NCBI RefSeq assembly: GCF_017301635.1
Contig: NZ_CP071091.1
Location: 4,848,001-4,912,000 of the forward strand
DNA: 64,000 nt
Direction of reading: 5' to 3'
Source: Myxococcus landrumus
Lineage (GTDB): Bacteria; Myxococcota; Myxococcia; Myxococcales; Myxococcaceae
Made by a program: the position numbers and the translations under genes
Notes under the pieces: model-generated
Databases searched by the model: none
The model's input: the letters and a program-made list of their open reading frames with translations, nothing else
Told to the model about the DNA's origin: nothing
Part shown: positions 1 to 64,000 of the stretch, piece by piece
How positions within the stretch are numbered: position 1 is the stretch's first letter
Layout: every line of letters starts with the position of its first letter

Positions 1-791
1 ACGTCCGCGCCGCGCCAGCGGTAGATGGACTGGTCATCGTCACCCACCACCACCAGGTTCGCCGACGGCGGCGGGGCCAACTGCTTCAGGAGCGCGTACT
101 GCACGGGGTTGGTGTCCTGGAACTCGTCCACCAGCACGTGGTGGAAGCGGCGCCGGTAGTTCTCCAGCACCTCCGGCCGCTTGCGGAACAGCGACACCAG
201 CAGGAGCAGCAGGTCGCCGAAGTCCACGGCGTTCGCCGCGCGCAGGCGCTCCTGGTACGCGTGATACACCTTGCGCACCAGCATGCCGCGCTCGTCGCCG
301 GGCTCCACTTCCATGTCCTCGGGGAGCCGCGCCGCGTTCTTCTCCTGGTCGATGCGGCTCAGGATGTCGCGGGGCTGCATGGACTGCTCCAGGCCCGCCT
401 CCCGCATGGCCCGCTTCACCACGTTGAGCTGGTCCCCGTCGTCGTAGATGACGAACGAGCGGGTGAGCCCCACGTGCTCCGCCTCGCGGCGCAGAATCAT
501 GGCCGCCGCCGAGTGGAACGTGCTCACCACCAGGTCATTCGCCTGGCGCCCCAGCAACTGCACCAGACGCTCGCGCATCTCCCGGGCGGCCTTGTTGGTG
601 AACGTCACGGCGAGGATGCGCCACGGGAAGACTTCGTGGACCTTCACCAGGTACGCCACCCGGCGGGTGATGACGCGCGTCTTGCCGCTGCCGGCGCCCG
701 ACAGGACGAGCAACGGGCCGCCGATATGCAGCACGGCCTCACGCTGGGGGGGATTCAGGTCTTCGAGGAGGGCGGATTCGTGGGCGTTCAC
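1..791 (-). CDS. UvrD/PcrA-type superfamily 1 DNA helicase, N-terminal part
   Basis: Leftward gene running off the window; 263 N-terminal residues are visible. They hold an early Q motif (LNPPQREAV, residues 12-20), Walker A (AGSGKT, 33-38), the TFTNKAAREM motif and Walker B with the following motif (VDEFQDTN, then GDDDQSIYRWRG), in the order expected for 3'-5' helicases of DNA repair and replication restart (UvrD, PcrA, Rep). The start is a GTG at 791, chosen because the conserved sequence begins 11 codons later. The missing C-terminal part would carry helicase domain 2. UvrD, PcrA and Rep cannot be told apart from this portion, so no symbol is given. Confidence 0.93.
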   Translation of the reverse strand, partial: MNAHESALLEDLNPPQREAVLHIGGPLLVLSGAGSGKTRVITRRVAYLVKVHEVFPWRILAVTFTNKAAREMRERLVQLLGRQANDLVVSTFHSAAAMILRREAEHVGLTRSFVIYDDGDQLNVVKRAMREAGLEQSMQPRDILSRIDQEKNAARLPEDMEVEPGDERGMLVRKVYHAYQERLRAANAVDFGDLLLLLVSLFRKRPEVLENYRRRFHHVLVDEFQDTNPVQYALLKQLAPPPSANLVVVGDDDQSIYRWRGAD

Positions 792-916
792 GGGAGACTC
801 TCGAGGGAACCTCTGCTTCTAACGTCTTTCGCCGTCGGGTGGGCGTCCTTCCACCATCCCCGTCCGGTCGGCCGGTCCCCTGGCTTTTCGCGCTCGGGTA
901 TATAGGGCGCAACGCC

Positions 917-1405
917 ATGTCCGACTCCTCCTCTGGTCCTCCCGCGCGGCCCTCCCAGGCCGCCCTGGAACGCTACGCCGAGCTCTTCAACCAGAGCCTC
1001 ACGCTGCGTCACTTCGGCGCCCAGCTCTCCTTTCCGGAGGGCCGCAACAAGGTCGTCGTCACCATCCCCGAGCTGCGCCCCGAGCACCGGGGCGGCGTGG
1101 GCAGCGCCCTGGCCGTCAACGGGGGCATCCTCGCCGCCCTCTTCGACCTCGCCATCGGTACCAGCGGCGCCCTGGTGGACCCCAGCCGCCGCTGCGCCAC
1201 CGTCCAGCTCTCCATGAGCTTCGAGCGCCCCGTCACGGGTGATCGCCTCCGCGTGGAGTCTGAAATCGACAGCCAGGGCCTCACCCTGCTCTTCGCCACC
1301 GCCCGCGTCTATGACGCGCAGGACCGCGTCTGTGGGCGCTGTCAGGGCGTGGTCCGACTCTCCAACCTCCCCTGGGCCTCTGGGGAAAGCCCCGCCACGA
1401 ACTGA
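917..1405 (+). CDS. PaaI-like hotdog-fold thioesterase
   Basis: 162-residue protein of the 4HBT/PaaI acyl-CoA thioesterase superfamily. After a helix (about 14-30) comes the signature region around residues 58-80 (RGGVGSALAVNGGILAALFD), where family members usually have an N-x-HGG pattern followed by a helix with Asp; here it reads NGG, with Asp at 77. The strand pattern SMSFERP then V-ESEI is typical of the second half of the fold. It probably hydrolyses a small or aromatic acyl-CoA in the cytoplasm; the substrate cannot be read. ATG at 917 is chosen because in-frame sequence upstream looks noncoding. It is divergent from the helicase gene. Confidence 0.82.
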   Translation: MSDSSSGPPARPSQAALERYAELFNQSLTLRHFGAQLSFPEGRNKVVVTIPELRPEHRGGVGSALAVNGGILAALFDLAIGTSGALVDPSRRCATVQLSMSFERPVTGDRLRVESEIDSQGLTLLFATARVYDAQDRVCGRCQGVVRLSNLPWASGESPATN

Positions 1406-1528
1406 CTCTTGCCTACCCCTCCGCACATCTTCGGAGCCTCCGGCGATATGTCCGCCACGGACACACGTTACCCGGACACCGGGGAGCGGCCGCACTCCGG
1501 CTACGCTTCAGAGCGACGGGAAGACGGC

Positions 1529-2173
1529 ATGAGTGCAGCCGTGCAGGGCTTGCGGATGACGACGCTTCGACTGTCGAGAGATGCCGAGGAGCCGCAAGAG
1601 GCGGCGCGGGGGTCTGACGAAGACGCCCTGGCGCGCAAGGCCCTGGCCGGCGACCGGGCGGCGTGGGACGCACTGGTTGCGCGCCACCACCGCCGCGTCG
1701 TGGTATCGCTCCTGGCCCGAGGCGTCCGGGTGGACCGGGCGCATGAGCTGGCCCAGGAGACGTGGGCGCGGCTCATCCAACAACAGCAACGCGGACTGCT
1801 GACGGAGCTGCGCCTGCCCAACCTCGCCCTCACCCAGGCGGCCTTCCTGGCCGCGGACGATGCCCGCCGCGCCCGGCGCGAGTCCATCTCCGGTGCGGTG
1901 GAGGAGCTGCCCGAGCGGCAGCATCCGGTGGACCCTTCCGTGTCCGCCGAGCGTCGATTGCTTTCTGAAGAGCAGTTGTCCCGCGCCCACGCCGCGCTCG
2001 CCCAGGTGTCGCCGAGCGCGCGGAGCGTGTTTCTCCTGGCCTGTGATGGCCAGGAGCTACCCCATGCCGAAGTCGCCGCCCGTGTCGGACTGTCCGTCCA
2101 GCGCGTGCGGCAGATCCTGTGCGAGGTGCGCAAGAAGCTGCGGACCGCGCTCGAGGAGGAGACCCATGCTTAA
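1529..2173 (+). CDS. ECF-like sigma-70 family RNA polymerase sigma factor
   Basis: 214-residue protein with a sigma region 2-like segment (about residues 35-105, including ARKALAGDRAAWDALV and AHELAQETWARL) and a C-terminal region 4 with a helix-turn-helix (about 155-205, including SARSVFLL, HAEVAARVGLSVQRVRQ). The start at 1529 has GGGAAG five bases upstream; an in-frame ATG at 1556 is the alternative, and upstream in-frame sequence to 1409 looks noncoding. The stop overlaps the next gene by 8 bp, so it is translationally coupled to a zinc-finger anti-sigma factor. The pair probably responds to an envelope signal; the signal is unknown. Confidence 0.88.
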   Translation: MSAAVQGLRMTTLRLSRDAEEPQEAARGSDEDALARKALAGDRAAWDALVARHHRRVVVSLLARGVRVDRAHELAQETWARLIQQQQRGLLTELRLPNLALTQAAFLAADDARRARRESISGAVEELPERQHPVDPSVSAERRLLSEEQLSRAHAALAQVSPSARSVFLLACDGQELPHAEVAARVGLSVQRVRQILCEVRKKLRTALEEETHA

Positions 2174-2711
2174 GCCCCACCTGACCCGCGACTCCGCGGA
2201 GCAATACATCCTGGGCGCCTTGGCCCCGGAGAAGGCGGCGGCGCTGGAGGCCCACACCCTGGAGTGTGAGCCTTGCGCCGTGCTGCTTCAGGAAGAGGCC
2301 ATTCTGTCGGAGCAGCTCACCGAGGTCGCCAGCAGCATCCCCGAGCAAGAGCGCGTCCTGCGCCCCGCCGCGTGGAGCGGGCGGCGGACGGTGACGAGCG
2401 CGGCCATCGCGGCCATCGCGGCCTCCCTGGCGCTGGTGCTGCTCCCCAGCAGGAATCATCAGGAGACCTCCGCCCCGAAGCCCCTGGATGCGACGCCGCC
2501 GTCGGTGGCGATGGAGCTGGACGAAGACGAGACCCCGGGGAACGTCGTGGCGTGCCCGGACCTGGCCACGCAGGACACCTGCACTCGCAAGGCGGCGGAG
2601 CGCGGGCTGCTCGTCATGAACCCCTCGGGCAACGCCGAGGTTCCCCGTTACGAGGCCCATACCGGCCTGCCCGAAGGCGCGTTCAACGCCCGCGGGCCCG
2701 TGTCGCTGTGA
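2166..2711 (+). CDS. Membrane-anchored zinc-finger anti-sigma factor
   Basis: 181-residue protein. The N-terminus carries a zf-HC2-type motif (His30, Cys34, Cys37, in the form HxxxCxxC) that in this family binds the partner sigma factor. One transmembrane helix spans about residues 75-95 (alanine/isoleucine-rich), followed by an acidic, proline-containing periplasmic tail. The ATG overlaps the end of the upstream sigma gene by 8 bp, the usual arrangement for a co-translated sigma/anti-sigma pair. It is inferred to hold the sigma factor inactive at the inner membrane until a signal is received. Confidence 0.85.
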   Translation: MLKPHLTRDSAEQYILGALAPEKAAALEAHTLECEPCAVLLQEEAILSEQLTEVASSIPEQERVLRPAAWSGRRTVTSAAIAAIAASLALVLLPSRNHQETSAPKPLDATPPSVAMELDEDETPGNVVACPDLATQDTCTRKAAERGLLVMNPSGNAEVPRYEAHTGLPEGAFNARGPVSL

Positions 2712-2722
2712 GGACGCCCCCC

Positions 2723-3889
2723 ATGGACTTCCGGAAGAAACTCGCCGCCCTGCTGCTCGCCCTGGCCGCCCCGGTGGCCGCGGCGCAGTCGCCGGGCGGC
2801 GCCCCGAAGCTGCCGGTGGGCTGGTACGTCACCGAGAGCGCGCCCAAGCGCTACGAGGCGGGGGTGGACACCTCCTCGCCCTGCGAGGGCAGCCGCAGCG
2901 CCTACCTGCGCTCGCTGACGCCGGACGAGGCCGGCTACGGCACCTTCATGCAGGCCTTCGGCGCGCAGGACTACCGTGGCAAGCGGCTGCGCTTCTCCGC
3001 CGCCATGCGCGTCAAGGACGTGGACGGCTGGGCGGGGCTCTGGATGCGGGTGGAAGGGCCAGACCCTAAGCAACCTCTCGCCTTCGACAACATGCAGTCG
3101 CGCGCGCTCGTCGGCTCGCGCGGGTGCAAGCGCCACGAAGTCGTGCTGGACGTCCCCAAGGAGGCCACCACCATCATGGCGGGCCTCATCATGAGCGGCA
3201 CCGGCCAGGCGTGGTTGGACGGCGTGCGCTTCGAGGTCGTGGACACCTCCGTCGCGGTGACGGACCTGCTCGCCTCGCGGCCCCTCGTCGCCAGCACGGG
3301 CCCCTCGGGCCTCGATGAAGCGACGGCCGTGTCCAAGAACAACCAGGTGCCCCTCGGCCGCGTGGGCGACGTCTGGTTCAACCACGGGCGCGTCGCGGCC
3401 GACAAGCCGTACACCCAGCGGACCGATGGCGTCTGGGTGAGCATCCTCTCGGAAGAGATCTACGAGCACGGCATCGAGGTGACGGGCACCTTCGGCCAGC
3501 GCCCCGTGGAGCTGAAGCTCAAGGCGGGCGGCGCGCGCACGCTCATCGAGGGCGTCTGGGGAAGTGACCCCGTCACCATCAGCATCACGCCCGCCGAGCT
3601 CACCATGAAGTGGGGACGGCTGACGCGCGAGCTGAAGCGGGACCGGACCGTGCCGGGAGACGGCACCTGCAACCGGTATCAGCGCAGCGACGGTCCCCGG
3701 GTCCTCGACCGGCTCGACATCTGTGGCGCCGCGCTGGGAACCCGGCCGCCTCCGGCGCAGCTCGTCCTGAGCTTCCTGGCCAACGGCTTCCGCGCCAACG
3801 TCCCTCCAGGCAACTTCCCCATCCCGCAGCCGCCCGTGCTCAGCCGCGAGGCGCTCGAGACGCAACGCGCGGCGACGCCGAAGGACTAG
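2723..3889 (+). CDS. Secreted protein with carbohydrate-binding-like N-terminal domain
   Basis: 388 residues. A clear Sec signal peptide (residues 1-21, positively charged start, LLLALAAPVAAAQ) is followed by a beta-rich domain (about 30-185) of the type GWYV...S, Y-GF-Q, RG..LRFSA.MRV..V.GWAGLWMRV, LDGV.FEVV. This resembles the carbohydrate-binding-like domain found in some bacterial regulators and secreted proteins. The C-terminal half (about 200-388) is not recognised. It lies 11 bp after the anti-sigma gene and is probably in the same operon, which suggests it is an envelope protein connected with the sigma pathway. Function unknown. Confidence 0.75.
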   Translation: MDFRKKLAALLLALAAPVAAAQSPGGAPKLPVGWYVTESAPKRYEAGVDTSSPCEGSRSAYLRSLTPDEAGYGTFMQAFGAQDYRGKRLRFSAAMRVKDVDGWAGLWMRVEGPDPKQPLAFDNMQSRALVGSRGCKRHEVVLDVPKEATTIMAGLIMSGTGQAWLDGVRFEVVDTSVAVTDLLASRPLVASTGPSGLDEATAVSKNNQVPLGRVGDVWFNHGRVAADKPYTQRTDGVWVSILSEEIYEHGIEVTGTFGQRPVELKLKAGGARTLIEGVWGSDPVTISITPAELTMKWGRLTRELKRDRTVPGDGTCNRYQRSDGPRVLDRLDICGAALGTRPPPAQLVLSFLANGFRANVPPGNFPIPQPPVLSREALETQRAATPKD

Positions 3890-3956
3890 ACGACACCCTC
3901 GCGGAAGACCCAGGGGCCCCGCGCTCTGCGCGAGGGCCCCGTCCCGCGAGAGGACT

Positions 3957-5144
3957 TCAGAAAGCGAAGTCCCGCTCCAGCGTCTCGGTTCCAGCCTGCA
4001 CCGTGAGGTGGGCGGAGCGCGCGCCCGTGGCGGACGCGGACGAGAGGTCGAACGCCAGGCCCTCCGGGCCCGACGTGGGCTTGAGCGAAGGCCGGCCCGG
4101 ACTGAGGAACACCGCCGCCGTCACCGTCCGCCCGGACAAGGGCTGCACCAACAAGCGAACACGTTGACGCTCGCGAACGAGCACCACGCGAAAGTCCCTG
4201 CGCTCCTCCAACACCTCGCGCGACTCCGGATGGCGCGCCGCTGAGGGGCGCTGCGACACCGGGGCGCGGGAAGAACGCGCGGCACGCGTCACGCCCGCCT
4301 CGCCCTCTTCCATCTCCAGGGCATCTTCAATCGCGTCGTCACCTTCGCCCAAGGCCAGCACCGCCTGGGCGCACTCGCCACAGCGCGCGGTGTGCGCGTC
4401 CACGCGCTCGCGCTCATCGGCGGACATCAGGCCCATGTCGAAGCGCCACAGGTCATCCTGCGTGAGGTGGCGGCGGGGTGGAGCGTCCACGGGCGCGGCA
4501 TCCGCGATGTCCGCCCGGCACTCGACACAGCCCTGAAGGTGGGAAGAAGACGTCTGGGGTCCGCCCGTCCACGTGGCCACCAGGTCATCGCAGCCCGCTC
4601 GGGATGAGAACCACCAGGCCTTCTCCTGCTCGGCGGGCTCGAGGAGGTCCAGCTCCTGCCGGCGCTGCGGATTGAGCGGGATGAACCAGCGCGCACGTGG
4701 GCGGAGCAACGAATCCAGGCTCCCGAGCGCCGACAGAAATGCGTCGCGACTCCGAGCCGCGTCACCTTGGAGGGGACCGTGGAGACCTTCCCAGGCGGCC
4801 AGGGCCACCGCCGCGGAGGCGGCACGGTCCCGGGCGGCAAGTCCGTCCAGCGCGGAGGCCCTCCACACCTCGACCTCCTCCCCGCCATCCAGCACCACTT
4901 CCATCGCTTCTTCCGCTGCTCTCAACAGCACGGGCTGGAGAGCTTGGGGTTTCTGCGCTTGAAGCCATGTCTCGACCGCCGCTCGACCGAGGCCCCGGAG
5001 GGCCGCCTCCACACCTTCGGTCCCCATCCGGGTCGCCCGCCTCAACAGGTCCCCGGCAGCTTCGAGGACGGCCCCTGGAGCGGTCGTCGCCTCGGAGAGC
5101 TGAGAGCGACGGGTAGCGTAGCGAGACATGGCATCGATGTTCAT
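3957..5144 (-). CDS. Zinc-finger, anti-sigma-like protein paired with a sigma factor
   Basis: 395 residues, no signal peptide and no convincing membrane helix. Two Cys motifs are visible: a GCVECRAD segment near the middle and, after a helix with RRHLTQDDLWRFD, an HTARCGECA motif of the zf-HC2 (HxxxCxxC) type. The N-terminal third is alanine- and leucine-rich and helical. The C-terminal region (about 300-395) is beta-rich. It lies 46 bp downstream of a sigma-70 family gene on the same strand, so it is inferred to be a soluble regulator of that sigma factor. The soluble build distinguishes it from the membrane-bound anti-sigma factor at 2.2 kb. Confidence 0.72.
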   Translation of the reverse strand: MNIDAMSRYATRRSQLSEATTAPGAVLEAAGDLLRRATRMGTEGVEAALRGLGRAAVETWLQAQKPQALQPVLLRAAEEAMEVVLDGGEEVEVWRASALDGLAARDRAASAAVALAAWEGLHGPLQGDAARSRDAFLSALGSLDSLLRPRARWFIPLNPQRRQELDLLEPAEQEKAWWFSSRAGCDDLVATWTGGPQTSSSHLQGCVECRADIADAAPVDAPPRRHLTQDDLWRFDMGLMSADERERVDAHTARCGECAQAVLALGEGDDAIEDALEMEEGEAGVTRAARSSRAPVSQRPSAARHPESREVLEERRDFRVVLVRERQRVRLLVQPLSGRTVTAAVFLSPGRPSLKPTSGPEGLAFDLSSASATGARSAHLTVQAGTETLERDFAF

Positions 5145-5190
5145 GAATTCATTCCTCCTGAAAACCCCGGGGTGTTGCCGGGAAGGAGGC

Positions 5191-5862
5191 TCACGCTTCC
5201 TCCCCGCGTGGTGCTTCGCGCTGGAGATCCAGCAGGTAGAGCTTCAAGTAGGCCTGGGCGCGGCTGACGCGCTTGTACGAGTTGACCACGGTGATGTTCA
5301 GGCGACGGGCGCATTCCTCGTGGTCCTCTACGTCCTCGTGGTGGTACAGCTCCCATGCCGAGGCTTCCTTGGGGTGCTCCTGCTGGAGTCGTGCGAACGC
5401 GGCCCAGTACAGCTCCTGGGCGTCCGCCCGCTCCTCGGTCCTTCGGCCCATCTCCATCGCGCGAGCGCGCTCCGAAGGTGGCTCTTCCATGGCGTCATCG
5501 GGGTCCGACGGAGGCGCCGCGAGCTCCTCGCGGTGCCGCCGGTAGAAGTCGATGGCCACGTGCTTGACGATGCGCAGGAAGAACGTCTTGGGAGACGCAC
5601 TCCGGCCCGGCATCTGCTGGGAGACGCCACGGAACTGGTCCAACCCACGGTCGATGAACTTGCCGACCGCGTCTTGGTAGAGCTCGTCCGCGTCCGCTGG
5701 GGACCCGCGTCCGTAGCTCGACTGAATCTTGCTGATGACGTACCGGGCAGGCCGGCCCCATCGCTGAACCAACGTACCGAGTGGGCCTCCAATGGGCTCA
5801 CCCGTGGCGCGGCGGCGAACCACCTCCGCGAACAATTCGTCATCCGAGAGCTGCTCGTACAC
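5191..5862 (-). CDS. Sigma-70 family (ECF-like) RNA polymerase sigma factor
   Basis: 223 residues. Region 2 is visible around 55-110 (ADELYQDAVGKFIDRG, then FFLRIVKHVAIDFYRRHREE, the classic 2.3/2.4-type helix). A C-terminal helical region follows (about 145-215: ALYWAAF, ECARRLNITVVNSYKRVSRAQ), corresponding to a divergent region 4 with helix-turn-helix. An acidic linker (SDPDDAMEEPPSERA) separates them. The ATG at 5862 starts a leftward operon with the zinc-finger protein 46 bp downstream. Divergent region 4 sequences of this kind are common in myxobacterial sigma paralogues; targets cannot be inferred. Confidence 0.82.
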   Translation of the reverse strand: MYEQLSDDELFAEVVRRRATGEPIGGPLGTLVQRWGRPARYVISKIQSSYGRGSPADADELYQDAVGKFIDRGLDQFRGVSQQMPGRSASPKTFFLRIVKHVAIDFYRRHREELAAPPSDPDDAMEEPPSERARAMEMGRRTEERADAQELYWAAFARLQQEHPKEASAWELYHHEDVEDHEECARRLNITVVNSYKRVSRAQAYLKLYLLDLQREAPRGEEA

Positions 5863-6136
5863 CGGAAGGACCTGAGGGCTGTGCCCGGAGAACCGCCCCG
5901 GGAGATGGGGTTACAGGGATGTGGCGCGGCAAGGTACCACGTTGGCATCCGCAGGCAGCCTCCGAGTGGAGCAGGAGGCCCTGGCCGCCCGGACAACCGG
6001 ACAGCAAGGCCTCCAGGAGCCCCGACCCGGCCGACGCCAGTTTCCTGACAAATCATCCCTCAGAGGAGGGCGGGCGGGGGAGCGGGAAATGGCCCGTCAG
6101 GAAACCCGGAAGTCCGCGTCCCTGGCCGCACTGCTT

Positions 6137-6275
6137 TCGAGCGCCCGGCAGGAAGGCCCCACAAGCCTTGGTTCGATTCCAAAAACCACCCTCGGGTGGC
6201 TTTCGCCGGTGGTCCGGCACTGAACTGATAATTCAGCCCTCCGGCCTCCCAACTCGGGCGCTCATCTTCTTTCCA
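6137..6275 (+). ncRNA. Bacterial Y RNA, YrlA-like, with permuted tRNA-like module (copy 1)
   Basis: Structured RNA read from base pairing. The ends pair as a perfect 9-bp stem, 6139-6147 with 6255-6263, then an internal loop (GCA against AACT), then 6151-6158 with 6243-6250 (one mismatch). Inside lie, in this order, a T arm (6168-6171 with 6179-6182, loop TTCGATT), an acceptor-like hairpin closed by a CTCG tetraloop (6186-6190 with 6195-6199), a D arm (6205-6207 with 6216-6218, loop containing GG) and a perfect anticodon-like arm (6220-6224 with 6232-6236, loop CTGATAA). So the 3' half of a tRNA precedes the 5' half, as in YrlA Y RNAs that bind Ro60/Rsr. A second copy with the same plan precedes rsr. 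A pyrimidine-rich tail follows. The exact ends are inferred. Confidence 0.8.
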
Positions 6276-6287
6276 AGGAACCGTGTC

Positions 6288-6995
6288 ATGTCCCCCCGCA
6301 CCATCGTCATCGGAGACCTCCATGGCTGCCATGACGAGGCCCTGGAGCTGCTCGCCAAGGTGGGCGCCACCTCCAGCGACCGGGTCATCTTCGCCGGGGA
6401 CCTGGTCGACCGGGGCCCGAAGCGGCGCGAGTGCGTGGAGCTGGCCATGCGGCACGAGGCCGTCCTCGGCAACCACGAGGAGACCCAGCTCCAGCAGCGC
6501 CACCGCGCCGCGGAGCGCCTGACACCGGACCACCTGGAGACGCGTCAGGTGCTGGAGCCCGAGCACTTCGAGTGGATGGCCCGGCTCCCCCACTACCTCC
6601 GGCTGCCAGAGCACAATGCCATCGTCGTGCACGCCGGCATGATGCCCGGACGGCCCGTCGAGGCGCAGGACCCGTACCACCTGCTCCATGCCCAGTGCAT
6701 CCAGCCCCCGACGAAGAAGAGCTACTGGCCCTCCAAGGCACCGGCGGACTGGAAGTTCTGGACCCACTACTGGCAAGGGCCGGAGCGGGTCATCTTCGGG
6801 CACACCGTCTTCGACAAGCCCCTCGTCACCGAGTACGCGGTGGGCATCGACACCGGCTGCGTGTACGGCCGCTCATTGACCGCGGTGGTGCTGCCCACCT
6901 GGGAGCTGGTCTCCGTCCCCGCACGGAAGACCTACCGGGGCGGCAAGGACGTGGCGAAGTTCCCGATTCACGGCGACGTGTGCGTCTACTCCTAG
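6288..6995 (+). CDS. Calcineurin-like metallophosphoesterase (PrpE/ApaH/Pnkp-phosphatase type)
   Basis: 235 residues. All metal-binding motifs of the family are visible: GDLHGC (9-14), GDLVDRGP (37-44), GNHE (61-64), VVHAGMMP, and a late GHT (FGHT). These place two metal ions for phosphoester hydrolysis. Relatives include protein serine/threonine phosphatases, diadenosine tetraphosphatases and the phosphatase domain of bacterial RNA-repair enzyme Pnkp. Placement between two Y RNA genes and upstream of rsr suggests, by inference only, an RNA-end or nucleotide substrate. The ATG at 6288 has AAGGAA upstream, starting in the tail of the first Y RNA, so the two may share a transcript. Confidence 0.85.
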   Translation: MSPRTIVIGDLHGCHDEALELLAKVGATSSDRVIFAGDLVDRGPKRRECVELAMRHEAVLGNHEETQLQQRHRAAERLTPDHLETRQVLEPEHFEWMARLPHYLRLPEHNAIVVHAGMMPGRPVEAQDPYHLLHAQCIQPPTKKSYWPSKAPADWKFWTHYWQGPERVIFGHTVFDKPLVTEYAVGIDTGCVYGRSLTAVVLPTWELVSVPARKTYRGGKDVAKFPIHGDVCVYS

Positions 6996-7040
6996 ACGTC
7001 CGCGTTCGCTGAAGGCACCGCCTCGAATCCCAACGGATTC

Positions 7041-7180
7041 GCGCCCGGCCGACGGGGCCAGACACGCCTGAGAGATGCGGGTTCGACTCCCGCCGGGACC
7101 GTCAGGTCCCGTAGTTCAATTGGCAGAACACTGGACACTCAATCCAAGCAGCATCGGCCTCGTCACTCGGGCGCATTTTT
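7041..7180 (+). ncRNA. Bacterial Y RNA, YrlA-like, with permuted tRNA-like module (copy 2)
   Basis: The ends pair: 7041-7047 with 7168-7174 (perfect 7 bp), a 3x3 internal loop (GCC/ACT), then 7051-7059 with 7156-7164 (9 bp with one G-U). Inside are a T arm (7077-7081 with 7089-7093, loop TTCGACT), an acceptor-like stem (7094-7100 with 7105-7111, perfect 7 bp, capped by GTCA), TA, a D arm (7114-7117 with 7126-7129, loop AATTGGCA) and a weaker anticodon-like arm (7132-7135 with 7143-7146). The stem sequence GGCCGACGG on the 5' strand facing GTCACT on the 3' strand resembles the Ro60-binding stem of Y RNAs. A TTTTT run follows at 7176-7180. It lies 158 bp before rsr. The capped acceptor stem and A in place of the loop U33 argue against a working tRNA. 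Confidence 0.88.
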
Positions 7181-7337
7181 CTTTCCTCTCTCCTCACATC
7201 ACAGCTTCGCGCGGGTGGCCGTGCCTCGAGCACGCCAAGGCCCCCGTGCGTTCCACGCGCGGTGCACTCCCCTGACACCGGATGCCAGGGGTCCGCCCCG
7301 CGCCTGACCCGCCGCACGTCCCGAAAGGGGGACTCCC

Positions 7338-9101
7338 ATGTCGACGACCCAGAACAGCACCCTGATTCCCGAGACGCAGCGAGGCCCCGCCGAGCGACTG
7401 CTGGACCTGGTGCTCAGCGGCTCCGCGCATCTGTGGCACAACCGGCCGGGCCTGGACGTGAATGGCACCTGGGTCGCCGCGGCCTACGCCACGCCGGCGC
7501 AGCGCACGGTGGGCAAGCCGGTGAAGCCCGGCCTCTTCGTGCCCGCGGCGGTGAAGCTCTACCGGCAGCTCCTGGACATCTACCAGCTCAACTCGGTGCT
7601 GATGGCGCACTTCGCCTCATACGCGCTGACGCAGACGGACTGGCGTGACCTGAAGGTGGCCACGTGCGCCCTGATGCTGGTGCAGAGCCATGCCGGTCTT
7701 CCCGTGAAGGGGGACGGCGGCGAGGTGGCGTTCCACGACGACGACTGGCGCGCCATTGGCGAGGCCATGGTGCTGCACTACGAGCGCAAGTCCACGCGCA
7801 TGCTCACGCCCAAGGCGGTGCTGCGAGTCGCCGAGCTGCTCGAGCAGCCGGAGATCGCGCGCCTCAACCGCGAGGCGGGCTTCGGTGACCCGGCGTCGCG
7901 CAAGCCGCCCATGGGCCGCTGGAAGCGCGTGGCGGCCCGGTGGCTCGCCGCGCGTGAGGCCAACGTGTCGATGCTCCAGGGCCTCGTGAAGGCTGGCTAC
8001 AAGGAGACGCTGAAGAAGCTGGCTCGCAAGGCGGGGTACAAGCCGCGCGCGCAGGGCTTCTTCGAGGTGCTCGGCTGGAAGCAGAAGCAGGCGGAGAGCG
8101 GGCACCGCACGGTGGGCCTCAACGGGCTGACGCTGGTCAAGCGCGAGCGCTTCGACGGGCTGTCGGAGGCGGAGATCTGCGAGTGGATCGAGCACGAGCG
8201 GCTCTCCTACAAGGAGGTCGTGGGACGACTGCCGCAGGACCTGGGGATGACTCCGGCCATCATGGCGGCGCTCCTGCCCTCGCTGTCGGACCGTGACCTG
8301 CGACTCATGACGCCCACGCTCGAGGAGCTGGGGTTGCTGGCGGAGCCCACGGTCCGCACGCGCTGGGAGAAGGCCATCCAGACGGCGACGGACCAGCGGG
8401 CGTTGAACATCGCGAAGAACGTGCGCAGCGACGTGCTGCGCCAGAAGCTGGAGGAGGCCAGCGACAACGCCGCCCGAAAGGCCGTGGAGGAGGCGACGGC
8501 GGAGACCGACGTGCGAGTGATGTTCCTCATCGACAAGTCGGGCTCCATGGAGGGGGCCATCGAGAACTCGAAGGAGGCGCTCGCGCGCATCCTCGCGGGC
8601 TTCCCGATGGAGAAGCTGCACATCGCGGCGTTCGACACGACGGGCACCGTCCTCAAGCCCAAGGCGTCCAACCGCACGGCGGTCCAGCACATGCTCGCGG
8701 GGCTGAAGGCGTCGGGAGGCACGGCGCACGCGGCCGGCGTGCTCGCGCTGCACCGAAGCGGCGTGCGGGTGCCCGAGGGGGCGAAGCTGGTGGTCATCGT
8801 GGTGGGCGACGAGGCGGGTGAGGGGGGTGACCAGTTCGCCCGTGTCTTCCGCGACTGCGGCTACTCGGTGGCGGCGCTGGCGTTGCTGGTGAGCGTCGCG
8901 GGAGCCCGTGGCAACACGGTCCGCACCTGCTCGAGCCAGCTCCGTGTGCCCTTCAGCGAGGTCAACGTGGACCAGTTCTCGGACCCCTACCAGGTCCCTC
9001 GGGTGCTCAAGGCGCTGATGGATGCGCCGACGCTGCCCGGTGCCAGCCAGTCCGGATGGGTGGAGCGGGTGATGCGCACGCCGCTGCTGAAGGTGGCGTG
9101 A
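7338..9101 (+). CDS. rsr: Ro60 orthologue Rsr (TROVE domain plus vWA domain)
   Basis: 587 residues. The N-terminal TROVE module (about 1-370) consists of helical HEAT-like repeats forming the RNA-binding ring; the C-terminal von Willebrand A domain (about 390-575) has an intact MIDAS DxSxS motif (Asp399, DKSGSM). Ro60 proteins bind the ends of misfolded RNAs in the ring cavity and Y RNAs on the outside; in Deinococcus and Salmonella Rsr works with exoribonucleases and Y RNAs in RNA processing and stress. The ATG at 7338 is preceded by an AGGGGGA ribosome-binding site. A Y RNA gene lies immediately upstream and another 1.2 kb upstream, which strongly supports the assignment. Confidence 0.95.
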   Translation: MSTTQNSTLIPETQRGPAERLLDLVLSGSAHLWHNRPGLDVNGTWVAAAYATPAQRTVGKPVKPGLFVPAAVKLYRQLLDIYQLNSVLMAHFASYALTQTDWRDLKVATCALMLVQSHAGLPVKGDGGEVAFHDDDWRAIGEAMVLHYERKSTRMLTPKAVLRVAELLEQPEIARLNREAGFGDPASRKPPMGRWKRVAARWLAAREANVSMLQGLVKAGYKETLKKLARKAGYKPRAQGFFEVLGWKQKQAESGHRTVGLNGLTLVKRERFDGLSEAEICEWIEHERLSYKEVVGRLPQDLGMTPAIMAALLPSLSDRDLRLMTPTLEELGLLAEPTVRTRWEKAIQTATDQRALNIAKNVRSDVLRQKLEEASDNAARKAVEEATAETDVRVMFLIDKSGSMEGAIENSKEALARILAGFPMEKLHIAAFDTTGTVLKPKASNRTAVQHMLAGLKASGGTAHAAGVLALHRSGVRVPEGAKLVVIVVGDEAGEGGDQFARVFRDCGYSVAALALLVSVAGARGNTVRTCSSQLRVPFSEVNVDQFSDPYQVPRVLKALMDAPTLPGASQSGWVERVMRTPLLKVA

Positions 9102-9135
9102 ACCCGAAGTCATCGCGGTGAAGCAAGGAGGCGTC

Positions 9136-10110
9136 GTGGACTACCGGAAGTTCCTCGGCAAGACAGAGTCGGTGGTGCTGCCATACCTGGGCAGCGGCAC
9201 CGTGGACACCGCCACGCGACGCCTCCGTGTCACCACCCCTGTCACTCCAGGGTGGTGGCGCTTCGAGCTCCGGGGCCGCGACGCCACCGCGCGTGAGCCG
9301 GCCGGGCCCGAGGGCCTGGACGGGCTTCCTCGCGTGCGGGGCTTCTTGTGGGGGACCCGGCTGGTGCGCGAGGGCGCGGTGGCCGAGCCCCTGGAGTTGA
9401 TGCCGGAGGAGCAGCCGCCCGTGCTCGCGCCCGTGAGTGCGCGGCGTTGGCATGACGGCACCCTCCTCTTCGACAGCGTCGAGTTCGAGGGTGAGGCGGA
9501 GGACCTCGCCCGACGTGCCATGGAAGCGGGACAGCCGCTCTCCTCGGTGAAGGGCGTGAGCGCGCCGCTGCGGGCGGCCTTCGGCTATGTGCTGCTGGAG
9601 GCGGCCTCGCGAGCGATGGGCATCTGGTTCGTGCCCGCGGAGACGAGGACGCGGGTGCTGGGAATCGCCGAGCGAGGTCGGGCCGAGGCGGAGGAGTGTC
9701 TGCGGACGCTGCTGCGCGAGCGTGAAGCCCATCAACGCGCGCTCGCGGTCCGGCAGGAGCACGAGCGCCATGCGGCGCTGGTCGTCGAGGCTCGCGACCG
9801 GGTGAAGCGGGAGCACCTCCAGCACCGTCCCCAGACGCGGCGCGGAGACCTCTCTCGAGCGGAGGCCGCCTTGCACAGAGCAGGAGCGCGGCTGCTGAAC
9901 CATCGCCAGCTGGGGGGAAACCAGTTGGAGGTGACGTACTCCTTCATGGAGGAGCGCTTCATCTCCATCGTCGATGCGGACTCGCTCCAGGTGGTCGACG
10001 CGGGGCTGTGCCTCGCGGGAGCGGACAGCGCGGTGACGCTGGAGAGTCTTCCTTCCGTCATCCGCGAGGCCATCGACACGGGAGTCCTGGTCGTCACCCG
10101 GCATGGGTGA
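9136..10110 (+). CDS. Unknown protein in the rsr operon
   Basis: 324 residues; I do not recognise a domain. An N-terminal beta-rich portion (about 1-110, containing PGWWRFELRGR) is followed by a segment with RRWHDGTLLFDSVEFE, a long charged coiled-coil-like helix (about 175-240, rich in Arg/Glu/His) and a C-terminal beta segment (FMEERFISIVDADSLQVVDAGLCLAG). The start is a GTG at 9136 with an AAGGAGG site 4 bases upstream; another in-frame GTG at 9118 lies before this site and is less likely. It follows rsr by 34 bp and runs straight into the JAB gene, so co-expression with Rsr is very likely. Confidence 0.8.
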   Translation: MDYRKFLGKTESVVLPYLGSGTVDTATRRLRVTTPVTPGWWRFELRGRDATAREPAGPEGLDGLPRVRGFLWGTRLVREGAVAEPLELMPEEQPPVLAPVSARRWHDGTLLFDSVEFEGEAEDLARRAMEAGQPLSSVKGVSAPLRAAFGYVLLEAASRAMGIWFVPAETRTRVLGIAERGRAEAEECLRTLLREREAHQRALAVRQEHERHAALVVEARDRVKREHLQHRPQTRRGDLSRAEAALHRAGARLLNHRQLGGNQLEVTYSFMEERFISIVDADSLQVVDAGLCLAGADSAVTLESLPSVIREAIDTGVLVVTRHG

Positions 10111-10129
10111 CGTGTGGGGAGGAAGGGTC

Positions 10130-10492
10130 ATGTCGAAGCAAGAGGTGTGTCTGCTCATCGGCCGGGACGAGACGGTGCTGTGGTGCGATGCCTCCGACAG
10201 CCCCGTCCTGCTCCCGGACTCGCGCGCCCGCTGGGAGGCCATCTGGCGTTGGCGGAACGAGCTGGTCGAGGTGACACACAGCCACCCCGAGGGCCCGCTG
10301 GGCTTCTCCGCCGAGGATGAGACCACGATGGCCGCGTTGGCCCAGGCGCTCGGACGCGCGCCGCGTTTCTCCGTCGTGGCACCGGAGGGGATGGTGGCTC
10401 GCGTCGAGGGTCAAGACGTGTCCGTCCCCGAGGAGCCGTGGTGGACGGAGCCCCTGCGCGAGGCCTCCGGGATGCGGCCTGGGCGCCTGTGA
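10130..10492 (+). CDS. JAB/JAMM-family metallopeptidase (MPN domain)
   Basis: 120 residues with the JAMM zinc motif complete: His50-Ser-His52-Pro, seven spacer residues, Ser60-x-x-Asp63 (HxH...SxxD). JAMM proteins in eukaryotes remove ubiquitin; prokaryotic ones trim or deconjugate ubiquitin-like or sulfur-carrier proteins. An excellent GGAGGAAGG site ends 3 bases before ATG 10130; an upstream in-frame ATG at 10103 would overlap the preceding gene and is less likely. Third gene of the rsr operon. A ubiquitin-like protein and an E1-like enzyme are encoded 7 kb downstream on the same strand and are plausible partners; that link is inference. Confidence 0.8.
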   Translation: MSKQEVCLLIGRDETVLWCDASDSPVLLPDSRARWEAIWRWRNELVEVTHSHPEGPLGFSAEDETTMAALAQALGRAPRFSVVAPEGMVARVEGQDVSVPEEPWWTEPLREASGMRPGRL

Positions 10493-10493
10493 T

Positions 10494-10988
10494 TCAGCTC
10501 GGGCGTCGCCACAGCTCCCTCAAGTCCTCGGGGAGCTGGTCCATGACGTCCTCGGATTCTCCCTCTGTAATCTGGTCTCGCACGGCGTTGAGCACCGCCC
10601 GCACGACGGGCGCCACGGCGTCCGGGTGGAGCGACAGGTCCGAGCCCACGTGCTCGAGCAGGGCCTCACGCCCGAAATCGCCAGGCATCGCCGCCTCGTG
10701 GCGCTCACAGCGGTGCAGCAACTCCGACAGCTTGCGAGGTAGCTGAGCCTCCAAATCCCTCGTCTCTCCACGGGAGATTCGCTGCTCGACAGCGCAGAGC
10801 ACGGACACCGCGGCCCGCTCGGCGACCGCGGGCGACATGCCTCCCCGCTCGCACAGGTGCTTGAGGAAGGCCGCATAGGTCTGGCTCGCATGCGCGGCAC
10901 TCCTCCGCGCGCGACGGACCTCAATGGGCAGCTCGCGCGTGACGTCTCGTGAAGCGTCCCGGCCCTCCTGCTCCCGCTTGTCCGCCAT
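10494..10988 (-). CDS. DUF2267 protein with two repeats
   Basis: 164 residues, two copies of the DUF2267 helical domain (about 25-90 and 95-160): each has a helix, VL.AV.QRIS.GE..DLEAQLP or VLNAVRDQITEGESEDVMDQLP, and a short L..L tail. The function of the family is unknown; members are soluble, small and often stress-associated. A GGGAGGG site lies upstream of ATG 10988. It is convergent with the JAB gene, with a single base between the two stop codons, so it is not part of the rsr operon. Confidence 0.85.
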   Translation of the reverse strand: MADKREQEGRDASRDVTRELPIEVRRARRSAAHASQTYAAFLKHLCERGGMSPAVAERAAVSVLCAVEQRISRGETRDLEAQLPRKLSELLHRCERHEAAMPGDFGREALLEHVGSDLSLHPDAVAPVVRAVLNAVRDQITEGESEDVMDQLPEDLRELWRRPS

Positions 10989-11095
10989 GGCGTGCCCTCC
11001 CGATGTGCAGTCGTGAACTCAGGTTGCCCACGGCCAGCGGTGGAGGGCACCACATGGCGGCACGAAAGACAGGCGGCTGTCTGTCCGCACGCCCC

Positions 11096-11797
11096 TCACC
11101 CCAGCTCCGCCGCCTCGCCGTCCGCGCGCCGCAAGGCATTCACCATCCGATGCGCGTGACGTGTCGTCTCCGGCTCCCGGTACTTCGGGCTCGCTCGCAG
11201 CACCCACTCCACCGCCGTGGGCAGGTCCATCAGATGGCCCGGTGACACATAGACGGGCTGCACCGACTTGCGCGTGCGGACCGCCATCCCCACGACCTCG
11301 TCCTTGTGGATGATGGGAGCCGTGGAGCCTCGCGCCTCTCCCAACCGGCCGTGCTTCCCCACGAGCAGGGACTTGGCGCAGCCGATGGACGGAACCCCCA
11401 ACAACAAGCCGCCATGACACGCGATGCCAAGCCGCCGCGGATGTGCGATGCCGTGCCCATCGAAGATGAGCACATCCGGCCGCACCTCGAGCCGCGCCCA
11501 GGCCTCCGCCACCACCGGCAGCTCGCGGAAGGACAACAGCCCTGGCACATACGGAAACCGCAGGGGCACCGCGGAGCCCGCTTGAGCGACAGGAGTCAGC
11601 GAGGCCACGTCCAACACCACGATGCCGCCATAGCCGGTGTCGCGTCCCTTCTCGGTGGACACGTCCGCGCCCGCGATGCGCTCCACCCTCAGGCCCGGGG
11701 GTGGATGGAGCACCACGCGCGACCGCAGCTCGCGCTGAATCTCCACCGCTTCCTTCGGCGTGACGTCCCAACGATGCCATCCCACCTGAAGCTCCAT
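11096..11797 (-). CDS. nfi: Endonuclease V (deoxyinosine 3' endonuclease)
   Basis: 233 residues, normal size for the family. Visible signatures are IAGADVS with the first catalytic Asp, GYGGIVVLDV, the FPYVPGLLSFRE motif, the DGHGIAHPRRLGIACH block carrying the second Asp, and GCAKSLLVG. The enzyme nicks DNA (or RNA in some organisms) one phosphodiester 3' to inosine and starts repair of deaminated adenine. Start ATG 11797 has GGAGGCGGGG upstream; the longer in-frame extension to 11977 looks noncoding. Its position beside the Ro60/Y RNA locus is worth noting because Endonuclease V can act on RNA, but no operon links them. Confidence 0.92.
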   Translation of the reverse strand: MELQVGWHRWDVTPKEAVEIQRELRSRVVLHPPPGLRVERIAGADVSTEKGRDTGYGGIVVLDVASLTPVAQAGSAVPLRFPYVPGLLSFRELPVVAEAWARLEVRPDVLIFDGHGIAHPRRLGIACHGGLLLGVPSIGCAKSLLVGKHGRLGEARGSTAPIIHKDEVVGMAVRTRKSVQPVYVSPGHLMDLPTAVEWVLRASPKYREPETTRHAHRMVNALRRADGEAAELG

Positions 11798-12094
11798 GCG
11801 CGCCCCGCCTCCTGACGGACCTGGACTCTGTGGCGCCCCCTGTCCCGGGCCACCCTTCACGGCGTCGATGTGCCCCCGCACCGTGCGCCATCGAACGCAC
11901 CCACCACCCTCCAGGGCTGACCACGTGTCCCCTGTCTCACTGCCCTCCAGGTCCGGACTGGAATGCAGAGACCCCATGCGTACCCTGAGCGCTCCCAGGC
12001 GCCGGTGAATCCGCTCCCAAGGACCGCTTCCAAGTCACGCCTGGGTCACCAGAGGGGCCGGACCCAGGGAGCGCCGCATGTCCGGGAGTAACTG

Positions 12095-13129
12095 ATGCGT
12101 CGAGTCCTCACAGGCTGTCTCGCGGTGTCCGCGTTCGCGGTCGCCTTTCCCGCCACTGCTTCGGAATGTGGTTACACGTCCGCCGGATGGAATGCCCCCA
12201 ACGGCGCGGTGGTGTTCAGCCGGAGCGAGAATGGCCCCATCCGCGACGTGATTGATGCCATTGGCGAGTTCCGCACCCATTCCATGCTCTCACATGGCCC
12301 GACGGGAGGTGTGACCCACGCCACCATGACGGACCCGAACCAGAATGACTGGCCCAAGGTCTGTGGAACGCCGCTCAATGCGAATCAACTCCAGCACGGC
12401 TATCCGGGCCTGGAGCAAATCAACCAGGGCGGCGCCTACCACTACTACTACGACGACAATGGACAAGGCGGGCCGGAGTGGACCGCGTGGCAGTTGGGTG
12501 ACGCGGCCGGCGCGGCGAGCATCGCGGACAACCTCTGGTTCAACCACGCGTACGTCTCCGACATCTCCCGCGCCGACAGCAGTCAAATCATCGACCGTCC
12601 GCTGTGGAACGGCGAGCGTGTGCCCTATTCCCTGTATCAATACAGGGACCTGGAGACGTCCCACCACATCCCCGGCAGCGCCGCCAACAACGGCATGGTG
12701 TGCTCCACCTTCCTCGCCTACGCCCACCTCTACGCGGGAAAAGGCGTCGTCTCCGAGCACACCTATCCCCACGAAGTCATCGCCAACGCGTCCAACGCGG
12801 TGCACTGGGGTGTCCATGGCCAGTGCAAGGCCTCCCTCGGCTGGTTCGAGAACGCCGCGCTGAGCGTCATCTGCCCCATCTTCTGGAACGTGTGCACGAA
12901 CGCCGGCAACCAGGTGGCCAACTGCATGGCCGCCAATCGCTGCGACACGAGCAGCAGCGTCATCTGGAAGCGCGTTCGCGACGACCCCAACTCGACCGCC
13001 ACCTCCATCAGCCCGGACCGGATTGGCGGCTGGAGCGTGCACCCCGTCGACACCACCCTGTGGGCCGGCGACTACTCCCACCAGCTCCAGTGGAACTCCG
13101 GCGGCAATGTCTACGGCTGCTGGCAGTAA
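12095..13129 (+). CDS. Secreted protein, possible permuted NlpC/P60 (papain-like) fold
   Basis: 344 residues with a Sec signal peptide (1-23, cleaving after ATAS). The mature protein shows GAVVFSR (about 37-43), His62 within RTHSMLSHG, and Cys203 in NGMVCSTFLAYAH followed by a helix. His before Cys, with a beta strand GxVVF first, is the order of circularly permuted NlpC/P60 peptidases (YiiX group). This fold assignment is inference from pattern only. Additional cysteines (C25 and a cluster near the C-terminus) suggest disulphides. First gene of a three-gene operon of exported proteins; GGGAGT lies before the ATG. Confidence 0.7.
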   Translation: MRRVLTGCLAVSAFAVAFPATASECGYTSAGWNAPNGAVVFSRSENGPIRDVIDAIGEFRTHSMLSHGPTGGVTHATMTDPNQNDWPKVCGTPLNANQLQHGYPGLEQINQGGAYHYYYDDNGQGGPEWTAWQLGDAAGAASIADNLWFNHAYVSDISRADSSQIIDRPLWNGERVPYSLYQYRDLETSHHIPGSAANNGMVCSTFLAYAHLYAGKGVVSEHTYPHEVIANASNAVHWGVHGQCKASLGWFENAALSVICPIFWNVCTNAGNQVANCMAANRCDTSSSVIWKRVRDDPNSTATSISPDRIGGWSVHPVDTTLWAGDYSHQLQWNSGGNVYGCWQ

Positions 13130-13166
13130 CCGCCCCCACCCGGGTTGAACCCCCAGGAGACCTCGG

Positions 13167-14528
13167 ATGATGACCCCGGAACCGCCCTGGTGGCGACGGC
13201 GACTGACCTTCATGCTCGGCCTTGGAATCGTGGCACTGGTGGCCGGCGTCCTCCTCTCGATGGACCTGGAGTCCTCGCCTCCTCCCGAAGCCGCGCCATC
13301 CTCCGTCACGGAGAGCAGCCCTCCTCCCACGACCATTCAGGTCGCCCCGGTGCTCCCCACCGGGACCGCGCGCGCCATCAGGCCCACGGCGCCTCCCGCA
13401 CCCGCGCCCATCATCGACGAGGTGAGCGTGGAGAAGCGGGAGGTCTGCTCCGGCGAGGACAACCTCGTCAGCGTCCGAGCCCACTCTCCCGACGGCAATG
13501 ATGCCTATCTCCACACCACCATCGGCGCGGGCACGGGCATGCGAGTCCCCCTGCGCGTCTGGCGCGAAGCCGATGGCACCTACGAGCTGCCCACCGTGAC
13601 GGTGTTCGGAAAGAACAACGTCTCCACCACCGTGCGCATCCCCTCCTACACCGTGAAGGACTGTGAGCCGGAGCGACTCGTCGAGGTCTTCTCCCGGCGA
13701 GTCCCCAACACCGAGGAGGAGTACGAGTTCCTCGCGCGGATTCTCGAACGGCCTCGCAAGGACACAGCCACACGGCCGCCCCCCTTCTCTCCCGTGAAGT
13801 TCGTCTGGACCTTCGATGGCCAGCCGCCCGTCACGACCCAGACCCCCTTCGTGACGCGCGGATTGAGCCCCGACCCGTCGCGCCCTCGGGCCCTGTACTC
13901 GCAGCACCTGGTCCGGGTGGAGGTCTCCGATGCCTCGGGCAAGAAGGCCGTGGGCCGCTCTTCGCTCCAGCTCCTGGACACCACTTTCGAGAACTTCGAC
14001 AAGAAGGGCATCGTCACCCTGTTGGCGGTGGGCACGCCCCGCTTCCCCTCAGAGGACGCCGAGGGTGTGGTGCGGCAGACCTTCCGCGTCTCGCACCGCT
14101 GGAAGGGGCCCGTGCGGCTGGAGCGGGTGACAGCCCTGCGCACCCGCGCGCCAGAGCCCGAGGCCCCACCCATGCCCGAGGACACCGACCCGGTGAGCCT
14201 GGGTGTGGCCCTCATCCCAGAGGGCGCGGGTGTGGACATCCCCGTGTCCCTGGACACGCGGTCCGACTCCGGCGTGACCCATGTCACGTATGTGATGGAG
14301 GGAAGAACCGCGGAGGGGCACCCCGCGCGAGGAACCTTCTCGGTGATGCGGCCGCCACCTCGCCCCACCCGTGAGAACAGCACTCCCGTGACGGACCCGC
14401 TCCTGCTCGCCAAGGTCAAACGGGCACGAGAGCTGCTCGGACAGACCTTCGTCACCGATGAAGACCTCTGGCGCCTGGAGCGGGAGGGGCGCTTCGCCGA
14501 CCTGAAGGTCCAACGCGACACGCCATGA
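13167..14528 (+). CDS. Membrane-anchored protein with proline-rich linker and beta-rich periplasmic part
   Basis: 453 residues. One membrane helix (about 12-31) is followed by a Pro/Ser/Thr-rich linker (about 34-80) and a large extracytoplasmic region with several beta-sandwich-like segments (VEVSDASGKKAVGRSSLQLLDTTFE and similar), then a C-terminal helical tail rich in charged residues. No enzyme motif is recognised. It begins 37 bp after the preceding secreted protein gene and is followed by another exported protein, so the three probably act together at the cell surface. Function unknown. Confidence 0.72.
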   Translation: MMTPEPPWWRRRLTFMLGLGIVALVAGVLLSMDLESSPPPEAAPSSVTESSPPPTTIQVAPVLPTGTARAIRPTAPPAPAPIIDEVSVEKREVCSGEDNLVSVRAHSPDGNDAYLHTTIGAGTGMRVPLRVWREADGTYELPTVTVFGKNNVSTTVRIPSYTVKDCEPERLVEVFSRRVPNTEEEYEFLARILERPRKDTATRPPPFSPVKFVWTFDGQPPVTTQTPFVTRGLSPDPSRPRALYSQHLVRVEVSDASGKKAVGRSSLQLLDTTFENFDKKGIVTLLAVGTPRFPSEDAEGVVRQTFRVSHRWKGPVRLERVTALRTRAPEPEAPPMPEDTDPVSLGVALIPEGAGVDIPVSLDTRSDSGVTHVTYVMEGRTAEGHPARGTFSVMRPPPRPTRENSTPVTDPLLLAKVKRARELLGQTFVTDEDLWRLEREGRFADLKVQRDTP

Positions 14529-14628
14529 GCCGCCCATCCGGTGGGAACGACCACTCCCACCGGACCGGCGACCACCGAGCGCGACGAGACCTCACGCGGC
14601 CCTGGCCTGTGGTGCTGTTCCAAGCCTC

Positions 14629-15735
14629 ATGCCCCGTGCTCCCTTTCGCATCCGGCCTCCATTCCTGGCACTGCTCATGGGCGGGCTCGGTGCGCCCGCC
14701 ATCGCGGGAGAGGCCCTCTCCGCCTCGATGGCGCCCACACCCCAGGCCCTGGAGAAACTGGAGCGACAGATTCTGGGAGGAGGCTGCGCACCTCGCCTGC
14801 TGGGGGACTCGAGCCGCCGCTTCGTCGAGTCACAGCTCCTGTGCGATGCACACCTCTCGTTCATCCTCGTCCAGCTCGCTCTCGATGGAACGCCGCTGCC
14901 GGAGTCTCCCCGGCGCTTGAAGGCACTCCTCACGGATGCCCTGTCACGCGGACGTGGCCCGTTCCTGAAGGGAACCACCACTCGCGTGCGAGGGCACACC
15001 CTTCCCGACAGCGTCCTCTACCGAGGCTATGTGCTGTTGATGCTCGCGGGGATGGAGCGCGCGGGGATGGCGGACGCGGAGTCCACCGCGCTCTTCGACG
15101 CCCTGGCCACGAGCCTCGAGAGCGCCCTCTCGCGGCAGCTCCTGCTCCCCTCCTTCACCCGGTCCATCTGGCCCTGTGACAGCGCCCCCGCCGCCGCGGG
15201 CCTCCTGCTCCACGGACGCCTTCGCGGCAATGACTCATCACGGGTGATGGGAGAGCGGCTCACCGCGAGGCTCGCGCAACTGGCGGCCCTCCCGACAGGC
15301 TTTCCCACCCGCGTCAACGCCGAGGGCCACCCCGTGGAGCCGACACCTCGCGCCACCACCCTCGCGTGGACGGGGGCCTTTCTCTCCATGGGCGCACACC
15401 CCACCGCTTCAACCTTCACCACCACCCTGGTGAAAGGCTACTGCGACCGTCCTGGTGGGGAGCTCCTCCCCTTCGCCGCGTGCCGGGAGTGGCCTCGCGG
15501 CATCGACGGGCCCGAGGACTCCGCGAGCGGCCCGCTGATGCAGGGCGGCTACTCCGTGGGAGCCAGCACCCTCGCCCTGGCCGCCACCCACCTGTCCAAT
15601 GACTATCAGTCGTGGCACCGGGACCTGGTCAACTCCGCGCGGGAAATGGGCATCCGTCCGTTGCTCGAAAAGCCACACCGACACCCACTCGAGGCCGCGC
15701 TGTACTGGTGGGGAACCACGGCTCGCCCCTGGTAG
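14629..15735 (+). CDS. Exported alpha-helical protein, possible (alpha/alpha)-barrel enzyme
   Basis: 368 residues with a signal peptide (about 1-27, ending AIAG). The mature part is helical, with SIWPCDSAPAAAGLLLHGRL near residue 185 and a later DGPEDSASGPLMQGGYSVGAS motif. The W-CD-x5-G-L pattern recalls the (alpha/alpha)6 domain of linalool dehydratase/isomerase-like proteins; this is a weak resemblance only. Third gene of the operon that starts at 12095, 100 bp after its neighbour. An internal pair of cysteines (WPCD, GYCD) could be functional or structural. Confidence 0.68.
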   Translation: MPRAPFRIRPPFLALLMGGLGAPAIAGEALSASMAPTPQALEKLERQILGGGCAPRLLGDSSRRFVESQLLCDAHLSFILVQLALDGTPLPESPRRLKALLTDALSRGRGPFLKGTTTRVRGHTLPDSVLYRGYVLLMLAGMERAGMADAESTALFDALATSLESALSRQLLLPSFTRSIWPCDSAPAAAGLLLHGRLRGNDSSRVMGERLTARLAQLAALPTGFPTRVNAEGHPVEPTPRATTLAWTGAFLSMGAHPTASTFTTTLVKGYCDRPGGELLPFAACREWPRGIDGPEDSASGPLMQGGYSVGASTLALAATHLSNDYQSWHRDLVNSAREMGIRPLLEKPHRHPLEAALYWWGTTARPW

Positions 15736-15875
15736 GGCATGGGCCTCCATGTCGGCGAGCACGTCTTCGTTCAATGACGAACCGCTGTCTCATCCCTCGG
15801 GGCAAAATCAGGAATAAGCCGTTTTTAAAGTCGATTCGTATCATTCAGGGTAACCGAGCACCGGGGGAATGAAAC

Positions 15876-17168
15876 ATGAATCGACGGATGACAAAGCTGA
15901 CCCTGGCCATGGGTGGCTTGGCGCTGTTGGGCGCATGTTCGAGCCGGACTGTCTGCCGGGACCCGACCACGACCACCGCGCTGCTCGCACGCCCCACCGA
16001 GAAGTTCCTCTCGGCGCAGAAGAAGGTGCCAGGACAGTACGTGGTGGTCCTCAAGGAGCCCGAGGCCGGGCTGCAACCGCTGGCTGTCAGCGAGGCAACA
16101 CAAAGCCTCACGGCGAAATACGGCGGAGACACCTTCGCCGTGTACGAGCATGCGCTGCGAGGCTTCGCCACGCGGATGAGCGAGGAGCAGGCCCGTGCGC
16201 TCTCCACGGACCCCGCCGTCGCGTACGTCCAGGAGGACGGCGTGATGTCCATCCGCGAGAGCCAGCCGCGGCCCACCTGGGGCATCGACCGGGTGGACCA
16301 GCGGAACCTGCCTTTGGACAGACTCTACATGTACAACGCCACGGGCCTGGGGGTGCACGTCTACATCCTCGACACGGGCGTCCGCTTCACCCATCGCGAG
16401 TTCGAGGGAAGGGCCTCCGTCGGCTTCGACGCCATTGGCGACAGCATGAAGGGCAATGATTGCCACGGCCATGGGACGCACGTGGCGGGGACGGTTGCGG
16501 GCAAGACGTATGGCCTGGCCAAGAACGCCCAGGTGCACTCCGTCCGGGTGCTGGGCTGCAACGGCTCTGGCTCCACCTCCGGCGTCATCGCGGGCATCGA
16601 CTGGGTGACGAAGAACCACCAGTCCCCCGCCGTCGCCAACATGAGCCTGGGCGGAGACCCGGACCAGGCCACCGACGACGCGGTCCGCCGTTCCATCGCC
16701 TCGGGCGTCACGTACGTGCTCGCCGCGGGCAACGAGTCCACGGATGCCTGCAAGCACTCGCCGGCCCGGACGATGGAGGCCATCACCGTGGCCGCCACCG
16801 ACACCAAGGACAAGCGCACCCACTTCTCCAACTACGGCGACTGCGTGGATGTCTTCGCGCCCGGCAACCAAATCACCTCCGCGTGGCACTACAACGACAA
16901 GGAGACGCGCGAGCAGAGCGGCACGTCCATGGCCTCGCCCCACGTGGCCGGCGTCGCGGCGCTCTGGCTGGAGCTGAACCCCTCCGCCACCCCGGAAGCC
17001 GTCGCCACCGCCTTGTTCGCGAACGCCACCCCAGACAAGGTGCGCAGCCCGGGCGAGTGCTCTCCCAACCGGATGGCCTACTCGGGCTTCATCGGCGCCG
17101 TGCCCTTGCTGCCCACCGTGAGCACGGAGCCCCCGGAGCAGCCGGCCCCTTCCGCGGCACAACATTGA
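15876..17168 (+). CDS. Subtilisin-like serine protease (S8, proteinase K type), lipoprotein
   Basis: 430 residues. The N-terminus is a lipoprotein signal (lipobox LLGAC, Cys21). An inhibitor I9 propeptide follows (about 50-125, [10 protein letters not shown] to VAYVQEDG). The catalytic domain has the full triad: Asp in ILDTGV, His in [11 protein letters not shown], Ser in [11 protein letters not shown], plus the oxyanion Asn in AAGNES. The closest style is proteinase K/aqualysin with cysteines ([21 protein letters not shown]). The C-terminus is a short Pro/Glu/Ser-rich tail. It would be a cell-envelope or released protease, in keeping with a predatory lifestyle. A strong terminator follows. 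Confidence 0.93.
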
Positions 17169-17179
17169 CGTCAGCGTCC

Positions 17180-17256
17180 GGCCGCGAGGACCCTCCCCCT
17201 CGCGGCCCCCGAGGGCCGGACTCCGTCTCCTGGACGGAGCCCGGCCCTCGTCTTTC
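17180..17256 (+). terminator. Double hairpin terminator after the S8 protease gene
   Basis: Two successive stem-loops: 17180-17188 pairs with 17199-17207 (9 bp), and a longer one from 17211 (GAGGGCCGG, then CCGTC) pairs with GACGG and CCGGCCCTC ending near 17250, followed by GTCTTT. The second is a strong rho-independent-like hairpin with a short T-containing tail. It separates the protease gene from the ubiquitin-like gene. Confidence 0.7.
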
Positions 17257-17370
17257 CAGGCCCCGAGTTCCTTGTCGTCGCCGGTCAGGAAGCCCGGTCA
17301 GGGGGCGTCCCGCGAGCAGCCCTGGGGCCGCATTCCGCGTCCCGTCACGGGCCCTGTGAGGAGGCACGAC

Positions 17371-17619
17371 ATGGCCACGCTCAACATCACCTATGACGGG
17401 ATGTCCGCGGATGTGCCGGTGGAGTTGGAGCGCCCGGTGACGGACGACGATGTGCGCCGCATCGCCACGGAGCTCGTCCGCTCGGGTGGAGTCCCCGGCA
17501 TGCACCTGACCGGCCTGAGCAACGAGGCCTTTCGCTACTTCGTGGTCGACCGGTTCCGCGGTGCCCGAGGCGAGGAGCGCATCTACCTGCGCCCCAAGGT
17601 CCCGTTTGGCGCCCGGTGA
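17371..17619 (+). CDS. Small ubiquitin-like (beta-grasp) protein, candidate
   Basis: 82 residues. The pattern is beta-strand (LNITYDG), turn, beta-strand (ADVPVELE), a helix (DDDVRRIATELVRSG), then strands (FRYFVVDRF, ERIYLRPKV) and a short tail PFGAR: the beta-beta-alpha-beta-beta order of ubiquitin-like folds. The tail has a single Gly followed by Ala-Arg, so trimming by a peptidase would expose a C-terminal Gly; this is an inference. It is in an operon with an E1-like gene 8 bp downstream, with a GAGGAGG site before the ATG. A JAB peptidase gene lies 7 kb upstream on the same strand. The identity depends on context as much as on sequence. Confidence 0.62.
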   Translation: MATLNITYDGMSADVPVELERPVTDDDVRRIATELVRSGGVPGMHLTGLSNEAFRYFVVDRFRGARGEERIYLRPKVPFGAR

Positions 17620-17627
17620 GGTGAGTC

Positions 17628-18209
17628 ATGCGCATCATCTTTTGTGGTGTGGGGGCCATCGGCTCGCAGGCGGCGGTGCTGTGCCGCAACCTGGAGGCCT
17701 CGCTCGTGTTCATCGACTTCGACCGCGTGGAGTCCAAGAACCTGCTCGCGCAGGCCTACGTGAAGCCCTCGGTGGGGAAGAACAAGGCCGAGGCGCTCAA
17801 GCTCCAGTTCCTCAACCTGCACGGCGTGAAGACGGAGTCGTTCGGCGTGCGCATCACCCGCGACAACGTCGAGGCCCTGTGTGGGGGCGCGGACCTCCTG
17901 GTCGACTGCTTCGACAACCAGGACAGTCGCGTGCTGTTGAGCGAGTTCGCTCGCCGGGCCGGCAAGCCGCTCCTCCATGGCGCGGTGAGCGCGGACGGCA
18001 CCTTCGGCCTCGTGCGCTGGGATGAGCGCTTCACGCCCGACGCGGAGGAGACCATCGGGCAGGCCACCTGCGAGGGCGGCGCGCACCTTCCGTTGCTGGG
18101 CCTGCTGGCCGCCACGCTCGCCCGGAGCGTGCAGGACTTCGCCAAGCAGGGCAGCCGGAGGGATGCGCTGGTGAACCTGTCCTCCGTGGTGCCCACCTCG
18201 GGCACCTGA
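17628..18209 (+). CDS. Minimal E1-like (ThiF/MoeB family) adenylating enzyme
   Basis: 193 residues, shorter than ThiF or MoeB (about 250). The nucleotide-binding glycine motif GVGAIG is at 7-12; Asp32 (DFDRVE), Asn38, Gln42 and Lys53 (VGKNKA) match the ATP/Mg site; Asp93/Asp96 and Arg101 (VDCFDNQDSR) match the adenylation pocket. A late Cys148 in ATCEGG is a candidate thioester cysteine. It should adenylate the C-terminus of a beta-grasp partner, most likely the product of the gene just upstream. No zinc-binding CxxC pairs are present, unlike ThiF/MoeB. Confidence 0.85.
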   Translation: MRIIFCGVGAIGSQAAVLCRNLEASLVFIDFDRVESKNLLAQAYVKPSVGKNKAEALKLQFLNLHGVKTESFGVRITRDNVEALCGGADLLVDCFDNQDSRVLLSEFARRAGKPLLHGAVSADGTFGLVRWDERFTPDAEETIGQATCEGGAHLPLLGLLAATLARSVQDFAKQGSRRDALVNLSSVVPTSGT

Positions 18210-18234
18210 CGCCGGCCCGGGGCGCTGCGCCCGT

Positions 18235-18714
18235 TCAGCGCCCCGTCGTGATGGGCTCCGCGGTCTTCGACTCGAGCATCATGAGGACCTCGGCGACGCC
18301 ATCCTCGGGCAGCTCGCTCTCATGGGCCACCTCGCGGAAACCACACTTCGCGAGGACGCGGACCGAGCCGACGTTGTGGACCGCCACCCACGCATGGAGT
18401 GGACGAGCCGGCTCATGCGCGAGGAACTCCGAGAGCGCCCGCGTCGCGAGGCCCTTGCCCCAGTGCTCGCGCCCCATCCAATAGGCAACGAGGCGCTTGC
18501 CGTCCTGGTCCCAACTGCCGATGTACCCGACGACCTGCCCGCCAACGACGATGGTCCGGGTCACGTTCTCCGGGCGGAGCACCCTCGTGCGCCAGTGGGA
18601 CAGGAAGGCCTCGCGTTCCCGAGCTGGGAATGCGGCCATGCGCTGCGCTTCCGCGTCGCACTGGTGCTCGAAGAAGATGGAGAGGTCAGCATCCGTGACG
18701 TCGCGGAGAATCAT
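18235..18714 (-). CDS. GNAT-family N-acetyltransferase
   Basis: 159 residues of the RimJ/RimL-like GNAT type: an early LRDVTDADLSIFFEHQ strand-helix, VVGYIGSW, AYWMGREHWGKGLATRAL (acetyl-CoA pyrophosphate loop) and AWVAVHNVGSVRVLAKCGFRE near the C-terminus, all conserved family blocks. The substrate (protein N-terminus, antibiotic or small amine) cannot be inferred. ATG 18714 is chosen because family similarity starts there; an in-frame ATG at 18759 is possible but its GGGAGG touches the start codon. Convergent with the E1-like gene. Confidence 0.85.
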   Translation of the reverse strand: MILRDVTDADLSIFFEHQCDAEAQRMAAFPAREREAFLSHWRTRVLRPENVTRTIVVGGQVVGYIGSWDQDGKRLVAYWMGREHWGKGLATRALSEFLAHEPARPLHAWVAVHNVGSVRVLAKCGFREVAHESELPEDGVAEVLMMLESKTAEPITTGR

Positions 18715-18770
18715 TCGGGAAAGGCTCCATCCAACCTGCGTTGCGAGGTGCGCGGTCATCCTCCCGCAAC

Positions 18771-19973
18771 TCAGGCCCGAGGTGTGGCGAAACCACCACC
18801 GTGGTCGGGGAGCTCGAACGCATTGGCCGCATGGGTGACGAGCTTCTCGAACACGCGCTCGAGCGGCTTCGAAGTCAGCATCCGATAGAGCTGATTCCGC
18901 AGGAACAATCCAGGGCGTGAGCGGGGGGCGAAGAAGCCGCCCACGCGCTTCGCGCCGTCCTGCGCCGGTGTCGCATAGGGCCGCATCCGCGCCTCGAAGC
19001 GCGAGAAGGCGTCGGCGTGCGACTCCGGACTCGCGAGCAGCTCTCCCGCGAGCACATACGCCCCCACCATCGCGAGGGGTGTCCCCTGCCCCCCAAGCGT
19101 GCCTCCCCATGCCGCGTCTCCGAGCAGCACCACGCGGCCCTGCGAGTACCGTGAGAGATGGACGGAGCCGATGGCGTCGAAGTAGGTGTCCTCCGCCTCG
19201 CGAAGCCCGTCCACGAGCCGCCGCGTCTCCCATCCCGCGCCCGCGAAGGCCGCGGAGACCGCATCGCACGCCGAGGCCGGGGAACGCTCATGGGGACCGA
19301 GGGGCGCCCCCGTGAAGACAAACAGCGCGCGGACCTGCTCCTCATCGTGGGCGCTGGTAACGCTCACCCCACGCCCCGGCTCGCTGTAGATGACTCCGCG
19401 CTGCTTCAGCCCCAGCGCGTTCGGCAGGGTGCAGCCCACGACGCGATAGCCATGGTGCTTCAGGCAATCCGTGTCCTTGCCGAAGAGCAGCGAGCGCACA
19501 TTCGAGCGAAGTCCATCCGCGCCCACGACCAGGTCGAAGCGCTGCGGAGCGTGGTGCTCGAACTCCACCTCCACGCCAGCGGGCGTCTCGCACAGCGCGG
19601 TGGGTGCGTCTCCGAAGCGGTACTCCACCGACTCTCGTGTGCGCTCGAAGAGCAGTTGGCAGAGGTCTCCGCGATGAAGCTCGACGTCGCCGCTCATCAT
19701 CAGCGCGGGCAGCTCCACCAATGCCCTGCCCGAGGCATCGATGAGGGTCTGCTTCCCCAATCGCGTCCGCCGTTCGTGAATCGCCTCCCACAAACCCATG
19801 CGCTCGAGCACGGTCCGGTGCACAGGGCCTCGGAAGTCCACGGCCTGCCCCCCGGTGCGCAGCGAGCGGGCGCGTTCGACGATGGTGACTCGCCAGCCCT
19901 GGCCCGTGAGCCATCCCGCGAGTGACGGGCCTGCGATTCCTGCTCCAACGATGAGGACGTGAGGTTGTGTCAT
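18771..19973 (-). CDS. FAD-dependent monooxygenase (aromatic hydroxylase class)
   Basis: 400 residues. The Rossmann GAGIAG motif is near residue 10, followed by the E/R of FAD binding; LHRGDLCQLL and the DG motif (VVGADGLRSNVR) are in place; the second FAD motif reads GDAAWGGTLGGQGT, with Trp where the group usually has His. The length and pattern match class A flavin monooxygenases that hydroxylate aromatic or polyketide substrates and are often resistance or catabolic enzymes. It is divergent from the GntR-TetR regulator gene with a perfect palindrome between the two starts, so that regulator probably controls it. Confidence 0.88.
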   Translation of the reverse strand: MTQPHVLIVGAGIAGPSLAGWLTGQGWRVTIVERARSLRTGGQAVDFRGPVHRTVLERMGLWEAIHERRTRLGKQTLIDASGRALVELPALMMSGDVELHRGDLCQLLFERTRESVEYRFGDAPTALCETPAGVEVEFEHHAPQRFDLVVGADGLRSNVRSLLFGKDTDCLKHHGYRVVGCTLPNALGLKQRGVIYSEPGRGVSVTSAHDEEQVRALFVFTGAPLGPHERSPASACDAVSAAFAGAGWETRRLVDGLREAEDTYFDAIGSVHLSRYSQGRVVLLGDAAWGGTLGGQGTPLAMVGAYVLAGELLASPESHADAFSRFEARMRPYATPAQDGAKRVGGFFAPRSRPGLFLRNQLYRMLTSKPLERVFEKLVTHAANAFELPDHGGGFATPRA

Positions 19974-20085
19974 GACGCGTACGGTGCACGCACCAACCTC
20001 CCGTCGCAATGCGGCCCCCTGCGATGTTTCCCGGTGTCCTAGCTCAGGCGGCTCCACGCACCAGGGCGTGCAGGGCGCTCGCAAT

Positions 20086-20099
20086 CTGTACTAGTACAG
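20086..20099. promoter_or_regulatory. Perfect palindromic operator between monooxygenase and its regulator
   Basis: CTGTACTAGTACAG, a 14-bp perfect inverted repeat, ends 5 bases before the regulator ATG at 20105 and 113 bases from the monooxygenase start. Such sites are typical of GntR/TetR autoregulation. Binding here would block the regulator's own start region. Confidence 0.65.
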
Positions 20100-20104
20100 A
20101 AATC

Positions 20105-21025
20105 ATGGGAACAGCCCCCTACCAACGCATCGTCGAAGACGTGAAGAGGCAGCTCCGCTCCGGCGCGCTTCAGCCCGGCGACCGGCTGCCGTCCACCCGG
20201 GAGCTCGCCAGTCAGTGGAAGGTCGCGCTCGCGACGGCAGCGCATGCGCTGAGGGTGCTCGCACAGGAGGGGGTGGTGAAGGCCCTGCCACGAGTGGGCA
20301 CCGTGGTCGCGGGTGGCGCATCGCGGCCCGGTGCGACGCGCGCCACGGCGGACTCCACACGCGAGCGCATCGTGCGCGCGGCCATCGCCATGGCGGATGA
20401 CGAAGGCCTGCCCGCCCTCTCGATTCGCGGCGTCGCGTCGAAGCTGGGCATGCCGGTGATGTCTCTGTACCGGTACGTCGCCAGCAAGGAGGTGCTGCTG
20501 GTGATGATGGCGGAGACGGCGTTCGGGGATGAGGAGCTGCCTCGGAAGCCGCCCCCGGGCTGGCGCGCGCAGTTGGAGCTGGCGGCCCGGCTGGAGTGGA
20601 AGGTCTTCAAGCGCCACCCCTGGCTTGCGCGCGTGGTGAACCTCACCCGGCCTCAACCCCAACCCGGGGCGCTCGCCTTCGCGGACTGGGTGATGCGCGC
20701 GCTCCAGGAGACGCGGCTCCCAGCGCGGGAGATGATGCACATCCACATCCTGCTCCACACGTTCGTTCAAGGCATCGCGGTCAACCTCGAGTCCGAGGCC
20801 GATGCCATCGCGCAGACGGGCATGAACGACGAGGAGTTCATGCGGCAAACCGAGTCCCTCTTCATCCAGGTCGCGACGTCGGGGCGCTTCCCGCACTTCG
20901 CGAAGGTGCTCACCGACCTGCGAACGGGCTTCGACCTGGACTTCGACGAGCTGTTCGAACAGGGGCTGCGCGTGTGGCTCGATGGCCTCGAAGCTCGACT
21001 CCCGAGGCGGCCTCCCGCGCGCTGA
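20105..21025 (+). CDS. Transcriptional regulator with GntR-type and TetR-type DNA-binding domains
   Basis: 306 residues. The first ~65 residues form a GntR winged helix (YQRIVEDVKRQLRSG, PGDRLPSTRELASQWKVALATAAHALRVLAQEG), then a short linker and a TetR helix-turn-helix (about 82-130: RERIVRAAIAMADDEG, LSIRGVASKLGMPVMSLYRYVASKEVLL), followed by a TetR ligand-binding C-terminal domain. Proteins with both domains are known and usually repress a neighbouring gene. It is divergently transcribed from a FAD monooxygenase with a palindrome between them. Confidence 0.9.
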   Translation: MGTAPYQRIVEDVKRQLRSGALQPGDRLPSTRELASQWKVALATAAHALRVLAQEGVVKALPRVGTVVAGGASRPGATRATADSTRERIVRAAIAMADDEGLPALSIRGVASKLGMPVMSLYRYVASKEVLLVMMAETAFGDEELPRKPPPGWRAQLELAARLEWKVFKRHPWLARVVNLTRPQPQPGALAFADWVMRALQETRLPAREMMHIHILLHTFVQGIAVNLESEADAIAQTGMNDEEFMRQTESLFIQVATSGRFPHFAKVLTDLRTGFDLDFDELFEQGLRVWLDGLEARLPRRPPAR

Positions 21026-21135
21026 CAAGGTCTCACCAACACGCGGCCGGGCACCGGGGCTCCGAGCCGTCCCCCAGTCCTCGACATCGCGGCCATCCTT
21101 CGGGAGTCCGTCCTCGTCCGTGAGTGCGGCTCGCG

Positions 21136-21798
21136 CTAACGCGCGCTTCCCTCTGGAGCCCCGAGACGCTTCACATAGGCATCCAGCGTCCGCAGCCAGG
21201 CGGGCCGTGCCTCGCAGCGGTCGCGATAGGCGGAGACCTTCGGGAATCCCTCCAACACCCCCGCGTTGCGCACCTCGCGCAGCACCGTGGCCATCAGGAT
21301 GTCCGCCACGGTGAACTCCCCGCCGACGAGATACTCACGCTCCTCCAGCCAGACCTCCAGCGCGCCCAGCACGCGCTCGGCATACTTGACCAGGCCGGGA
21401 CGCCGCTGCGCGCCGGTCGGGTCCGAGGCGCCGATCAGGTCAATCATCAGAATCTGGCTCAGCGGGAGCTCGACGGTGCTGAGCGCGGCGAAACACCAGC
21501 GCGTCACCTGGGCGCGGCCTTGAAAGTCCGTGGGAATCAACCGGCCCGTCTTCTCCGCCAGGTACAGGAGGATGGCCGCCGACTCGGTGAGCACGAAGCC
21601 CTCGTCGTCGAGCACCGGCACCTGGGCGAAGGGATTCATCCGCAGGAACGTCTCGCTCCGGAGTTCCCCCGCGGGATGATCCACGCCGTGCACCTCATAG
21701 GGCACACCGAGTTCTTCGAGCGCCCACAGGACGCGCAAATCACGAGTGACTCCCACCACCTTCGAGTTGACGCGACCAAAGCCGTAGAGCGTGAGCAT
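21136..21798 (-). CDS. Glutathione S-transferase family protein
   Basis: 220 residues. The thioredoxin-like N-terminal domain (1-80) has LTLYGFGRVNSKVV, the cis-Pro in AQVPVLDDE and the glutathione-binding LTESAAILLYLAEKTG. The helical C-terminal domain has the EYLVGGEFTVADILMATVL block (N-capping box and hydrophobic staple) and ends with RPAWLRTLDAYVKRLG. The substrate is unknown. ATG 21798 is chosen because the fold begins there. A fragment of a second GST lies immediately upstream on the same strand. Confidence 0.9.
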   Translation of the reverse strand: MLTLYGFGRVNSKVVGVTRDLRVLWALEELGVPYEVHGVDHPAGELRSETFLRMNPFAQVPVLDDEGFVLTESAAILLYLAEKTGRLIPTDFQGRAQVTRWCFAALSTVELPLSQILMIDLIGASDPTGAQRRPGLVKYAERVLGALEVWLEEREYLVGGEFTVADILMATVLREVRNAGVLEGFPKVSAYRDRCEARPAWLRTLDAYVKRLGAPEGSAR

Positions 21799-21861
21799 TC
21801 CAGGAGTATTGACGCCCACCCTCCTTCCGTCGAGGGCAACGCCACATCGACGCCCCCCGCG

Positions 21862-22065
21862 CTATTTTCGCGTCGGGCCCGTCACGGCGTCGTTGAACAC
21901 CGCGAGTTGCGCGGCGAACGCTCGCTTGTGGGCGGGCCGAGCTTCAGCACGAGCAACAGAGGCGATGAGGTTCGGATACGTCTCGAGAACCTCCACGCCC
22001 TGAAGCCTGCGCAGCACCGTCACATGATGGTCATCGACGGCGCCTTGGGCACTACAAGAACTCAT
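21862..22065 (-). pseudogene. Remnant of a second GST (C-terminal helices only)
   Basis: A 67-codon reading frame whose residues from about 12 onward look like the last two helices of a glutathione S-transferase (TVLRRLQGVEVLETYPNLIA, then ARAEARPAHKRAFAAQLA). The thioredoxin domain and most of the helical domain are absent. It partly overlaps the end of the neighbouring gene at 22052. It is most simply a truncated copy left by deletion or recombination; a short functional gene is unlikely. Confidence 0.5.
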
Positions 22066-23083
22066 CCGTGACCCGGGGCTCTGGCTCCTGGGCGGAGAGG
22101 AGGACCGTCCCGGGCCCCTGCTCCACGCGCAGGCCCAGGCCCAACGCCGTCAACTCCTCGAGCGCCCCGAGCGCGTCCATGACGGGCTGGACATCGGCAA
22201 CCCGGGCAGGCGTGGCGATACGCTCAAGACGCGAGCCCACCTGTTCCATCAGCACGTGTGGGGGAAGTGACTCGAGGTATCGGCCATACAGATAGGCGGG
22301 CGCGAGCAGCTGGGCGACCTCGGAGGGGGCGACGGCCGCGACGCTCATCTCGAAGCGCACCCGCACCTCCTCCACCGCGGTGTCCTGACGCCACAGGCCA
22401 AGCAAGGAGCGAAGGAAATCCATCAACGGCCGCGACCGGGACGACGCCGCCAACTGTGCCGAGGCGACCTCCAGCGCCCGCTCGGCTCGTGCGAGGTCGG
22501 GCTCGACGAAGAACAGCGGCAGCACCTCCTCGATGCCCGGCGTGTAGAGCGGCTCGGCGAGTCGCTCCGGTGCACCCACGAACGAACGCAGCGTCGTGGG
22601 TTCGAGCGATTCACCCGCGAGCCAGCGGCACCACAGCGCTTGGAGCGAGCCCTCGGAGAGCGACGCGCGGCGCAGCAGCTGAGGCCGTACCTGCTCCACG
22701 CCTCCGAACAACAAGACGGTCACCAGGTCCTCGGTGGAAGGACCCTCGGGGAACTCGAGCGCATCCGCGCCCGTCCACCGCGCATACCGATTGCGCTTCA
22801 GGTCGCGCTGGACCTCGCGCGCCACCTCACTCCACGCGGACCAGGGCACACCCAGCGCCGCGTAGTCCGTCCGGAGGCGCTCGTCGGCCGGGGCAGAGAC
22901 TTCGTTGGGTCGCTTCTTGAAGTCCGCCCGCACGCGCTTGAGCTCCTTCGCGAGCGCGGGCAGCTCCTCCGCCGGACAGCCACCGGTCAGGAGTCGGAGG
23001 TGTGAGATGGGCACGCCATGCAACTTGAGCAGCCACGCGGTGAACGCCGACCAGGCGGGTGCGGAGAGGTGTCGGAGCTCCAC
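22052..23083 (-). CDS. Hypothetical protein, helical, unknown function
   Basis: 343 residues from GTG 23083, preceded by GAGGA six bases upstream; the reading frame stays open to 23200 but the extension looks noncoding. The N-terminal part (ELRHLSAPAWSAFTAWLLKLHGVPISHLRLLTGG) and the rest are leucine- and alanine-rich and mostly helical, with many Arg/Glu. No signal peptide, membrane helix or catalytic motif is seen. I do not recognise the family. It stands alone between the GST remnant and a TetR gene. Confidence 0.62.
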   Translation of the reverse strand: MELRHLSAPAWSAFTAWLLKLHGVPISHLRLLTGGCPAEELPALAKELKRVRADFKKRPNEVSAPADERLRTDYAALGVPWSAWSEVAREVQRDLKRNRYARWTGADALEFPEGPSTEDLVTVLLFGGVEQVRPQLLRRASLSEGSLQALWCRWLAGESLEPTTLRSFVGAPERLAEPLYTPGIEEVLPLFFVEPDLARAERALEVASAQLAASSRSRPLMDFLRSLLGLWRQDTAVEEVRVRFEMSVAAVAPSEVAQLLAPAYLYGRYLESLPPHVLMEQVGSRLERIATPARVADVQPVMDALGALEELTALGLGLRVEQGPGTVLLSAQEPEPRVTDEFL

Positions 23084-23250
23084 GGTCTGTCCTCGGTCAG
23101 GCGCCAAGCCCACTCCCTTGAGATGGGTCGTCAGGCCATCGGGCCCGTGCCTCGATGATAGCTTCCCTCTGGAAGGAGCGCGGGAAGAACACCGGCCCAC
23201 GCGCCTCCCGAGACTCAGGACACCGTGGCCAGGGAGCGTGGCGCGGCTCC

Positions 23251-23829
23251 TCAGCGCGACGCGGCGTCCAGGGCGGACTTCAGACGCGCATGTTGACGTC
23301 GCAGCGTGTCCCCGAAGACGTCCGGGTCATCGGTGCCACGCGAAACGATGAGTGCGCCTTGCACGGAGACCACGAGGTCCTCGGCGAGCTCGCGCGCGGT
23401 GGCCGCGCCGACGCCTGCCTCCGTCAGCATGGCCGCAAGCGCCTGCATCCATCGCCGGAAGGTCTGGGTCAGCTCGGGCTGGAACAGCTTGCGCGCGCTC
23501 CCCGTCACGAGCGCCCCGAGGATGCAGGGCCGGGTGCCGCCGCCATAGAAGGAGCGCACGGCGGCGAACATCGCGTCGAGGCGACGAAGGGGAGGACGCT
23601 CCGCGCTCAGCGCACCGATGATGTCTCGCTCGAGCCACGCCCCCGCCTGCTCGAGCACCGCCGCCCCCATGTCCTGCTTCCCGCCGGGGAAGTGGTGGTA
23701 CAGGCTCGACTTGCCGAGGCTCGTGGCGGCCGACACATCCGACAGGCTCGCGCCGTCATAGCCACGCTCACGGAAGAGTTCGAGCAGCCGCGCGACGAGT
23801 TCCTCACGGGACATGAGTGGAGCTGGCAT
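23251..23829 (-). CDS. TetR/AcrR-family repressor
   Basis: 192 residues. The helix-turn-helix occupies about 8-55 (VARLLELFRERGYDGASLSDVSAATSLGKSSLYHHFPGGKQDM), typical of the LmrA/YxaF branch. The C-terminal domain (60-190) is helical, with RPCILGALVTGSARKLF. It is divergent from an exported alpha/beta hydrolase gene; two inverted repeats lie in the 145-bp intergenic region, one close to each start. It probably represses itself and the hydrolase. Confidence 0.9.
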   Translation of the reverse strand: MPAPLMSREELVARLLELFRERGYDGASLSDVSAATSLGKSSLYHHFPGGKQDMGAAVLEQAGAWLERDIIGALSAERPPLRRLDAMFAAVRSFYGGGTRPCILGALVTGSARKLFQPELTQTFRRWMQALAAMLTEAGVGAATARELAEDLVVSVQGALIVSRGTDDPDVFGDTLRRQHARLKSALDAASR

Positions 23830-23841
23830 GGGTGACCTCTC

Positions 23842-23857
23842 TGTACCTTTCGGTACA
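23842..23857. promoter_or_regulatory. Inverted repeat upstream of the TetR gene
   Basis: TGTACC, 4-base spacer, GGTACA: a perfect 6-bp inverted repeat 12 bases upstream of the TetR start at 23829. Candidate autoregulatory operator. Confidence 0.5.
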
Positions 23858-23930
23858 AACTAACGCCCTCACTCCCGGCGCTCAAGGGGCATCTCTCACT
23901 GAGAATTGCGGTCGAAAATCGGGCCCTTTA

Positions 23931-23950
23931 TGAACCGAACGCTCGGTACA
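23931..23950. promoter_or_regulatory. Inverted repeat upstream of the alpha/beta hydrolase gene
   Basis: TGAACCGA, 4-base spacer, TCGGTACA: an 8-bp inverted repeat with one mismatch, 24 bases before the hydrolase ATG at 23975. It shares the GGTACA half-site with the repeat at 23842-23857, consistent with one regulator binding both. Confidence 0.55.
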
Positions 23951-23974
23951 ACGAGCTTCATCCCGGAGCTGACC

Positions 23975-24988
23975 ATGTCGCCGTCGCAGAACTCTCTTCC
24001 TACGCGTCGTACCTTCGGCCTGCTGACCGCGGCCGTGCTCACACTGGCTTCTCTCTCCTCCATGAGGGCCGAGGCCGCCGGAAACGCCTCCGACAAGCGG
24101 CGCGCGGAGGTCCAGGTGCGCTACCGCACCGTGGCCATCGATGGAGTGGACGTCTTCTACCGGGAGGCGGGCCCGAAGGACGCGCCCGTGCTGCTGCTGC
24201 TCCACGGCTTCCCCACGTCCAGCCACATGTTCCGCAACCTCATCCCCGCGCTGGCCGACCGCTACCGCGTCGTGGCACCGGACTACCCGGGCTTCGGCCA
24301 GAGCGCGGCCCCGCCGCGGGGAACCTTCGACTACACGTTCGACCGCTACGCCACGCTCGTGGAGAAGCTGACCGAGCACCTCGGCCTGCAGCGGTACGCG
24401 CTCTACGTCATGGACTACGGCGCGCCTGTCGGCTTCCGCGTCGCGACCCGACACCCCGAGCGGGTCACCGCGCTCATCGTCCAGAACGGCAATGCCTACG
24501 ACGAAGGGCTCGCCGGGTTCTGGGACCCCATCAAGACCTACTGGCGCGAGCCCACCCCCGCGAACCGCGAGGCGCTGCGCTGGCTCACGTCCTCGAAGGC
24601 CACCCAGTGGCAGTACACGAACGGGGTGCCCGACACGTCGCTGGTGAGCCCTGACGCGTGGACGCACGACCAGGCCCTGCTGGACCGGCCGGGCAACGCC
24701 GACATCCAGTTGGACCTCTTCTACGACTACCGCACCAACCCGCCCCTGTACCCGCAGTGGCAGGAGTACTTCCGGAGCCACCGCCCGCCGACGCTCGTGA
24801 TGTGGGGCAAGAACGACGAAATCTTCGTCGCGGCTGGTGCGGCCCCCTACCTGCGTGACAACCCGAAGGCGGAGCTCCACATGCTGGACACGGGCCACTT
24901 CGCGCTCGAGACGCATGGGCCGCAGATGGCCGAGCTCATCCGCGACTTCCTCGCCCGTCTGCCGACGAAGAAGCGTGCGGAGCGCTAG
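23975..24988 (+). CDS. Exported alpha/beta hydrolase with Asp nucleophile (epoxide hydrolase/dehalogenase-like)
   Basis: 337 residues. A twin-arginine-like export signal (TRRTFGLL, then a hydrophobic stretch to about residue 35) precedes a full alpha/beta hydrolase fold: the oxyanion loop [12 protein letters not shown], the nucleophile elbow [10 protein letters not shown] with Asp rather than Ser, and the catalytic His in DTGHFALE. An Asp nucleophile points to epoxide hydrolases or haloalkane dehalogenases. The DYPGFGQS block before the cap domain fits. GGAG precedes ATG 23975. It is divergent from, and probably repressed by, the TetR protein. Confidence 0.85.
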
Positions 24989-24998
24989 GCCCGCGTGC

Positions 24999-25032
24999 GG
25001 ACGGAGCCGGTGATTCGAGGCCGGCTCCGTCC
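24999..25032. terminator. Bidirectional terminator-like hairpin
   Basis: 24999-25010 pairs perfectly with 25021-25032 (12 bp) around a 10-base loop. It lies between the convergent hydrolase and RCC1-lipoprotein genes, where a shared terminator is expected. No long T run follows on the + strand. Confidence 0.6.
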
Positions 25033-25040
25033 AAACCCGT

Positions 25041-28000
25041 CTACAGGTCGACGACGGGGAGCACGTCCCCCATCTCCCCCGCGTTGTCTCCGCGGCTCTC
25101 CCTATCGCCGAGCCCGAGCTGACCCGCGAAGTTGCCGCCCCAGCACTTGACGCTGCCTTCGTCGAAGGTGGCGCACGTATGGGAGGTGCCAGCCTCGAGC
25201 GAGGTCACGGCACGGCCCGTCCCGAGATTGACGCGCGGCAGCGCGTCGCCCATCTGGCCCGGCCCGACTCCGATATGCCACGAATAGCCGAGCCCGAGCT
25301 CGCCCCAGTCGTTGCAGCCCCAGCACTTGACGGAGCCGTCATCCAGGAGTGCGCACGTGTGGATGGCACCGACGGTGAGCGCCAGCGCGGTCCTCCCCGT
25401 CCCCAGGAGGACGGACGGCAGTGCGTCTCCCATCTCCTCCGGCCCATCTCCGCGGTTCTGTGAGTCGCCGAGCCCGAGCTGGCCATGGTCGTTGCTGCCC
25501 CAGCACTTGACGGAGCCGTCATCGAGGAGCGCACACGTGGAGAACTCCCGGGTGGCGAGTGCCTTCGCGGTCCGCCCCGTGCCAAGACGCATCGAGGCCA
25601 ACGCATCGCCCATCTCGCCAGGACCATCACCGAGCTGCGCGAAGTAGCCAAGCCCGAGCTGCCCCCTGGAGCTGGTGCCCCAGCACTTGACGGAGTCGTC
25701 ATCCAGGAGCGCGCACGTATGCACGGCACCCGCGGCAAGCGCCTTCGCGGTCCGCCCCGTGCCGAGATTCACCCGTGGGAGCGCGTCGCCCATCTCACCC
25801 GGGCCATCTCCGCGGTCCTGCTTGTCGCCGAGCCCGAGCTGGCCCCAGTCATTGCGCCCCCAGCACTTGACCTCGCCATTGTCGAGAATGGCGCACACGT
25901 GCTCGCTCCCGCTGACCACTGACTTCGCGGTCCGCCCCGTGCCGAGGTCTATCCAGGGCAGCGAATCACCCATCTCGTCCGGAGCATCTCCGCGGTTCGA
26001 CATATCGCCGAGCCCGAGCTGGCCCACGGAGTTCAAACCCCAGCACTTGACCCCGCCACTCTCGAACAGTGCGCAGGTGAAGGACTCCCCCAGGCTCAGC
26101 GCCGTCACCCGCTGCCCCATCCCAAGGCGGACGAAGGGAAGGAAGCCGCCCATCTGGTTGTCGCGTCCGTCGCCTCGGCTGTTCGTATGTTCGAGCCCAA
26201 GCTGCCCCGAGGTGTTCCCACCCCAGCACTTCACACGTCCATCCGTGAAGACCGCACAGGTGTGCCTCCGACCGGCGGAGACCGACTTCAAGGCATAGTC
26301 ACGAACGCGCACGGAGACGAAGCCGGTCCCGACTGCTCCGTGGATGTCCGACACCTGGTACTCGAAGCTCGCGGTGCCCACGAAGCCAGGCGCCGGAGTG
26401 AACCGCACGAGCTGACCGTCGAGTGCGACCACGCCATTGTGTGCGTTCGCGACCTGGCTCACCGTCATCGAGTCCCCCTCCTGATCGCTGTCATTGAGGA
26501 GGAGCGTCGGCACGGGGATGCGCAGCTCCGCCCCGACGGTGGCGACAGCGGAATCCGCGACGCCCCTGGGTGCGTCATTCACGGAGTTGACGGTGACAGA
26601 CACCTTCGCGTTGCTTGTGTAGCGTCCGTCGCTGACCCTGTACTCAAACGTCACCGACCCGAAGAAGTTCGCCTCCGGGGTGAAGGTGATGTTGCCGTCA
26701 GCCAGCGTCACGCTGCCACGAGTGGCCGAGAAGACGTCCTCCACCCTGAGGATATCGCCGTCACCATCCGTGTCATTGGCGACGAGCGTGGCGGACGGAA
26801 TGACCAGCACGGTGTCCTCGTCCGTGCTCACGGCATCGTCGACGGCAACAGGCCGCTCGGTCACGAGGACCGTCACCCGCGTGGTGCTGGTCCCCCCCGT
26901 CCAGTTCCTGGCGGTGTACTCGAACGTCGCCGTCCCAGTGAAGTTCGCCTCTGGGCTGAAGTCGATGTCGCCACCGTCAATCTTCACGCTGCAATGGGTC
27001 GCATTGCGGACGGCGGTGATGATGAGCACCCCCCTATCCAAATTGATGTCGTTCTCAGTGAGAGTGTCTCTCCGGATGAACTGTCCGGAGTTCTTGATGG
27101 CGTACACGGTGTCCGCGACGGCAACGGGAGCATCACTCACGGAATTCACCGTGAGCGCCACCTTCGCCGCGCTGGTGCTGTGCCCATCGCTGACCGTGTA
27201 CTCGAAGCCCGCATCCCCGAAGTAGTTCTCCTCCGGGGTGAAAGTGACGTTGCCGCCAGACAGTGTCACGGTGCCATGGGTCGCCGAGCCGACGCCTGTC
27301 ACCGAGAGCGTGTCGCCCTCGATATCGGTGTCGTTGGCGAGGAGCATGGCCGTCGGGATGACCCTCACGACATCCTCATCCAGGCTCACGTCATCCTTCA
27401 CCGCGGAGGGCGCATCATTCACGGGGGTGACGGTGATGGTCACCGGCGCGATGCTGGCGGAGGTCCCATCACTGACCATGTACTCGAACGTCACCGTCCC
27501 GAAGAAGTTCGCGTCGGGAGTGAAGGTGACGTTGCCGTGGGCCCACTCGAAGGCGCCCTGAGCAGGCCCTCTGACGGACGCCACACGGAGGGTATCGCCG
27601 TCGGCATCCGTGTCGTTGGCGAGGAGCGTGGTGCCCGGGATGACCAGCACGGAGTCCTCTGTCATGGACAGGGAATCAGCGACCGCCTTGGGGACATCGG
27701 GCATGGGGCTGACTGTGACGGTCACCTTCCCGGTGTCCGTCTGGCGCCCATCCCCCACCACGTACTCGAACGTCGCGGTTCCGGAGAAGTCCGCCTCCGG
27801 AGCGAAGCGGATGGTGCCACCCTCCAGCATCGTCACGCTGCCATGGGTCGCGGAGCCAACGGAGAGGACCCTGAGCCCATCGCCGTCCGCGTCGAAGTCG
27901 TTGGAGACCAGCGATGTGTCCTGAATGAACGCACTGGCATCCTCGTCGGTCGTCGCCTGGTCATCGACGGCGGACGGGGCCACGTTGCTCGGAACCGGAG

Positions 28001-28118
28001 GAGGTCTCTCCTCTTCCCTACATGCGGCGAGCGCCACGGCGACAAGAAGGACGGCCCCAAGGCTCGGCCACCGCACGGCGGAAAGACGCGAGTACAGACG
28101 AACAAGTTGCTGCTTCAC
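25041..28118 (-). CDS. Large surface lipoprotein: six cadherin-like domains and seven RCC1 repeats
   Basis: 1025 residues. GTG 28118 is preceded by GAGGGGG, and the protein starts with a lipoprotein signal (LVAVALAAC, Cys33). Six cadherin-like domains of about 93 residues follow (about 45-605), each with an A.ADxxxx.ED opening, LLxNDxDxDGDxLxV and a FEYxVSDG end; the Asp-rich motifs should bind calcium. The C-terminal part (about 605-1025) holds seven RCC1-type repeats of 60 residues with HTCALLDDGSVKCWG and QLGLGD cores, likely a seven-bladed propeller. It probably acts in adhesion or cell contact on the outer surface. The frame is open further upstream but the lipobox and ribosome site fix the start. 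Confidence 0.9.
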   Translation of the reverse strand: MKQQLVRLYSRLSAVRWPSLGAVLLVAVALAACREEERPPPVPSNVAPSAVDDQATTDEDASAFIQDTSLVSNDFDADGDGLRVLSVGSATHGSVTMLEGGTIRFAPEADFSGTATFEYVVGDGRQTDTGKVTVTVSPMPDVPKAVADSLSMTEDSVLVIPGTTLLANDTDADGDTLRVASVRGPAQGAFEWAHGNVTFTPDANFFGTVTFEYMVSDGTSASIAPVTITVTPVNDAPSAVKDDVSLDEDVVRVIPTAMLLANDTDIEGDTLSVTGVGSATHGTVTLSGGNVTFTPEENYFGDAGFEYTVSDGHSTSAAKVALTVNSVSDAPVAVADTVYAIKNSGQFIRRDTLTENDINLDRGVLIITAVRNATHCSVKIDGGDIDFSPEANFTGTATFEYTARNWTGGTSTTRVTVLVTERPVAVDDAVSTDEDTVLVIPSATLVANDTDGDGDILRVEDVFSATRGSVTLADGNITFTPEANFFGSVTFEYRVSDGRYTSNAKVSVTVNSVNDAPRGVADSAVATVGAELRIPVPTLLLNDSDQEGDSMTVSQVANAHNGVVALDGQLVRFTPAPGFVGTASFEYQVSDIHGAVGTGFVSVRVRDYALKSVSAGRRHTCAVFTDGRVKCWGGNTSGQLGLEHTNSRGDGRDNQMGGFLPFVRLGMGQRVTALSLGESFTCALFESGGVKCWGLNSVGQLGLGDMSNRGDAPDEMGDSLPWIDLGTGRTAKSVVSGSEHVCAILDNGEVKCWGRNDWGQLGLGDKQDRGDGPGEMGDALPRVNLGTGRTAKALAAGAVHTCALLDDDSVKCWGTSSRGQLGLGYFAQLGDGPGEMGDALASMRLGTGRTAKALATREFSTCALLDDGSVKCWGSNDHGQLGLGDSQNRGDGPEEMGDALPSVLLGTGRTALALTVGAIHTCALLDDGSVKCWGCNDWGELGLGYSWHIGVGPGQMGDALPRVNLGTGRAVTSLEAGTSHTCATFDEGSVKCWGGNFAGQLGLGDRESRGDNAGEMGDVLPVVDL
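25052..26311 (-). repeat. Seven in-frame tandem repeats of exactly 180 bp (RCC1 blades)
   Basis: The anchor cagcacttga recurs at 25141, 25321, 25501, 25681, 25861, 26041 and 26221, always 180 bp apart. Units encode one 60-residue RCC1 blade each. The outer units are the most diverged; central ones are nearly identical over long stretches, which favours recombination between units. Confidence 0.9.
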
Positions 28119-28324
28119 CCAGCCCCCTCGGAGAAAGAAGCCCCCCTTCCGCGAAATCCGGAGGGGTGCTGCCCCCATAACGGAGCCCGGCGACACAAGT
28201 CGCAGACACTCGATACGACGCCGCCCCCGGGGTCTCCAGGCCACCGATGCCCCGGGGTAGTGGGAGACCTGGCGCACCGCGCCCCAGGTCACACCAGGCC
28301 CCCCAGCCGGCCCGTGCCGCTGGC

Positions 28325-28597
28325 TCAGAGGCAGATGTTGCAGTCCTGGCTGATGATGCCCGCGCTGTACCAGGTGCCGTCGAGCCTGCGACACATGAGC
28401 TCCTTGTAGTTGCCCTTGGTCGGACCACAGGCGCCGCAGAGCGAGTACCTGCGCGAAGTCTCTCCTGGCTGACAGCTTGGGGCCAAGGCACCTTCTTGTA
28501 TGCCCATTGTGTCTTCCGCGAGTCCGTCATCGCTGACGCCTCCGCAGCCGAGCGCCAGGCCCACCGCCAACAGGACACCGAACGTGATGCGTTGCAT
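28325..28597 (-). CDS. Small cysteine-containing lipoprotein
   Basis: 90 residues from ATG 28597. A lipoprotein signal (GVLLAVGLALGC, Cys18) is followed by an acidic linker and a short domain with six cysteines (SCQPGE, LCGACG, LMC, DCNIC), probably disulphide-bonded. No family is recognised. The alternative start 28609 adds four residues and lacks a ribosome site. Such small Cys-rich lipoproteins are frequent in myxobacteria; function unknown. Confidence 0.68.
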   Translation of the reverse strand: MQRITFGVLLAVGLALGCGGVSDDGLAEDTMGIQEGALAPSCQPGETSRRYSLCGACGPTKGNYKELMCRRLDGTWYSAGIISQDCNICL

Positions 28598-28790
28598 GTG
28601 CACCCCCATGTTGATTGCCGCCGTCCACGGCCTTTCCAACATAGCCCTTTCATCTTCGACCCGTCCGCCGTGCCCCGCCTGCGATTGAGCCCTGCGGGAG
28701 AGCCTTCACGCATCGATGGGGACGCGCGGCCAGGTTCCCGAGCACGCGAAGAAGATGCGCGGGCGCGCTTCTGTGTGCATATAGGGGCCC

Positions 28791-29285
28791 ATGCGCCGTC
28801 TCTCTGCCCTCCCGCTCCTGCTCGCCCTCACCGTGATGCTGGGCGCGTGTGACCGCTATGACCGCCCGGGCACACCGGTGCCGGAGACCCTGCGGGCCGA
28901 GACGCTGGAGGGAATGCACATCGACCGGGAGGCGCTGCTGGGCCGCCCCTGGGTCATCAACGTGTGGGCCCCAGGCTGACACGCCTGTGCTCGGGAGTTG
29001 CCCGAGCTCGAAGCCCTGAGGAGCCAGTACGAGGCGCGCGGCGTCGGATTCCTCGCGCTCTCGCTCAATCCCAGCGAGGAGCGAAACCGCCAGACGGCGG
29101 CTGAGCTGGGGGTGCACATGACCGTGGCCACGGCGAAGGGAGAGGTGCTGGGCCCGCTGCGCATCTCCACCGTGCCCGCCACGGTCTTCATCAACCGGGA
29201 TGGCGTGGTGGTGGCGGCCGTCAACGGCGAGCGCTCGCGTGAGTTCTACGCGCGGCGACTGGAGGCGCTGCTCGCCGCGCCGTAG
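28791..29285 (+). CDS. TlpA-like thioredoxin lipoprotein, candidate selenoprotein (in-frame TGA at 28977)
   Basis: 165 codons in a single frame interrupted by TGA at codon 63. The frame before it gives a lipoprotein signal (VMLGAC, Cys20) and the start of a thioredoxin fold (PWVINVWAPG); the frame after it continues HACARELPEL and the rest of a TlpA/AhpC-TSA domain, including the cis-Pro (STVPATVFINRDG). In homologues this spot is WCxxC: the TGA stands exactly at the first redox cysteine, giving U-H-A-C if read as selenocysteine. A hairpin with a GU-containing loop lies 16 bases after the TGA. Alternatives: a nonsense mutation, or a sequencing error in a Cys codon (TGC/TGT). The C-terminal part has no separate good start. 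Confidence 0.72.
28987..29009 (+). promoter_or_regulatory. SECIS-like hairpin after the in-frame TGA
   Basis: 28990-28995 (CTCGGG) pairs with 29001-29006 (CCCGAG) around the loop AGTTG; G28989-C29007 extends it, then a T-T mismatch and G28987-C29009. The loop starts 16 bases after the TGA, inside the 16-37 range known for bacterial SECIS elements, and contains the GU that SelB recognises. Confidence 0.5.
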
Positions 29286-29298
29286 CGATGATGCGACT

Positions 29299-30171
29299 TC
29301 ACTGCGACGCCCGGGCAATCTCCGTCGGGCTCATGCCCAGGAAGCGACGCAGGCAGCGGGCCATGTGGCTCGGGTGAGAGAAGCCCGCCTCCAGGGCTAT
29401 CTCCGTCAGGTTCATGCGCCCTTCCACCAAGCGCAGCCGCGCGCGCTCCACGCGGCGCTCCAGCACGAACCGGTGAACCGGCATCCCCGTGGCCTGTTTG
29501 AACAGCGGCTTGAAGTGAGACAGGCTGAACCCAGCCACCCCCGCCAGCTCCGCCAGCGTCAGGTCTTCATCCAGGTGTGCCTCGATGTACTCGACCACCT
29601 GCCGCAGCCGCCACGCCGGCAATGCGTGGCGACGCTTGGGAGCCGAGACTCCCGTGTCCGACTGCAACGCGAACAGCCGCGCGGCGAGCGCCGTCGCCAG
29701 GCTGTCCACGAAGAGCCTCCCGCCCGGATATCCATCGTGGTCCTCGGACTGCATCATCCAGCCGATGCGCTCGACCTGCGCGTCCCGGATGTGGATGGCC
29801 GGGTCGAGCGCCGCGCCTTGCACCCCCAACCCCATGGCCTCCGAGGTCTCCTTCATCAGCGCGGGCGTCAACCGCAGGAGCAGTGAGCGCGCCGGGCCCG
29901 ACAAGGTCCACCGCGTGCTCGACCCGGCTGGCACCACGCAGAACTGCCCGTGGAGGCGCGCGCCCTGACGCTCGGCCTTCCCCACGCGATACGTCACCGG
30001 CACCGGCTCCCCCACATGCAGGCAGAGGACATGGCGGTCATCCACCGGCGAGTCGAACCGCCCGGACGGAACCGGAGACGTGAGCACGTCGAGCAACGGC
30101 ATGCGCCCCGGGCCAAGGCGCTTCAGCAGCGCGGACGGAAGGCTCGGGTAGCACGAGGGTCTATCGGTCAT
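29299..30171 (-). CDS. AraC-family transcriptional regulator
   Basis: 290 residues. The N-terminal sensing domain (about 1-170) is a cupin-like region of the type seen in AraC regulators (HVGEPVPVTYRVG, CVVPAGSSTRWTLSGPA). The C-terminal DNA-binding part (about 190-290) has both helix-turn-helix motifs: LTLAELAGVAGFSLSHFKPLFKQ and MNLTEIALEAGFSHPSHMARCLRR. It is divergent from the alpha/beta hydrolase lipoprotein gene at 30311, which it may control. ATG 30171 follows a GGAAGG site. Confidence 0.9.
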   Translation of the reverse strand: MTDRPSCYPSLPSALLKRLGPGRMPLLDVLTSPVPSGRFDSPVDDRHVLCLHVGEPVPVTYRVGKAERQGARLHGQFCVVPAGSSTRWTLSGPARSLLLRLTPALMKETSEAMGLGVQGAALDPAIHIRDAQVERIGWMMQSEDHDGYPGGRLFVDSLATALAARLFALQSDTGVSAPKRRHALPAWRLRQVVEYIEAHLDEDLTLAELAGVAGFSLSHFKPLFKQATGMPVHRFVLERRVERARLRLVEGRMNLTEIALEAGFSHPSHMARCLRRFLGMSPTEIARASQ

Positions 30172-30310
30172 CACGGAAACCTTCCCCTTGGGGCTGCCGG
30201 GTCGCAACACGGAAGTTCATCCGTTTGTGCCCGAGAACGGCCGGGTGTGCGCGCGCCGAAATGGGCTCGCCGCAATCATGGGCACGTTCCCTCCCACTGG
30301 AGCGCTCCTC

Positions 30311-31291
30311 ATGAAACATCGGTTCTTCCTCAAGTTCGCGGGTCTCGCCCTCGCGGCCAGCACGCTCGGCGCTTGCGCATCACACCCGGAATCCCACTCC
30401 ACTCCAGCTCACGCCAGCGTGGCCCAGGAGACGGACGCGGCGGCCTGGCGCGCGGCGCGGCGCTTCGCCCTGCTCTCGTTCGGAAGGATTGCCTACGTGG
30501 AGCGGGGCTCGGGTGACGCGGCCCTGTTCCTCCACGGCGCCCCGCTCAATGGCTTCCAGTGGCGCGGCGCGTTCGACCGGCTGTGCGACGTCCGGCGCTG
30601 CATCGCCCCCGACTTCATGGGCCTGGGCTACTCGGAGGTCCCCGAAGCCCAGGCGCTGGACGCCGCCGCGCAGGTGGACATGCTCGCGGCCCTGCTCGAC
30701 TCACTCGGCGTCTCCCAGGTCGACATCGTCGCCAGCGACAGCGGCGGCGCGGTCGCCCAGCTCTTCCTGGTCAAGTTCCCACAGCGCGTCCGGACGCTCC
30801 TCCTGACGAACTGCGACACCGAGCCGAACAGCCCTCCGCCCAAGGTCATGCCGGTCATCGAGCTGTCTCGTGCTGGGACGCTCGCGGCCTCGACCGCGGC
30901 GTGGCTCACCGACCCGGCCATGGCCCGCTCGACGTTCGGCGCGGCGGTCTTCCAGAACCCCGACACCCTCACCCGCGAGGTCCTCGAGACCTACGCCTCA
31001 CCGGTCGTGAGCACACCGAAGCGGCAGGCGCAGTACCACGCCTTCCACAAGGCCCTGCTCCCCAACCCGCTGGCGGGAATCGAGGCGAAGCTCCTTCGCA
31101 CCCACGTCCCGGTCCGCATCGTCTGGGGACAGAGCGACGACATCTTCTCGAACGAGGACGCGCACTACCTCGACCGCACCTTCCCCGGCTCCCAGGGGAT
31201 TCGCTTCGTGCCGGGCGGGAAGATGTTCTTCCAAGAGGAGAACCCAGACATCATCGCGGAGGAAGCCCTCCGACTGTGGAAGGCCCCCTGA
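30311..31291 (+). CDS. Alpha/beta hydrolase lipoprotein lacking the usual catalytic His
   Basis: 326 residues from ATG 30311; the signal has a lipobox (STLGAC). The fold is clear: the oxyanion loop LHGAPLNGFQWRG, the PDFMGLGYS strand-loop, the nucleophile Ser in ASDSGGAVA, and the acid region IVWGQSDDIFSNEDA. At the position of the catalytic His the sequence is VPGGKMFFQEENPD, with Lys where most members have GH. It may therefore be inactive, or use a different His, or bind rather than cleave its ligand. It is divergent from an AraC regulator and followed by a LysR gene. Confidence 0.82.
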   Translation: MKHRFFLKFAGLALAASTLGACASHPESHSTPAHASVAQETDAAAWRAARRFALLSFGRIAYVERGSGDAALFLHGAPLNGFQWRGAFDRLCDVRRCIAPDFMGLGYSEVPEAQALDAAAQVDMLAALLDSLGVSQVDIVASDSGGAVAQLFLVKFPQRVRTLLLTNCDTEPNSPPPKVMPVIELSRAGTLAASTAAWLTDPAMARSTFGAAVFQNPDTLTREVLETYASPVVSTPKRQAQYHAFHKALLPNPLAGIEAKLLRTHVPVRIVWGQSDDIFSNEDAHYLDRTFPGSQGIRFVPGGKMFFQEENPDIIAEEALRLWKAP

Positions 31292-31337
31292 GCCTGGAAG
31301 TTGAATCCTTTCCCGCCCCATCGACTCGTGAGATGGG

Positions 31338-32255
31338 ATGGGAATGTTCGACCCCATCACGCTCGACCAGCTTCGCGCTTTCGTCACCGTCGTCGAGGAA
31401 GGAAGTTTCTCGGCGGCGGCGCGAAAGCTTCGTCGGGTGCAGTCCGCCATCAGCACGTCGATGGCCAACCTGGAAGCCCAGTTGGGCGTGCTCCTCTGGG
31501 ACCGCTCCACGAAGGTGGCCACGCTGACCGCACAGGGGCAGGCGGTGCTCGCGTCGACGCGGCGCGTGCTCGCCGAAGTCGACGGACTGCGGCGGCTCAC
31601 CACCGGCATGACGCTGGGGCTCGAAGCCTCGGTGTCCCTGTGTCTGGATGCCTTCTTTCCCGTGAAGGCGCTCGTCAGCCTCTGCGCCAACTTCACCCAG
31701 GAGTTCCCCGCGGTCGACCTCCGCATCGATACGCAGGTGATGTCCGCGGTCTCCGCTCGAGTGCTCGACGGCACGGCCACCCTCGGCGTCGTGACCCCGG
31801 CGGGGCTGGCGCGGGGGCTCGAGGTACAGGCGCTGTCACCCATCCGGGTTCACCCTGTCGTGAGCCCGAGCCATCCGCTCGCGGCCATCAAGGGACGCAT
31901 CGCGTCCCGACACTTCGTCGATGCCATCCAGATCGTGCTCTCCGAATGCGAGAACGACGGAGTCTCCGACCAGGTCGGCTTGTCGCCGCGCACCTGGCGC
32001 GTCGGAGACCTCAACACCAAGCATGAGATGCTGCGCGCGGGCCTGGGCTGGGGCAACCTGCCGGAGCACCTGATTCGCGAAGACCTGCGCAAGGGCAAGC
32101 TGGTCACCCTCCGGCCGGCGGCCTGGGGCGACCACGAAAACTCGCTCAACCTCCTGGTCATCCACCGAAGCGACGCCGTGTTCGGACCGGCGCACCGCTG
32201 GCTGATGGAGCAGCTCGCCCGACTGTGCGCGAAGGAAGCGCGCCTCCAGAAGTAG
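31338..32255 (+). CDS. LysR-family transcriptional regulator
   Basis: 305 residues. The N-terminal winged helix (about 5-65) has LDQLRAFVTVVEEGSFSAAARKL and the recognition helix AISTSMANLEAQLG; a linker helix and a periplasmic-binding-like effector domain follow. The ATG at 31338 is followed by another in-frame ATG two codons later. It lies 46 bp downstream of the hydrolase gene on the same strand and could be co-transcribed, although LysR genes usually regulate a divergent partner, which is absent here. Confidence 0.9.
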   Translation: MGMFDPITLDQLRAFVTVVEEGSFSAAARKLRRVQSAISTSMANLEAQLGVLLWDRSTKVATLTAQGQAVLASTRRVLAEVDGLRRLTTGMTLGLEASVSLCLDAFFPVKALVSLCANFTQEFPAVDLRIDTQVMSAVSARVLDGTATLGVVTPAGLARGLEVQALSPIRVHPVVSPSHPLAAIKGRIASRHFVDAIQIVLSECENDGVSDQVGLSPRTWRVGDLNTKHEMLRAGLGWGNLPEHLIREDLRKGKLVTLRPAAWGDHENSLNLLVIHRSDAVFGPAHRWLMEQLARLCAKEARLQK

Positions 32256-32302
32256 AACGAAGCGCTCCCTCCACGGCGCGGGAAGTCCGGTCGCCATCCC
32301 AG

Positions 32303-32320
32303 GGGGGCTGCTCAGCCCCC
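32303..32320. terminator. GC hairpin between convergent genes
   Basis: GGGGGCT (32303-32309) pairs with AGCCCCC (32314-32320) around GCTC. It overlaps the stop codon of the leftward TMEM175 gene and lies between it and the LysR gene, so it may end one or both transcripts. There is no T run. Confidence 0.4.
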
Positions 32321-32938
32321 GTCATGCACTGGCCGCATGTTGGTGCTCCACATGGCCCACATGCTCGCGCACATCGCGAGGCACAACGGCAGACTCCACA
32401 GGGCGACAATGGTCGCCGCCAGGTACACCGGCAATCCCAGCCGATAGTGTCGAGTGAGCCGTCGTTCCAGCTCGACCGGGCGCGCGATGTCATCCGGTTG
32501 CGCCTGCCGCTGGAGCAGATGCCACAACAGGTTGTAGCCCACGTTGATGAGCACGAAGAGGCCCGCGTAGAGGGCGCCAGCCACCGCGCCCGAAGGCTCC
32601 ATCAAGTGGGCTGAAAGCACCGCCGTGGTGAAGGGCACGAGCGTCGTCAGCAGCATCAGGAACCCGTTCGCGAAGAGCACCCGGGTGTCGACCCGGCGCA
32701 CGAACTTGAGCATGCCGTGGTGGTCGATCCACATGATGAGGACGGTGCAGAAGCTCGTGACGAACGCGAGGTAGGTCGGCCACCTGGAAGCAAGCTGCCA
32801 GAGCAGTGTGTGGGGGTCGTGCGCGGCCTCGGAGAGCTCCGGTTTCAGCTCCAGCGCCAGCAGCGTGATGACGACGGCGTAGACGCCATCGCTGAACGCT
32901 TCGAGCCTGGCGCTGTCCTTCCTTTCGGTGTCCGACAT
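32312..32938 (-). CDS. TMEM175-family potassium channel-like membrane protein
   Basis: 208 residues with about six membrane helices. The family signature FSDGVYAVVITLLALEL is at residues 15-31. Other helices include YLAFVTSFCTVLIMWIDHHGM and VLFANGFLMLLTTLVPFTTAVL. Bacterial TMEM175 proteins form tetrameric potassium channels; prokaryotic copies often have one repeat, as here. Last gene of a leftward run of six genes; 10 bp after the DUF1275 gene. Confidence 0.88.
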   Translation of the reverse strand: MSDTERKDSARLEAFSDGVYAVVITLLALELKPELSEAAHDPHTLLWQLASRWPTYLAFVTSFCTVLIMWIDHHGMLKFVRRVDTRVLFANGFLMLLTTLVPFTTAVLSAHLMEPSGAVAGALYAGLFVLINVGYNLLWHLLQRQAQPDDIARPVELERRLTRHYRLGLPVYLAATIVALWSLPLCLAMCASMWAMWSTNMRPVHDGG

Positions 32939-32948
32939 GGCGAGCCCT

Positions 32949-33581
32949 CTACAGCCGACTGCGAACCAGCAGCGAGAGCCCCATGGGAGCGAGGAATGCC
33001 GCGAACCCCCAATGCTGGACCCCGAACGCCCCGCCCAGGCACCCCAACGAGAACGCCAGGATGATGAAGCCCAACGAGCGATGCTTGCCGACGTTCTCCG
33101 GGGCGCCAGGAATCACCTTCTCCACGAACCACTGCGTGACGTTGCCAGTCATCACGGTCGTCATCGGCCCCAGCGTGGGTGCCACCCGGTGCATCGCGTT
33201 CTGCATCCCCATGGCGACGACCGCGAAGACCACGACGACCTGATGCGCCGCGGGCCCCTTCAAGGCCAGGGGCACGGCGGCCGCCACCGCGAACGCCACG
33301 GCCTGAAGGAGCAGGAGCAGCCGCGAGGAACGGCCCACCCGACGGTGCAGGTGCGAGGAGAGGAAGACGGCCAGGACGAAGATGGGAAAGGTCGCCAGCT
33401 TGAGCCACTCGTCGGCCTTGGCGCCTCGCGCGAGGTCCGCCGCGAGCACGACGAAGTTGCCAGTGACGTGCGCGCAGAAGATGCCTCCCGCGCCGACGAA
33501 CGTGACGGCGTCCGCATAACCCGCGATGAACGCCAGGGCGGTGGGAATCAACAGAGGCGGAGTCGAGGAGGAAGGGGTCAT
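32949..33581 (-). CDS. DUF1275 (YoaK-type) membrane protein
   Basis: 210 residues, six membrane helices. The N-terminal LAFIAGYADAVTFVG and AHVTGNFVVLAADL segments and the TVMTGNVTQWF block are DUF1275 hallmarks. The role of the family is unknown; transport has been suggested. It belongs to the leftward operon that starts with the isochorismatase-family gene. Confidence 0.88.
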   Translation of the reverse strand: MTPSSSTPPLLIPTALAFIAGYADAVTFVGAGGIFCAHVTGNFVVLAADLARGAKADEWLKLATFPIFVLAVFLSSHLHRRVGRSSRLLLLLQAVAFAVAAAVPLALKGPAAHQVVVVFAVVAMGMQNAMHRVAPTLGPMTTVMTGNVTQWFVEKVIPGAPENVGKHRSLGFIILAFSLGCLGGAFGVQHWGFAAFLAPMGLSLLVRSRL

Positions 33582-33599
33582 CGAGGAAGGGGGCGTCGG

Positions 33600-34970
33600 T
33601 CAGTAGGTGAAGGTCGTCCAGGTCCCCAGGAAGTCGACATCTCCTCCTGTGACGGCCCGCAGAGAGGGCCCGGCGACGACGTGCGAGTACTCGGCGTTGA
33701 ACGTGAAGTGGCGGGTGACGCGATACCCGAGCGACACCGAGAGCTGCGCACCGGTGTACCGCGCATCCGAAACCGAGGGCGCAACGAGGACGCCCCCTGG
33801 CGGTGTGTAGACAGCGTCGTGGACCGACTGCCGGAAGAAGAAGACGCAGCCCGCCTCCAGCGTGACGGCGTCGAGTTCCCACTGAACGAGCGGATGCACC
33901 TCGTAGAGGTTCGACGGGTAGATCAACGGCAGCGCACTGAAGAAGGTCTGGTTCGGGAAGTACGCATGGAAGGTGGAGACCCGCCCATCGTCGGCGCGTC
34001 CATCTCCACTCAGCGCGTCGCCTCGTACGCCCAGCCGCAGCGGCGCGAAGGGCAGCCGCTGCCACAGTCCACCGGCCAGCCCCCACGCCAGAATCCGGGC
34101 GTCGCCCACCGTGCCGAACTGCGCGAGCGCGTGCCCGATGTATTCGAATCCGCTTCCGGTCTGCCCAAAGGCTCGCACGCCGAAGGCATGGCGCACCTCA
34201 CGTCCTTGCACGTCTCCATACGTCACCGAAGGACGACCGCGCCCCAGGTAGAAGGCCTCGAGCGAGAACAGCTTTCGCGGCAGGACCGCCACGGTCGCGT
34301 AGACGCCCCAGAACGGATTCCGCGCCGACGGAGCATCGTCGAGCACGCCGCGTTCGAGCAGGGGCACGACACCGCCGAACCCCTCCACGCTCCAGTCCGC
34401 GCCCGTGAGCGTGAGACGGGCGATGTCGAACGCCTGGCGGACGTTGGTTCCATCCCGAATGCCCACCCACCGCGTGGACCCCAGCGCCATCTCCTGGCGC
34501 CCCACCCGGGCCACGAACCGGACGTCTCGGGACGTGGCGCTCCACTCGACAAAGGCCTGCTGCACGTCGAACAGGTCACTTCCGGGTGGTTCATCTCGGG
34601 TCGGCGCGCCGAGCGCGTAGTGCCCTCCCCACTGGACGAAGGCCCGGAAGGGCCCCCCATGGGCATCGACATGCAGCAGGTTGCGCGAGAACAGGACGCT
34701 CTCGGGCATCGGACCAGCCAGGCCGTCCGTCAGCTCGTAGCCGAGCCGATGCTGACCTCCAAGCGAGAGAGACACCTGCTCTCCGAGCGGGATGTTCTTG
34801 ACGCGGTCGAACGGGTCATCGGCGGGGCGACGGGAGGGTTCCGACCCGACCTCCGGAGAGTGGCTCCCGGCGTCCCGTGGCTCGGGGCCATCCTCCGCCC
34901 GAGCCGCCCGCGACACGGCAAGCATCCCGAAGACGATGAGGAAGCATGCGCTCCGCGAACCACGCAGCAT
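33600..34970 (-). CDS. Alginate-export-type outer membrane porin
   Basis: 456 residues. A signal peptide (about 1-27, ending AARAED) is followed by alternating amphipathic beta strands to the C-terminus, ending in an aromatic residue (TTFTY), as outer-membrane barrels do. The pattern VRFVARVGRQEMALGSTRWVGIRDGTNVRQAFD is characteristic of the alginate-export domain family. It probably forms an outer-membrane channel for a small solute or for the pathway encoded by this operon. ATG 34970 is chosen over 34985 because it has a better-spaced GGGG site. Confidence 0.85.
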   Translation of the reverse strand: MLRGSRSACFLIVFGMLAVSRAARAEDGPEPRDAGSHSPEVGSEPSRRPADDPFDRVKNIPLGEQVSLSLGGQHRLGYELTDGLAGPMPESVLFSRNLLHVDAHGGPFRAFVQWGGHYALGAPTRDEPPGSDLFDVQQAFVEWSATSRDVRFVARVGRQEMALGSTRWVGIRDGTNVRQAFDIARLTLTGADWSVEGFGGVVPLLERGVLDDAPSARNPFWGVYATVAVLPRKLFSLEAFYLGRGRPSVTYGDVQGREVRHAFGVRAFGQTGSGFEYIGHALAQFGTVGDARILAWGLAGGLWQRLPFAPLRLGVRGDALSGDGRADDGRVSTFHAYFPNQTFFSALPLIYPSNLYEVHPLVQWELDAVTLEAGCVFFFRQSVHDAVYTPPGGVLVAPSVSDARYTGAQLSVSLGYRVTRHFTFNAEYSHVVAGPSLRAVTGGDVDFLGTWTTFTY

Positions 34971-34993
34971 GAAGACGCCCCGCATCCTCTCGC

Positions 34994-36838
34994 TCAGAAC
35001 GCCCAGCAGGCGCAGCCCAGGAGCCCCCAGAACGTCGGGTCCTCCGCGACGGGCACCGGCCGTTGCCACGCCCCGGAGCCATGGGCATGCACTCCACAAC
35101 CCGCATGGGGCGCATGAGGCGGAGCCACTGCGGCTCTCGCGGCGGCCTGTGCGGCCCCACCGAAGCTCCGCACCGGCGACCAGTCCGGCATCGCCAGAGG
35201 CAGCGGTGGAGCAAGCTCCGCGAAGCCTCCAGTCCCGTGCACGACCTTGCCCCCCAGAATCGTGAGCACGGACTCCAGTTGGGCAATCGCATCCGCGGGG
35301 ACGCTGAAGTAGTCCGCCGAAAGCACGGCGAGGTCCGCGAACTGCCCCACGGCGAGCTGCCCTTTCTTGCCGGACTCCGACGAGAACCAGGTGTTGCACT
35401 CGGTCCAGAGCCGCAACGCGGTCTCCCGGTCGAGCAGCGCGTCCTCACCGGAGAGCGGAGTCCCAGCGACTGTCTTGCCCGTGACCAGCCACGCCAGGCA
35501 GACCCATGGATTGTAGGACGCGACCCGCGTGGCATCCGTCCCAGCGCCCACGGGGACGCCAGCGGCGAGCATGCGGGCAACGGGCGGCGTCTGGGCCGCG
35601 GCCGCCGCGCCATAGCGCTCCACGAAGTACTCGCCCTGATAGGCCATCCGGTGCTGCACCGCGATGCCACCGCCGAGCGCCGCGATGCGGTCGATGTTCC
35701 GCTCGGAGACGGTCTCCGCGTGGTCGAAGAACCAGTGCAACCCCTGGAAGGGCATCTCCCGGTTGACCCGTTCAAAGACATCCAGGGCGCGCGAGATGCT
35801 CTCGTCGTAGGTCGCGTGCAGCCGCCATGGCCAACGGTGTTCGACCAGCAATCGGACGACGTCCTCCAGCTCCCCTTCCATGCCCTCCGGCAGCTCCGGG
35901 CGCGGTTCGCGGAAGTCCTCGAAGTCCGCGGCGGAGAAGACGAGCATCTCTCCGGCGCCATTGTGGCGGAAGTGCTCGCTCCCCTGTCCGGGCTGGACCT
36001 GCTTCGTCCAGGAGCGGAAGTCGGCGACCTCCGCGCCCTTGTTCTGCGTGAACAGGTTGTAGGCGATGCGCAGCGTGAGCCCGCCCTCGTCGGCGAGCTT
36101 CTGCACGACAGCGTAGTCGTCGGGGTAGTTCTGGAAGCCACCACCCGCGTCGATGACGCCCGTGATGCCCAGACGGTTCAACTCCCGCATGAAGTGGCGC
36201 GTCGAGTTCTCCTGATACTCTCGAGGCAGCTTCGGCCCCTTCGCCAGGGTCGCGTAGAGCAGCTGCGCGTTGGGCTTCGCGAGCAGGAGGCCCGTGGGAT
36301 TCCCGTGCCGGTCCCGCTGGATTTCACCTCCAGGTGGGTTCGGGGTGTCCCGGGTGTAACCGCACGCACGGAGCGCCGCCCCGTTGAGCAGTGCGCGGTC
36401 GTAGAGATGGAGGATGAAGACCGGCGTCTCGGGCGCGGCGACGTTCAACTCCTCGAGCGTCGGCAGGCGTCGCTCGGCGAACTGGAGCTCGGTGAAGCCC
36501 CCCACCACCCGCACCCACTGAGGGGCGGGCGTGATGGCCACCTGCTGACGCAGCATCCGCATCGCATCCGCGAGCGACCGGACGCCGTCCCAGCGCAGCT
36601 CGAGGTTGTAGTTGAGCCCCCCGCGAATGAGGTGGGTATGACTGTCGATGAGTCCCGGCACGACACGGCGGCCACCCAGGTCGAGCACCCGGGTGCCCGC
36701 CCCCCGCGTCTTGAGGATTTCGCTGGCCGTCCCCACCGCGGAGAACCGGCCGTCCGTGATGGCGACGGCTTCGGCCTCCGAGGCGCCCGGCTTCAGCGTG
36801 GTGAACCGGCCGTGGTGCAGAATCAAATCGGGAGGCAT
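34994..36838 (-). CDS. YtcJ-type metal-dependent amidohydrolase
   Basis: 614 residues of the amidohydrolase superfamily. The N-terminal beta sandwich is followed by the metal site GLIDSHTHL (HxH), a later HATYDESI and FDHAETVSERN (metal/substrate His residues), and a late AGTDATRVASYNPW with the catalytic Asp. YtcJ-type enzymes hydrolyse amides or related C-N bonds of unidentified substrates. No signal peptide at ATG 36838. It lies between the XapX and porin genes in the operon, which suggests that a compound entering via the porin is hydrolysed here. Confidence 0.9.
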   Translation of the reverse strand: MPPDLILHHGRFTTLKPGASEAEAVAITDGRFSAVGTASEILKTRGAGTRVLDLGGRRVVPGLIDSHTHLIRGGLNYNLELRWDGVRSLADAMRMLRQQVAITPAPQWVRVVGGFTELQFAERRLPTLEELNVAAPETPVFILHLYDRALLNGAALRACGYTRDTPNPPGGEIQRDRHGNPTGLLLAKPNAQLLYATLAKGPKLPREYQENSTRHFMRELNRLGITGVIDAGGGFQNYPDDYAVVQKLADEGGLTLRIAYNLFTQNKGAEVADFRSWTKQVQPGQGSEHFRHNGAGEMLVFSAADFEDFREPRPELPEGMEGELEDVVRLLVEHRWPWRLHATYDESISRALDVFERVNREMPFQGLHWFFDHAETVSERNIDRIAALGGGIAVQHRMAYQGEYFVERYGAAAAAQTPPVARMLAAGVPVGAGTDATRVASYNPWVCLAWLVTGKTVAGTPLSGEDALLDRETALRLWTECNTWFSSESGKKGQLAVGQFADLAVLSADYFSVPADAIAQLESVLTILGGKVVHGTGGFAELAPPLPLAMPDWSPVRSFGGAAQAAARAAVAPPHAPHAGCGVHAHGSGAWQRPVPVAEDPTFWGLLGCACWAF

Positions 36839-36851
36839 GGGGCGAATCCGT

Positions 36852-37121
36852 TCAGGGATGGGGACTTGGGGGAGGCATGTCCGCCGGAGGAGCGGGAGAC
36901 ACACCGGTGACCTTCGGAACACACTCCTCGGAGATCCACGCCGCCGTGAGCGGCTCGCGACGGAGCAGCCGGCGCCCGACCGGCACGAGCTGCTCCCCGA
37001 GCAGGATTCCCAGCAGCCCCGCCAGCGCGACGAGCGGCGGCGCCGGAGAACGAACCCCCAGCAGGCCGTAGATGCAGCCGACCAGCGCCCCGGCGCAAAT
37101 CGACACGAGATAGATTTTCAT
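36852..37121 (-). CDS. XapX-domain small membrane protein
   Basis: 89 residues, two membrane helices (about 4-22 and 28-46). The XapX signature is seen: YLVSICAGALVGCIYGLLGVRSPAPP and LVALAGLLGILLGEQL. The C-terminal third is a charged, proline-rich tail. XapX proteins are often found next to isochorismatase-family and amidohydrolase genes, as here, but their role is unknown. Start ATG 37121. Confidence 0.88.
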   Translation of the reverse strand: MKIYLVSICAGALVGCIYGLLGVRSPAPPLVALAGLLGILLGEQLVPVGRRLLRREPLTAAWISEECVPKVTGVSPAPPADMPPPSPHP

Positions 37122-37139
37122 GAGCAGCGCGCCGGTGGT

Positions 37140-37796
37140 TCAGTGACCGCCCTCACCACCGCCGAACATCGTCTTCGCGTAGAGCAGGCCGATGCCGTAG
37201 GCGCCGCCCGACTCCTTCGCGACGTTCACGACGGCGTCGTACGTCTTGCTGCGAGCCCAGTCGCGCTGCAGCTCGAGCAGGTACTGGAGCGACGTCATCG
37301 GACGCACACCCGCCTGAATCATGCGCGCCATCGCCTGCTCATGGGCCTCCGTGGAGACGTCACCACACGCATCCGCGATGACGTAGACCTCGAAGCCCTG
37401 GTCCAGGGCCGAAAGCGCGGGACCGACGATGCACACCGACGTCCAGAGGCCCGCCAGGACGATGCGCGACTTGCCGATGGCGTTGACACGCTCGGCGATG
37501 TGGGGGTCCTCCCAGGTGTTCATCGAGGTCCGGTCGATGGCCTCATCTTCCGGAAACGCGTGCTTGAGCTCGGTGAACATCGGGCCGGAGAACGACTTCG
37601 CGGCGACGGTGGTGAGGATTCTCGACACGTTGAACACGCGCGCCGCTCCGGCGATGAGCGACACGTGGGTGCGCAATTGGTTCGCGTGAATCGAATGCGT
37701 CGCGAACGCCATCTGCGGCTGGAAGTCGATGAGAATCAGCGTGTGGTCGCTGGGGTTGAGAAGCGTCTTGCCAGGGGCTGCGGTCGCGGTCGCCAT
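37140..37796 (-). CDS. Isochorismatase-family hydrolase (YcaC-like)
   Basis: 218 residues. The catalytic triad of the cysteine-hydrolase family is complete: Asp in LILIDFQPQM, Lys in VAAKSFSG, Cys in LWTSVCIVG. Members hydrolyse amides, ureas or isochorismate; YcaC-like proteins have unknown substrates. First gene of the leftward operon with XapX, amidohydrolase, porin and two membrane proteins. A paralogue lies at 54652. The 230-bp gap to the divergent flavoenzyme gene is relatively AT-rich and probably holds the promoters for both directions. Confidence 0.9.
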   Translation of the reverse strand: MATATAAPGKTLLNPSDHTLILIDFQPQMAFATHSIHANQLRTHVSLIAGAARVFNVSRILTTVAAKSFSGPMFTELKHAFPEDEAIDRTSMNTWEDPHIAERVNAIGKSRIVLAGLWTSVCIVGPALSALDQGFEVYVIADACGDVSTEAHEQAMARMIQAGVRPMTSLQYLLELQRDWARSKTYDAVVNVAKESGGAYGIGLLYAKTMFGGGEGGH

Positions 37797-38026
37797 GGGG
37801 TGCCCTTCCGTGGAATGGCAACACCTTCGCCTGCTCGCATGGTCGTCACAATTGGCAAACAGGAGATGGTTCGCATCAATTCTTTAGATGGCATCAAACA
37901 TAGACATCTGCCTTCAGGTGGGCGCCCCGGGGAGGCACCGGGTGTCCGTCACGGGAGGTGCGAACCCACCCAATTGTTGGGAGGGCGGCCTCGGGATAGA
38001 AATCTCCGACGACGAAGGAGGAGTGA

Positions 38027-39475
38027 ATGTCGAGTCGAACCGTCTCCCGGAGAACGTTGCTTCAAGGTGCGTTGGTGGCAGTGGCTTTCAATCCCATGAG
38101 CCGGAGCTGGGCCTCCACGCAGGAGGCTGGCGCGGTCCCCCTTCCGCCACTCGATGGCGAGTTGCTGATGGACACGGCATCACGGACCGCGGCGACGGAG
38201 GACTTCGGTCACATCCTCCACCGCACGCCGTGGGCGGTGCTCGTTCCCGGCTCGGTGAAGGATATCGTGGCCATGGTCCGCTTCGCGCGGCGCCAGGGAT
38301 TGAAGATTGCCGCCTCTCGCGGGCTCGGTGAGAGCCACAGCACCTTTGGCCAGTCCCAGGTGCCGGCGGGCATCGTCATCGACATGTCCACGCTGTCGAC
38401 CATCCACGAGGTGGGTGAGGACAGCGCCTGGGTGGACGCGGGCGTCCGGTGGCACGAATTGCTCCAGGCCGCGCTCCCCAGCGGCAAGAGCCCCCCGGTG
38501 CTGACCGACTACATCGAGCTGAGCATCGGTGGGACGCTGTCAGCCGGAGGCATCGGCGGGCAAGCGTTCCGCTGGGGCCTCCAAGTGGACAACGTCCTGG
38601 AGATGGATGTCGTCACAGGTCGGGGTGAGCTCGTGCGGTGCTCGCGCTGGCGTGAGCGGCCCCTGTTCGACGCCGTGCGCTCGGGCCTGGGCCAGTTCGG
38701 AATCATCGTGCGAGCGAAGGTGCGGCTCGTCGATGTGCCGCCCCGCGCGCGGACGTACCTCGCGACGTATGACGACCTCCACCGCTTCCTCGAGGACCAG
38801 CGGCGGCTCATCGAGGACGGTCGCTTCGACTACGTCGAGGGCTCCGTCGTCTCCTCCAAAGGGGGCCGGGCGTATCAGCTCGAGGTGGTGAAGTACTTCA
38901 CCCCGGGCTCGGAGCCGCAGGATTCCAGGCTGCTCGCCGGTCTGGGCTTCCTGCCGGGAACGCTCCAGGTGAGCGACGGCAGCTACTTCGACTTCGCCAA
39001 CCGGCTCGCGCCGCTGATTGAGTTGCTCAAGCAGCTCGGTGTCTGGGGCTTCCCGCATCCGTGGCTGGACATGTTCGTCCCCGCCCGCTCCGCCGAGGCC
39101 TTCGTCCAGGAGGTCCTCGCACAGACCACCGAGGCCGACATGGGACAGGGGCCCATCCTCCTCTACCCCTTCCGCTCCTCGGCGCTGACCACGCCCTTCC
39201 TGCGCACGCCCAACGACAGACACGTCTTCCTCTTCTCGCTGCTGCGCACGGCCATTCCACCGACGCCAGAGACCGTCGCCTCCCTCCTGCAGAAGAACCG
39301 CGCCATCTTCGACCGGCTCACGGCCATCGGCGGGAAGATCTACCCCGTCGATGCCGTGTCCCTGAGCCCCGCGGACTGGCGCCGCCACTTCCACCCTGGC
39401 TGGGAGCGGTTCGAGCACGCGAAGCGGCGCTACGACCCGGACCGCATCCTCACGCCGGGTCAGGGCATCTTCTGA
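38027..39475 (+). CDS. Tat-exported FAD oxidoreductase, cytokinin dehydrogenase-like
   Basis: 482 residues. A twin-arginine signal (SRRTLLQGALVAVAF) is followed by a PCMH-type FAD domain (about 55-230) and a C-terminal domain of the cytokinin-dehydrogenase type. The segment LTDYIELSIGGTLSAGGI, then QVDNVLEMDVVTGRGE, is strikingly like plant CKX enzymes, and the later WLDMFVP also fits. The region of the flavin-linking His reads GLGESHSTFGQ rather than GHS, so covalent attachment is uncertain. It probably oxidises a substrate in the periplasm. It overlaps the next, convergent gene by 16 bp. Confidence 0.85.
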   Translation: MSSRTVSRRTLLQGALVAVAFNPMSRSWASTQEAGAVPLPPLDGELLMDTASRTAATEDFGHILHRTPWAVLVPGSVKDIVAMVRFARRQGLKIAASRGLGESHSTFGQSQVPAGIVIDMSTLSTIHEVGEDSAWVDAGVRWHELLQAALPSGKSPPVLTDYIELSIGGTLSAGGIGGQAFRWGLQVDNVLEMDVVTGRGELVRCSRWRERPLFDAVRSGLGQFGIIVRAKVRLVDVPPRARTYLATYDDLHRFLEDQRRLIEDGRFDYVEGSVVSSKGGRAYQLEVVKYFTPGSEPQDSRLLAGLGFLPGTLQVSDGSYFDFANRLAPLIELLKQLGVWGFPHPWLDMFVPARSAEAFVQEVLAQTTEADMGQGPILLYPFRSSALTTPFLRTPNDRHVFLFSLLRTAIPPTPETVASLLQKNRAIFDRLTAIGGKIYPVDAVSLSPADWRRHFHPGWERFEHAKRRYDPDRILTPGQGIF

Positions 39476-40935
39476 GCGACGGGGGGCCCGAACCATCGGG
39501 TCAGGGCCTCATGCAGCCCCAGGTCCGTGCCCTCTCCGACCCACGCGACGTGCCCGTCCGGTCGAATCAGCACCGCGACGGGCGCGGAGACGGCACCGAG
39601 CACCGGGAGCTCCCACGCCCCCGTGTAGCGAGCATCGACCCGCCGGACCCGGTCCTCCCAGGGCGTGATGTCAGGAGTGCCGGGCTCGCCCAGGTTGAGC
39701 AGCACGGGCCGCGCGTCGTGCAGCAGGTGGAACACGCGCCGCGGGCCCTCCTCGGTGACCAGGTCAAGGTCCGGCATGCGGCGCCCGAGCAGCGGGTGTC
39801 CGCTGCCCAGGTCGTAGTGGACGTCCAGCCCCGACATCAGCGCCGCGTACTGCTTGCGGGGCTCGTCCATCCGCAGCAGCTCCGCCAGCGTCTCGCGCAC
39901 GGCATCCATCCGCGCATCCCCTCGGCTGAGCGCGGTCTGCGCCATGGTCTTGCGCAGCGCACGGGCCGCGACGGGGTGCCGCTCGGCCTGGTACGTGTCG
40001 AGCAGGCTCTCCGGAGAGACGCCGCGCACGACCTGGGCCAGCTTCCACCCCAGGTTCACGGCATCCTGCACCCCCAGGTTCAGCCCCTGTCCGCCCATCG
40101 GTGAGTGCACGTGCGCCGCGTCACCGGCCAGGAGCACTCGCCGGTCGCGGTAGGACGCCGCCTGTCGCGTCATGTCGGTGAACCGCGAGAGGGACGTGGC
40201 GCGGCTCAGGCCGTAGTCCGTCCCGTAGAGCGCGACGAGCCCCTCGCGCAGCCCCTCGAGGGTCGGCGCGTCACCCGAGCCGACCTGCTCCTCTCTCAGC
40301 ACGACGCCCACCCGCCCGTCCTCCAGCTTGCCCATGGCGTAGGTGCCCTTCTCGTCCCGGCGGATGCCGAACGCCGGTGCGCCCGTCATCTCGACCTCGG
40401 CGATGAGGTAGCTGATGGACGCGTCCCACCCCGGGAACTCGATGCCCGCCGCCTTGCGGATGAGGCTGCGCCCCCCGTCACACCCGACGAGGTACCGCGC
40501 CCGCAACATGCGGCCGTCGGACAGCTCCACATCGACATGGGTGTCGTCCTGCGTGAAGCCCGTCACCTCGCACCCTCGATAGATGGGCACCGCCAGCTCG
40601 CCCACCCACTCGGCCAGGATGCGCTCGAAGCGCTCCTGCATGAGCGCGAGCCCATGGTTGTGACGCGTCGGGAAGTCGCTGAGGTCCAGGAGCGTCTGCC
40701 CGAACGCGACGTTCTGGACCGCCTGCCCTTGCGAGGTGAAGCGCTCGACGACCCCGCGCTGCGCGAGCACCTCCAGGCTGCGCGCATGCAGGCCACGCGA
40801 GCGAGAGCCGACGACGTCCTGGCTGGCGCGCCGCTCGACGACGACGACGTCCACCCGCGCCAACGCCAACTCCGCCGCCAGCATCAGCCCGGTCGGGCCC
40901 CCTCCAGCAATCACCACTGAGTGCAGTGTCACCAT
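39460..40935 (-). CDS. FAD-dependent aromatic monooxygenase (TfdB/PheA, rifampicin-monooxygenase-like)
   Basis: 491 residues, class A flavin monooxygenase. GGGPTGLMLA (8-18) and the conserved arginine block RSRGLHARSLEVL bind FAD; the DG motif GCDGGRSLIRK and the second FAD motif LLAGDAAHVHSPMGGQGLN are intact. A C-terminal thioredoxin-like domain (about 370-491), seen in phenol hydroxylases and rifampicin monooxygenases, is present. The likely role is hydroxylation of an aromatic compound or an antibiotic. Start ATG 40935; no regulator lies adjacent. Confidence 0.9.
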   Translation of the reverse strand: MVTLHSVVIAGGGPTGLMLAAELALARVDVVVVERRASQDVVGSRSRGLHARSLEVLAQRGVVERFTSQGQAVQNVAFGQTLLDLSDFPTRHNHGLALMQERFERILAEWVGELAVPIYRGCEVTGFTQDDTHVDVELSDGRMLRARYLVGCDGGRSLIRKAAGIEFPGWDASISYLIAEVEMTGAPAFGIRRDEKGTYAMGKLEDGRVGVVLREEQVGSGDAPTLEGLREGLVALYGTDYGLSRATSLSRFTDMTRQAASYRDRRVLLAGDAAHVHSPMGGQGLNLGVQDAVNLGWKLAQVVRGVSPESLLDTYQAERHPVAARALRKTMAQTALSRGDARMDAVRETLAELLRMDEPRKQYAALMSGLDVHYDLGSGHPLLGRRMPDLDLVTEEGPRRVFHLLHDARPVLLNLGEPGTPDITPWEDRVRRVDARYTGAWELPVLGAVSAPVAVLIRPDGHVAWVGEGTDLGLHEALTRWFGPPVAQKMP

Positions 40936-41222
40936 GGCTCGGTCCTCCTGCGCGTGGAACGAAACGGGCGAGGGTGGAACACGAGGTGGGGGGCTTGCGG
41001 CAATACCCGGGGTCTGTCATTTGCTGGCAGTGGAGAGAACGAGGAGGGCTGTCAGCGCGGAGGAAAGCCCCCCGCGACACGCCGTGCCCGTCCGCGCCAG
41101 ACACCCTGTCGTTCACCGCCTCGAAATGCGCGGGCACCACATCCCCTCAGGCCAGAATGCCCAGGGATGCGGTGCCCGTGAGACTCACCTGCCCCCTCGA
41201 ACGAGAGGGCAGGCGCGCGGTC

Positions 41223-41987
41223 TTAGTAGAGGACGTTCAGCGCGGTGATGTCCGTGCTGGTCCACTCACCCGTCTCCGTCGAGCGGAAGCAGGAGTTCAT
41301 GATGGAGCCGCCCACCGTGGCGGTGGACGGGGTGCCGTTGATGAGGATGGCGCCCACGCCCGCCGCGCCCTCGTTGCCGCCGGAGCCGCAGCTGATGGAG
41401 CGGTTGTAGTAGTCAGAGTGACGGAAGCCGATGGCGTGACCCAGCTCGTGCGTGATGACGTGCTCGTTCACGTCCACGCTGTAGCTCTGCAGGCCCGTGC
41501 CGATGTTGATGGTCCCGTAGGGCAGGCCGCCCGAGGGGAAGCCCGCGGAGCCGCCCGCGCCGGACATGGTCGTCGCGGTGATGTTCGCGTTGCAGCCCGT
41601 GGTGGGCCCGCGCGCCATCGTGAAGGAGAGGCCCAGGCCGTTGTAGTTGGCGATGGCCAGGTCCAGGCCCTGGCTGAGCCGGCTGTAGCTGTTGAACCCG
41701 GCGGTGGGGTTGACGCAGATCTTCCGCACGGTCGAGCTCACCAGGTTGGTCGTCCGGTACTGCTCCGGGCCTTCCGACTGGAGCATCTCGCGGGACGCCT
41801 CGAGCGTCACGTGAGCGTCCTGGCCCACGTACACCGCGTCGTCGACGACCATGATGTCGTTGGACGGGAAGCCCGCCTTGAGCAGATTGGAGACGATCTC
41901 CTCGTTGTTATTGCCCTCCACGTCGGAACCGCAACCAACCATCAGCGCGCCACAGCTCGCCACGAGGACTGCCGCCTGCTTGAGCAT
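41223..41987 (-). CDS. M57-type (HEIGH) metalloprotease lipoprotein, short form
   Basis: 254 residues. The lipoprotein signal has Cys19 (GALMVGC). A propeptide-like region (NEEIVSNLLKAGFPSNDIMVVDDAVYV) is followed by the zinc site HVITHELGHAIGFRHSDYYNRS, i.e. HExxHxxGxxH. Cysteines are paired around it. M57 proteases are typical secreted enzymes of myxobacteria. A longer paralogue at 46837, on the opposite strand, shares this layout and carries two extra LCCL domains; this copy ends directly after the protease domain (DITALNVLY). Confidence 0.9.
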   Translation of the reverse strand: MLKQAAVLVASCGALMVGCGSDVEGNNNEEIVSNLLKAGFPSNDIMVVDDAVYVGQDAHVTLEASREMLQSEGPEQYRTTNLVSSTVRKICVNPTAGFNSYSRLSQGLDLAIANYNGLGLSFTMARGPTTGCNANITATTMSGAGGSAGFPSGGLPYGTINIGTGLQSYSVDVNEHVITHELGHAIGFRHSDYYNRSISCGSGGNEGAAGVGAILINGTPSTATVGGSIMNSCFRSTETGEWTSTDITALNVLY

Positions 41988-42451
41988 TTCCGTTTCCTCT
42001 GGTTCGGGGGATCACGCCGCCGCCTGTCCATCCCACCAGCCGCGGTCGGCGTGTCGTGGCATTGAGCAACTGTCGGGCCACTCAACCCGACAGACGTGAA
42101 TAGCGAGCATTCGTTGAATTGCATGGAGCATCGGCACTCCAGGTCTCATGGAGGCAGGCGTAAAGGAACCTGACACCCGAGGACGTAAAGCGGTGCCATG
42201 GCGACGTTTTTGTTCCAGCCGCGGGGGCGCTCCCGTTTCGGACAGTGCTGTCTTTCAATCAGCCATTGACCCTGGGGTCGCACTCACCCTTGAACACGCA
42301 AGCGGCGGGGCCCAGCGAAACAATGCGCTGCTGGATGAAGCTGCCGCCGTCGTGCGTCTGCGTCAAGGTTCGCGACGCAGCGCGCCTGGGTGCAACACCG
42401 GCGCAGCTGTTGATTCCCGGCGCTCACGGCGGAAGCACGTGTCTGGCTGCA
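41988..42451. other. 464-bp intergenic region, no supported gene
   Basis: It lies upstream of the M57 gene and downstream of the leftward haem-motif lipoprotein. It holds a locally AT-richer stretch at 42090-42150 that may contain the M57 promoter. A short reading frame on the minus strand (about 42270-42380, ending CVFKGECDPRVNG) looks protein-like but has no start or homologue that I recognise, so it is not called. Confidence 0.4.
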
Positions 42452-44404
42452 TCAGCGGTCGAGCTTGGGCCCGTCGACCCGGAAGTCGAACAAGAAGTAG
42501 GGCGGCACGCAGGCCCCTGTTCCAGGGGCACTGCCTGGGTAGCGGCTGCAGCCGTAGTCGTCGCGACAGGGTTCGTCGACGGAGCAGGCGCGCGTCGTCA
42601 TGGCGGCCACGAACCCTCGTTTCCGGACGCAGTCTTCAATCGGCTCCTCCAGGGGGAAACAGACCTGCTCGTAGCCGGAGACGAGCATCATCGCGCACAC
42701 CGAAGAGCCCGAGCGCGCGCCGGGCTGGGCACACGCCACGGAGCAAGACCCGAGCGGGAACCCGAAGCGATTGGTGATGCACGGAATGCCGTCCGGAGGC
42801 TGGCCCTGACACTCCTCGGGAGCATCGGCGACAAGCTGGTCGCCGCTCGCACCCGGGCGGGCGACCACCCGCGCGTTCTCACAGGCGTCGCCAGAGGTCC
42901 GCACCGCGGGCGCGCAGAACCCCACTTCATCGTGGTGACTGTCGCGGCACTCGAGCCCGGCCTGGCACGTCCAGTCCGCGAAGGTGGGGTCTCCGAGCCC
43001 ACAATGTGAGCCGTAGAAACCCACCGAGGAGGGGCGCTCGGGAAACGGGCGCGGCTCGACGAAGGCGGTCCCCTCCGCCACGCTTGCGAGCAGCCGTCCC
43101 CGCCAGCCGAGCTCCTCGTGCAGGTGTGGCGAGACACCGACCGCGAGGGCGTTGAACGTCTGGTCCGCGTCCCGCTCCTCGCCAGGGAGGTGGAAGCCCG
43201 CCACGGCACGGCTTTGATGGCAGCCCGCGCAGGTGAAGCCATCCAGCCGTCGCAGCAGGCCCCGGGGGGAGCGAACCCGCTTCGCCTTCGCATAGGGGAG
43301 CTCCGCGAACGCTCCCGAGTCGACCTCCGCATTGAAGAGGACACTGAAGACGCGATTGGCGGGCCGGGAGAGCCCACGGGGGCTCACGGAGATGGCCCGC
43401 GTGGCCAGGAACCTGTCCGGAATGACGGAGCGCCCGGCATCAATCTCCATGAAGTTCCTGGCAATCCATCCCAGCAGCGCCTTCCTCTCCGCCGGGTCCA
43501 GGTCCGCCCGAGGCGTGTTGAGGAGCGGCCGCGGGACAAGGCGCTCACGCCTCACATCGAAGGACCTGAGGACGTACTCCGCATGGTCATCCGCGTCGGG
43601 GGTGCCCGGCCCGTGCAGGTTCTGGAAGTTCGTCTCGAGGCCGCTCATGGGCGGCAGCCGGGTCACCATCCGCGTCACCATGGCCACTCGCTCGGAGGCA
43701 TTCGCCGGCAACGCGCGCCACTGCTGGGCAATCGCCCTGCAGCTCCCGCCCGGCCCCAGGGGCAACGGCCGGATGACGTTGAGGGTCATCGGCAGGCGCA
43801 CGACGGGCCGACCCTCCGGCTGCAACGCGAGTCGATAGATGAGCCGGAGCTGGCCACACTCCTTGGGAGTCGAAAAGCGCATGTCGAGGCGGTTGACCAC
43901 GCCCACCAGTTGGAAGCGCGCGCGGGGCGAGCGCAGCCACTTCGCATCGAAGACGTAGTTCAGGCGCTTGGGGTCGAGTGGGAACTGGCTGAGGGCGATG
44001 CCCTCCCGACTGGACAGCTCGGCCAGGTCGCGCTCGATGACGGCGACGAAGGACGCATACCGTGGCGAGGTGAGCAGGCTCTGCGCATCCTCGGCCGGAA
44101 CGCCCAACTGCTGGCCAAAGGACAGCCCCTGCCGCTCCAGGAGGATCAACTCCGCGGGGTCAGAGAGCAGCAGCCCTGGCGACGGAGGGGCCTGTGTGAC
44201 GGGCTCTGGCGAAGCAGGGGCCTGTGTGATGGGCGCTGGAGAAGGAGCCGTCCGCGCGGCGGGGGGCTCCATGACCGCGAGGCTCGGAACAGGGGTCGGA
44301 GGGCGCTCCGGCGGCTCGCTCGAACAGGCGGCGCAGAGGAATGCGAGCGTGATCGCGAGCGCTCGCGCTCCGGAGTGACGTGCTCTGGAACGGACCGGTT
44401 GCAT
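42452..44404 (-). CDS. Large lipoprotein with c-type haem motif
   Basis: 650 residues from ATG 44404. The signal ends in a lipobox (LAFLCAAC), then a Pro/Ala-rich linker (about 35-85). A long unrecognised domain follows (about 90-400: ERDLAELSSREGIALSQFPLD, VVNRLDMRFSTPKECGQLRLIYRL). At about residue 445 is TCAGCHQ, a CxxCH haem-binding motif, and the C-terminal 180 residues are cysteine-rich (DWTCQAGLEC, SVACAQPG, CSVDEPCRDDYGCSRY). It is probably an outer-membrane or surface lipoprotein with one haem c; the role is unknown. The in-frame extension to 44566 is noncoding-like. Confidence 0.8.
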   Translation of the reverse strand: MQPVRSRARHSGARALAITLAFLCAACSSEPPERPPTPVPSLAVMEPPAARTAPSPAPITQAPASPEPVTQAPPSPGLLLSDPAELILLERQGLSFGQQLGVPAEDAQSLLTSPRYASFVAVIERDLAELSSREGIALSQFPLDPKRLNYVFDAKWLRSPRARFQLVGVVNRLDMRFSTPKECGQLRLIYRLALQPEGRPVVRLPMTLNVIRPLPLGPGGSCRAIAQQWRALPANASERVAMVTRMVTRLPPMSGLETNFQNLHGPGTPDADDHAEYVLRSFDVRRERLVPRPLLNTPRADLDPAERKALLGWIARNFMEIDAGRSVIPDRFLATRAISVSPRGLSRPANRVFSVLFNAEVDSGAFAELPYAKAKRVRSPRGLLRRLDGFTCAGCHQSRAVAGFHLPGEERDADQTFNALAVGVSPHLHEELGWRGRLLASVAEGTAFVEPRPFPERPSSVGFYGSHCGLGDPTFADWTCQAGLECRDSHHDEVGFCAPAVRTSGDACENARVVARPGASGDQLVADAPEECQGQPPDGIPCITNRFGFPLGSCSVACAQPGARSGSSVCAMMLVSGYEQVCFPLEEPIEDCVRKRGFVAAMTTRACSVDEPCRDDYGCSRYPGSAPGTGACVPPYFLFDFRVDGPKLDR

Positions 44405-44642
44405 CGCCGCACCTTTCGGATGTCCTGGGGACGCGCGACGAATGGGGCCTGTGTTTCTCCATGGATGCCGGGCCCCCCAGAATCGGAACGATATATGCCC
44501 GACAAAAATCAGGTCAACCTGGCGTCGCGGACGCCAAACCCAGACATCGCCGGGTGATGCCGTCACATCTCACCTGCTTCGACAGCATCCGCTCACGCCT
44601 GGCGCACGGGCCGCCCACGTCGTTCGGGGGAGAATGCGCTGC

Positions 44643-45146
44643 CTATCCAGGACGGTACGGACCGCCGGGAACGCCCCAGCCCCAGACAGGCATGGGCGCC
44701 TCCAGGTCGACGCTCACGCCATCCCGGGAGTTGATGACCGCGAGCCTCGACCCCCACTCGACATAGGCGACGAACGCCGACCGGAACTCAGGGTCCCGTG
44801 GCAGCCCCACCTCGTCGGAGCAGTCGCACAGGAGCTCCGTCCAGCGCCGACGCTGCGCCTCTGTCAGGTGTCTTCCGAGGTGATGGCGAATCATCTCGGG
44901 ATGCCCTCCTCTCTCGCCGCTGTAGCGGGGGGGTCCTCCCAGCACCTCGCCCAGGAAGAGGGCAACGTGGGCAGGATGTGCCGCGGACATCCGCTCGAAG
45001 ACGGGGCCCAGCAGTGCGTCCGTGCGCACGCGCTCATAGAAATGCTCCGTCAATCGCGCGAGGGCTTCGGCCCCACCCGCCCACGCGAACAACGACGGCA
45101 CGGGGCTGGAGTCCTCGCGTCCATCCGGCGGGGAGGACGCGCTCAC
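44643..45146 (-). CDS. Group II truncated haemoglobin-like globin
   Basis: 167 residues, GTG start at 45146 overlapping the stop of the upstream gene (GTGA). The globin core is visible: LARLTEHFYERVRTDALLGPVFERM, then HVALFLGEVLGGPPRYSG, HHLGRHLTEAQRRRWTELLCD (proximal His region) and FVAYVEWGSRLAVINSR, the YVEWGSR block being typical of group II. It binds haem and probably oxygen or nitric oxide. It is coupled translationally to an ABM-domain protein. Confidence 0.88.
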   Translation of the reverse strand: MSASSPPDGREDSSPVPSLFAWAGGAEALARLTEHFYERVRTDALLGPVFERMSAAHPAHVALFLGEVLGGPPRYSGERGGHPEMIRHHLGRHLTEAQRRRWTELLCDCSDEVGLPRDPEFRSAFVAYVEWGSRLAVINSRDGVSVDLEAPMPVWGWGVPGGPYRPG

Positions 45147-45559
45147 GGACGGCTCCAGGCACCCTCGACGCGGTAGTGCTTCATCTCCTGGATATCGGAA
45201 ACGAAGGGCTTGACGAGCTCGAAGAACTTCCGGAACTCGGGGCTCCGGCGAAACCCCTGGAGATGGCCCTCCTCAGAGTCCCACTCGATGCGGACGACGA
45301 AGTGGTGCGGCTCCTCGACGCCCCGGCTCACTTCGTAGCGCAGACAGTGGGACGAGGCGCGCAGGTGCTCACCCGCGCGCTGGTAGGCCTCCAGAAATGC
45401 CGCTGCCCGCTCGGTGGGAACGTCATAACGGATGTACTCCACGACCATGGTTGAGTCCTTCCTCGCGAGGGACTGGGGTTGAGGCGACGCGGCGACACAC
45501 ACGCCTCCTACGACAGTGACCAGAAGAAACAAGGCCGCTCGACGAAACCGCACGGACAT
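45143..45559 (-). CDS. Exported antibiotic-biosynthesis-monooxygenase (ABM) domain protein
   Basis: 138 residues. The hydrophobic N-terminus (about 5-25, AALFLLVTVVGGVCVAAS) is a signal peptide or anchor. The ABM fold follows: MVVEYIRYDVPTERAAAFLEAYQRA, CLRYEVSRGVEEPHHFVVRIEWDS and HLQGFRRSPEFRKFFELVKPF. ABM proteins act as cofactor-free monooxygenases on quinones or haem-related compounds. Its stop overlaps the start of a truncated haemoglobin gene. It is divergent from an AraC regulator, which may control both. Confidence 0.87.
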   Translation of the reverse strand: MSVRFRRAALFLLVTVVGGVCVAASPQPQSLARKDSTMVVEYIRYDVPTERAAAFLEAYQRAGEHLRASSHCLRYEVSRGVEEPHHFVVRIEWDSEEGHLQGFRRSPEFRKFFELVKPFVSDIQEMKHYRVEGAWSRP

Positions 45560-45694
45560 CCGTGACCTCTCGGGTGCGTGAGAAATCGGGCGTGTATTCC
45601 CGCCCGGCCGTGAACGTATAGAAGCAAGCGAGGACGCCTGCTTCGTCGCCCGTTCCAGTTTCCGTGCCCGGCGTTCCAGAAGGATGCAACGAGG

Positions 45695-46612
45695 ATGGAG
45701 CCACTCTCGGCGGTACTTCGCGGAATGCGCCTGAAAGGAAGCATCTATGCCGCCTGGGAGCTGCGCGCCCCCTGGGGCATGGACCTGCCCGAAGGCCCCT
45801 TCGCGTCGTTTCACCTGGTCGAGCGAGGACGATGCACGCTGCGCACCTCGCACGGAGTCCATCACCTGGAGGCCGGTGAACTGGTCGTCCTCTTCGAGGG
45901 CCAGGCACACCTGCTGCTGTCCTCGAGCCAGGCCTCCGTCGTTCCCCTCGCGCAGCTCGTGGAGCGGCATCCCCTGGAGGGAGGTGTGCGTCGAGTGGAG
46001 GGAGCGGGCGACCCCACCCGCCTGGTCTGCGGCAAGTTCGCCGCGGAGGGAGAACAGGACGCGAGGATGCTGCGCGGGCTCCCTCGCGTCGTCCACCTGG
46101 GACAGCGCAAGCTGGCTTCGCTTCCCGCGCTCCGCACGCTGCTGGACGCCCTCGCACACGAAGCCACCTCTTCAGCGCCCGGTGCGGCCACGGCCACCGC
46201 CCGAATCACGGAGGCGCTCTTCGTCCAGGTGCTGCGCGCCCTGCTCCTCGACACGGAGGAGGCCCCACCGGGGTGGTTGGCGGGACTGCGAGAGCCTCGA
46301 CTGGCGGAGGCCCTCCATCAGCTCCACCTGGACCCTGCTCGGCACTGGTCCGTCGGAGAGCTGGCCACGCGGGTGGGAATGTCTCGCACGCGGTTCGCCC
46401 TGCTCTTCCAGGAGCGCATCGGCCAGCCCCCCATGGCCTACCTCATGAGTCTCCGCCTGGACCTGGCTGCTCAGCACCTGCGGGATGGAGAGGAATCCAT
46501 TGGCGAAATCGCGCACGCGGCGGGGTTCGCGAGTCAATCTGGACTGAACCGCGCGTTCCATCGGCGCTTCGGTCAAACGCCCTCGGCCTTCCGCAAGGCC
46601 ACGACCCGATGA
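45695..46612 (+). CDS. AraC-family transcriptional regulator (cupin type)
   Basis: 305 residues. The sensing domain (about 1-170) is of the AraC cupin-6 type, with WELRAPWGMDLPEGPFASFHLVERGRC and HLEAGELVVLFEGQAH, and PTRLVCGKF. The DNA-binding half (about 205-305) has two helix-turn-helices: WSVGELATRVGMSRTRFALLFQE and SIGEIAHAAGFASQSGLNRAFHRR. It is divergent from the ABM/globin operon, with 135 bp between starts; control of that operon is the simplest expectation. Confidence 0.92.
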   Translation: MEPLSAVLRGMRLKGSIYAAWELRAPWGMDLPEGPFASFHLVERGRCTLRTSHGVHHLEAGELVVLFEGQAHLLLSSSQASVVPLAQLVERHPLEGGVRRVEGAGDPTRLVCGKFAAEGEQDARMLRGLPRVVHLGQRKLASLPALRTLLDALAHEATSSAPGAATATARITEALFVQVLRALLLDTEEAPPGWLAGLREPRLAEALHQLHLDPARHWSVGELATRVGMSRTRFALLFQERIGQPPMAYLMSLRLDLAAQHLRDGEESIGEIAHAAGFASQSGLNRAFHRRFGQTPSAFRKATTR

Positions 46613-46836
46613 CATCAGGTCCGGAGGGCGGAACAACCCACCCGTTCCGCCGTCGGTCGTGAGTCTTCTCCCGCTCCCTTGGAATCCGATGTGAAACGAG
46701 ACATCGGCGAGGAGCGCCATGTTTCGAGTCTTTGGCTGTTTACCCGGGGAATGCGCGCTATGAGACATCGCGCGGTCACGGCGGGCAGTCCGCGCCGGAC
46801 GGCGCAGTCCCCCCGCAGTCAGATAGACGAGCATCC

Positions 46837-48213
46837 ATGTTCAAGCAGACAGCAGTCCTCGCGGTGACCGGTGTCGCATTGCTGGTCGGCTGCGGCGGTA
46901 TGGACCCACAGATGGAGAACGAGGAGATCATCTCCAACCTCATCGAGGCTGGCTATCCGGCCAATGACATCCGCGTCATCGACGAGGCCGTGTTCGTGAG
47001 CGGCGACACGCTGGTGACGCTCCAGGCGTCGCGCGAGATGCTTCAGACGCCCGCTGGGAGCGCCGAGCACTACCGCTCGAACAACCTCGTCGGCCCCCAG
47101 GTGACGAAAATCTGTATCATCCCCTCGTCCGCGTTCAACAGCTCCCCCATGTTGAGCCAGGGACTCAACCTGGCCATCGAGAACTACAACCAGCTCGGTC
47201 TGCGATTCTCCTTCGCGCGCGACTGGACGCCGGACTGCTCCGCGACCATCGAAGCGAACATCTCCACCGCCAAGCCCGATAACTGGGCGGGGTTCCCGGA
47301 GGGCGGCCTGCCCTTCGGGTCCATCAACATGGTTCCGGCGATGAACGACCAGACGCTCGACATCAACGAGCACATCATCACGCACGAGCTGGGCCACACG
47401 ATTGGCCTGCGACACACGGACTACTTTGATCGCAGCATCAGCTGTGTGCCGCCCTACACCGGAGTCGAGGGGCCCGAGACCGTGGGCGTCAACCACATCG
47501 AGGGGACACCGACCGGCGCCGTCTGGGATGGGTCTGTCATGAACGCCTGTCCGCACGCGGGCAACACCGGCGAGTTCACCGGCGAGGACATCAACGCGCT
47601 GGACCTCCTCTATGGAAAGCCCTGCTCGAGCATCAACCTCGCGGAGTCCCGTGGGCAGACGGGGAAGCAGATCCGGTGCATCTGCGCCCCGGGCGTCAGC
47701 GGCTCGGTCTGGGGGACGAACAACTACACCGATGATTCGAACATCTGCTCCGCCGCGGTGCACGCGGGGGTGAGGACCCCGCTCGGTGGGAGGGTGGTGG
47801 TCGAGGTCCAGCCGGCCCAGACCATCTTCATCGGAACCACCCGCAACGGCGTCACCTCGAACTCGTACGGTGCCTGGGGAGGGAGCTTCCGCTTCATCGG
47901 GCCGCAGGTGCCGCAGCCGCCTCCGCTCTGCTCCAGCTTCAACGTGATGGGTTACCGTGGGCAGAACGGGGTGAGCATCCGGTGCACCTGCCCGACGGTG
48001 ACGCTCGGGGCATCGGTGTGGGGCACGGACCTCTACACGGATGACTCGAATGTCTGCGCGGCGGCCGTGCACGCGGGGGCGATTCCCGCCACGGGAGGAC
48101 AGGTCTCCGTCACCATCCAGCCGGGCCAGAGCAGCTACGCGGGCACCTCGCGCAACGGCGTCACCACGTCCTCCTACGGGGCCTGGTCGGGCAGCATCTC
48201 CCTGAGCCCGTAG
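46837..48213 (+). CDS. M57 metalloprotease lipoprotein with two C-terminal LCCL domains
   Basis: 458 residues. Lipoprotein signal with Cys19 (ALLVGC), a propeptide-like region as in the 41223 paralogue, then the zinc site HIITHELGHTIGLRHTDYFDRS (HExxHxxGxxH). After the protease domain (ending about 268) come two LCCL domains (about 270-360 and 368-458), each with CICAPG or CTCPTV, VWGTxxYTDDSNxCxAAVHAG and NGVxSxSYGAWxGS. LCCL domains occur in secreted proteins of animals and bacteria and probably bind matrix or lipid. It is a secreted protease, probably for predation. Confidence 0.92.
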   Translation: MFKQTAVLAVTGVALLVGCGGMDPQMENEEIISNLIEAGYPANDIRVIDEAVFVSGDTLVTLQASREMLQTPAGSAEHYRSNNLVGPQVTKICIIPSSAFNSSPMLSQGLNLAIENYNQLGLRFSFARDWTPDCSATIEANISTAKPDNWAGFPEGGLPFGSINMVPAMNDQTLDINEHIITHELGHTIGLRHTDYFDRSISCVPPYTGVEGPETVGVNHIEGTPTGAVWDGSVMNACPHAGNTGEFTGEDINALDLLYGKPCSSINLAESRGQTGKQIRCICAPGVSGSVWGTNNYTDDSNICSAAVHAGVRTPLGGRVVVEVQPAQTIFIGTTRNGVTSNSYGAWGGSFRFIGPQVPQPPPLCSSFNVMGYRGQNGVSIRCTCPTVTLGASVWGTDLYTDDSNVCAAAVHAGAIPATGGQVSVTIQPGQSSYAGTSRNGVTTSSYGAWSGSISLSP

Positions 48214-48566
48214 TCACGCCGTCAACGTCTCGCGACCCGGTCGGTAGCGGCCGCTATCGGGTCCTCGTCGCGGACATGAGCCTCCGGGAGGCAGCAGCTC
48301 CCGGGGGCCGTGCGGCGCTCCGTGCGAATGCGTTGACGACGAGGATGCCCGTCCTGCCCATCCACCACCTCGCGCCCACGGCCATGAAGCCCTTTCAGCC
48401 AGGCCCCCTCCCCCACTCTCACCAGGTCGGCATGACACAGGGAGCGATGGACTGGCAGCACGTCGGGAATTTCGCGCGACCTGACAAACCTGCCCCCGTC
48501 TTGGGCCTGGAAGTGACTTCAAGCACTCGCTGATGGAGCGGTGACACAGCGAGGTGTTGCACAACC
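48214..48566. other. 353-bp intergenic region, no supported gene
   Basis: Open frames exist on both strands but none has a good start or a recognisable sequence. A GC-rich inverted repeat (GGGAGGCAGCAGCTCCC) lies near 48285, downstream of the M57-LCCL gene, and may belong to its terminator. The promoter of the desaturase gene should lie in the right-hand part. Confidence 0.4.
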
Positions 48567-49352
48567 ATGGTTCCTTTCTTCTTCGCCGCCCATTGGATGC
48601 TGAGTGTGCTCTTCCAGAGCCTCTTCCAGCATCGCTACGCCGCGCACCGCATGTACACGATGACGCCGCGCACCGAACGCCTGCTCCACCTGACCACCGC
48701 CCTGGTGCAGGGTTCGAGCTATCTCGACCCACGTGCCTACGCCATCCTGCATCGCGAGCACCACGCCCATGCGGACACCGTCCGCGACCCGCACTCGCCC
48801 GCGCACCAGCGAAACCCGCTGCGCATGATGCTGAAGACCGCGCGTCGCTTCGGGGGACTTCTCTCCGGCCGCATCCAGGCGGAGGCGCGCTTCATCGGTG
48901 GCTACCCCGAGTGGCCGGCGGTGGACCGCTTCTTCAATAGCTGGACCGCCCACCTGGGATTCGGTGCGCTCTACACTCTCTTCTACAAGCGCTTTGCCAC
49001 CCGCAGATGGCACTGGGCACTCCTGCCCGCCCACTTCGTGATGGGCCCCATCCACGGCGCCATCGTGAACTGGTGCGGACACCGGTATGGCTATCGCAAC
49101 TTCGCGACGCGAGACCAGTCACGCAACACACTGCCCCTGGACGTGGTGTGCATGGGCGAGCTGTTCCAGAACAACCACCACGCCCGGCCGGCGAACCCTG
49201 ACTTCGCCTCCAGGCGATTCGAGCTGGACCCCACCTGGCAAGTGATGCGGCTGCTCGCCCGCCTGAAGCTCATCCAGTTGACGAACGCTCCGCGGTCGAT
49301 TCCCGAGGATTGGAGACAGGCCCAACCCGCGCTCAACGCGTCGGCAGCCTGA
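48567..49352 (+). CDS. Membrane fatty acid desaturase
   Basis: 261 residues, smaller than typical acyl-CoA delta-9 desaturases. The three histidine clusters that bind the di-iron centre are visible: HRYAAH (22-27), HREHHAHAD (about 63) and QNNHHARPAN (about 202), in the right spacing. Several membrane helices lie between them (FFAAHWMLSVLFQSLF, ALLPAHFVMGPIHGAIV). The enzyme introduces a double bond into membrane acyl chains. It stands alone with no obvious partner gene. Confidence 0.88.
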   Translation: MVPFFFAAHWMLSVLFQSLFQHRYAAHRMYTMTPRTERLLHLTTALVQGSSYLDPRAYAILHREHHAHADTVRDPHSPAHQRNPLRMMLKTARRFGGLLSGRIQAEARFIGGYPEWPAVDRFFNSWTAHLGFGALYTLFYKRFATRRWHWALLPAHFVMGPIHGAIVNWCGHRYGYRNFATRDQSRNTLPLDVVCMGELFQNNHHARPANPDFASRRFELDPTWQVMRLLARLKLIQLTNAPRSIPEDWRQAQPALNASAA

Positions 49353-49415
49353 CAGCCGTGAGGTTCAAGGCATTCCCATGCCGGCATGCCCATCCTCAAG
49401 AGGAGGAGCAGCCAC

Positions 49416-49733
49416 ATGCGATTCTCAGAGCAAGTCCGCCCTGGCCACACCGTCGTCGCGGCGGGGGGCCAGCAAATCGGTACCGTCGAAGCATTGTCCA
49501 TCGACAGCGAGACATGGAAGGTCGAGGGGCTTCAAGTGAAGCTGCGCTCGGAGGCCGCTGACGAGATTGGGGCGTTCTGGAACTACTTCCACGCGGGCCG
49601 GGTCGAGCTGCCCACGCGCATCGTCCAGTCGGTCAGTGACACCGTGGTCCTGTCTGTCTCATTGGACGAACTGCGTCAGACCTTGGCAGCTCCTTCGCCG
49701 GAGGCACCGACAGACCACCCTCCCACCGCATGA
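49416..49733 (+). CDS. PRC-barrel-like small protein
   Basis: 105 residues from ATG 49416, which has AGGAGGAG eight bases upstream; an in-frame ATG at 49386 precedes that site. The beta-rich pattern GHTVVAAGGQQIGTVEALSIDSETWKVEGLQVKL is that of PRC-barrel domains, found in photosynthetic reaction-centre H subunits and RimM, and in small stand-alone proteins. The C-terminus is Pro/Ala-rich. Function unknown. Confidence 0.65.
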   Translation: MRFSEQVRPGHTVVAAGGQQIGTVEALSIDSETWKVEGLQVKLRSEAADEIGAFWNYFHAGRVELPTRIVQSVSDTVVLSVSLDELRQTLAAPSPEAPTDHPPTA

Positions 49734-49787
49734 GCGCTCCAACATGACACGAGTCCCGCCATCCACTTCCGCTCCGAGGCATTCCCC

Positions 49788-50174
49788 ATGTCCTACCAAG
49801 TCAGCATCCCTCCCGAACTCGCCAAGACCTACGAACAGCTTCCTCCCTCCGAGCGACACCCCATCGAGGAGCGGCTGGACATGCTTGCCGCGGCAGCCGA
49901 GGACGCCGCTCAGTCCCCGTCCAAGGCAGGACGCCCTCATGCCAAGGAGCTCGCGGTCGTCTCACCAGGGACGCACCGGATATTCCTGGCGGACCAGTGG
50001 ATTGAGTACCGAGTCCAGCCGGAGGACCACCTCCTTCAACTGGTGGACTTCGGCAGTTGGAGCATGAGCCCACTGGCTCACAAGACTCCCTTCTCCGCCA
50101 GATGGCACAGCGCAGGCCAGCAGGAGGACGGCTGGGACAACGAGGGCGGCGGCAGTCCCCCGTTTCCCTCCTGA
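49788..50174 (+). CDS. Hypothetical protein, weakly RelE-like
   Basis: 128 residues. The N-terminal helix-rich part (ELAKTYEQLPPSERHPIEERLDML) is followed by strands (GTHRIFLADQWIEYRVQPEDHLLQLVDFG) in the order of a RelE/ParE-type toxin. However, no antitoxin gene is adjacent (the upstream gene is PRC-barrel-like) and the C-terminus extends into a disordered Gly/Pro tail. The toxin identity is a weak inference. Confidence 0.5.
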   Translation: MSYQVSIPPELAKTYEQLPPSERHPIEERLDMLAAAAEDAAQSPSKAGRPHAKELAVVSPGTHRIFLADQWIEYRVQPEDHLLQLVDFGSWSMSPLAHKTPFSARWHSAGQQEDGWDNEGGGSPPFPS

Positions 50175-50271
50175 GTCATCCCAACGGGCATTCGCGAGGT
50201 CCCATCCCGATTCCCACTTCGTCGGTACGGAGGACACGCCGCAGAGCTGATAGCCTCGCAGCCCCGTGCTT

Positions 50272-51145
50272 CACCTTGTTCCCAATCTCTTCCTGGCCCT
50301 CCTCAGTGGGATGCGGGGCCACGGACTTTCGTGGGGCTCACGGTGCTCCGAGTCAAACTCGGCACGGGCCGCCGTGTCTGGCGAGGGCGGCTCGCGCAGC
50401 CCCACCTGGCGCTGAACGCCCTCCCCACGCTCGGGATGACCTGCTGCGGTGCCGCATCGGAGCGAGCGCTGCGCTCCCGCTGGTGGTTCATGGTCGCCGG
50501 TGGCCCGGCCGTCACCGCGGCCCTCGTGGCGCTCCTGTGACCTCCGTCGACATCCCTCTGGCAGGCCATTGCTTCCACTTGAGCCGTTTGCACACCGAAT
50601 CGCCCTCCGCGAGCTGCTGGTGCGCAGTCTGGGCATGGTCAATGACGGAACCCGGCTGCTCGCCATCCCGTTCGCGCCCCAGGATGAGGCTCGGGACCTG
50701 CTCGACCTGGCGGTAGTCCTCGATGCGGCCGAGCGAGTCGAGCAGCGGGACTTCGTCGGAGCGCACCACCTACCTCGACCGTCTACCGGACGTGCGCCCC
50801 AAGGTCCTGATGTTCTGGGTCATCCGTAACAACATGGCCTATGCGGACTTCCTCATGCGCCGGGAGGAGTTGCGCGCGGAGGCGGACGAGCACTCGGCCG
50901 CGGCGTACGCGCACCTCATGAACGTCCCCGCGGTGATGAGCACACGGGGCGCCATACGGGTCTGGCTGGGCCGCGCAAGCGAGGCGGTGCCCCTTCTTGA
51001 GCGCGCCTTCGCCGCCGCCGCCACACCTCCCCATCGCGCCAATGATGCATGGGGCTCTGCGAGCCTGGGCGACCGTGAAAGGGCTGCGCACTGGCTCGTC
51101 CAAGCGTTTGAAGGGGCCGGCCTCCACGCTCGCGCCCCTGGAGCT
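50272..51145 (+). pseudogene. Broken M50-type membrane protease with C-terminal TPR region
   Basis: Coding-like sequence moves through three frames. In the frame of 50331-50540: LTVLRVKLGTGRRVWRG, LNALPTLGMT and WFMVAGGPAVTAALVALL, a pattern of M50 (site-2) proteases, ending in a stop at 50538. In the next frame (about 50600-50760): RIALRELLVRSLG, then APQDEARDLLDLAVVLDAAERVE. In the third (about 50765-51120): YADFLMRREELRAEADEHS, TRGAIRVWLGRASEAVPLLERAF, DRERAAHWLVQAFEG, a TPR-like tail. An N-terminal HExxH is not seen. At least two frameshifts make this a pseudogene unless there are sequence errors. Confidence 0.62.
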
Positions 51146-51765
51146 GGGCGGATTGCGTGGATGGGACGAGCGCCCTAGCCTTTCGGACAGTCCCCGCGTG
51201 TTCGCGGTCGGTCTCGCCAGCCGATCCCCACTCGGCGTCCCATGTGTCAGCACAGTCCAACTTGAAGGGGTCCTCGCGCGAGAGCATCCGCGCGCAATTG
51301 CATTGCATGTTCGACGAGGCGCCTTCCGAATCCGTGGGCCTGAAACGTCGAGCCCTCGGGGTTCTCGGTCTCATCGATGGCGAGGAGTTGCTTCCGCTCC
51401 CGCGCACCTCCGCAGGGACCGTCCCGCATCTGACCGGGTAGAACCAGGCACACCCGCTCGCAGTGACGCCCACAGGCGTTGAGCACAGCGCTGCCTTGTC
51501 CTCGAGGTCCTCCCTCGAACCACAGAGGTCCTCATCGCAATCACTGCCGCGACCGGCAATGCTTGCCCCCATCCTCGCGGCAAGCCTTGCCACTCCTCAC
51601 GCGTCCCTCCTCGGAGCATGCACTGGCACTCGGGTTGCTCTACCCAGGCTCACTCCGTGATTCGGACCCGCATGACGCGGTGTTCTGGTCCGGAGCCCCT
51701 CGGCCCCGCTCGGTGCGCTGCCTTTCGCTCGCGCGTGGCTGTCATTGAAAGGAACGGGTCTTTCC
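51146..51765. other. 620-bp region without a supported gene
   Basis: Between the M50 pseudogene and the lipoprotein gene. A minus-strand frame at about 51330-51590 contains a cysteine-bearing stretch (CDEDLCGS, CSTPVGVTASGC, PVRCG) that might be the remains of a small secreted protein, but the start and the C-terminal part are not convincing. The rest shows no structure that I can support. Confidence 0.35.
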
Positions 51766-52590
51766 GTGCGCAACCTCCTCCTCGCCCTCCCTCTCGTCAC
51801 CCTCACCGCCGCTTGCGGCGGCGAGCCCCTCGCTGCCGACGCCCCCGAGGCCGCCTCCCCCGCCGTCGCCGATGAGGCCATCGGCCAGGCCGAGCAACAG
51901 GTCGGCCTCTCCGGCACCTATACGTGGCGAACAAACCAGGCCGAATTCACCTACACGTCCATCGGCACCTCCACCAACCGCACCTGCTTCCTCACCGGCC
52001 TCGGCGGCAGCCTCCAGCCTTCCACCCCTGACGACATCAGTTGGGCCTTCGCCGGCGCCCACCTCTACGGGGACCAGTGGATCCTCTCCATCAACCAGTA
52101 CGTGAACACGGCCCTCTCCACCACCGTCCAGTGCGTCAACACCGCCGCCAACCGCACCCCCGAGGTCGTGTGGTCCAAGGGCGAGGCCGCCAAGCTCCTC
52201 GGCGCCGTGACGCCCAACCGCCGCTGCTTCCTCACCCGGATTGAAGCCTCCGGCGCCTTCGACTCCACCGCCGACTACGTCCGCGTCTGGAATGACAACA
52301 TCAACTGGTACCTCGGCGGTGACCTCGCCGATGACGGCGGCGCCCGCGCCCTGTGCGTCGACTTCCCTGAAGTCCACGGCAATTGGCTTCTGGTCTCCGG
52401 CGCTGACCCCATCAACTACGACCTCGCCTACAACCCCGGTGGCGTCGCCTGCTTCCTCACCGAGCTCGGCGGCCGCTTCAACCAGGACAGCTATTACGAC
52501 GGCGTGAGCGTCAACTACAACGCCGGCACCCGCACCTGGGAGATGGACCTCTCCCCCGTCAAGCGCGGCCGGGCCGTGTGCGTCAAGTAA
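51766..52590 (+). CDS. Lipoprotein with three internal repeats
   Basis: 274 residues. GTG 51766 is chosen (AAGGAA about 11 bases upstream); an in-frame TTG at 51745 is less likely. The signal has a lipobox (LVTLTAAC). The mature protein has three repeats of about 75 residues, each beginning with a Cys motif: NRTCFLTGLGG, NRRCFLTRIEAS and GVACFLTELGG, each ending in a segment with a second Cys (TVQCVN, ALCVD, AVCVK). They probably form repeated beta domains with one disulphide each. The family is not recognised; surface location expected. Confidence 0.75.
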   Translation: MRNLLLALPLVTLTAACGGEPLAADAPEAASPAVADEAIGQAEQQVGLSGTYTWRTNQAEFTYTSIGTSTNRTCFLTGLGGSLQPSTPDDISWAFAGAHLYGDQWILSINQYVNTALSTTVQCVNTAANRTPEVVWSKGEAAKLLGAVTPNRRCFLTRIEASGAFDSTADYVRVWNDNINWYLGGDLADDGGARALCVDFPEVHGNWLLVSGADPINYDLAYNPGGVACFLTELGGRFNQDSYYDGVSVNYNAGTRTWEMDLSPVKRGRAVCVK

Positions 52591-52618
52591 TCCCTCTCAC
52601 CCCAGGACCTGGGCTCGC

Positions 52619-53230
52619 CTACAGCGGGCCCAGGTTCCTCTCCCAGGCATCGCGCACCGCGCTCAAGTTCATCGAAGTCGCACCCCGTCGCCCCCACGAG
52701 GACTGTCTCCACCCACGGAAACCCATACCCGCGATACGCCGCGATGCTCGCCCGGATATCCGCCACCGCCGGGTCCCTGTCCACATACACATCCCTTCCC
52801 ATACCGAGGCACGAAGCTCCCCGTCAGGAACACCGAGCCCCCTGCGGACCCTCCGAACAAGGTGGGCTCGTTCACGATGTCCCAACGCTTGCGAAGTGCC
52901 TCGATGACCTCCGCCAGCGCCGCCGCGTTCTCTCCCGCCTCGTCTCGGTCCGCCGCCGTCTCCGTCCCCGTACACGTCGTCAGCGACGGCCGCGCCCACC
53001 ACGCGCACCGGCCGCGGCACGATGCCTCCTCGTGGCTCCACGAGCTTCAACTCCACCCCGCCCATGCGGAAGCGATTCGGTGGCTGCGGCTCCTGGATGC
53101 AGCAGAGAGCCGCCCGCTGCCCCTCGAAGTGGTTGATGGCGCTCCGTCCCGGAATAGCAACGGCATCCATTCCCGCTGAACGCCTCACCCGATATCGAAG
53201 AGGCCATCTGGGCGCACTCACTCCAGGGGA
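52619..53230 (-). pseudogene. Multiply frameshifted gene of unknown family
   Basis: Protein-like segments on the minus strand lie in different frames in this order: AVAIPGRSAINHFEGQRAA and MGGVELKLVEPRGGIVPRPV (about 53180-52980), NEPTLFGGSAGGSVFLTGSF (about 52870-52810), DVYVDRDPAVADIRASIAAY and YGFPWVETVLVGATGCDFDE (about 52795-52670), then LSAVRDAWERNLGPL ending at a TAG at 52619. Each change of frame is a lesion. The original product is not recognised. Nearby + strand sequence (about 53280-53370) also looks like a decayed fragment. Confidence 0.45.
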
Positions 53231-53468
53231 CAGATGAAGACCTCTCCGCGCTGCCGAACACGGCCGTGCGAGGGTGCGGGTCCATGCTGCTGGAGGCCCA
53301 GCTCGAGTATCACCTGGCGCGCCGTGAGGGGCAGCCCGTGGGGGAGAGTCCTCCTCGAGGCAGGTTCTCCGGAGAATAGAGCGCGCCAGCGAAACAGGGC
53401 CCCCGGGCGATGGCCTGTTGCTGCTCGCCACTCTCGATGTAGCCCATGCCGCGGGCGGGCTCAGCGTC

Positions 53469-54506
53469 CTACCGGGGCGTCAACATCCCGGTCCCTCTGC
53501 TCTTGGGGCCTGCTTTCAAGGAGCCCGCTTGGGTTGTTTTCGGGTGGCCCAAGACGCCCTTGCGCGCATTCGCCTCCATCGCTCCGCTCGCGTCGAACAA
53601 CGCGGCCAGGCTCTGTCGCTTGAACTCGGCCACGACGTAGTCCACGAAGACGCGCGTCTTCGCGGGCAGTTGCCGGTGCCCCGCGTAGTAGAGCGAGATG
53701 GGCCCGATGTCGGCGTACCAATCCGGCAGCAGCCGCACGAGTGTCCCCTCGCGCAGGTGCGGCAGCACATCCATCACCGCGACGAAGGTGATACCCAGGC
53801 CCATCAGCGCGCAGTGCGTGAGCGCCGTCGGGTCATTGAGAATCATACGTGGCCGCATCTCGACGGCGACCTGGTCACCCGCGCGGTTTCGCAGCGGCCA
53901 CGAGCGGATGCGCCCCGTGAGCGGCGAGCGCAGCAGCAGCCCCTCGTGGCGCTGGAGGTCCGTGGGGTCCTTCGGCGGGTTGATGCGTTCCAGGTACGAC
54001 GGCGCGGCCACCGCGATGATGTGGGCCCGAGCCAGCTCGCGCGCCGCCAGCCCCGAGGGAAGGTCGAAGCCGCCGCCAATCGCCGCGTCGAAGCCTTCGG
54101 CGATGAGGTCGACGGGTCGGGTGTCGAAGTGCCAGTCCGGCACAATGGCGGGATAGCGGCCGAGGAAGTCCTTCAGCATGGGCACGAGGTAGCCATGGCC
54201 GAAGGCGGGAGCCATGCTGACCTTGAGCAGCCCCGCTGGCTGCTCCGCCGCCAACGACACGTTGGCGATGGCCGTCTGGAGCGTGTCGAGCCCTCCGCTC
54301 ACCTCCCGCAGGAACCGCTCCCCCGGCTCCGTCAGCGTCAGCCCCCGCGTGCTCCGCTGGAACAGGCGCACGCCCAGCCGGGCCTCGAGCCGCGCGACGC
54401 TCTGGCTCACCGCCGCGGGCGTCAGGCCCAGCCCGCGCGCTGCGGCGGAGAAGCTCAGGACCTGCGCGCTGCGGACAAACGACTCCAGGGTGATGAGGTT
54501 CTCCAT
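53469..54506 (-). CDS. LysR-family transcriptional regulator
   Basis: 345 residues. The winged helix (3-62) reads LITLESFVRSAQVLSFSAAARGLGLTPAAVSQSVARLE; the effector domain has FDTRPVDLIAEGFDAAIGGG and DPTALTHCALMGLGITFV. The C-terminus has an extra 40 residues of Lys/Gly/Pro-rich sequence. It is divergent from the isochorismatase-family and NADP-binding reductase genes, with a perfect 9-3-9 inverted repeat in between; control of that pair is very likely. Confidence 0.92.
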   Translation of the reverse strand: MENLITLESFVRSAQVLSFSAAARGLGLTPAAVSQSVARLEARLGVRLFQRSTRGLTLTEPGERFLREVSGGLDTLQTAIANVSLAAEQPAGLLKVSMAPAFGHGYLVPMLKDFLGRYPAIVPDWHFDTRPVDLIAEGFDAAIGGGFDLPSGLAARELARAHIIAVAAPSYLERINPPKDPTDLQRHEGLLLRSPLTGRIRSWPLRNRAGDQVAVEMRPRMILNDPTALTHCALMGLGITFVAVMDVLPHLREGTLVRLLPDWYADIGPISLYYAGHRQLPAKTRVFVDYVVAEFKRQSLAALFDASGAMEANARKGVLGHPKTTQAGSLKAGPKSRGTGMLTPR

Positions 54507-54536
54507 GGCGGCGGCGACGCTACCCGACCCCGGACA

Positions 54537-54557
54537 CTTTAAACATCGTGTTTAAAG
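54537..54557. promoter_or_regulatory. Perfect inverted repeat operator for the LysR regulator
   Basis: CTTTAAACA, spacer TCG, TGTTTAAAG: a 9-3-9 perfect palindrome, 31 bases from the LysR start and 95 bases from the isochorismatase ATG. AT-rich in a GC-rich genome. The place and form fit a LysR binding site (T-N11-A type). Confidence 0.72.
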
Positions 54558-54651
54558 TCATGCTGTGAACTCCCCTCTACTGCGTGGGGACCCGGAAGTT
54601 CATTCTCCTCTCCATCAACACCCCACCACGGCAGTCCCCGGAGAGAACGAC

Positions 54652-55320
54652 ATGAACACCTCCCTCGCGACCTCACACAACCCGAAGGCCGGTCTGAACG
54701 CACTGCTCACCCCGGACAACTGCGTCCTCATCCTCATCGACCACCAGCCGTTCCAGTTCGCGGGCCTGCGCAGCCACGACAGCCAGACCATCATCAACAA
54801 CGTCGTGGGCCTCGCGAAGGCGGCGAAGCTGTTCAAGGTCCCCACGCTGCTCTCCACGGTGCTGGAGGAGCGCGGCGGCTTCCTGCTGAAGCAGCTCCAG
54901 GAGGTCTTCCCCGAGCAGAAGCCCATCAACCGCACGTTCATCAACACGTGGGAGGACACCCGCGTCGTGGAGTGGGTGAAGAAGACGGGCAAGAAGAAGA
55001 TTGTGATGGCCGCGATGTGGTCGGAAATCTGCCTCGCCATGCCTGTGATTCACGCGCTCGGAGAGGGGTACGAGGTCTACATCGTCACGGACGCCTCCGG
55101 CGGCGTCAGCCTCGAGGCGCACGAGGTCGCGATTCAGCGCATGGTGCAGGCCGGCGCCGTGCCCCTCACCTGGACGGTGTTCGGCTCCGAGTTGCAGCGC
55201 GACTGGGCTCGCGAGGCCACCGTGCCAGAGCTCGCGAAGATTCTCGTCGAGCACACCGGCAACGTCGGCACCAGCTTCCTGTGGGAGCAGCAGCTTCTCA
55301 ACACGCCCTCGTCCAAGTGA
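54652..55320 (+). CDS. Isochorismatase-family hydrolase (YcaC-like), paralogue
   Basis: 222 residues from ATG 54652 with GGAGAG upstream. Family motifs: the catalytic Asp in LILIDHQPFQF, the Cys in MWSEICLAMP, the cis-peptide region and the VTDASGGVSLEAHE block. It is a paralogue of the protein at 37140, but the segment that carries the Lys there reads STVLEERGGF here, so the Lys position differs. First gene of a two-gene unit with a NADP-binding reductase; LysR regulator opposite. The substrate is unknown. Confidence 0.88.
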   Translation: MNTSLATSHNPKAGLNALLTPDNCVLILIDHQPFQFAGLRSHDSQTIINNVVGLAKAAKLFKVPTLLSTVLEERGGFLLKQLQEVFPEQKPINRTFINTWEDTRVVEWVKKTGKKKIVMAAMWSEICLAMPVIHALGEGYEVYIVTDASGGVSLEAHEVAIQRMVQAGAVPLTWTVFGSELQRDWAREATVPELAKILVEHTGNVGTSFLWEQQLLNTPSSK

Positions 55321-55367
55321 CGGCGCGCGGACCCTTTCACTCTCTTTCCCGGTACCTGGAGCGTGTC

Positions 55368-55967
55368 ATGAAGATTGGAATCATTGGCGCGGGCAGCATC
55401 GGTCAGGCCCTCGCGGGCCACATGGCGAAGACGGGCCATGAAGTGATGGTCAGCAACAGCCGTGGGCCGGAGACGCTGGTGGAGCTGGTGCGGCGGCTCG
55501 GCCCGAAGGCTCGCGCGGCCACGCGACAGGAGGCCGCGGCGGCGGACGTCGTCATCCTGTCGGTCCCGTGGGAGACCGTGCCCGAGGTGATGTCTGGACT
55601 GCCCGCCTGGAAGGGTCGGCTCCTCATCGATGCCACCAATCCCGTCCTCCTGCCGGGCTTCCGCCTCGCCGAACTGGGAGGGCGCACGTCGAGCGAGGTC
55701 GTCGCGTCACTCGCCCCGGGTGCGCGGGTGGTGAAGGCCGCCAACACGCTCCTCGCCGCCGTGCTCGCGGCGGACCCGCGCCAGCCTGGCGGGCGGCGGG
55801 TGTTGTTCATGTCGGGAGACGACGAGGGCGCGAAGAAAGAGGTGGGGAACCTCTTCGGGCAGGTGGGCTTCGCCACCGTGGACCTGGGCAGCCTGTCGGT
55901 GGGTGGCAGGTTGCAACAGTTTCCGGGTGGCCCCTTGCCGACGCTGAATCTCCTCAAGCTGGACTGA
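55368..55967 (+). CDS. NADP-binding oxidoreductase, F420-dependent NADP reductase type
   Basis: 199 residues. The N-terminal Rossmann motif GIIGAGSIGQALAG and SNSRGPETLVEL bind NADP; DVVILSVPWETVPEVM, LLIDATNPVLLPGF and VKAANTLLAAVLA follow the pattern of the F420-dependent NADP oxidoreductase/NADP_oxido family. It starts 47 bp after the isochorismatase-family gene and is probably in the same LysR-controlled unit. F420 dependence is not certain, because many members use only NADP. Confidence 0.85.
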   Translation: MKIGIIGAGSIGQALAGHMAKTGHEVMVSNSRGPETLVELVRRLGPKARAATRQEAAAADVVILSVPWETVPEVMSGLPAWKGRLLIDATNPVLLPGFRLAELGGRTSSEVVASLAPGARVVKAANTLLAAVLAADPRQPGGRRVLFMSGDDEGAKKEVGNLFGQVGFATVDLGSLSVGGRLQQFPGGPLPTLNLLKLD

Positions 55968-56057
55968 GGGCATCCGCGTCCGCGCGTCCGCCCCGGCTCC
56001 GCATCATGCCCCGCGACGAGACTGAAGCCACCCGCCTCCGGACATGCCGAGTTCTCG

Positions 56058-56291
56058 GTGGGCATCGGCATGGGAGACGCTGGGACGTTCGCGACCCAGG
56101 CAGGCACCAACCTCAAGCATGTCTTTACACCCACGCCCTCGTATTGGGTTGCGGCTGGAATTAACCAGCCAGTGGGGACGGTTCTGGACACCCAGACAGT
56201 CACCCAGACGGCTCCGGTCATCTTTCCGGCCAATGTCTACTCACTCACAGCGACGCTGCAAGACAACAACACGTGGACCGTCACGCCCTAG
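56058..56291 (+). CDS. Small hypothetical protein, low confidence
   Basis: 77 codons from GTG 56058 (an ATG at 56070 is also in frame). The sequence is beta-like, rich in Thr, Gln and Val (TLQDNNTWTVTP at the end), and the base composition is less GC-rich than its neighbours. No signal peptide or family is recognised. The frame remains open upstream, so this might be the end of a longer, broken gene. The 456-bp gap between the reductase and aminotransferase genes otherwise shows nothing supported. Confidence 0.38.
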   Translation: MGIGMGDAGTFATQAGTNLKHVFTPTPSYWVAAGINQPVGTVLDTQTVTQTAPVIFPANVYSLTATLQDNNTWTVTP

Positions 56292-56423
56292 CGGGCCGGT
56301 GAAGCGGGCTACCTCCGCGGCGCCGCATCTGTCCGGTCCCCGACTGGCGCTGTGCCCCGCGGGGGGATGTCCCGGAGTCGGAACGAGGTGCACGGTGGGC
56401 AACCCACCCCTTCCGGAGCGCCC

Positions 56424-57836
56424 ATGTTCAAAGCCCCCAACTCCGACGCGGCCGCCAGCACGGCCGAGTCCATCGACATCCGCCCCCTCTTCACGTCCCT
56501 GTCCGACGTGGGGCTCCTCTCCAAGGAGCGAGGACGCGCGCTGACAGACAAGCTGAACCGTTTCTTCGAGGCGGTCCGCGCCCCATCCAAGAAGACAGAC
56601 GAGGCGTTCTGGACGAGTTTCCAGCAGGAGTTCGGCTTCGCGACGCTGGCCCCTTCCGAGCGCGTCACGCCGATGAACGCCGCCAACCTCTGTCCGGAGC
56701 CCACGGCGCTCATCGAGTCGCTCAACGAACTGCGCCTCGAATACAACCTCAATGTCTCGCAGCAGATGCGCACCGCGCAGGGCGAGCGCGTGCGCCAACT
56801 GGAGCAGACACGCAAGAGCCTGGCGCTCGGGTTGGGGCTGACGGACCCGAACGACCTGGCCATCGTGCGCAATGCCACGGAGGCGAACAACGCCATCAAT
56901 TGCGGCTTCCGGGGCTGGAGCGCGGATGGGAATGACACCGTGGTGATGTGGGCGGAGAACCACCCCACCAACCGCGATGCCTGGAAGATGCGAGCCGAGT
57001 GGCCTGGGGGACCTACTCCCTTCAAGGTGGTAGAGGTGTCCTTCCCGACGAACGCCCCGGAGGCGGACATCGCGGCGGCCTTCATCCAGCGAATCACCGA
57101 CCGCACGCGCTTCGTGACCTACACGGAGACGGCCAACAGCAATGGCTTTCGCATGCCCGAGTCGGTGATGCGCGCCATCTGGGACCACGTGAAGGCGAAC
57201 CGGCCGAACTGCCATGTCCACATCGATGGAACGATGGCGTGGGGCGCGCGCCCGCTCAACCTGGCGAACGCGTACTGCCACAGCCTCGTCTCCAGCGCCC
57301 ACAAGTGGTTCCTGGGACCCAAGGAGACAGGCATCCTCTTCATGCGCAAGGAGAAGGCCCGGAACTTCATGCCGAGCATCTACGGGTATGACTACCGCAT
57401 CGTCATCGTGCCGTACCGGGAGCTGCCCGAGAATGCGCTGAGATTCGAGCTCATCGGGCAGCGCGACGACGTGAACATCATCGCGCTCGAACTTACCCAG
57501 AAGATGTGGATGGACCTGCAACCGCGCAGGCCCTACGAGCGCATCGCCCAGCTCGGCCAGCACCTCATGACACGGCTCCAGCAGCCGGCGGGCCGGTGGA
57601 AGCTCGTCACCCCGAGCGACCCGGCGCGCAGTTGGGGAGTGGTGCGCGTCGAGGCGCCTCAAGAGGGCCGCGAGAAGACGCTGTACAACTGGCTCTACGA
57701 GGACCCGCGCTACCGCATCGCGGGCTCCGGGGACGCGGCGACGTTCCGCCTGTGCCCACACATCTACAACACGCTGGCCGATGTGGACCGGGCCGTCGAT
57801 GGGATGAATGCCTGGTTCGAGGACAGGCGTTCATGA
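56424..57836 (+). CDS. PLP-dependent class V aminotransferase (cysteine desulfurase/isopenicillin epimerase-like)
   Basis: 470 residues. The fold-type I core has NATEANNAINCGF (PLP phosphate region), TYTETANSNGFRMP, HVHIDGTMAWGARP (Asp for the pyridine nitrogen) and SSAHKWFLGPKETGIL with the Schiff-base Lys. Length and pattern fit isopenicillin-N-epimerase-like members of class V, which include cysteine desulfurases and kynureninase relatives. An additional N-terminal helical region of about 80 residues is present. Start ATG 56424, GGAG upstream. The reaction is unknown. Confidence 0.85.
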   Translation: MFKAPNSDAAASTAESIDIRPLFTSLSDVGLLSKERGRALTDKLNRFFEAVRAPSKKTDEAFWTSFQQEFGFATLAPSERVTPMNAANLCPEPTALIESLNELRLEYNLNVSQQMRTAQGERVRQLEQTRKSLALGLGLTDPNDLAIVRNATEANNAINCGFRGWSADGNDTVVMWAENHPTNRDAWKMRAEWPGGPTPFKVVEVSFPTNAPEADIAAAFIQRITDRTRFVTYTETANSNGFRMPESVMRAIWDHVKANRPNCHVHIDGTMAWGARPLNLANAYCHSLVSSAHKWFLGPKETGILFMRKEKARNFMPSIYGYDYRIVIVPYRELPENALRFELIGQRDDVNIIALELTQKMWMDLQPRRPYERIAQLGQHLMTRLQQPAGRWKLVTPSDPARSWGVVRVEAPQEGREKTLYNWLYEDPRYRIAGSGDAATFRLCPHIYNTLADVDRAVDGMNAWFEDRRS

Positions 57837-57965
57837 TGAGCGGGCGGTGACGTCGCGTCCCGAGCGGGACGGGGGCATCCATCACGGAAGCGGCCCCCCG
57901 TCCCATCAGCGCCCCACGAACGAGGGGCCGAGAGAAGTCCCGTTCATGAAGTAGCGTGGGTGTCG

Positions 57966-58307
57966 ATGACGATCCCCAGGAAGGGCCGCCGCGGGATTCG
58001 CGTGGGTGAGTCGGAGTACGCGTGGCGCATCCGGAAGAAGCCCACGGACACACAGGCGGTCTCCCAGACCCCCATGAGGATTGCGGTCCAAGCCAGTGCG
58101 CCCGGCCCTCGCCAGGTCCTCCTTGTCGACCTCTCCGTGAGCCGTCCCGACAACTGGATGGCACCCCATGGTACGGGAATCACCCCTGCCACTGTCCGTG
58201 ACATCATTGAACGAGCACTCGTCGCGGGTTGGGTTCCCTGCGGCGCAGGGCCCGCCTTCAGCTTCCGCTATTCGGTCGTGATGGATACCGTTGGAACGGT
58301 GTTCTGA
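57966..58307 (+). CDS. Small hypothetical protein
   Basis: 113 residues from ATG 57966. A basic N-terminus (RKGRRGIRVGESEYAWRIRKKPTD) is followed by VQASAPGPRQVLLVDLSVSRPDNW and a C-terminal helix-strand (ITPATVRDIIERALVAGWVP, PAFSFRYSV). The final pattern of helix then GPAFxF looks conserved, as in small myxobacterial proteins of unknown role. No signal, no membrane helix. It is separate from neighbours on both sides. Confidence 0.6.
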   Translation: MTIPRKGRRGIRVGESEYAWRIRKKPTDTQAVSQTPMRIAVQASAPGPRQVLLVDLSVSRPDNWMAPHGTGITPATVRDIIERALVAGWVPCGAGPAFSFRYSVVMDTVGTVF

Positions 58308-58585
58308 GACAGACGTGCACGCCGCGGTGACAAGGTCCCCGGCACAGGCGCTTCCCAGTGGGTCCGCGTTCGAGCGTCGTGCCCTCGGACTGCGTGACGT
58401 CGCCATCGGAATACACTCTCTGTTGCATCTGAAACCCAGACACCCCTGGGTGCATCCCCGAGGAAACGCCGCGCGCCTGTGAAATAGCTCGCGCGGAGAA
58501 TTCGTTGGACCTATGGGTGAGCCTGCACGTCCCCACACGCAATCGCGGACGCATCGAGCCGTCTTCCCCTCACGGAGTTGAACGA

Positions 58586-60049
58586 ATGAGCCGCATGGCA
58601 TCCCCCTCCCCTCAGACATGTGCGACGACGTACCGGGCAGGGGCACGCACATGGCGCATGCGGATTCTCTCGCTCGCGGTCGTGGGGACCACGGCCAGCC
58701 TTGCCGCCTGCGCTACGCCGTCCGCGCTCGGCGTGTCTCCGTCCGGGGTGCCCGCGTTCAGCGAAGACATGCTGTCGCCTGAGTACTGGATTCGCCGTGC
58801 GCCGTCTCCCGATGAGGTGCTGCTCGATGCCGACCAGGTGGCGGCGAAGCGCATGCGCGCCTTCGGTCCGGAGGGCGGCCTGGTCGACCTGAAGCGCATT
58901 CCCACCACGCTGACGCGGGCGCAAGTCGCCGGCTGGGTCCAGGATGCGCGGCAGACGCCCATCAAGGCCGCCATCGATGAACAGGGCCGACCGGTGACGG
59001 AGGCGATGCTCGAAGCACTGCGCCAGAACGCCGCGACGGAGCACATCCCCGAAGCCTCCACCGCGCGCTACGGACTCAGCGTGCGGCGCACGCCCCTGCG
59101 GTCACTGCCGTCGGACCAGCGCTTCTTCGCCGCGGAGGACTTGCGCGACTACGAAAGTCTGCAGGCCGGCATCCTGTTCCCGGGCGAGCCCGTCGTCATC
59201 GCGCACCACAGCGCGGACCAGCAATGGCTGTTCGTCCAGACGACCCAGGGGCCCGCGTGGGTCCGGCGCGGAGATGTCGCGGAGGGCACGGCGGAGGCGG
59301 TGTTCTCGTATGTGGCGAAAGCGCCCGGGCGTGTCGTCACGGGCGACCAGGTGCGCACGGTCTTCACGCCGGAAGCACCAAGGGTGTCCGAGCTCGAGCT
59401 CGACATGGGGGTCACACTGCCACGGGCCGACGTGGCCCCTGGCGAGCCCGTCAACGGCGCCAGCAGCTATGCGTCGTGGCCGGTGCTGCTGCCGGTGCGC
59501 GAGCAGGACGGCACACTCGCTTTCCAAAGCGCGCTGCTGCGCCGTACCGCCGATACCGCGCCGGGCTATCTGCCCATGACACGCGCAAACATCCTCCGCC
59601 AGGCATTCAAGTTCCTTGGTGAGCGCTACGGCTGGGGGCACCAGTTCAATGCGCGCGACTGCAGCGGACTGACCAGCGACGTGTACCGCAGCCTGGGGCT
59701 GTTCCTGCCGCCCAACTCCGGGATGCAAGGCAAGAGCGAGGCGATGAAGCACCGCCTCTTCACGGCGCAGGACTCTCACGCCGACCGGCTGCGCGCACTG
59801 GAGCAAGCGCAGGTGGGTGACCTCGTCGTCGTTCCTGGCCATGTGTTGATGATCATCGGCCATGTGGATGGCCAGCCCTACGTCATCCAGGATGTCCCGT
59901 TCGCCGTGTTCAAGGACCCAGCCACGCAGCAGCTCCGGAAGACGAAGCTGAACCAGGTGTCGGTCACCCCGCTGCTGCCGCTACATGCCGACGACACGAC
60001 CCTCTACGTGGATGCGATGACCAGCCTCGTGCACGTCACCCAGCCATAG
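58586..60049 (+). CDS. SH3-NlpC/P60 peptidoglycan hydrolase lipoprotein
   Basis: 487 residues. Lipoprotein signal (TTASLAAC) after a somewhat long N-terminus. A region with two SH3-like parts (about 130-330: YGLSVRRTPLRSLPSDQRFF, PGEPVVIAHHSADQQWLFVQT, WVRRGDVA) precedes the NlpC/P60 catalytic domain (about 345-487), where the Cys is in NARDCSGLTSDVYRS and the His in VPGHVLMIIGH. The order SH3b1-SH3b2-NlpC/P60 matches YkfC-type endopeptidases, which cut the bond between L-Ala-gamma-D-Glu and the next residue. A cell-wall recycling or predatory role is plausible. Confidence 0.88.
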   Translation: MSRMASPSPQTCATTYRAGARTWRMRILSLAVVGTTASLAACATPSALGVSPSGVPAFSEDMLSPEYWIRRAPSPDEVLLDADQVAAKRMRAFGPEGGLVDLKRIPTTLTRAQVAGWVQDARQTPIKAAIDEQGRPVTEAMLEALRQNAATEHIPEASTARYGLSVRRTPLRSLPSDQRFFAAEDLRDYESLQAGILFPGEPVVIAHHSADQQWLFVQTTQGPAWVRRGDVAEGTAEAVFSYVAKAPGRVVTGDQVRTVFTPEAPRVSELELDMGVTLPRADVAPGEPVNGASSYASWPVLLPVREQDGTLAFQSALLRRTADTAPGYLPMTRANILRQAFKFLGERYGWGHQFNARDCSGLTSDVYRSLGLFLPPNSGMQGKSEAMKHRLFTAQDSHADRLRALEQAQVGDLVVVPGHVLMIIGHVDGQPYVIQDVPFAVFKDPATQQLRKTKLNQVSVTPLLPLHADDTTLYVDAMTSLVHVTQP

Positions 60050-60360
60050 CCCCGACCTCCAGGCACGTCAGGGCCCTTACCGACGCCCGCGCGGGCGACT
60101 CATCTCGCTTGCAACGAAGCGCAGCGCTCACGGCCCCACAACCCGCCACTCGATGAGCAGCGATAGCGGCGCATGCTCGCACAGCGGGACGCGCGGTCGT
60201 CCAACCCGATGTGCCTCCCCAACGTTCCGCAAGCTCCATCGAAGAGGGACTGCGCTTGCGCCTTGGACTGGACGAAGCCATCCCAGGGTGTAGCCCCATT
60301 CCCGCCCAACCGAGTAGGGTTCGCGGTCGAGCTGTCGGGCCGGCGAACCGCAACGAAACC
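60050..60360. other. 311-bp intergenic region
   Basis: Between the NlpC/P60 gene and the small lipoprotein gene. A minus-strand frame with TLGWLRPVQ faintly recalls the end of an IS transposase, but the rest does not fit, so it is not called. The promoter for the lipoprotein/ferritin-like pair should lie at the right end. Confidence 0.35.
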
Positions 60361-60642
60361 ATGAGCGACTCTCCCCTGAAGCCCTCTGTGCCATTCCCTC
60401 TTGTCTCCGTGGAATCTCCCCCTGTGGAGCGCCGCCGAGGCCGAGTGCTGCTGGCAGCCACCGCCGCGAGCGCGGCCTTCACGATGGCGGCGTGCGAGCC
60501 ATTCATGACGACCAACCCCGCGCCGTGCCTCTACGACGGCGGATTGATGATTGGCGGTGATTGCGACCCAGACAGCGGCACGAAGGGGGACGCAACGGAG
60601 CAGGACGCGGGGACAGACGCGGGCCCCTCCCAGGTTCCGTGA
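60361..60642 (+). CDS. Small exported lipoprotein, partner of the ferritin-like protein
   Basis: 93 residues. A basic region (VERRRGRVLLAATAASAAFTMAAC) forms a signal with lipobox; two further cysteines follow (APCLYDGG, GDCDPDS) and then an Asp/Gly/Thr-rich acidic tail. It ends 13 bp before the ferritin-like gene, so the two form an operon. Function unknown; small lipoproteins next to ferritin-like genes recur in myxobacteria. Confidence 0.68.
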   Translation: MSDSPLKPSVPFPLVSVESPPVERRRGRVLLAATAASAAFTMAACEPFMTTNPAPCLYDGGLMIGGDCDPDSGTKGDATEQDAGTDAGPSQVP

Positions 60643-60655
60643 AGGAGCGTCCGCC

Positions 60656-61477
60656 ATGGCCACCGAACTCTTCGAGCTGGACTTGACGGACGGCCCCGCG
60701 CTGACCCTTCACGAGCGGGCGTCAGGCCACGTCGCCGAGCGCTATCCCTGGGACTCGCTGGAGCCGTCGCGCTACCCGGCGGCGCTGGTCGAGCGTGCCC
60801 GGTATTCGTGGACGCTGCGAGCGCTCAACGAGTTCGGCAGCGCGACCGTGATGGGGCAGTTGGTGCAGGTCATGGGCGAAGCGCGCGTTCCCCTGGACTT
60901 GTGGAGCCTGGCTGCGCGCTTCCCGGCGGAGGAAATCCACCACGTGGAGCTCTGTGCGAGGGTGGCCATGCGACTGGGAGGCGGCACGCGCCTGTCCTAT
61001 GAGCCCGGGGCGTTCGCCGTGACGTTCGACCCGTCGCTCACCTTCCTCCAGCGCGCCAGCGAGCTCATCGTGCGGGTGTGCTGTGTGGGAGAGACGTTGT
61101 CCTTCGCGCTGTTGTCCGGATGTCTTCGAGCGACGTCCCATCCGCTGACGCGCGCGGTGTTGACGACGCTGGTCCAGGAGGAGGCCCTGCACGGACGGCT
61201 GGGCTTCCTGTATCTGGACTGGATTGCTCCGGACCTGGACGCCGCGGAGAAGGAACGGCTGGGGCGCGTCGCGCGCGAGGCGCTGGATGCCCAGGCGCCG
61301 TTCTGGGAGAAGCTTCGCAGCACGACGAAGGACGGCGTCACCAGCGAGGGCTTCCTGCTGGAGCACGTGACGGAGCTGGGGTGGATGGAGTCCCGTGATT
61401 ACGTCACGGTGAGCCAGGAGACGGCGGAGATGCAGGTGCGGGCACCGCTCCTGCGCCACGGCATCCGCGTCCCCTGA
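60656..61477 (+). CDS. Ferritin-like superfamily protein
   Basis: 273 residues. Two helical half-sites with E(x)xH are visible: AEEIHHVELCARVAMRL and QEEALHGRLGFLYLDW, each after a Glu-bearing helix (NEFGSATVMGQLV, CVGETLSFALLSG). This is the four-helix di-iron arrangement of ferritin-like oxidases. There is no signal peptide. The substrate is unknown; family members include oxygenases and small metal-storage proteins. GAAGGAG precedes ATG 60656. Second gene of the pair with a small lipoprotein. Confidence 0.82.
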   Translation: MATELFELDLTDGPALTLHERASGHVAERYPWDSLEPSRYPAALVERARYSWTLRALNEFGSATVMGQLVQVMGEARVPLDLWSLAARFPAEEIHHVELCARVAMRLGGGTRLSYEPGAFAVTFDPSLTFLQRASELIVRVCCVGETLSFALLSGCLRATSHPLTRAVLTTLVQEEALHGRLGFLYLDWIAPDLDAAEKERLGRVAREALDAQAPFWEKLRSTTKDGVTSEGFLLEHVTELGWMESRDYVTVSQETAEMQVRAPLLRHGIRVP

Positions 61478-61541
61478 CGTGGCAGGCGCACGGCGCGAAG
61501 AAGAGGCTCGCGCCACATGCCGGGCACATGCGGGACGCCCA

Positions 61542-62357
61542 TCAACCTTGCTCGAATTGGGAGATGACCTCCTCGAGGACGTGCAGAAAGTAGTCATTCG
61601 CAATGCCTCCGGCATCGCGAATGGCGAGGAGAAGCGGATGGAAACTCGGGTCGCCCAGCGCCGCGGCGGCCTCGAGCGCGTACACCCGCACCGTATCGCC
61701 ACGAAGCGCGGCCCTCACGGCCTCGACAGCGCGAGGGTCCTGGCGTGTCGCCAGACCGACCAATGCCTCTCCGACAATCTCCGAGTCTTCATCGCCGAGG
61801 CGCGCTGCGAGCGCATCACGCAGTCGTGGTGTGTCAATCGCCTCGCGGAGCGTCCCCAGGCCAAAGGTCGCCCAGTCCCGGACATCGCGGTCCTCGTCTG
61901 ACGAGAGCTGGATGAGCGCCTCCACGGCGTCTGGCGCATCCAAGACAGCCAGTCCGTGCGCCGCGCCATATCGCGCCTCGGCGGCGGGATGACTTGCCAG
62001 GCCGATGAGCTCCGCCAGTGCGCGAGGCTCTACCATCTGCCCCAATGCAACGCCTGCCGAGAGGAGGACCCGAGGCTCCCTCTCTCGCCGAAGCAGGTCC
62101 ATCAGCGCTTCGCCACGCTCCGCCCGGAAGACGCGGCTCCCAGTACCAAGCTGGCCCAGGATGTCCGCGCCGCGCCCCCGCTCTTTCGCGGAGGAGGCCC
62201 CCAGAAGTTGCAGGGCGGCATCCAACACCTCACGCGTCCCCCGACGATGCAGTGTGCGGATGGCATCCCAGGCGCGCTCATCATCTTCGTCGCCCTCGAG
62301 GGCCATCTGGATGAGTTCCTCGGTGCTTCCGTCTTCCCCCTGCCCTGGACGGCTCAT
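61542..62357 (-). CDS. HEAT-repeat protein
   Basis: 271 residues, almost entirely alpha-helical pairs of about 30 residues: RGADILGQLGTGS, RVLLSAGVALGQM, EARYGAAHGLAVLDAPDAVEALIQL, RDWATFGLGTLREA and EIVGEALVGLATRQDPRAVEAV. These are PBS-lyase/HEAT-type repeats. The protein is probably a cytoplasmic scaffold; partners are unknown. It is convergent with the ferritin-like gene. The DUF1993 gene lies 26 bp upstream on the same strand and may be co-transcribed. Confidence 0.88.
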   Translation of the reverse strand: MSRPGQGEDGSTEELIQMALEGDEDDERAWDAIRTLHRRGTREVLDAALQLLGASSAKERGRGADILGQLGTGSRVFRAERGEALMDLLRREREPRVLLSAGVALGQMVEPRALAELIGLASHPAAEARYGAAHGLAVLDAPDAVEALIQLSSDEDRDVRDWATFGLGTLREAIDTPRLRDALAARLGDEDSEIVGEALVGLATRQDPRAVEAVRAALRGDTVRVYALEAAAALGDPSFHPLLLAIRDAGGIANDYFLHVLEEVISQFEQG

Positions 62358-62383
62358 GTTGCTCCTGTGTACTCCGAGACCGC

Positions 62384-62944
62384 TCAGTTCGCCCCCCAGT
62401 TGCCCAGGAAGTCGCCCATGGTGAGTCGCACACCTTGGTTGCGCAAAATGCTGTAGGCGCTGGTCACGTGATAGAAGAAATGGGGGATTGCGAATGCAAT
62501 CAGAAACTGGTGGCCACTGGAGCGCATCGAGCCACGGCGGTGTTCGATGACAATCTCCCGTGCAAGGCCGGCTTCGAGGTCGCCTGGCGCGACTTCTCGG
62601 AGAGAGGTGATCGTCGCATCGAGCCGCTGGTGCAGCTCCGCAATGCTCTTTGCATCGCTCGCGGCCGGCACCTGGGGCACACCCAGCAACTGCGCAATCG
62701 CCAACCGGGCGCCCTCCGCGGCCCAGTGGACTTGGGCGGCGAGCGTATACATGTGCAGGTCATGTGGCGAGGCACTCGCAGCGTCGCGCATGGGCCCGTC
62801 CGTGGCGAGTCGCGCATCCAGCAACGCCGCTTCACCGCCGCCACTGGCCACGACATGCTCTTCGGCCTTCGCCAACTGCGTCTTCAAGTTGGTCAGTCCG
62901 CGGACGAACAGGCCCACGGATGAATCATAGGCATTCAAAGACAT
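62384..62944 (-). CDS. DUF1993 protein
   Basis: 186 residues with the DUF1993 (DinB-like four-helix) pattern: SSVGLFVRGLTNLKTQLAKAEEHV, LDARLATDGPMRD, LHMYTLAAQVHWAAEGARLA and the conserved HQFLIAFAIPHFFYHVTSAYSILRNQGVRL end. The histidines in the last block (FAIPHFFYH) could bind a metal as in DinB-like proteins. Function unknown. Confidence 0.88.
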   Translation of the reverse strand: MSLNAYDSSVGLFVRGLTNLKTQLAKAEEHVVASGGGEAALLDARLATDGPMRDAASASPHDLHMYTLAAQVHWAAEGARLAIAQLLGVPQVPAASDAKSIAELHQRLDATITSLREVAPGDLEAGLAREIVIEHRRGSMRSSGHQFLIAFAIPHFFYHVTSAYSILRNQGVRLTMGDFLGNWGAN

Positions 62945-63016
62945 GGTCCATCCTTCACCGTGTCATGCGCCAGTGCCAACGGGTCCCGACCGGCGCGAAT
63001 TGTTGAGCGGCACTAC

Positions 63017-63203
63017 TTACCGCACCTCATCCCTCTCAGCCAAACGGAGCGTACGTCCACCGATTTCCTCTGTGTGTTCGTCGCCCCCCGCTTCTGGCTC
63101 CCGACGCTTCAGGCCCGACTCGCCCACGGCCAGGAACTTCTCCCGCCACTCGCTCGGCACCAGGGAACCTGACTGCGACGTCAACGCAGCAAATCAGGCG
63201 ATG
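63017..63203 (-). pseudogene. Probable insertion-sequence transposase fragment (OrfA type)
   Basis: A minus-strand frame from about 63203 to a TAA at 63017 encodes VPSEWREKFLAVGESGLKRR, REPEAGGDEHTEEIGG and a final LRLAERDEV. This resembles the W-R-x-x-F-L-A-x-G-x-x-G-L-K-x-R-E segment of IS3-type OrfA proteins, before the leucine-rich helix. It has no start and no partner ORF. It is a decayed piece at best. Confidence 0.4.
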
Positions 63204-63262
63204 CGCCGCGCATGACCTGGGCTCCTGGGTGACGCCTGGAGATTGCAATCAATTCGGGGGCC

Positions 63263-64000
63263 GTGCATTGGAACGTCGTGTCCTCCGCACCCGTCCTTGG
63301 ATTTGGTCGCTATCTCGGCACACCGCTCCAGCGCCTGGAGGTGGCGGGGCTCGTCCTCACGGAGAGCATCTATCCTCCCGGTGCCCTCCTTGCCCTCCAC
63401 CGTCACCGGCATGCGGGCTTCCGGCTCACGCTCGAAGGAGGCTTCACCGAGGTCCTGGAAGGACGTGCCCGGGAATGTCCGCCCAGGTCGGTGGTCTTCC
63501 AGGCCCCCGAGGTCGCCCACGAGCAGCGCATCACAGGTCGGCGCACCCGCACCTTCAACGTCGACTTCTCCGAGGCGGTCTGGCGGTCGCGCTACCCGCT
63601 CCTGTCCCGGCTGGACAGCCAGATGGAGCTCACCTCCGCGCGGATGTCCACGCTGAGCGCGCGCCTCTACCAGGAGTTCCACCGTGGGGATGACGTGGCG
63701 GCGCTGGCCATCGAAGGGCTGGTGCTGGAGCTGCTGGCCGAGGCAGTCCGCGCCACGACTCCCACGAAGGCGTCAGCCCCTCCCGCGTGGCTCGCGCGGG
63801 TCCGGGAGCTCCTCGATGAGGTCCAAGGTTCGCCTCCCACACTCGCGCAACTGGCTCGCGAAGCGGGGGTGAGCCCCACGCAGCTCGGCCGCGGCTTCCG
63901 CCAGTTCTTCCGGTGCACTCCCGCCGACCACCTCCGCCGCGCCCGACTGGAGCGCGCCAGCCGGGCGCTACGGGAGACAGCGCGCTCCCTCAGCGACATC
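63263..64000 (+). CDS. AraC-family transcriptional regulator, 3' end outside the window
   Basis: 246 codons to the window end. The sensing domain (about 10-150) starts YLGTPLQRLEVAGLVLTESIYPPGALLALHRHRHAGF, a cupin-type region, with PPRSVVFQAPEVAHEQRI. The DNA-binding part begins at about 190: TLAQLAREAGVSPTQLGRGFRQFF and HLRRARLERASRALRETARSLSDI, where the window ends inside the second helix-turn-helix. GTG 63263 is a tentative start; GTG 63278 is another option, and neither has a strong ribosome site. Confidence 0.85.
   Translation, partial: MHWNVVSSAPVLGFGRYLGTPLQRLEVAGLVLTESIYPPGALLALHRHRHAGFRLTLEGGFTEVLEGRARECPPRSVVFQAPEVAHEQRITGRRTRTFNVDFSEAVWRSRYPLLSRLDSQMELTSARMSTLSARLYQEFHRGDDVAALAIEGLVLELLAEAVRATTPTKASAPPAWLARVRELLDEVQGSPPTLAQLAREAGVSPTQLGRGFRQFFRCTPADHLRRARLERASRALRETARSLSDI

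Follow-up and report, generated by a model that had tools for sequence, protein, structure and literature searches.

A candidate selenocysteine-containing TlpA/ResA-like lipoprotein in Myxococcus landrumus and its relatives, with a conserved in-frame TGA and a bSECIS-type hairpin

In this study, one gene in the window, that is, the whole 64-kb stretch of Myxococcus landrumus DNA that was analysed, was investigated as a candidate selenoprotein gene. Evidence at the level of sequence and model supports one undivided gene, conservation of the TGA, selection on the hairpin, the presence of a full selenocysteine (Sec) machinery and a thioredoxin fold, and with them the candidate selenoprotein reading of the original prediction. 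The UGA at 28977-28979 on the + strand is almost certainly decoded as Sec, as judged from sequence comparison, and we hold with high confidence to the whole explanation, namely an exported thioredoxin-fold selenoprotein lipoprotein that would act as a Sec-based thiol(selenol)-disulfide oxidoreductase. This would provide a conserved selenoprotein candidate, together with a clear SECIS consensus, for aerobic soil bacteria (Myxococcus and kin).

The gene and its predicted product

The coding sequence of this TlpA/ResA-like probable lipoprotein, recognized from sequence, profile matches and pN/pS, lies at 28791-29285 (+), starts with ATG, ends with TAG and gives 164 residues, one of them selenocysteine, when its single in-frame TGA (codon 63) is read through. 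The two parts had been predicted to share one frame and to make a complete TlpA-like protein, which agrees with the 164-residue frame and its TlpA/ResA matches. In the open-reading-frame list under table 11, only a 95-residue remainder from the TTG at 28998 appears; a plain list of this kind truncates such genes at the TGA. The N-terminus, read by eye, is hydrophobic and is followed by the lipobox L-G-A-C, whose Cys20 (codon at 28848-28850, +; at least 90% conserved among 22 sequences) is the probable site of lipid attachment by the lipobox rule. The TGA falls exactly on the first Cys of the CxxC site, as had been claimed, since in alignments with TlpA/ResA proteins U63-H-A-C66 occupies the CxxC position, U63 matching the first Cys and C66 the second. 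The codon of Cys66, the resolving Cys of U-x-x-C, stands at 28986-28988 (+) and is invariant in 22/22 sequences, as is the V128-P129 motif; its Pro129 (29175-29177, +) we take by homology to be the cis-Pro.

AhpC-TSA (41.8 bits against a gathering score of 26) and Redoxin (40.7 against 26.6) were the top Pfam matches, and sequence matches to solved structures comprised ResA, DsbF and other TlpA-like proteins, DsbE among others. An AlphaFold2 model, built on an alignment of the window gene with 13 related loci (12 of the Sec type and one of the Cys type), reached a pLDDT of 89.9, and its top matches among solved structures were ResA-type, with a TM of 0.73-0.75 by query length for the ResA chains. 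In the model, a helix (64-83) directly follows U63, so that helix 1 of a thioredoxin fold begins at the redox pair. Rfam and ARAGORN gave no matches over the 64-kb window. Upstream, at 25041-28394 (-), we also observed a 1117-residue open reading frame with repeated cadherin-like and RCC1-like stretches, read by eye.

Proposed function and gene neighbourhood

The proposed mechanism would begin with SelB and Sec-tRNA(Sec) binding the hairpin just 3' of the UGA, by which the UGA would be decoded as Sec. The small thioredoxin-fold lipoprotein would then be exported to act outside the cytoplasm, where U63 would be the attacking residue on a disulfide or persulfide, the selenenylsulfide would be resolved by C66, and electrons from a membrane protein of the DsbD/CcdA type would recharge the lipoprotein. 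We infer that Sec is actually inserted, that the protein is lipidated and that it is likely an exported selenol-disulfide reductase, its electrons probably being supplied by a DsbD/CcdA protein. For the DsbD-fed reductase role as such, the balance is even; sulfur substrates are put forward tentatively, sulfur or persulfide compounds being our best guess.

With reference to gene neighbourhoods, 25 flank sets from 24 genomes were compared (L088 and L140 being one genome), and a gene for a DsbD-type protein with a thioredoxin domain, or the end of such a gene, was found within 5 kb in four of them, in two different gene orders: a CcdA-thioredoxin gene near L136 and L137, and a DsbD gene near L133 and L084. 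The last of these is a 77-residue end beside a contig end, has no Pfam match alone and is 65% identical to that of L133. Three loci in 3 of the 24 genomes (L136, L137 and L135) lie amid sulfur-type genes, namely 5'-nucleotidase, rhodanese, DsrE, metallo-beta-lactamase fold and Sulf_transp, not every type being present at each locus; we read the 5'-nucleotidase as SoxB-like and the metallo-beta-lactamase fold protein as persulfide dioxygenase-like. For CcdA, only a partial match was obtained in the L135 genome. Neither the window nor the flanks of close Myxococcus members (L080, L082 and L139) showed a DsbD gene nearby, and no sulfur-cluster neighbour was seen in the window or the close kin examined. 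The M. landrumus genome holds three DsbD_TM proteins and, 1.1 Mb from the Sec gene, part of a sulfur cluster (about G000:C1:5965.4-5971.7 kb).

This own-genome cluster corresponds to L167 (about 3412-9655) and comprises a Cons_hypoth698-like gene, a metallo-beta-lactamase fold and a SoxB-like 5'-nucleotidase, as well as rhodanese, CcdA-thioredoxin and anti-sigma-like genes, all recognized from their resemblance to proteins of L136 and L137. The Sec gene of relatives is found inside or beside clusters like L167. A link of the Sec gene to its direct neighbours in the window was weighed and then dropped.

Among the alternatives, the one that survives best accepts Sec insertion and makes the product a peroxidase or an oxidant-sensing lipoprotein in place of a disulfide or persulfide reductase. 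It is encouraged by the AhpC/TSA and Redoxin matches at the top of the Pfam list and by the Prx-like UxxC selenoproteins listed in PMC13188914; however, the same source gives TxxU for peroxiredoxin, the motif here is UxxC, the nearest structures are ResA-type, and DsbD-type neighbours occur in 4 of the 24 genomes. We consider this alternative unlikely, yet deserving of attention.

Selenocysteine machinery and distribution in the genus

The M. landrumus genome, whose nearest named relatives are from Myxococcus and Corallococcus, is a single 10.37 Mb contig, and the search for selA, selB, selC and selD suggested with the original prediction found all of them in it, so the refutation then envisaged, a genome without the machinery, was not borne out. 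SelA scored 474 bits, SelD 386 bits and SelB, with its pieces, 322 bits, while the tRNA-Sec (65.4 bits, UCA anticodon) lies outside the window; the next match to the tRNA-Sec model, at 45.8 bits and below the cut-off, is presumably a serine tRNA. As for other Sec clients in this genome, no TIGR01553 formate dehydrogenase was found at E 1e-100, and none of three TIGR01591-related frames was above the cut-off or had an internal stop.

Across the 27 genomes of the genus, SelA is universal (27/27), the lipoprotein is present in 12 and, at the threshold applied, a TGA-bearing formate dehydrogenase in 15, with three genomes having both and three neither; the two clients are thus nearly complementary (Fisher p 0.007, uncorrected for kinship). 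For Myxococcus genomes lacking the Sec-type formate dehydrogenase, this would fit the idea, which we regard as doubtful, that the Sec machinery is kept largely for one exported lipoprotein, an extracytoplasmic sulfur/persulfide reductase. If true, an aerobic predator would maintain the whole Sec machinery mainly for a dedicated selenium-based reductase. It was also observed that G015, of which the assembly is fragmented, G020 and G026 possess SelA and tRNA-Sec, and that neither the lipoprotein nor a Sec-type formate dehydrogenase was found in them at the thresholds applied.

The occurrence in 12 of the 27 genomes also bears on a second functional alternative, that the protein acts, as ResA and CcmG do, in the maturation of cytochrome c, with Sec simply taking the place of Cys. 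Although ResA, and DsbE among others, are the top matches among solved structures and NCBIfam models, no NCBIfam model reaches its cut-off for the lipoprotein, with ResA proper (NF002854) at 59.1 bits against 170 and DsbE at 28.3 against 123, far below in both cases, and so patchy a presence would be odd for a maturation factor. Such a role is quite improbable in our judgement.

The hairpin after the TGA

A bSECIS hairpin at 28989-29007 (+) was recognized from pairing, covariation and published constraints. Its stem consists of seven pairs (GCUCGGG / CCCGAGC) and its loop, AGUUG at 28996-29000, stands 16 nt from the TGA, so that the GU-containing loop and the right spacing of the original prediction hold, while the stem of six pairs has to be corrected to seven. 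Nothing sets this hairpin apart in its folding energy (z -1.16, with 28 of 200 shuffles folding equally well); the energy was dropped as proof of a SECIS, and the case therefore rests on conservation.

The alignment of the hairpin is gapless from the TGA and includes 28 Sec rows, 20 of them distinct, in which columns 13-19 pair with 25-31. Paired cells made up 97.1% of 140, and shifting the partner by one column cut the pairing to 50-59%. The covariation score was 0.193 against 0.094 in shuffles, none of the 500 being as high. Of the five measures compared with shuffles, two, both of them counts, were unexceptional (140/500 and 112/500); these shuffles do not keep kinship, and their results are not probabilities. 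RNAalifold recovered the identical seven pairs from the same rows. All seven are formed in 23 rows and six in the remaining five (L102, L107, L136, L143 and L144), so that 28/28 keep six or seven, and the loop reads AGUU followed by G or U in 28/28.

Two-sided changes were seen in two of the seven pairs, 14-30 (CG, UA, GC, UG) and 15-29 (UA, CG). In L116 and L123, a change from Glu to Gly on one arm is accompanied by a silent change on the other arm, perhaps a single event since the two are sisters in the tree. Without L143 and L144, both pairs are still two-sided through L135/L137 and L116/L123, and as the former are nearly identical and the latter tree sisters, the independent compensatory events are few.

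Codon choice within the hairpin is likewise fixed. The Leu codon of the loop is TTG in 23/23 Leu rows and the Phe codon TTT in 5/5 Phe rows, whereas in 37 open reading frames of the window, chosen by a GC3 rule, TTG makes up 8.2% of the Leu codons and TTT 6.3% of the Phe codons; other hairpin codons are equally uniform (CGG 28/28, GAG 27/27, CCC 28/28).

Published constraints on bSECIS elements, as given in PMC13188914 (section 5), comprise a loop of 3-9 nt with G in the first two loop positions, a stem of 4-16 pairs, a distance of 16-37 nt from the UGA and an energy of at most -7.5 kcal/mol. In the SECIS check proposed with the original prediction, carried out on the 19-nt hairpin with a custom script in place of bSECISearch, all 28 Sec rows agreed with these constraints. 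The four Cys rows fail the energy limit (-7.4, -4.2, -7.2 and -5.6), L122 and L132 narrowly. These two rows, from genomes without SelA, keep six of the seven pairs, so part of the pairing is explained by coding constraint (the protein R-E-L/F-P-E favours it) or by descent from a Sec form.

When a SECIS model, R1, was run over the 10.37 Mb genome, with the best 150 of 19,603 first-look candidates scored, the window site was the one strong match (E 7.5e-11), the next having E 1.8. Three weak matches (E 1.8 to 6.2), each in a protein frame that looked ordinary by eye, were judged to be chance; near two of them, L147 and L148, there is a TGA, but in another frame. It is very probable that the hairpin at 28989-29007 represents a SECIS.

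Conservation of the TGA and exchange with cysteine

When 195 genomes of the phylum were searched, family members bearing TGA turned up in 28 and Cys-bearing ones in four, all at no less than 139 bits, and the next match below the family scored 96.5 bits (up to 19 candidates per genome being scored). In the set of 80 relatives, own genome included, 22 have a homologue with one TGA at codon 63. The expectation that homologues carry U or Cys at this position is thus matched by U in 28 and Cys in four of the 32, the latter being L122 (G152), L128 (G154), L132 (G090) and L022 (G031). Because 27 other genomes have the same TGA, sequencing error or a chance nonsense mutation is very unlikely, in keeping with the argument first made from the TGA and hairpin of this one genome.

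SelA is present in 28/28 Sec genomes against one of the four Cys genomes (G031); SelA is lacking in three of the 32 genomes, all of them of the Cys type, a distribution whose chance, computed by hand and uncorrected for kinship, is 4/4960. In the 80 relatives alone, the link between SelA and the Sec form does not reach significance (p 0.057), owing to the wide occurrence of SelA in that set. Sequence comparison supports the view that Sec/Cys exchange goes with the presence or absence of SelA. A tRNA-Sec above the cut-off was found in 21 of the 22 Sec genomes, the other being G068, which is 86% complete. As a separate observation, the SelA match of G049, a genome with the Sec lipoprotein, lies in two pieces (G049:C147:88442-89645), possibly a frameshift or assembly error.

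The tree contains six label changes, with 9/33 inner branches well supported, and neither Sec nor Cys emerges from it as the earlier state. In one case, the genes around the Cys form of G031 are arranged like those around the Sec form of G028: L133 (Cys) and L084 (Sec) have four neighbours in common in the same order; therefore, one gene place takes either form. Apart from the remaining rows, a second, more distant branch (family f9) comprises L143 and L144 (G055 and G060), which have Sec and the AGUUG hairpin, and L025 (G064; WSPACFAC), which has Cys.

A hairpin after a stop can boost readthrough, and it could accordingly be supposed that a near-cognate tRNA (Trp or Cys) reads the UGA, or that the stop is regulated, with the hairpin as a selenium-free readthrough signal. 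The full Sec machinery in the genome, the location of three of the four Cys forms in SelA-less genomes and the fit of the hairpin to the bSECIS model all argue against this, and we regard it as very improbable.

Over the 11 closest members, mean pN/pS was 0.35 before the TGA, where the fast-changing signal peptide is included, and 0.16 after it; purifying selection after the TGA is at least as strong as before, so both halves form one protein. A pseudogene, an ordinary TlpA gene with a nonsense mutation, would explain why the table 11 frame is split by the TGA with only the 95-residue remainder listed, but is hardly credible against this pN/pS, the occurrence of this TGA across several families, in 28 genomes, and a hairpin under selection.

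A Sec-decoded lipoprotein would offer an easy test bed, being small and having natural counterparts of the Cys type in three relatives that lack SelA, and Myxococcus is a genus with good genetics. G028 and G031, which hold a Sec and a Cys form, respectively, at one shared gene place, provide one natural comparison.

Comparison with known systems

The lipoprotein shares its fold, the place of its active site and its size with the Cys-type TlpA, ResA and DsbE (CcmG) proteins, but has Sec for the attacking Cys and a SECIS within the coding sequence. In terms of how it may work, SoxW, a thioredoxin of the periplasm that receives electrons from SoxV/CcdA during thiosulfate oxidation, is a candidate likeness, since some members have SoxB-like, rhodanese, DsrE, Sulf_transp and CcdA-thioredoxin genes nearby; this neighbourhood is found in 3 of the 24 genomes, and no membership is claimed. 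The model NF041054 (WAxxUGC_long), which is ResA-like and, from its name, has U at the first redox position as here, differs in having U-G-C where the present protein has U-x-x-C (UHAC) and in its 354 model positions; the lipoprotein scored 25.2 bits against its cut-off of 300.

The string 'myxo' is absent from the main text of PMC13188914, and literature searches on myxobacterial selenoproteins and selenocysteine turned up no paper describing the lipoprotein, judging by titles and abstract openings. UxxC selenoproteins of the TlpA/thiol-disulfide isomerase kind have already been published (PMC1088965; PMC13188914). The closest of these is the thiol-disulfide isomerase-like selenoprotein from the Sargasso Sea (PMC1088965; PMC13188914, Table 1), which is UxxC like the lipoprotein here and is placed under cd02966 in the review table; going by the table descriptions, the present set is set apart from it as myxobacterial and lipoprotein-like. 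The UxxC selenoprotein kind is therefore known, and the myxobacterial lipoprotein is new as a member of it.
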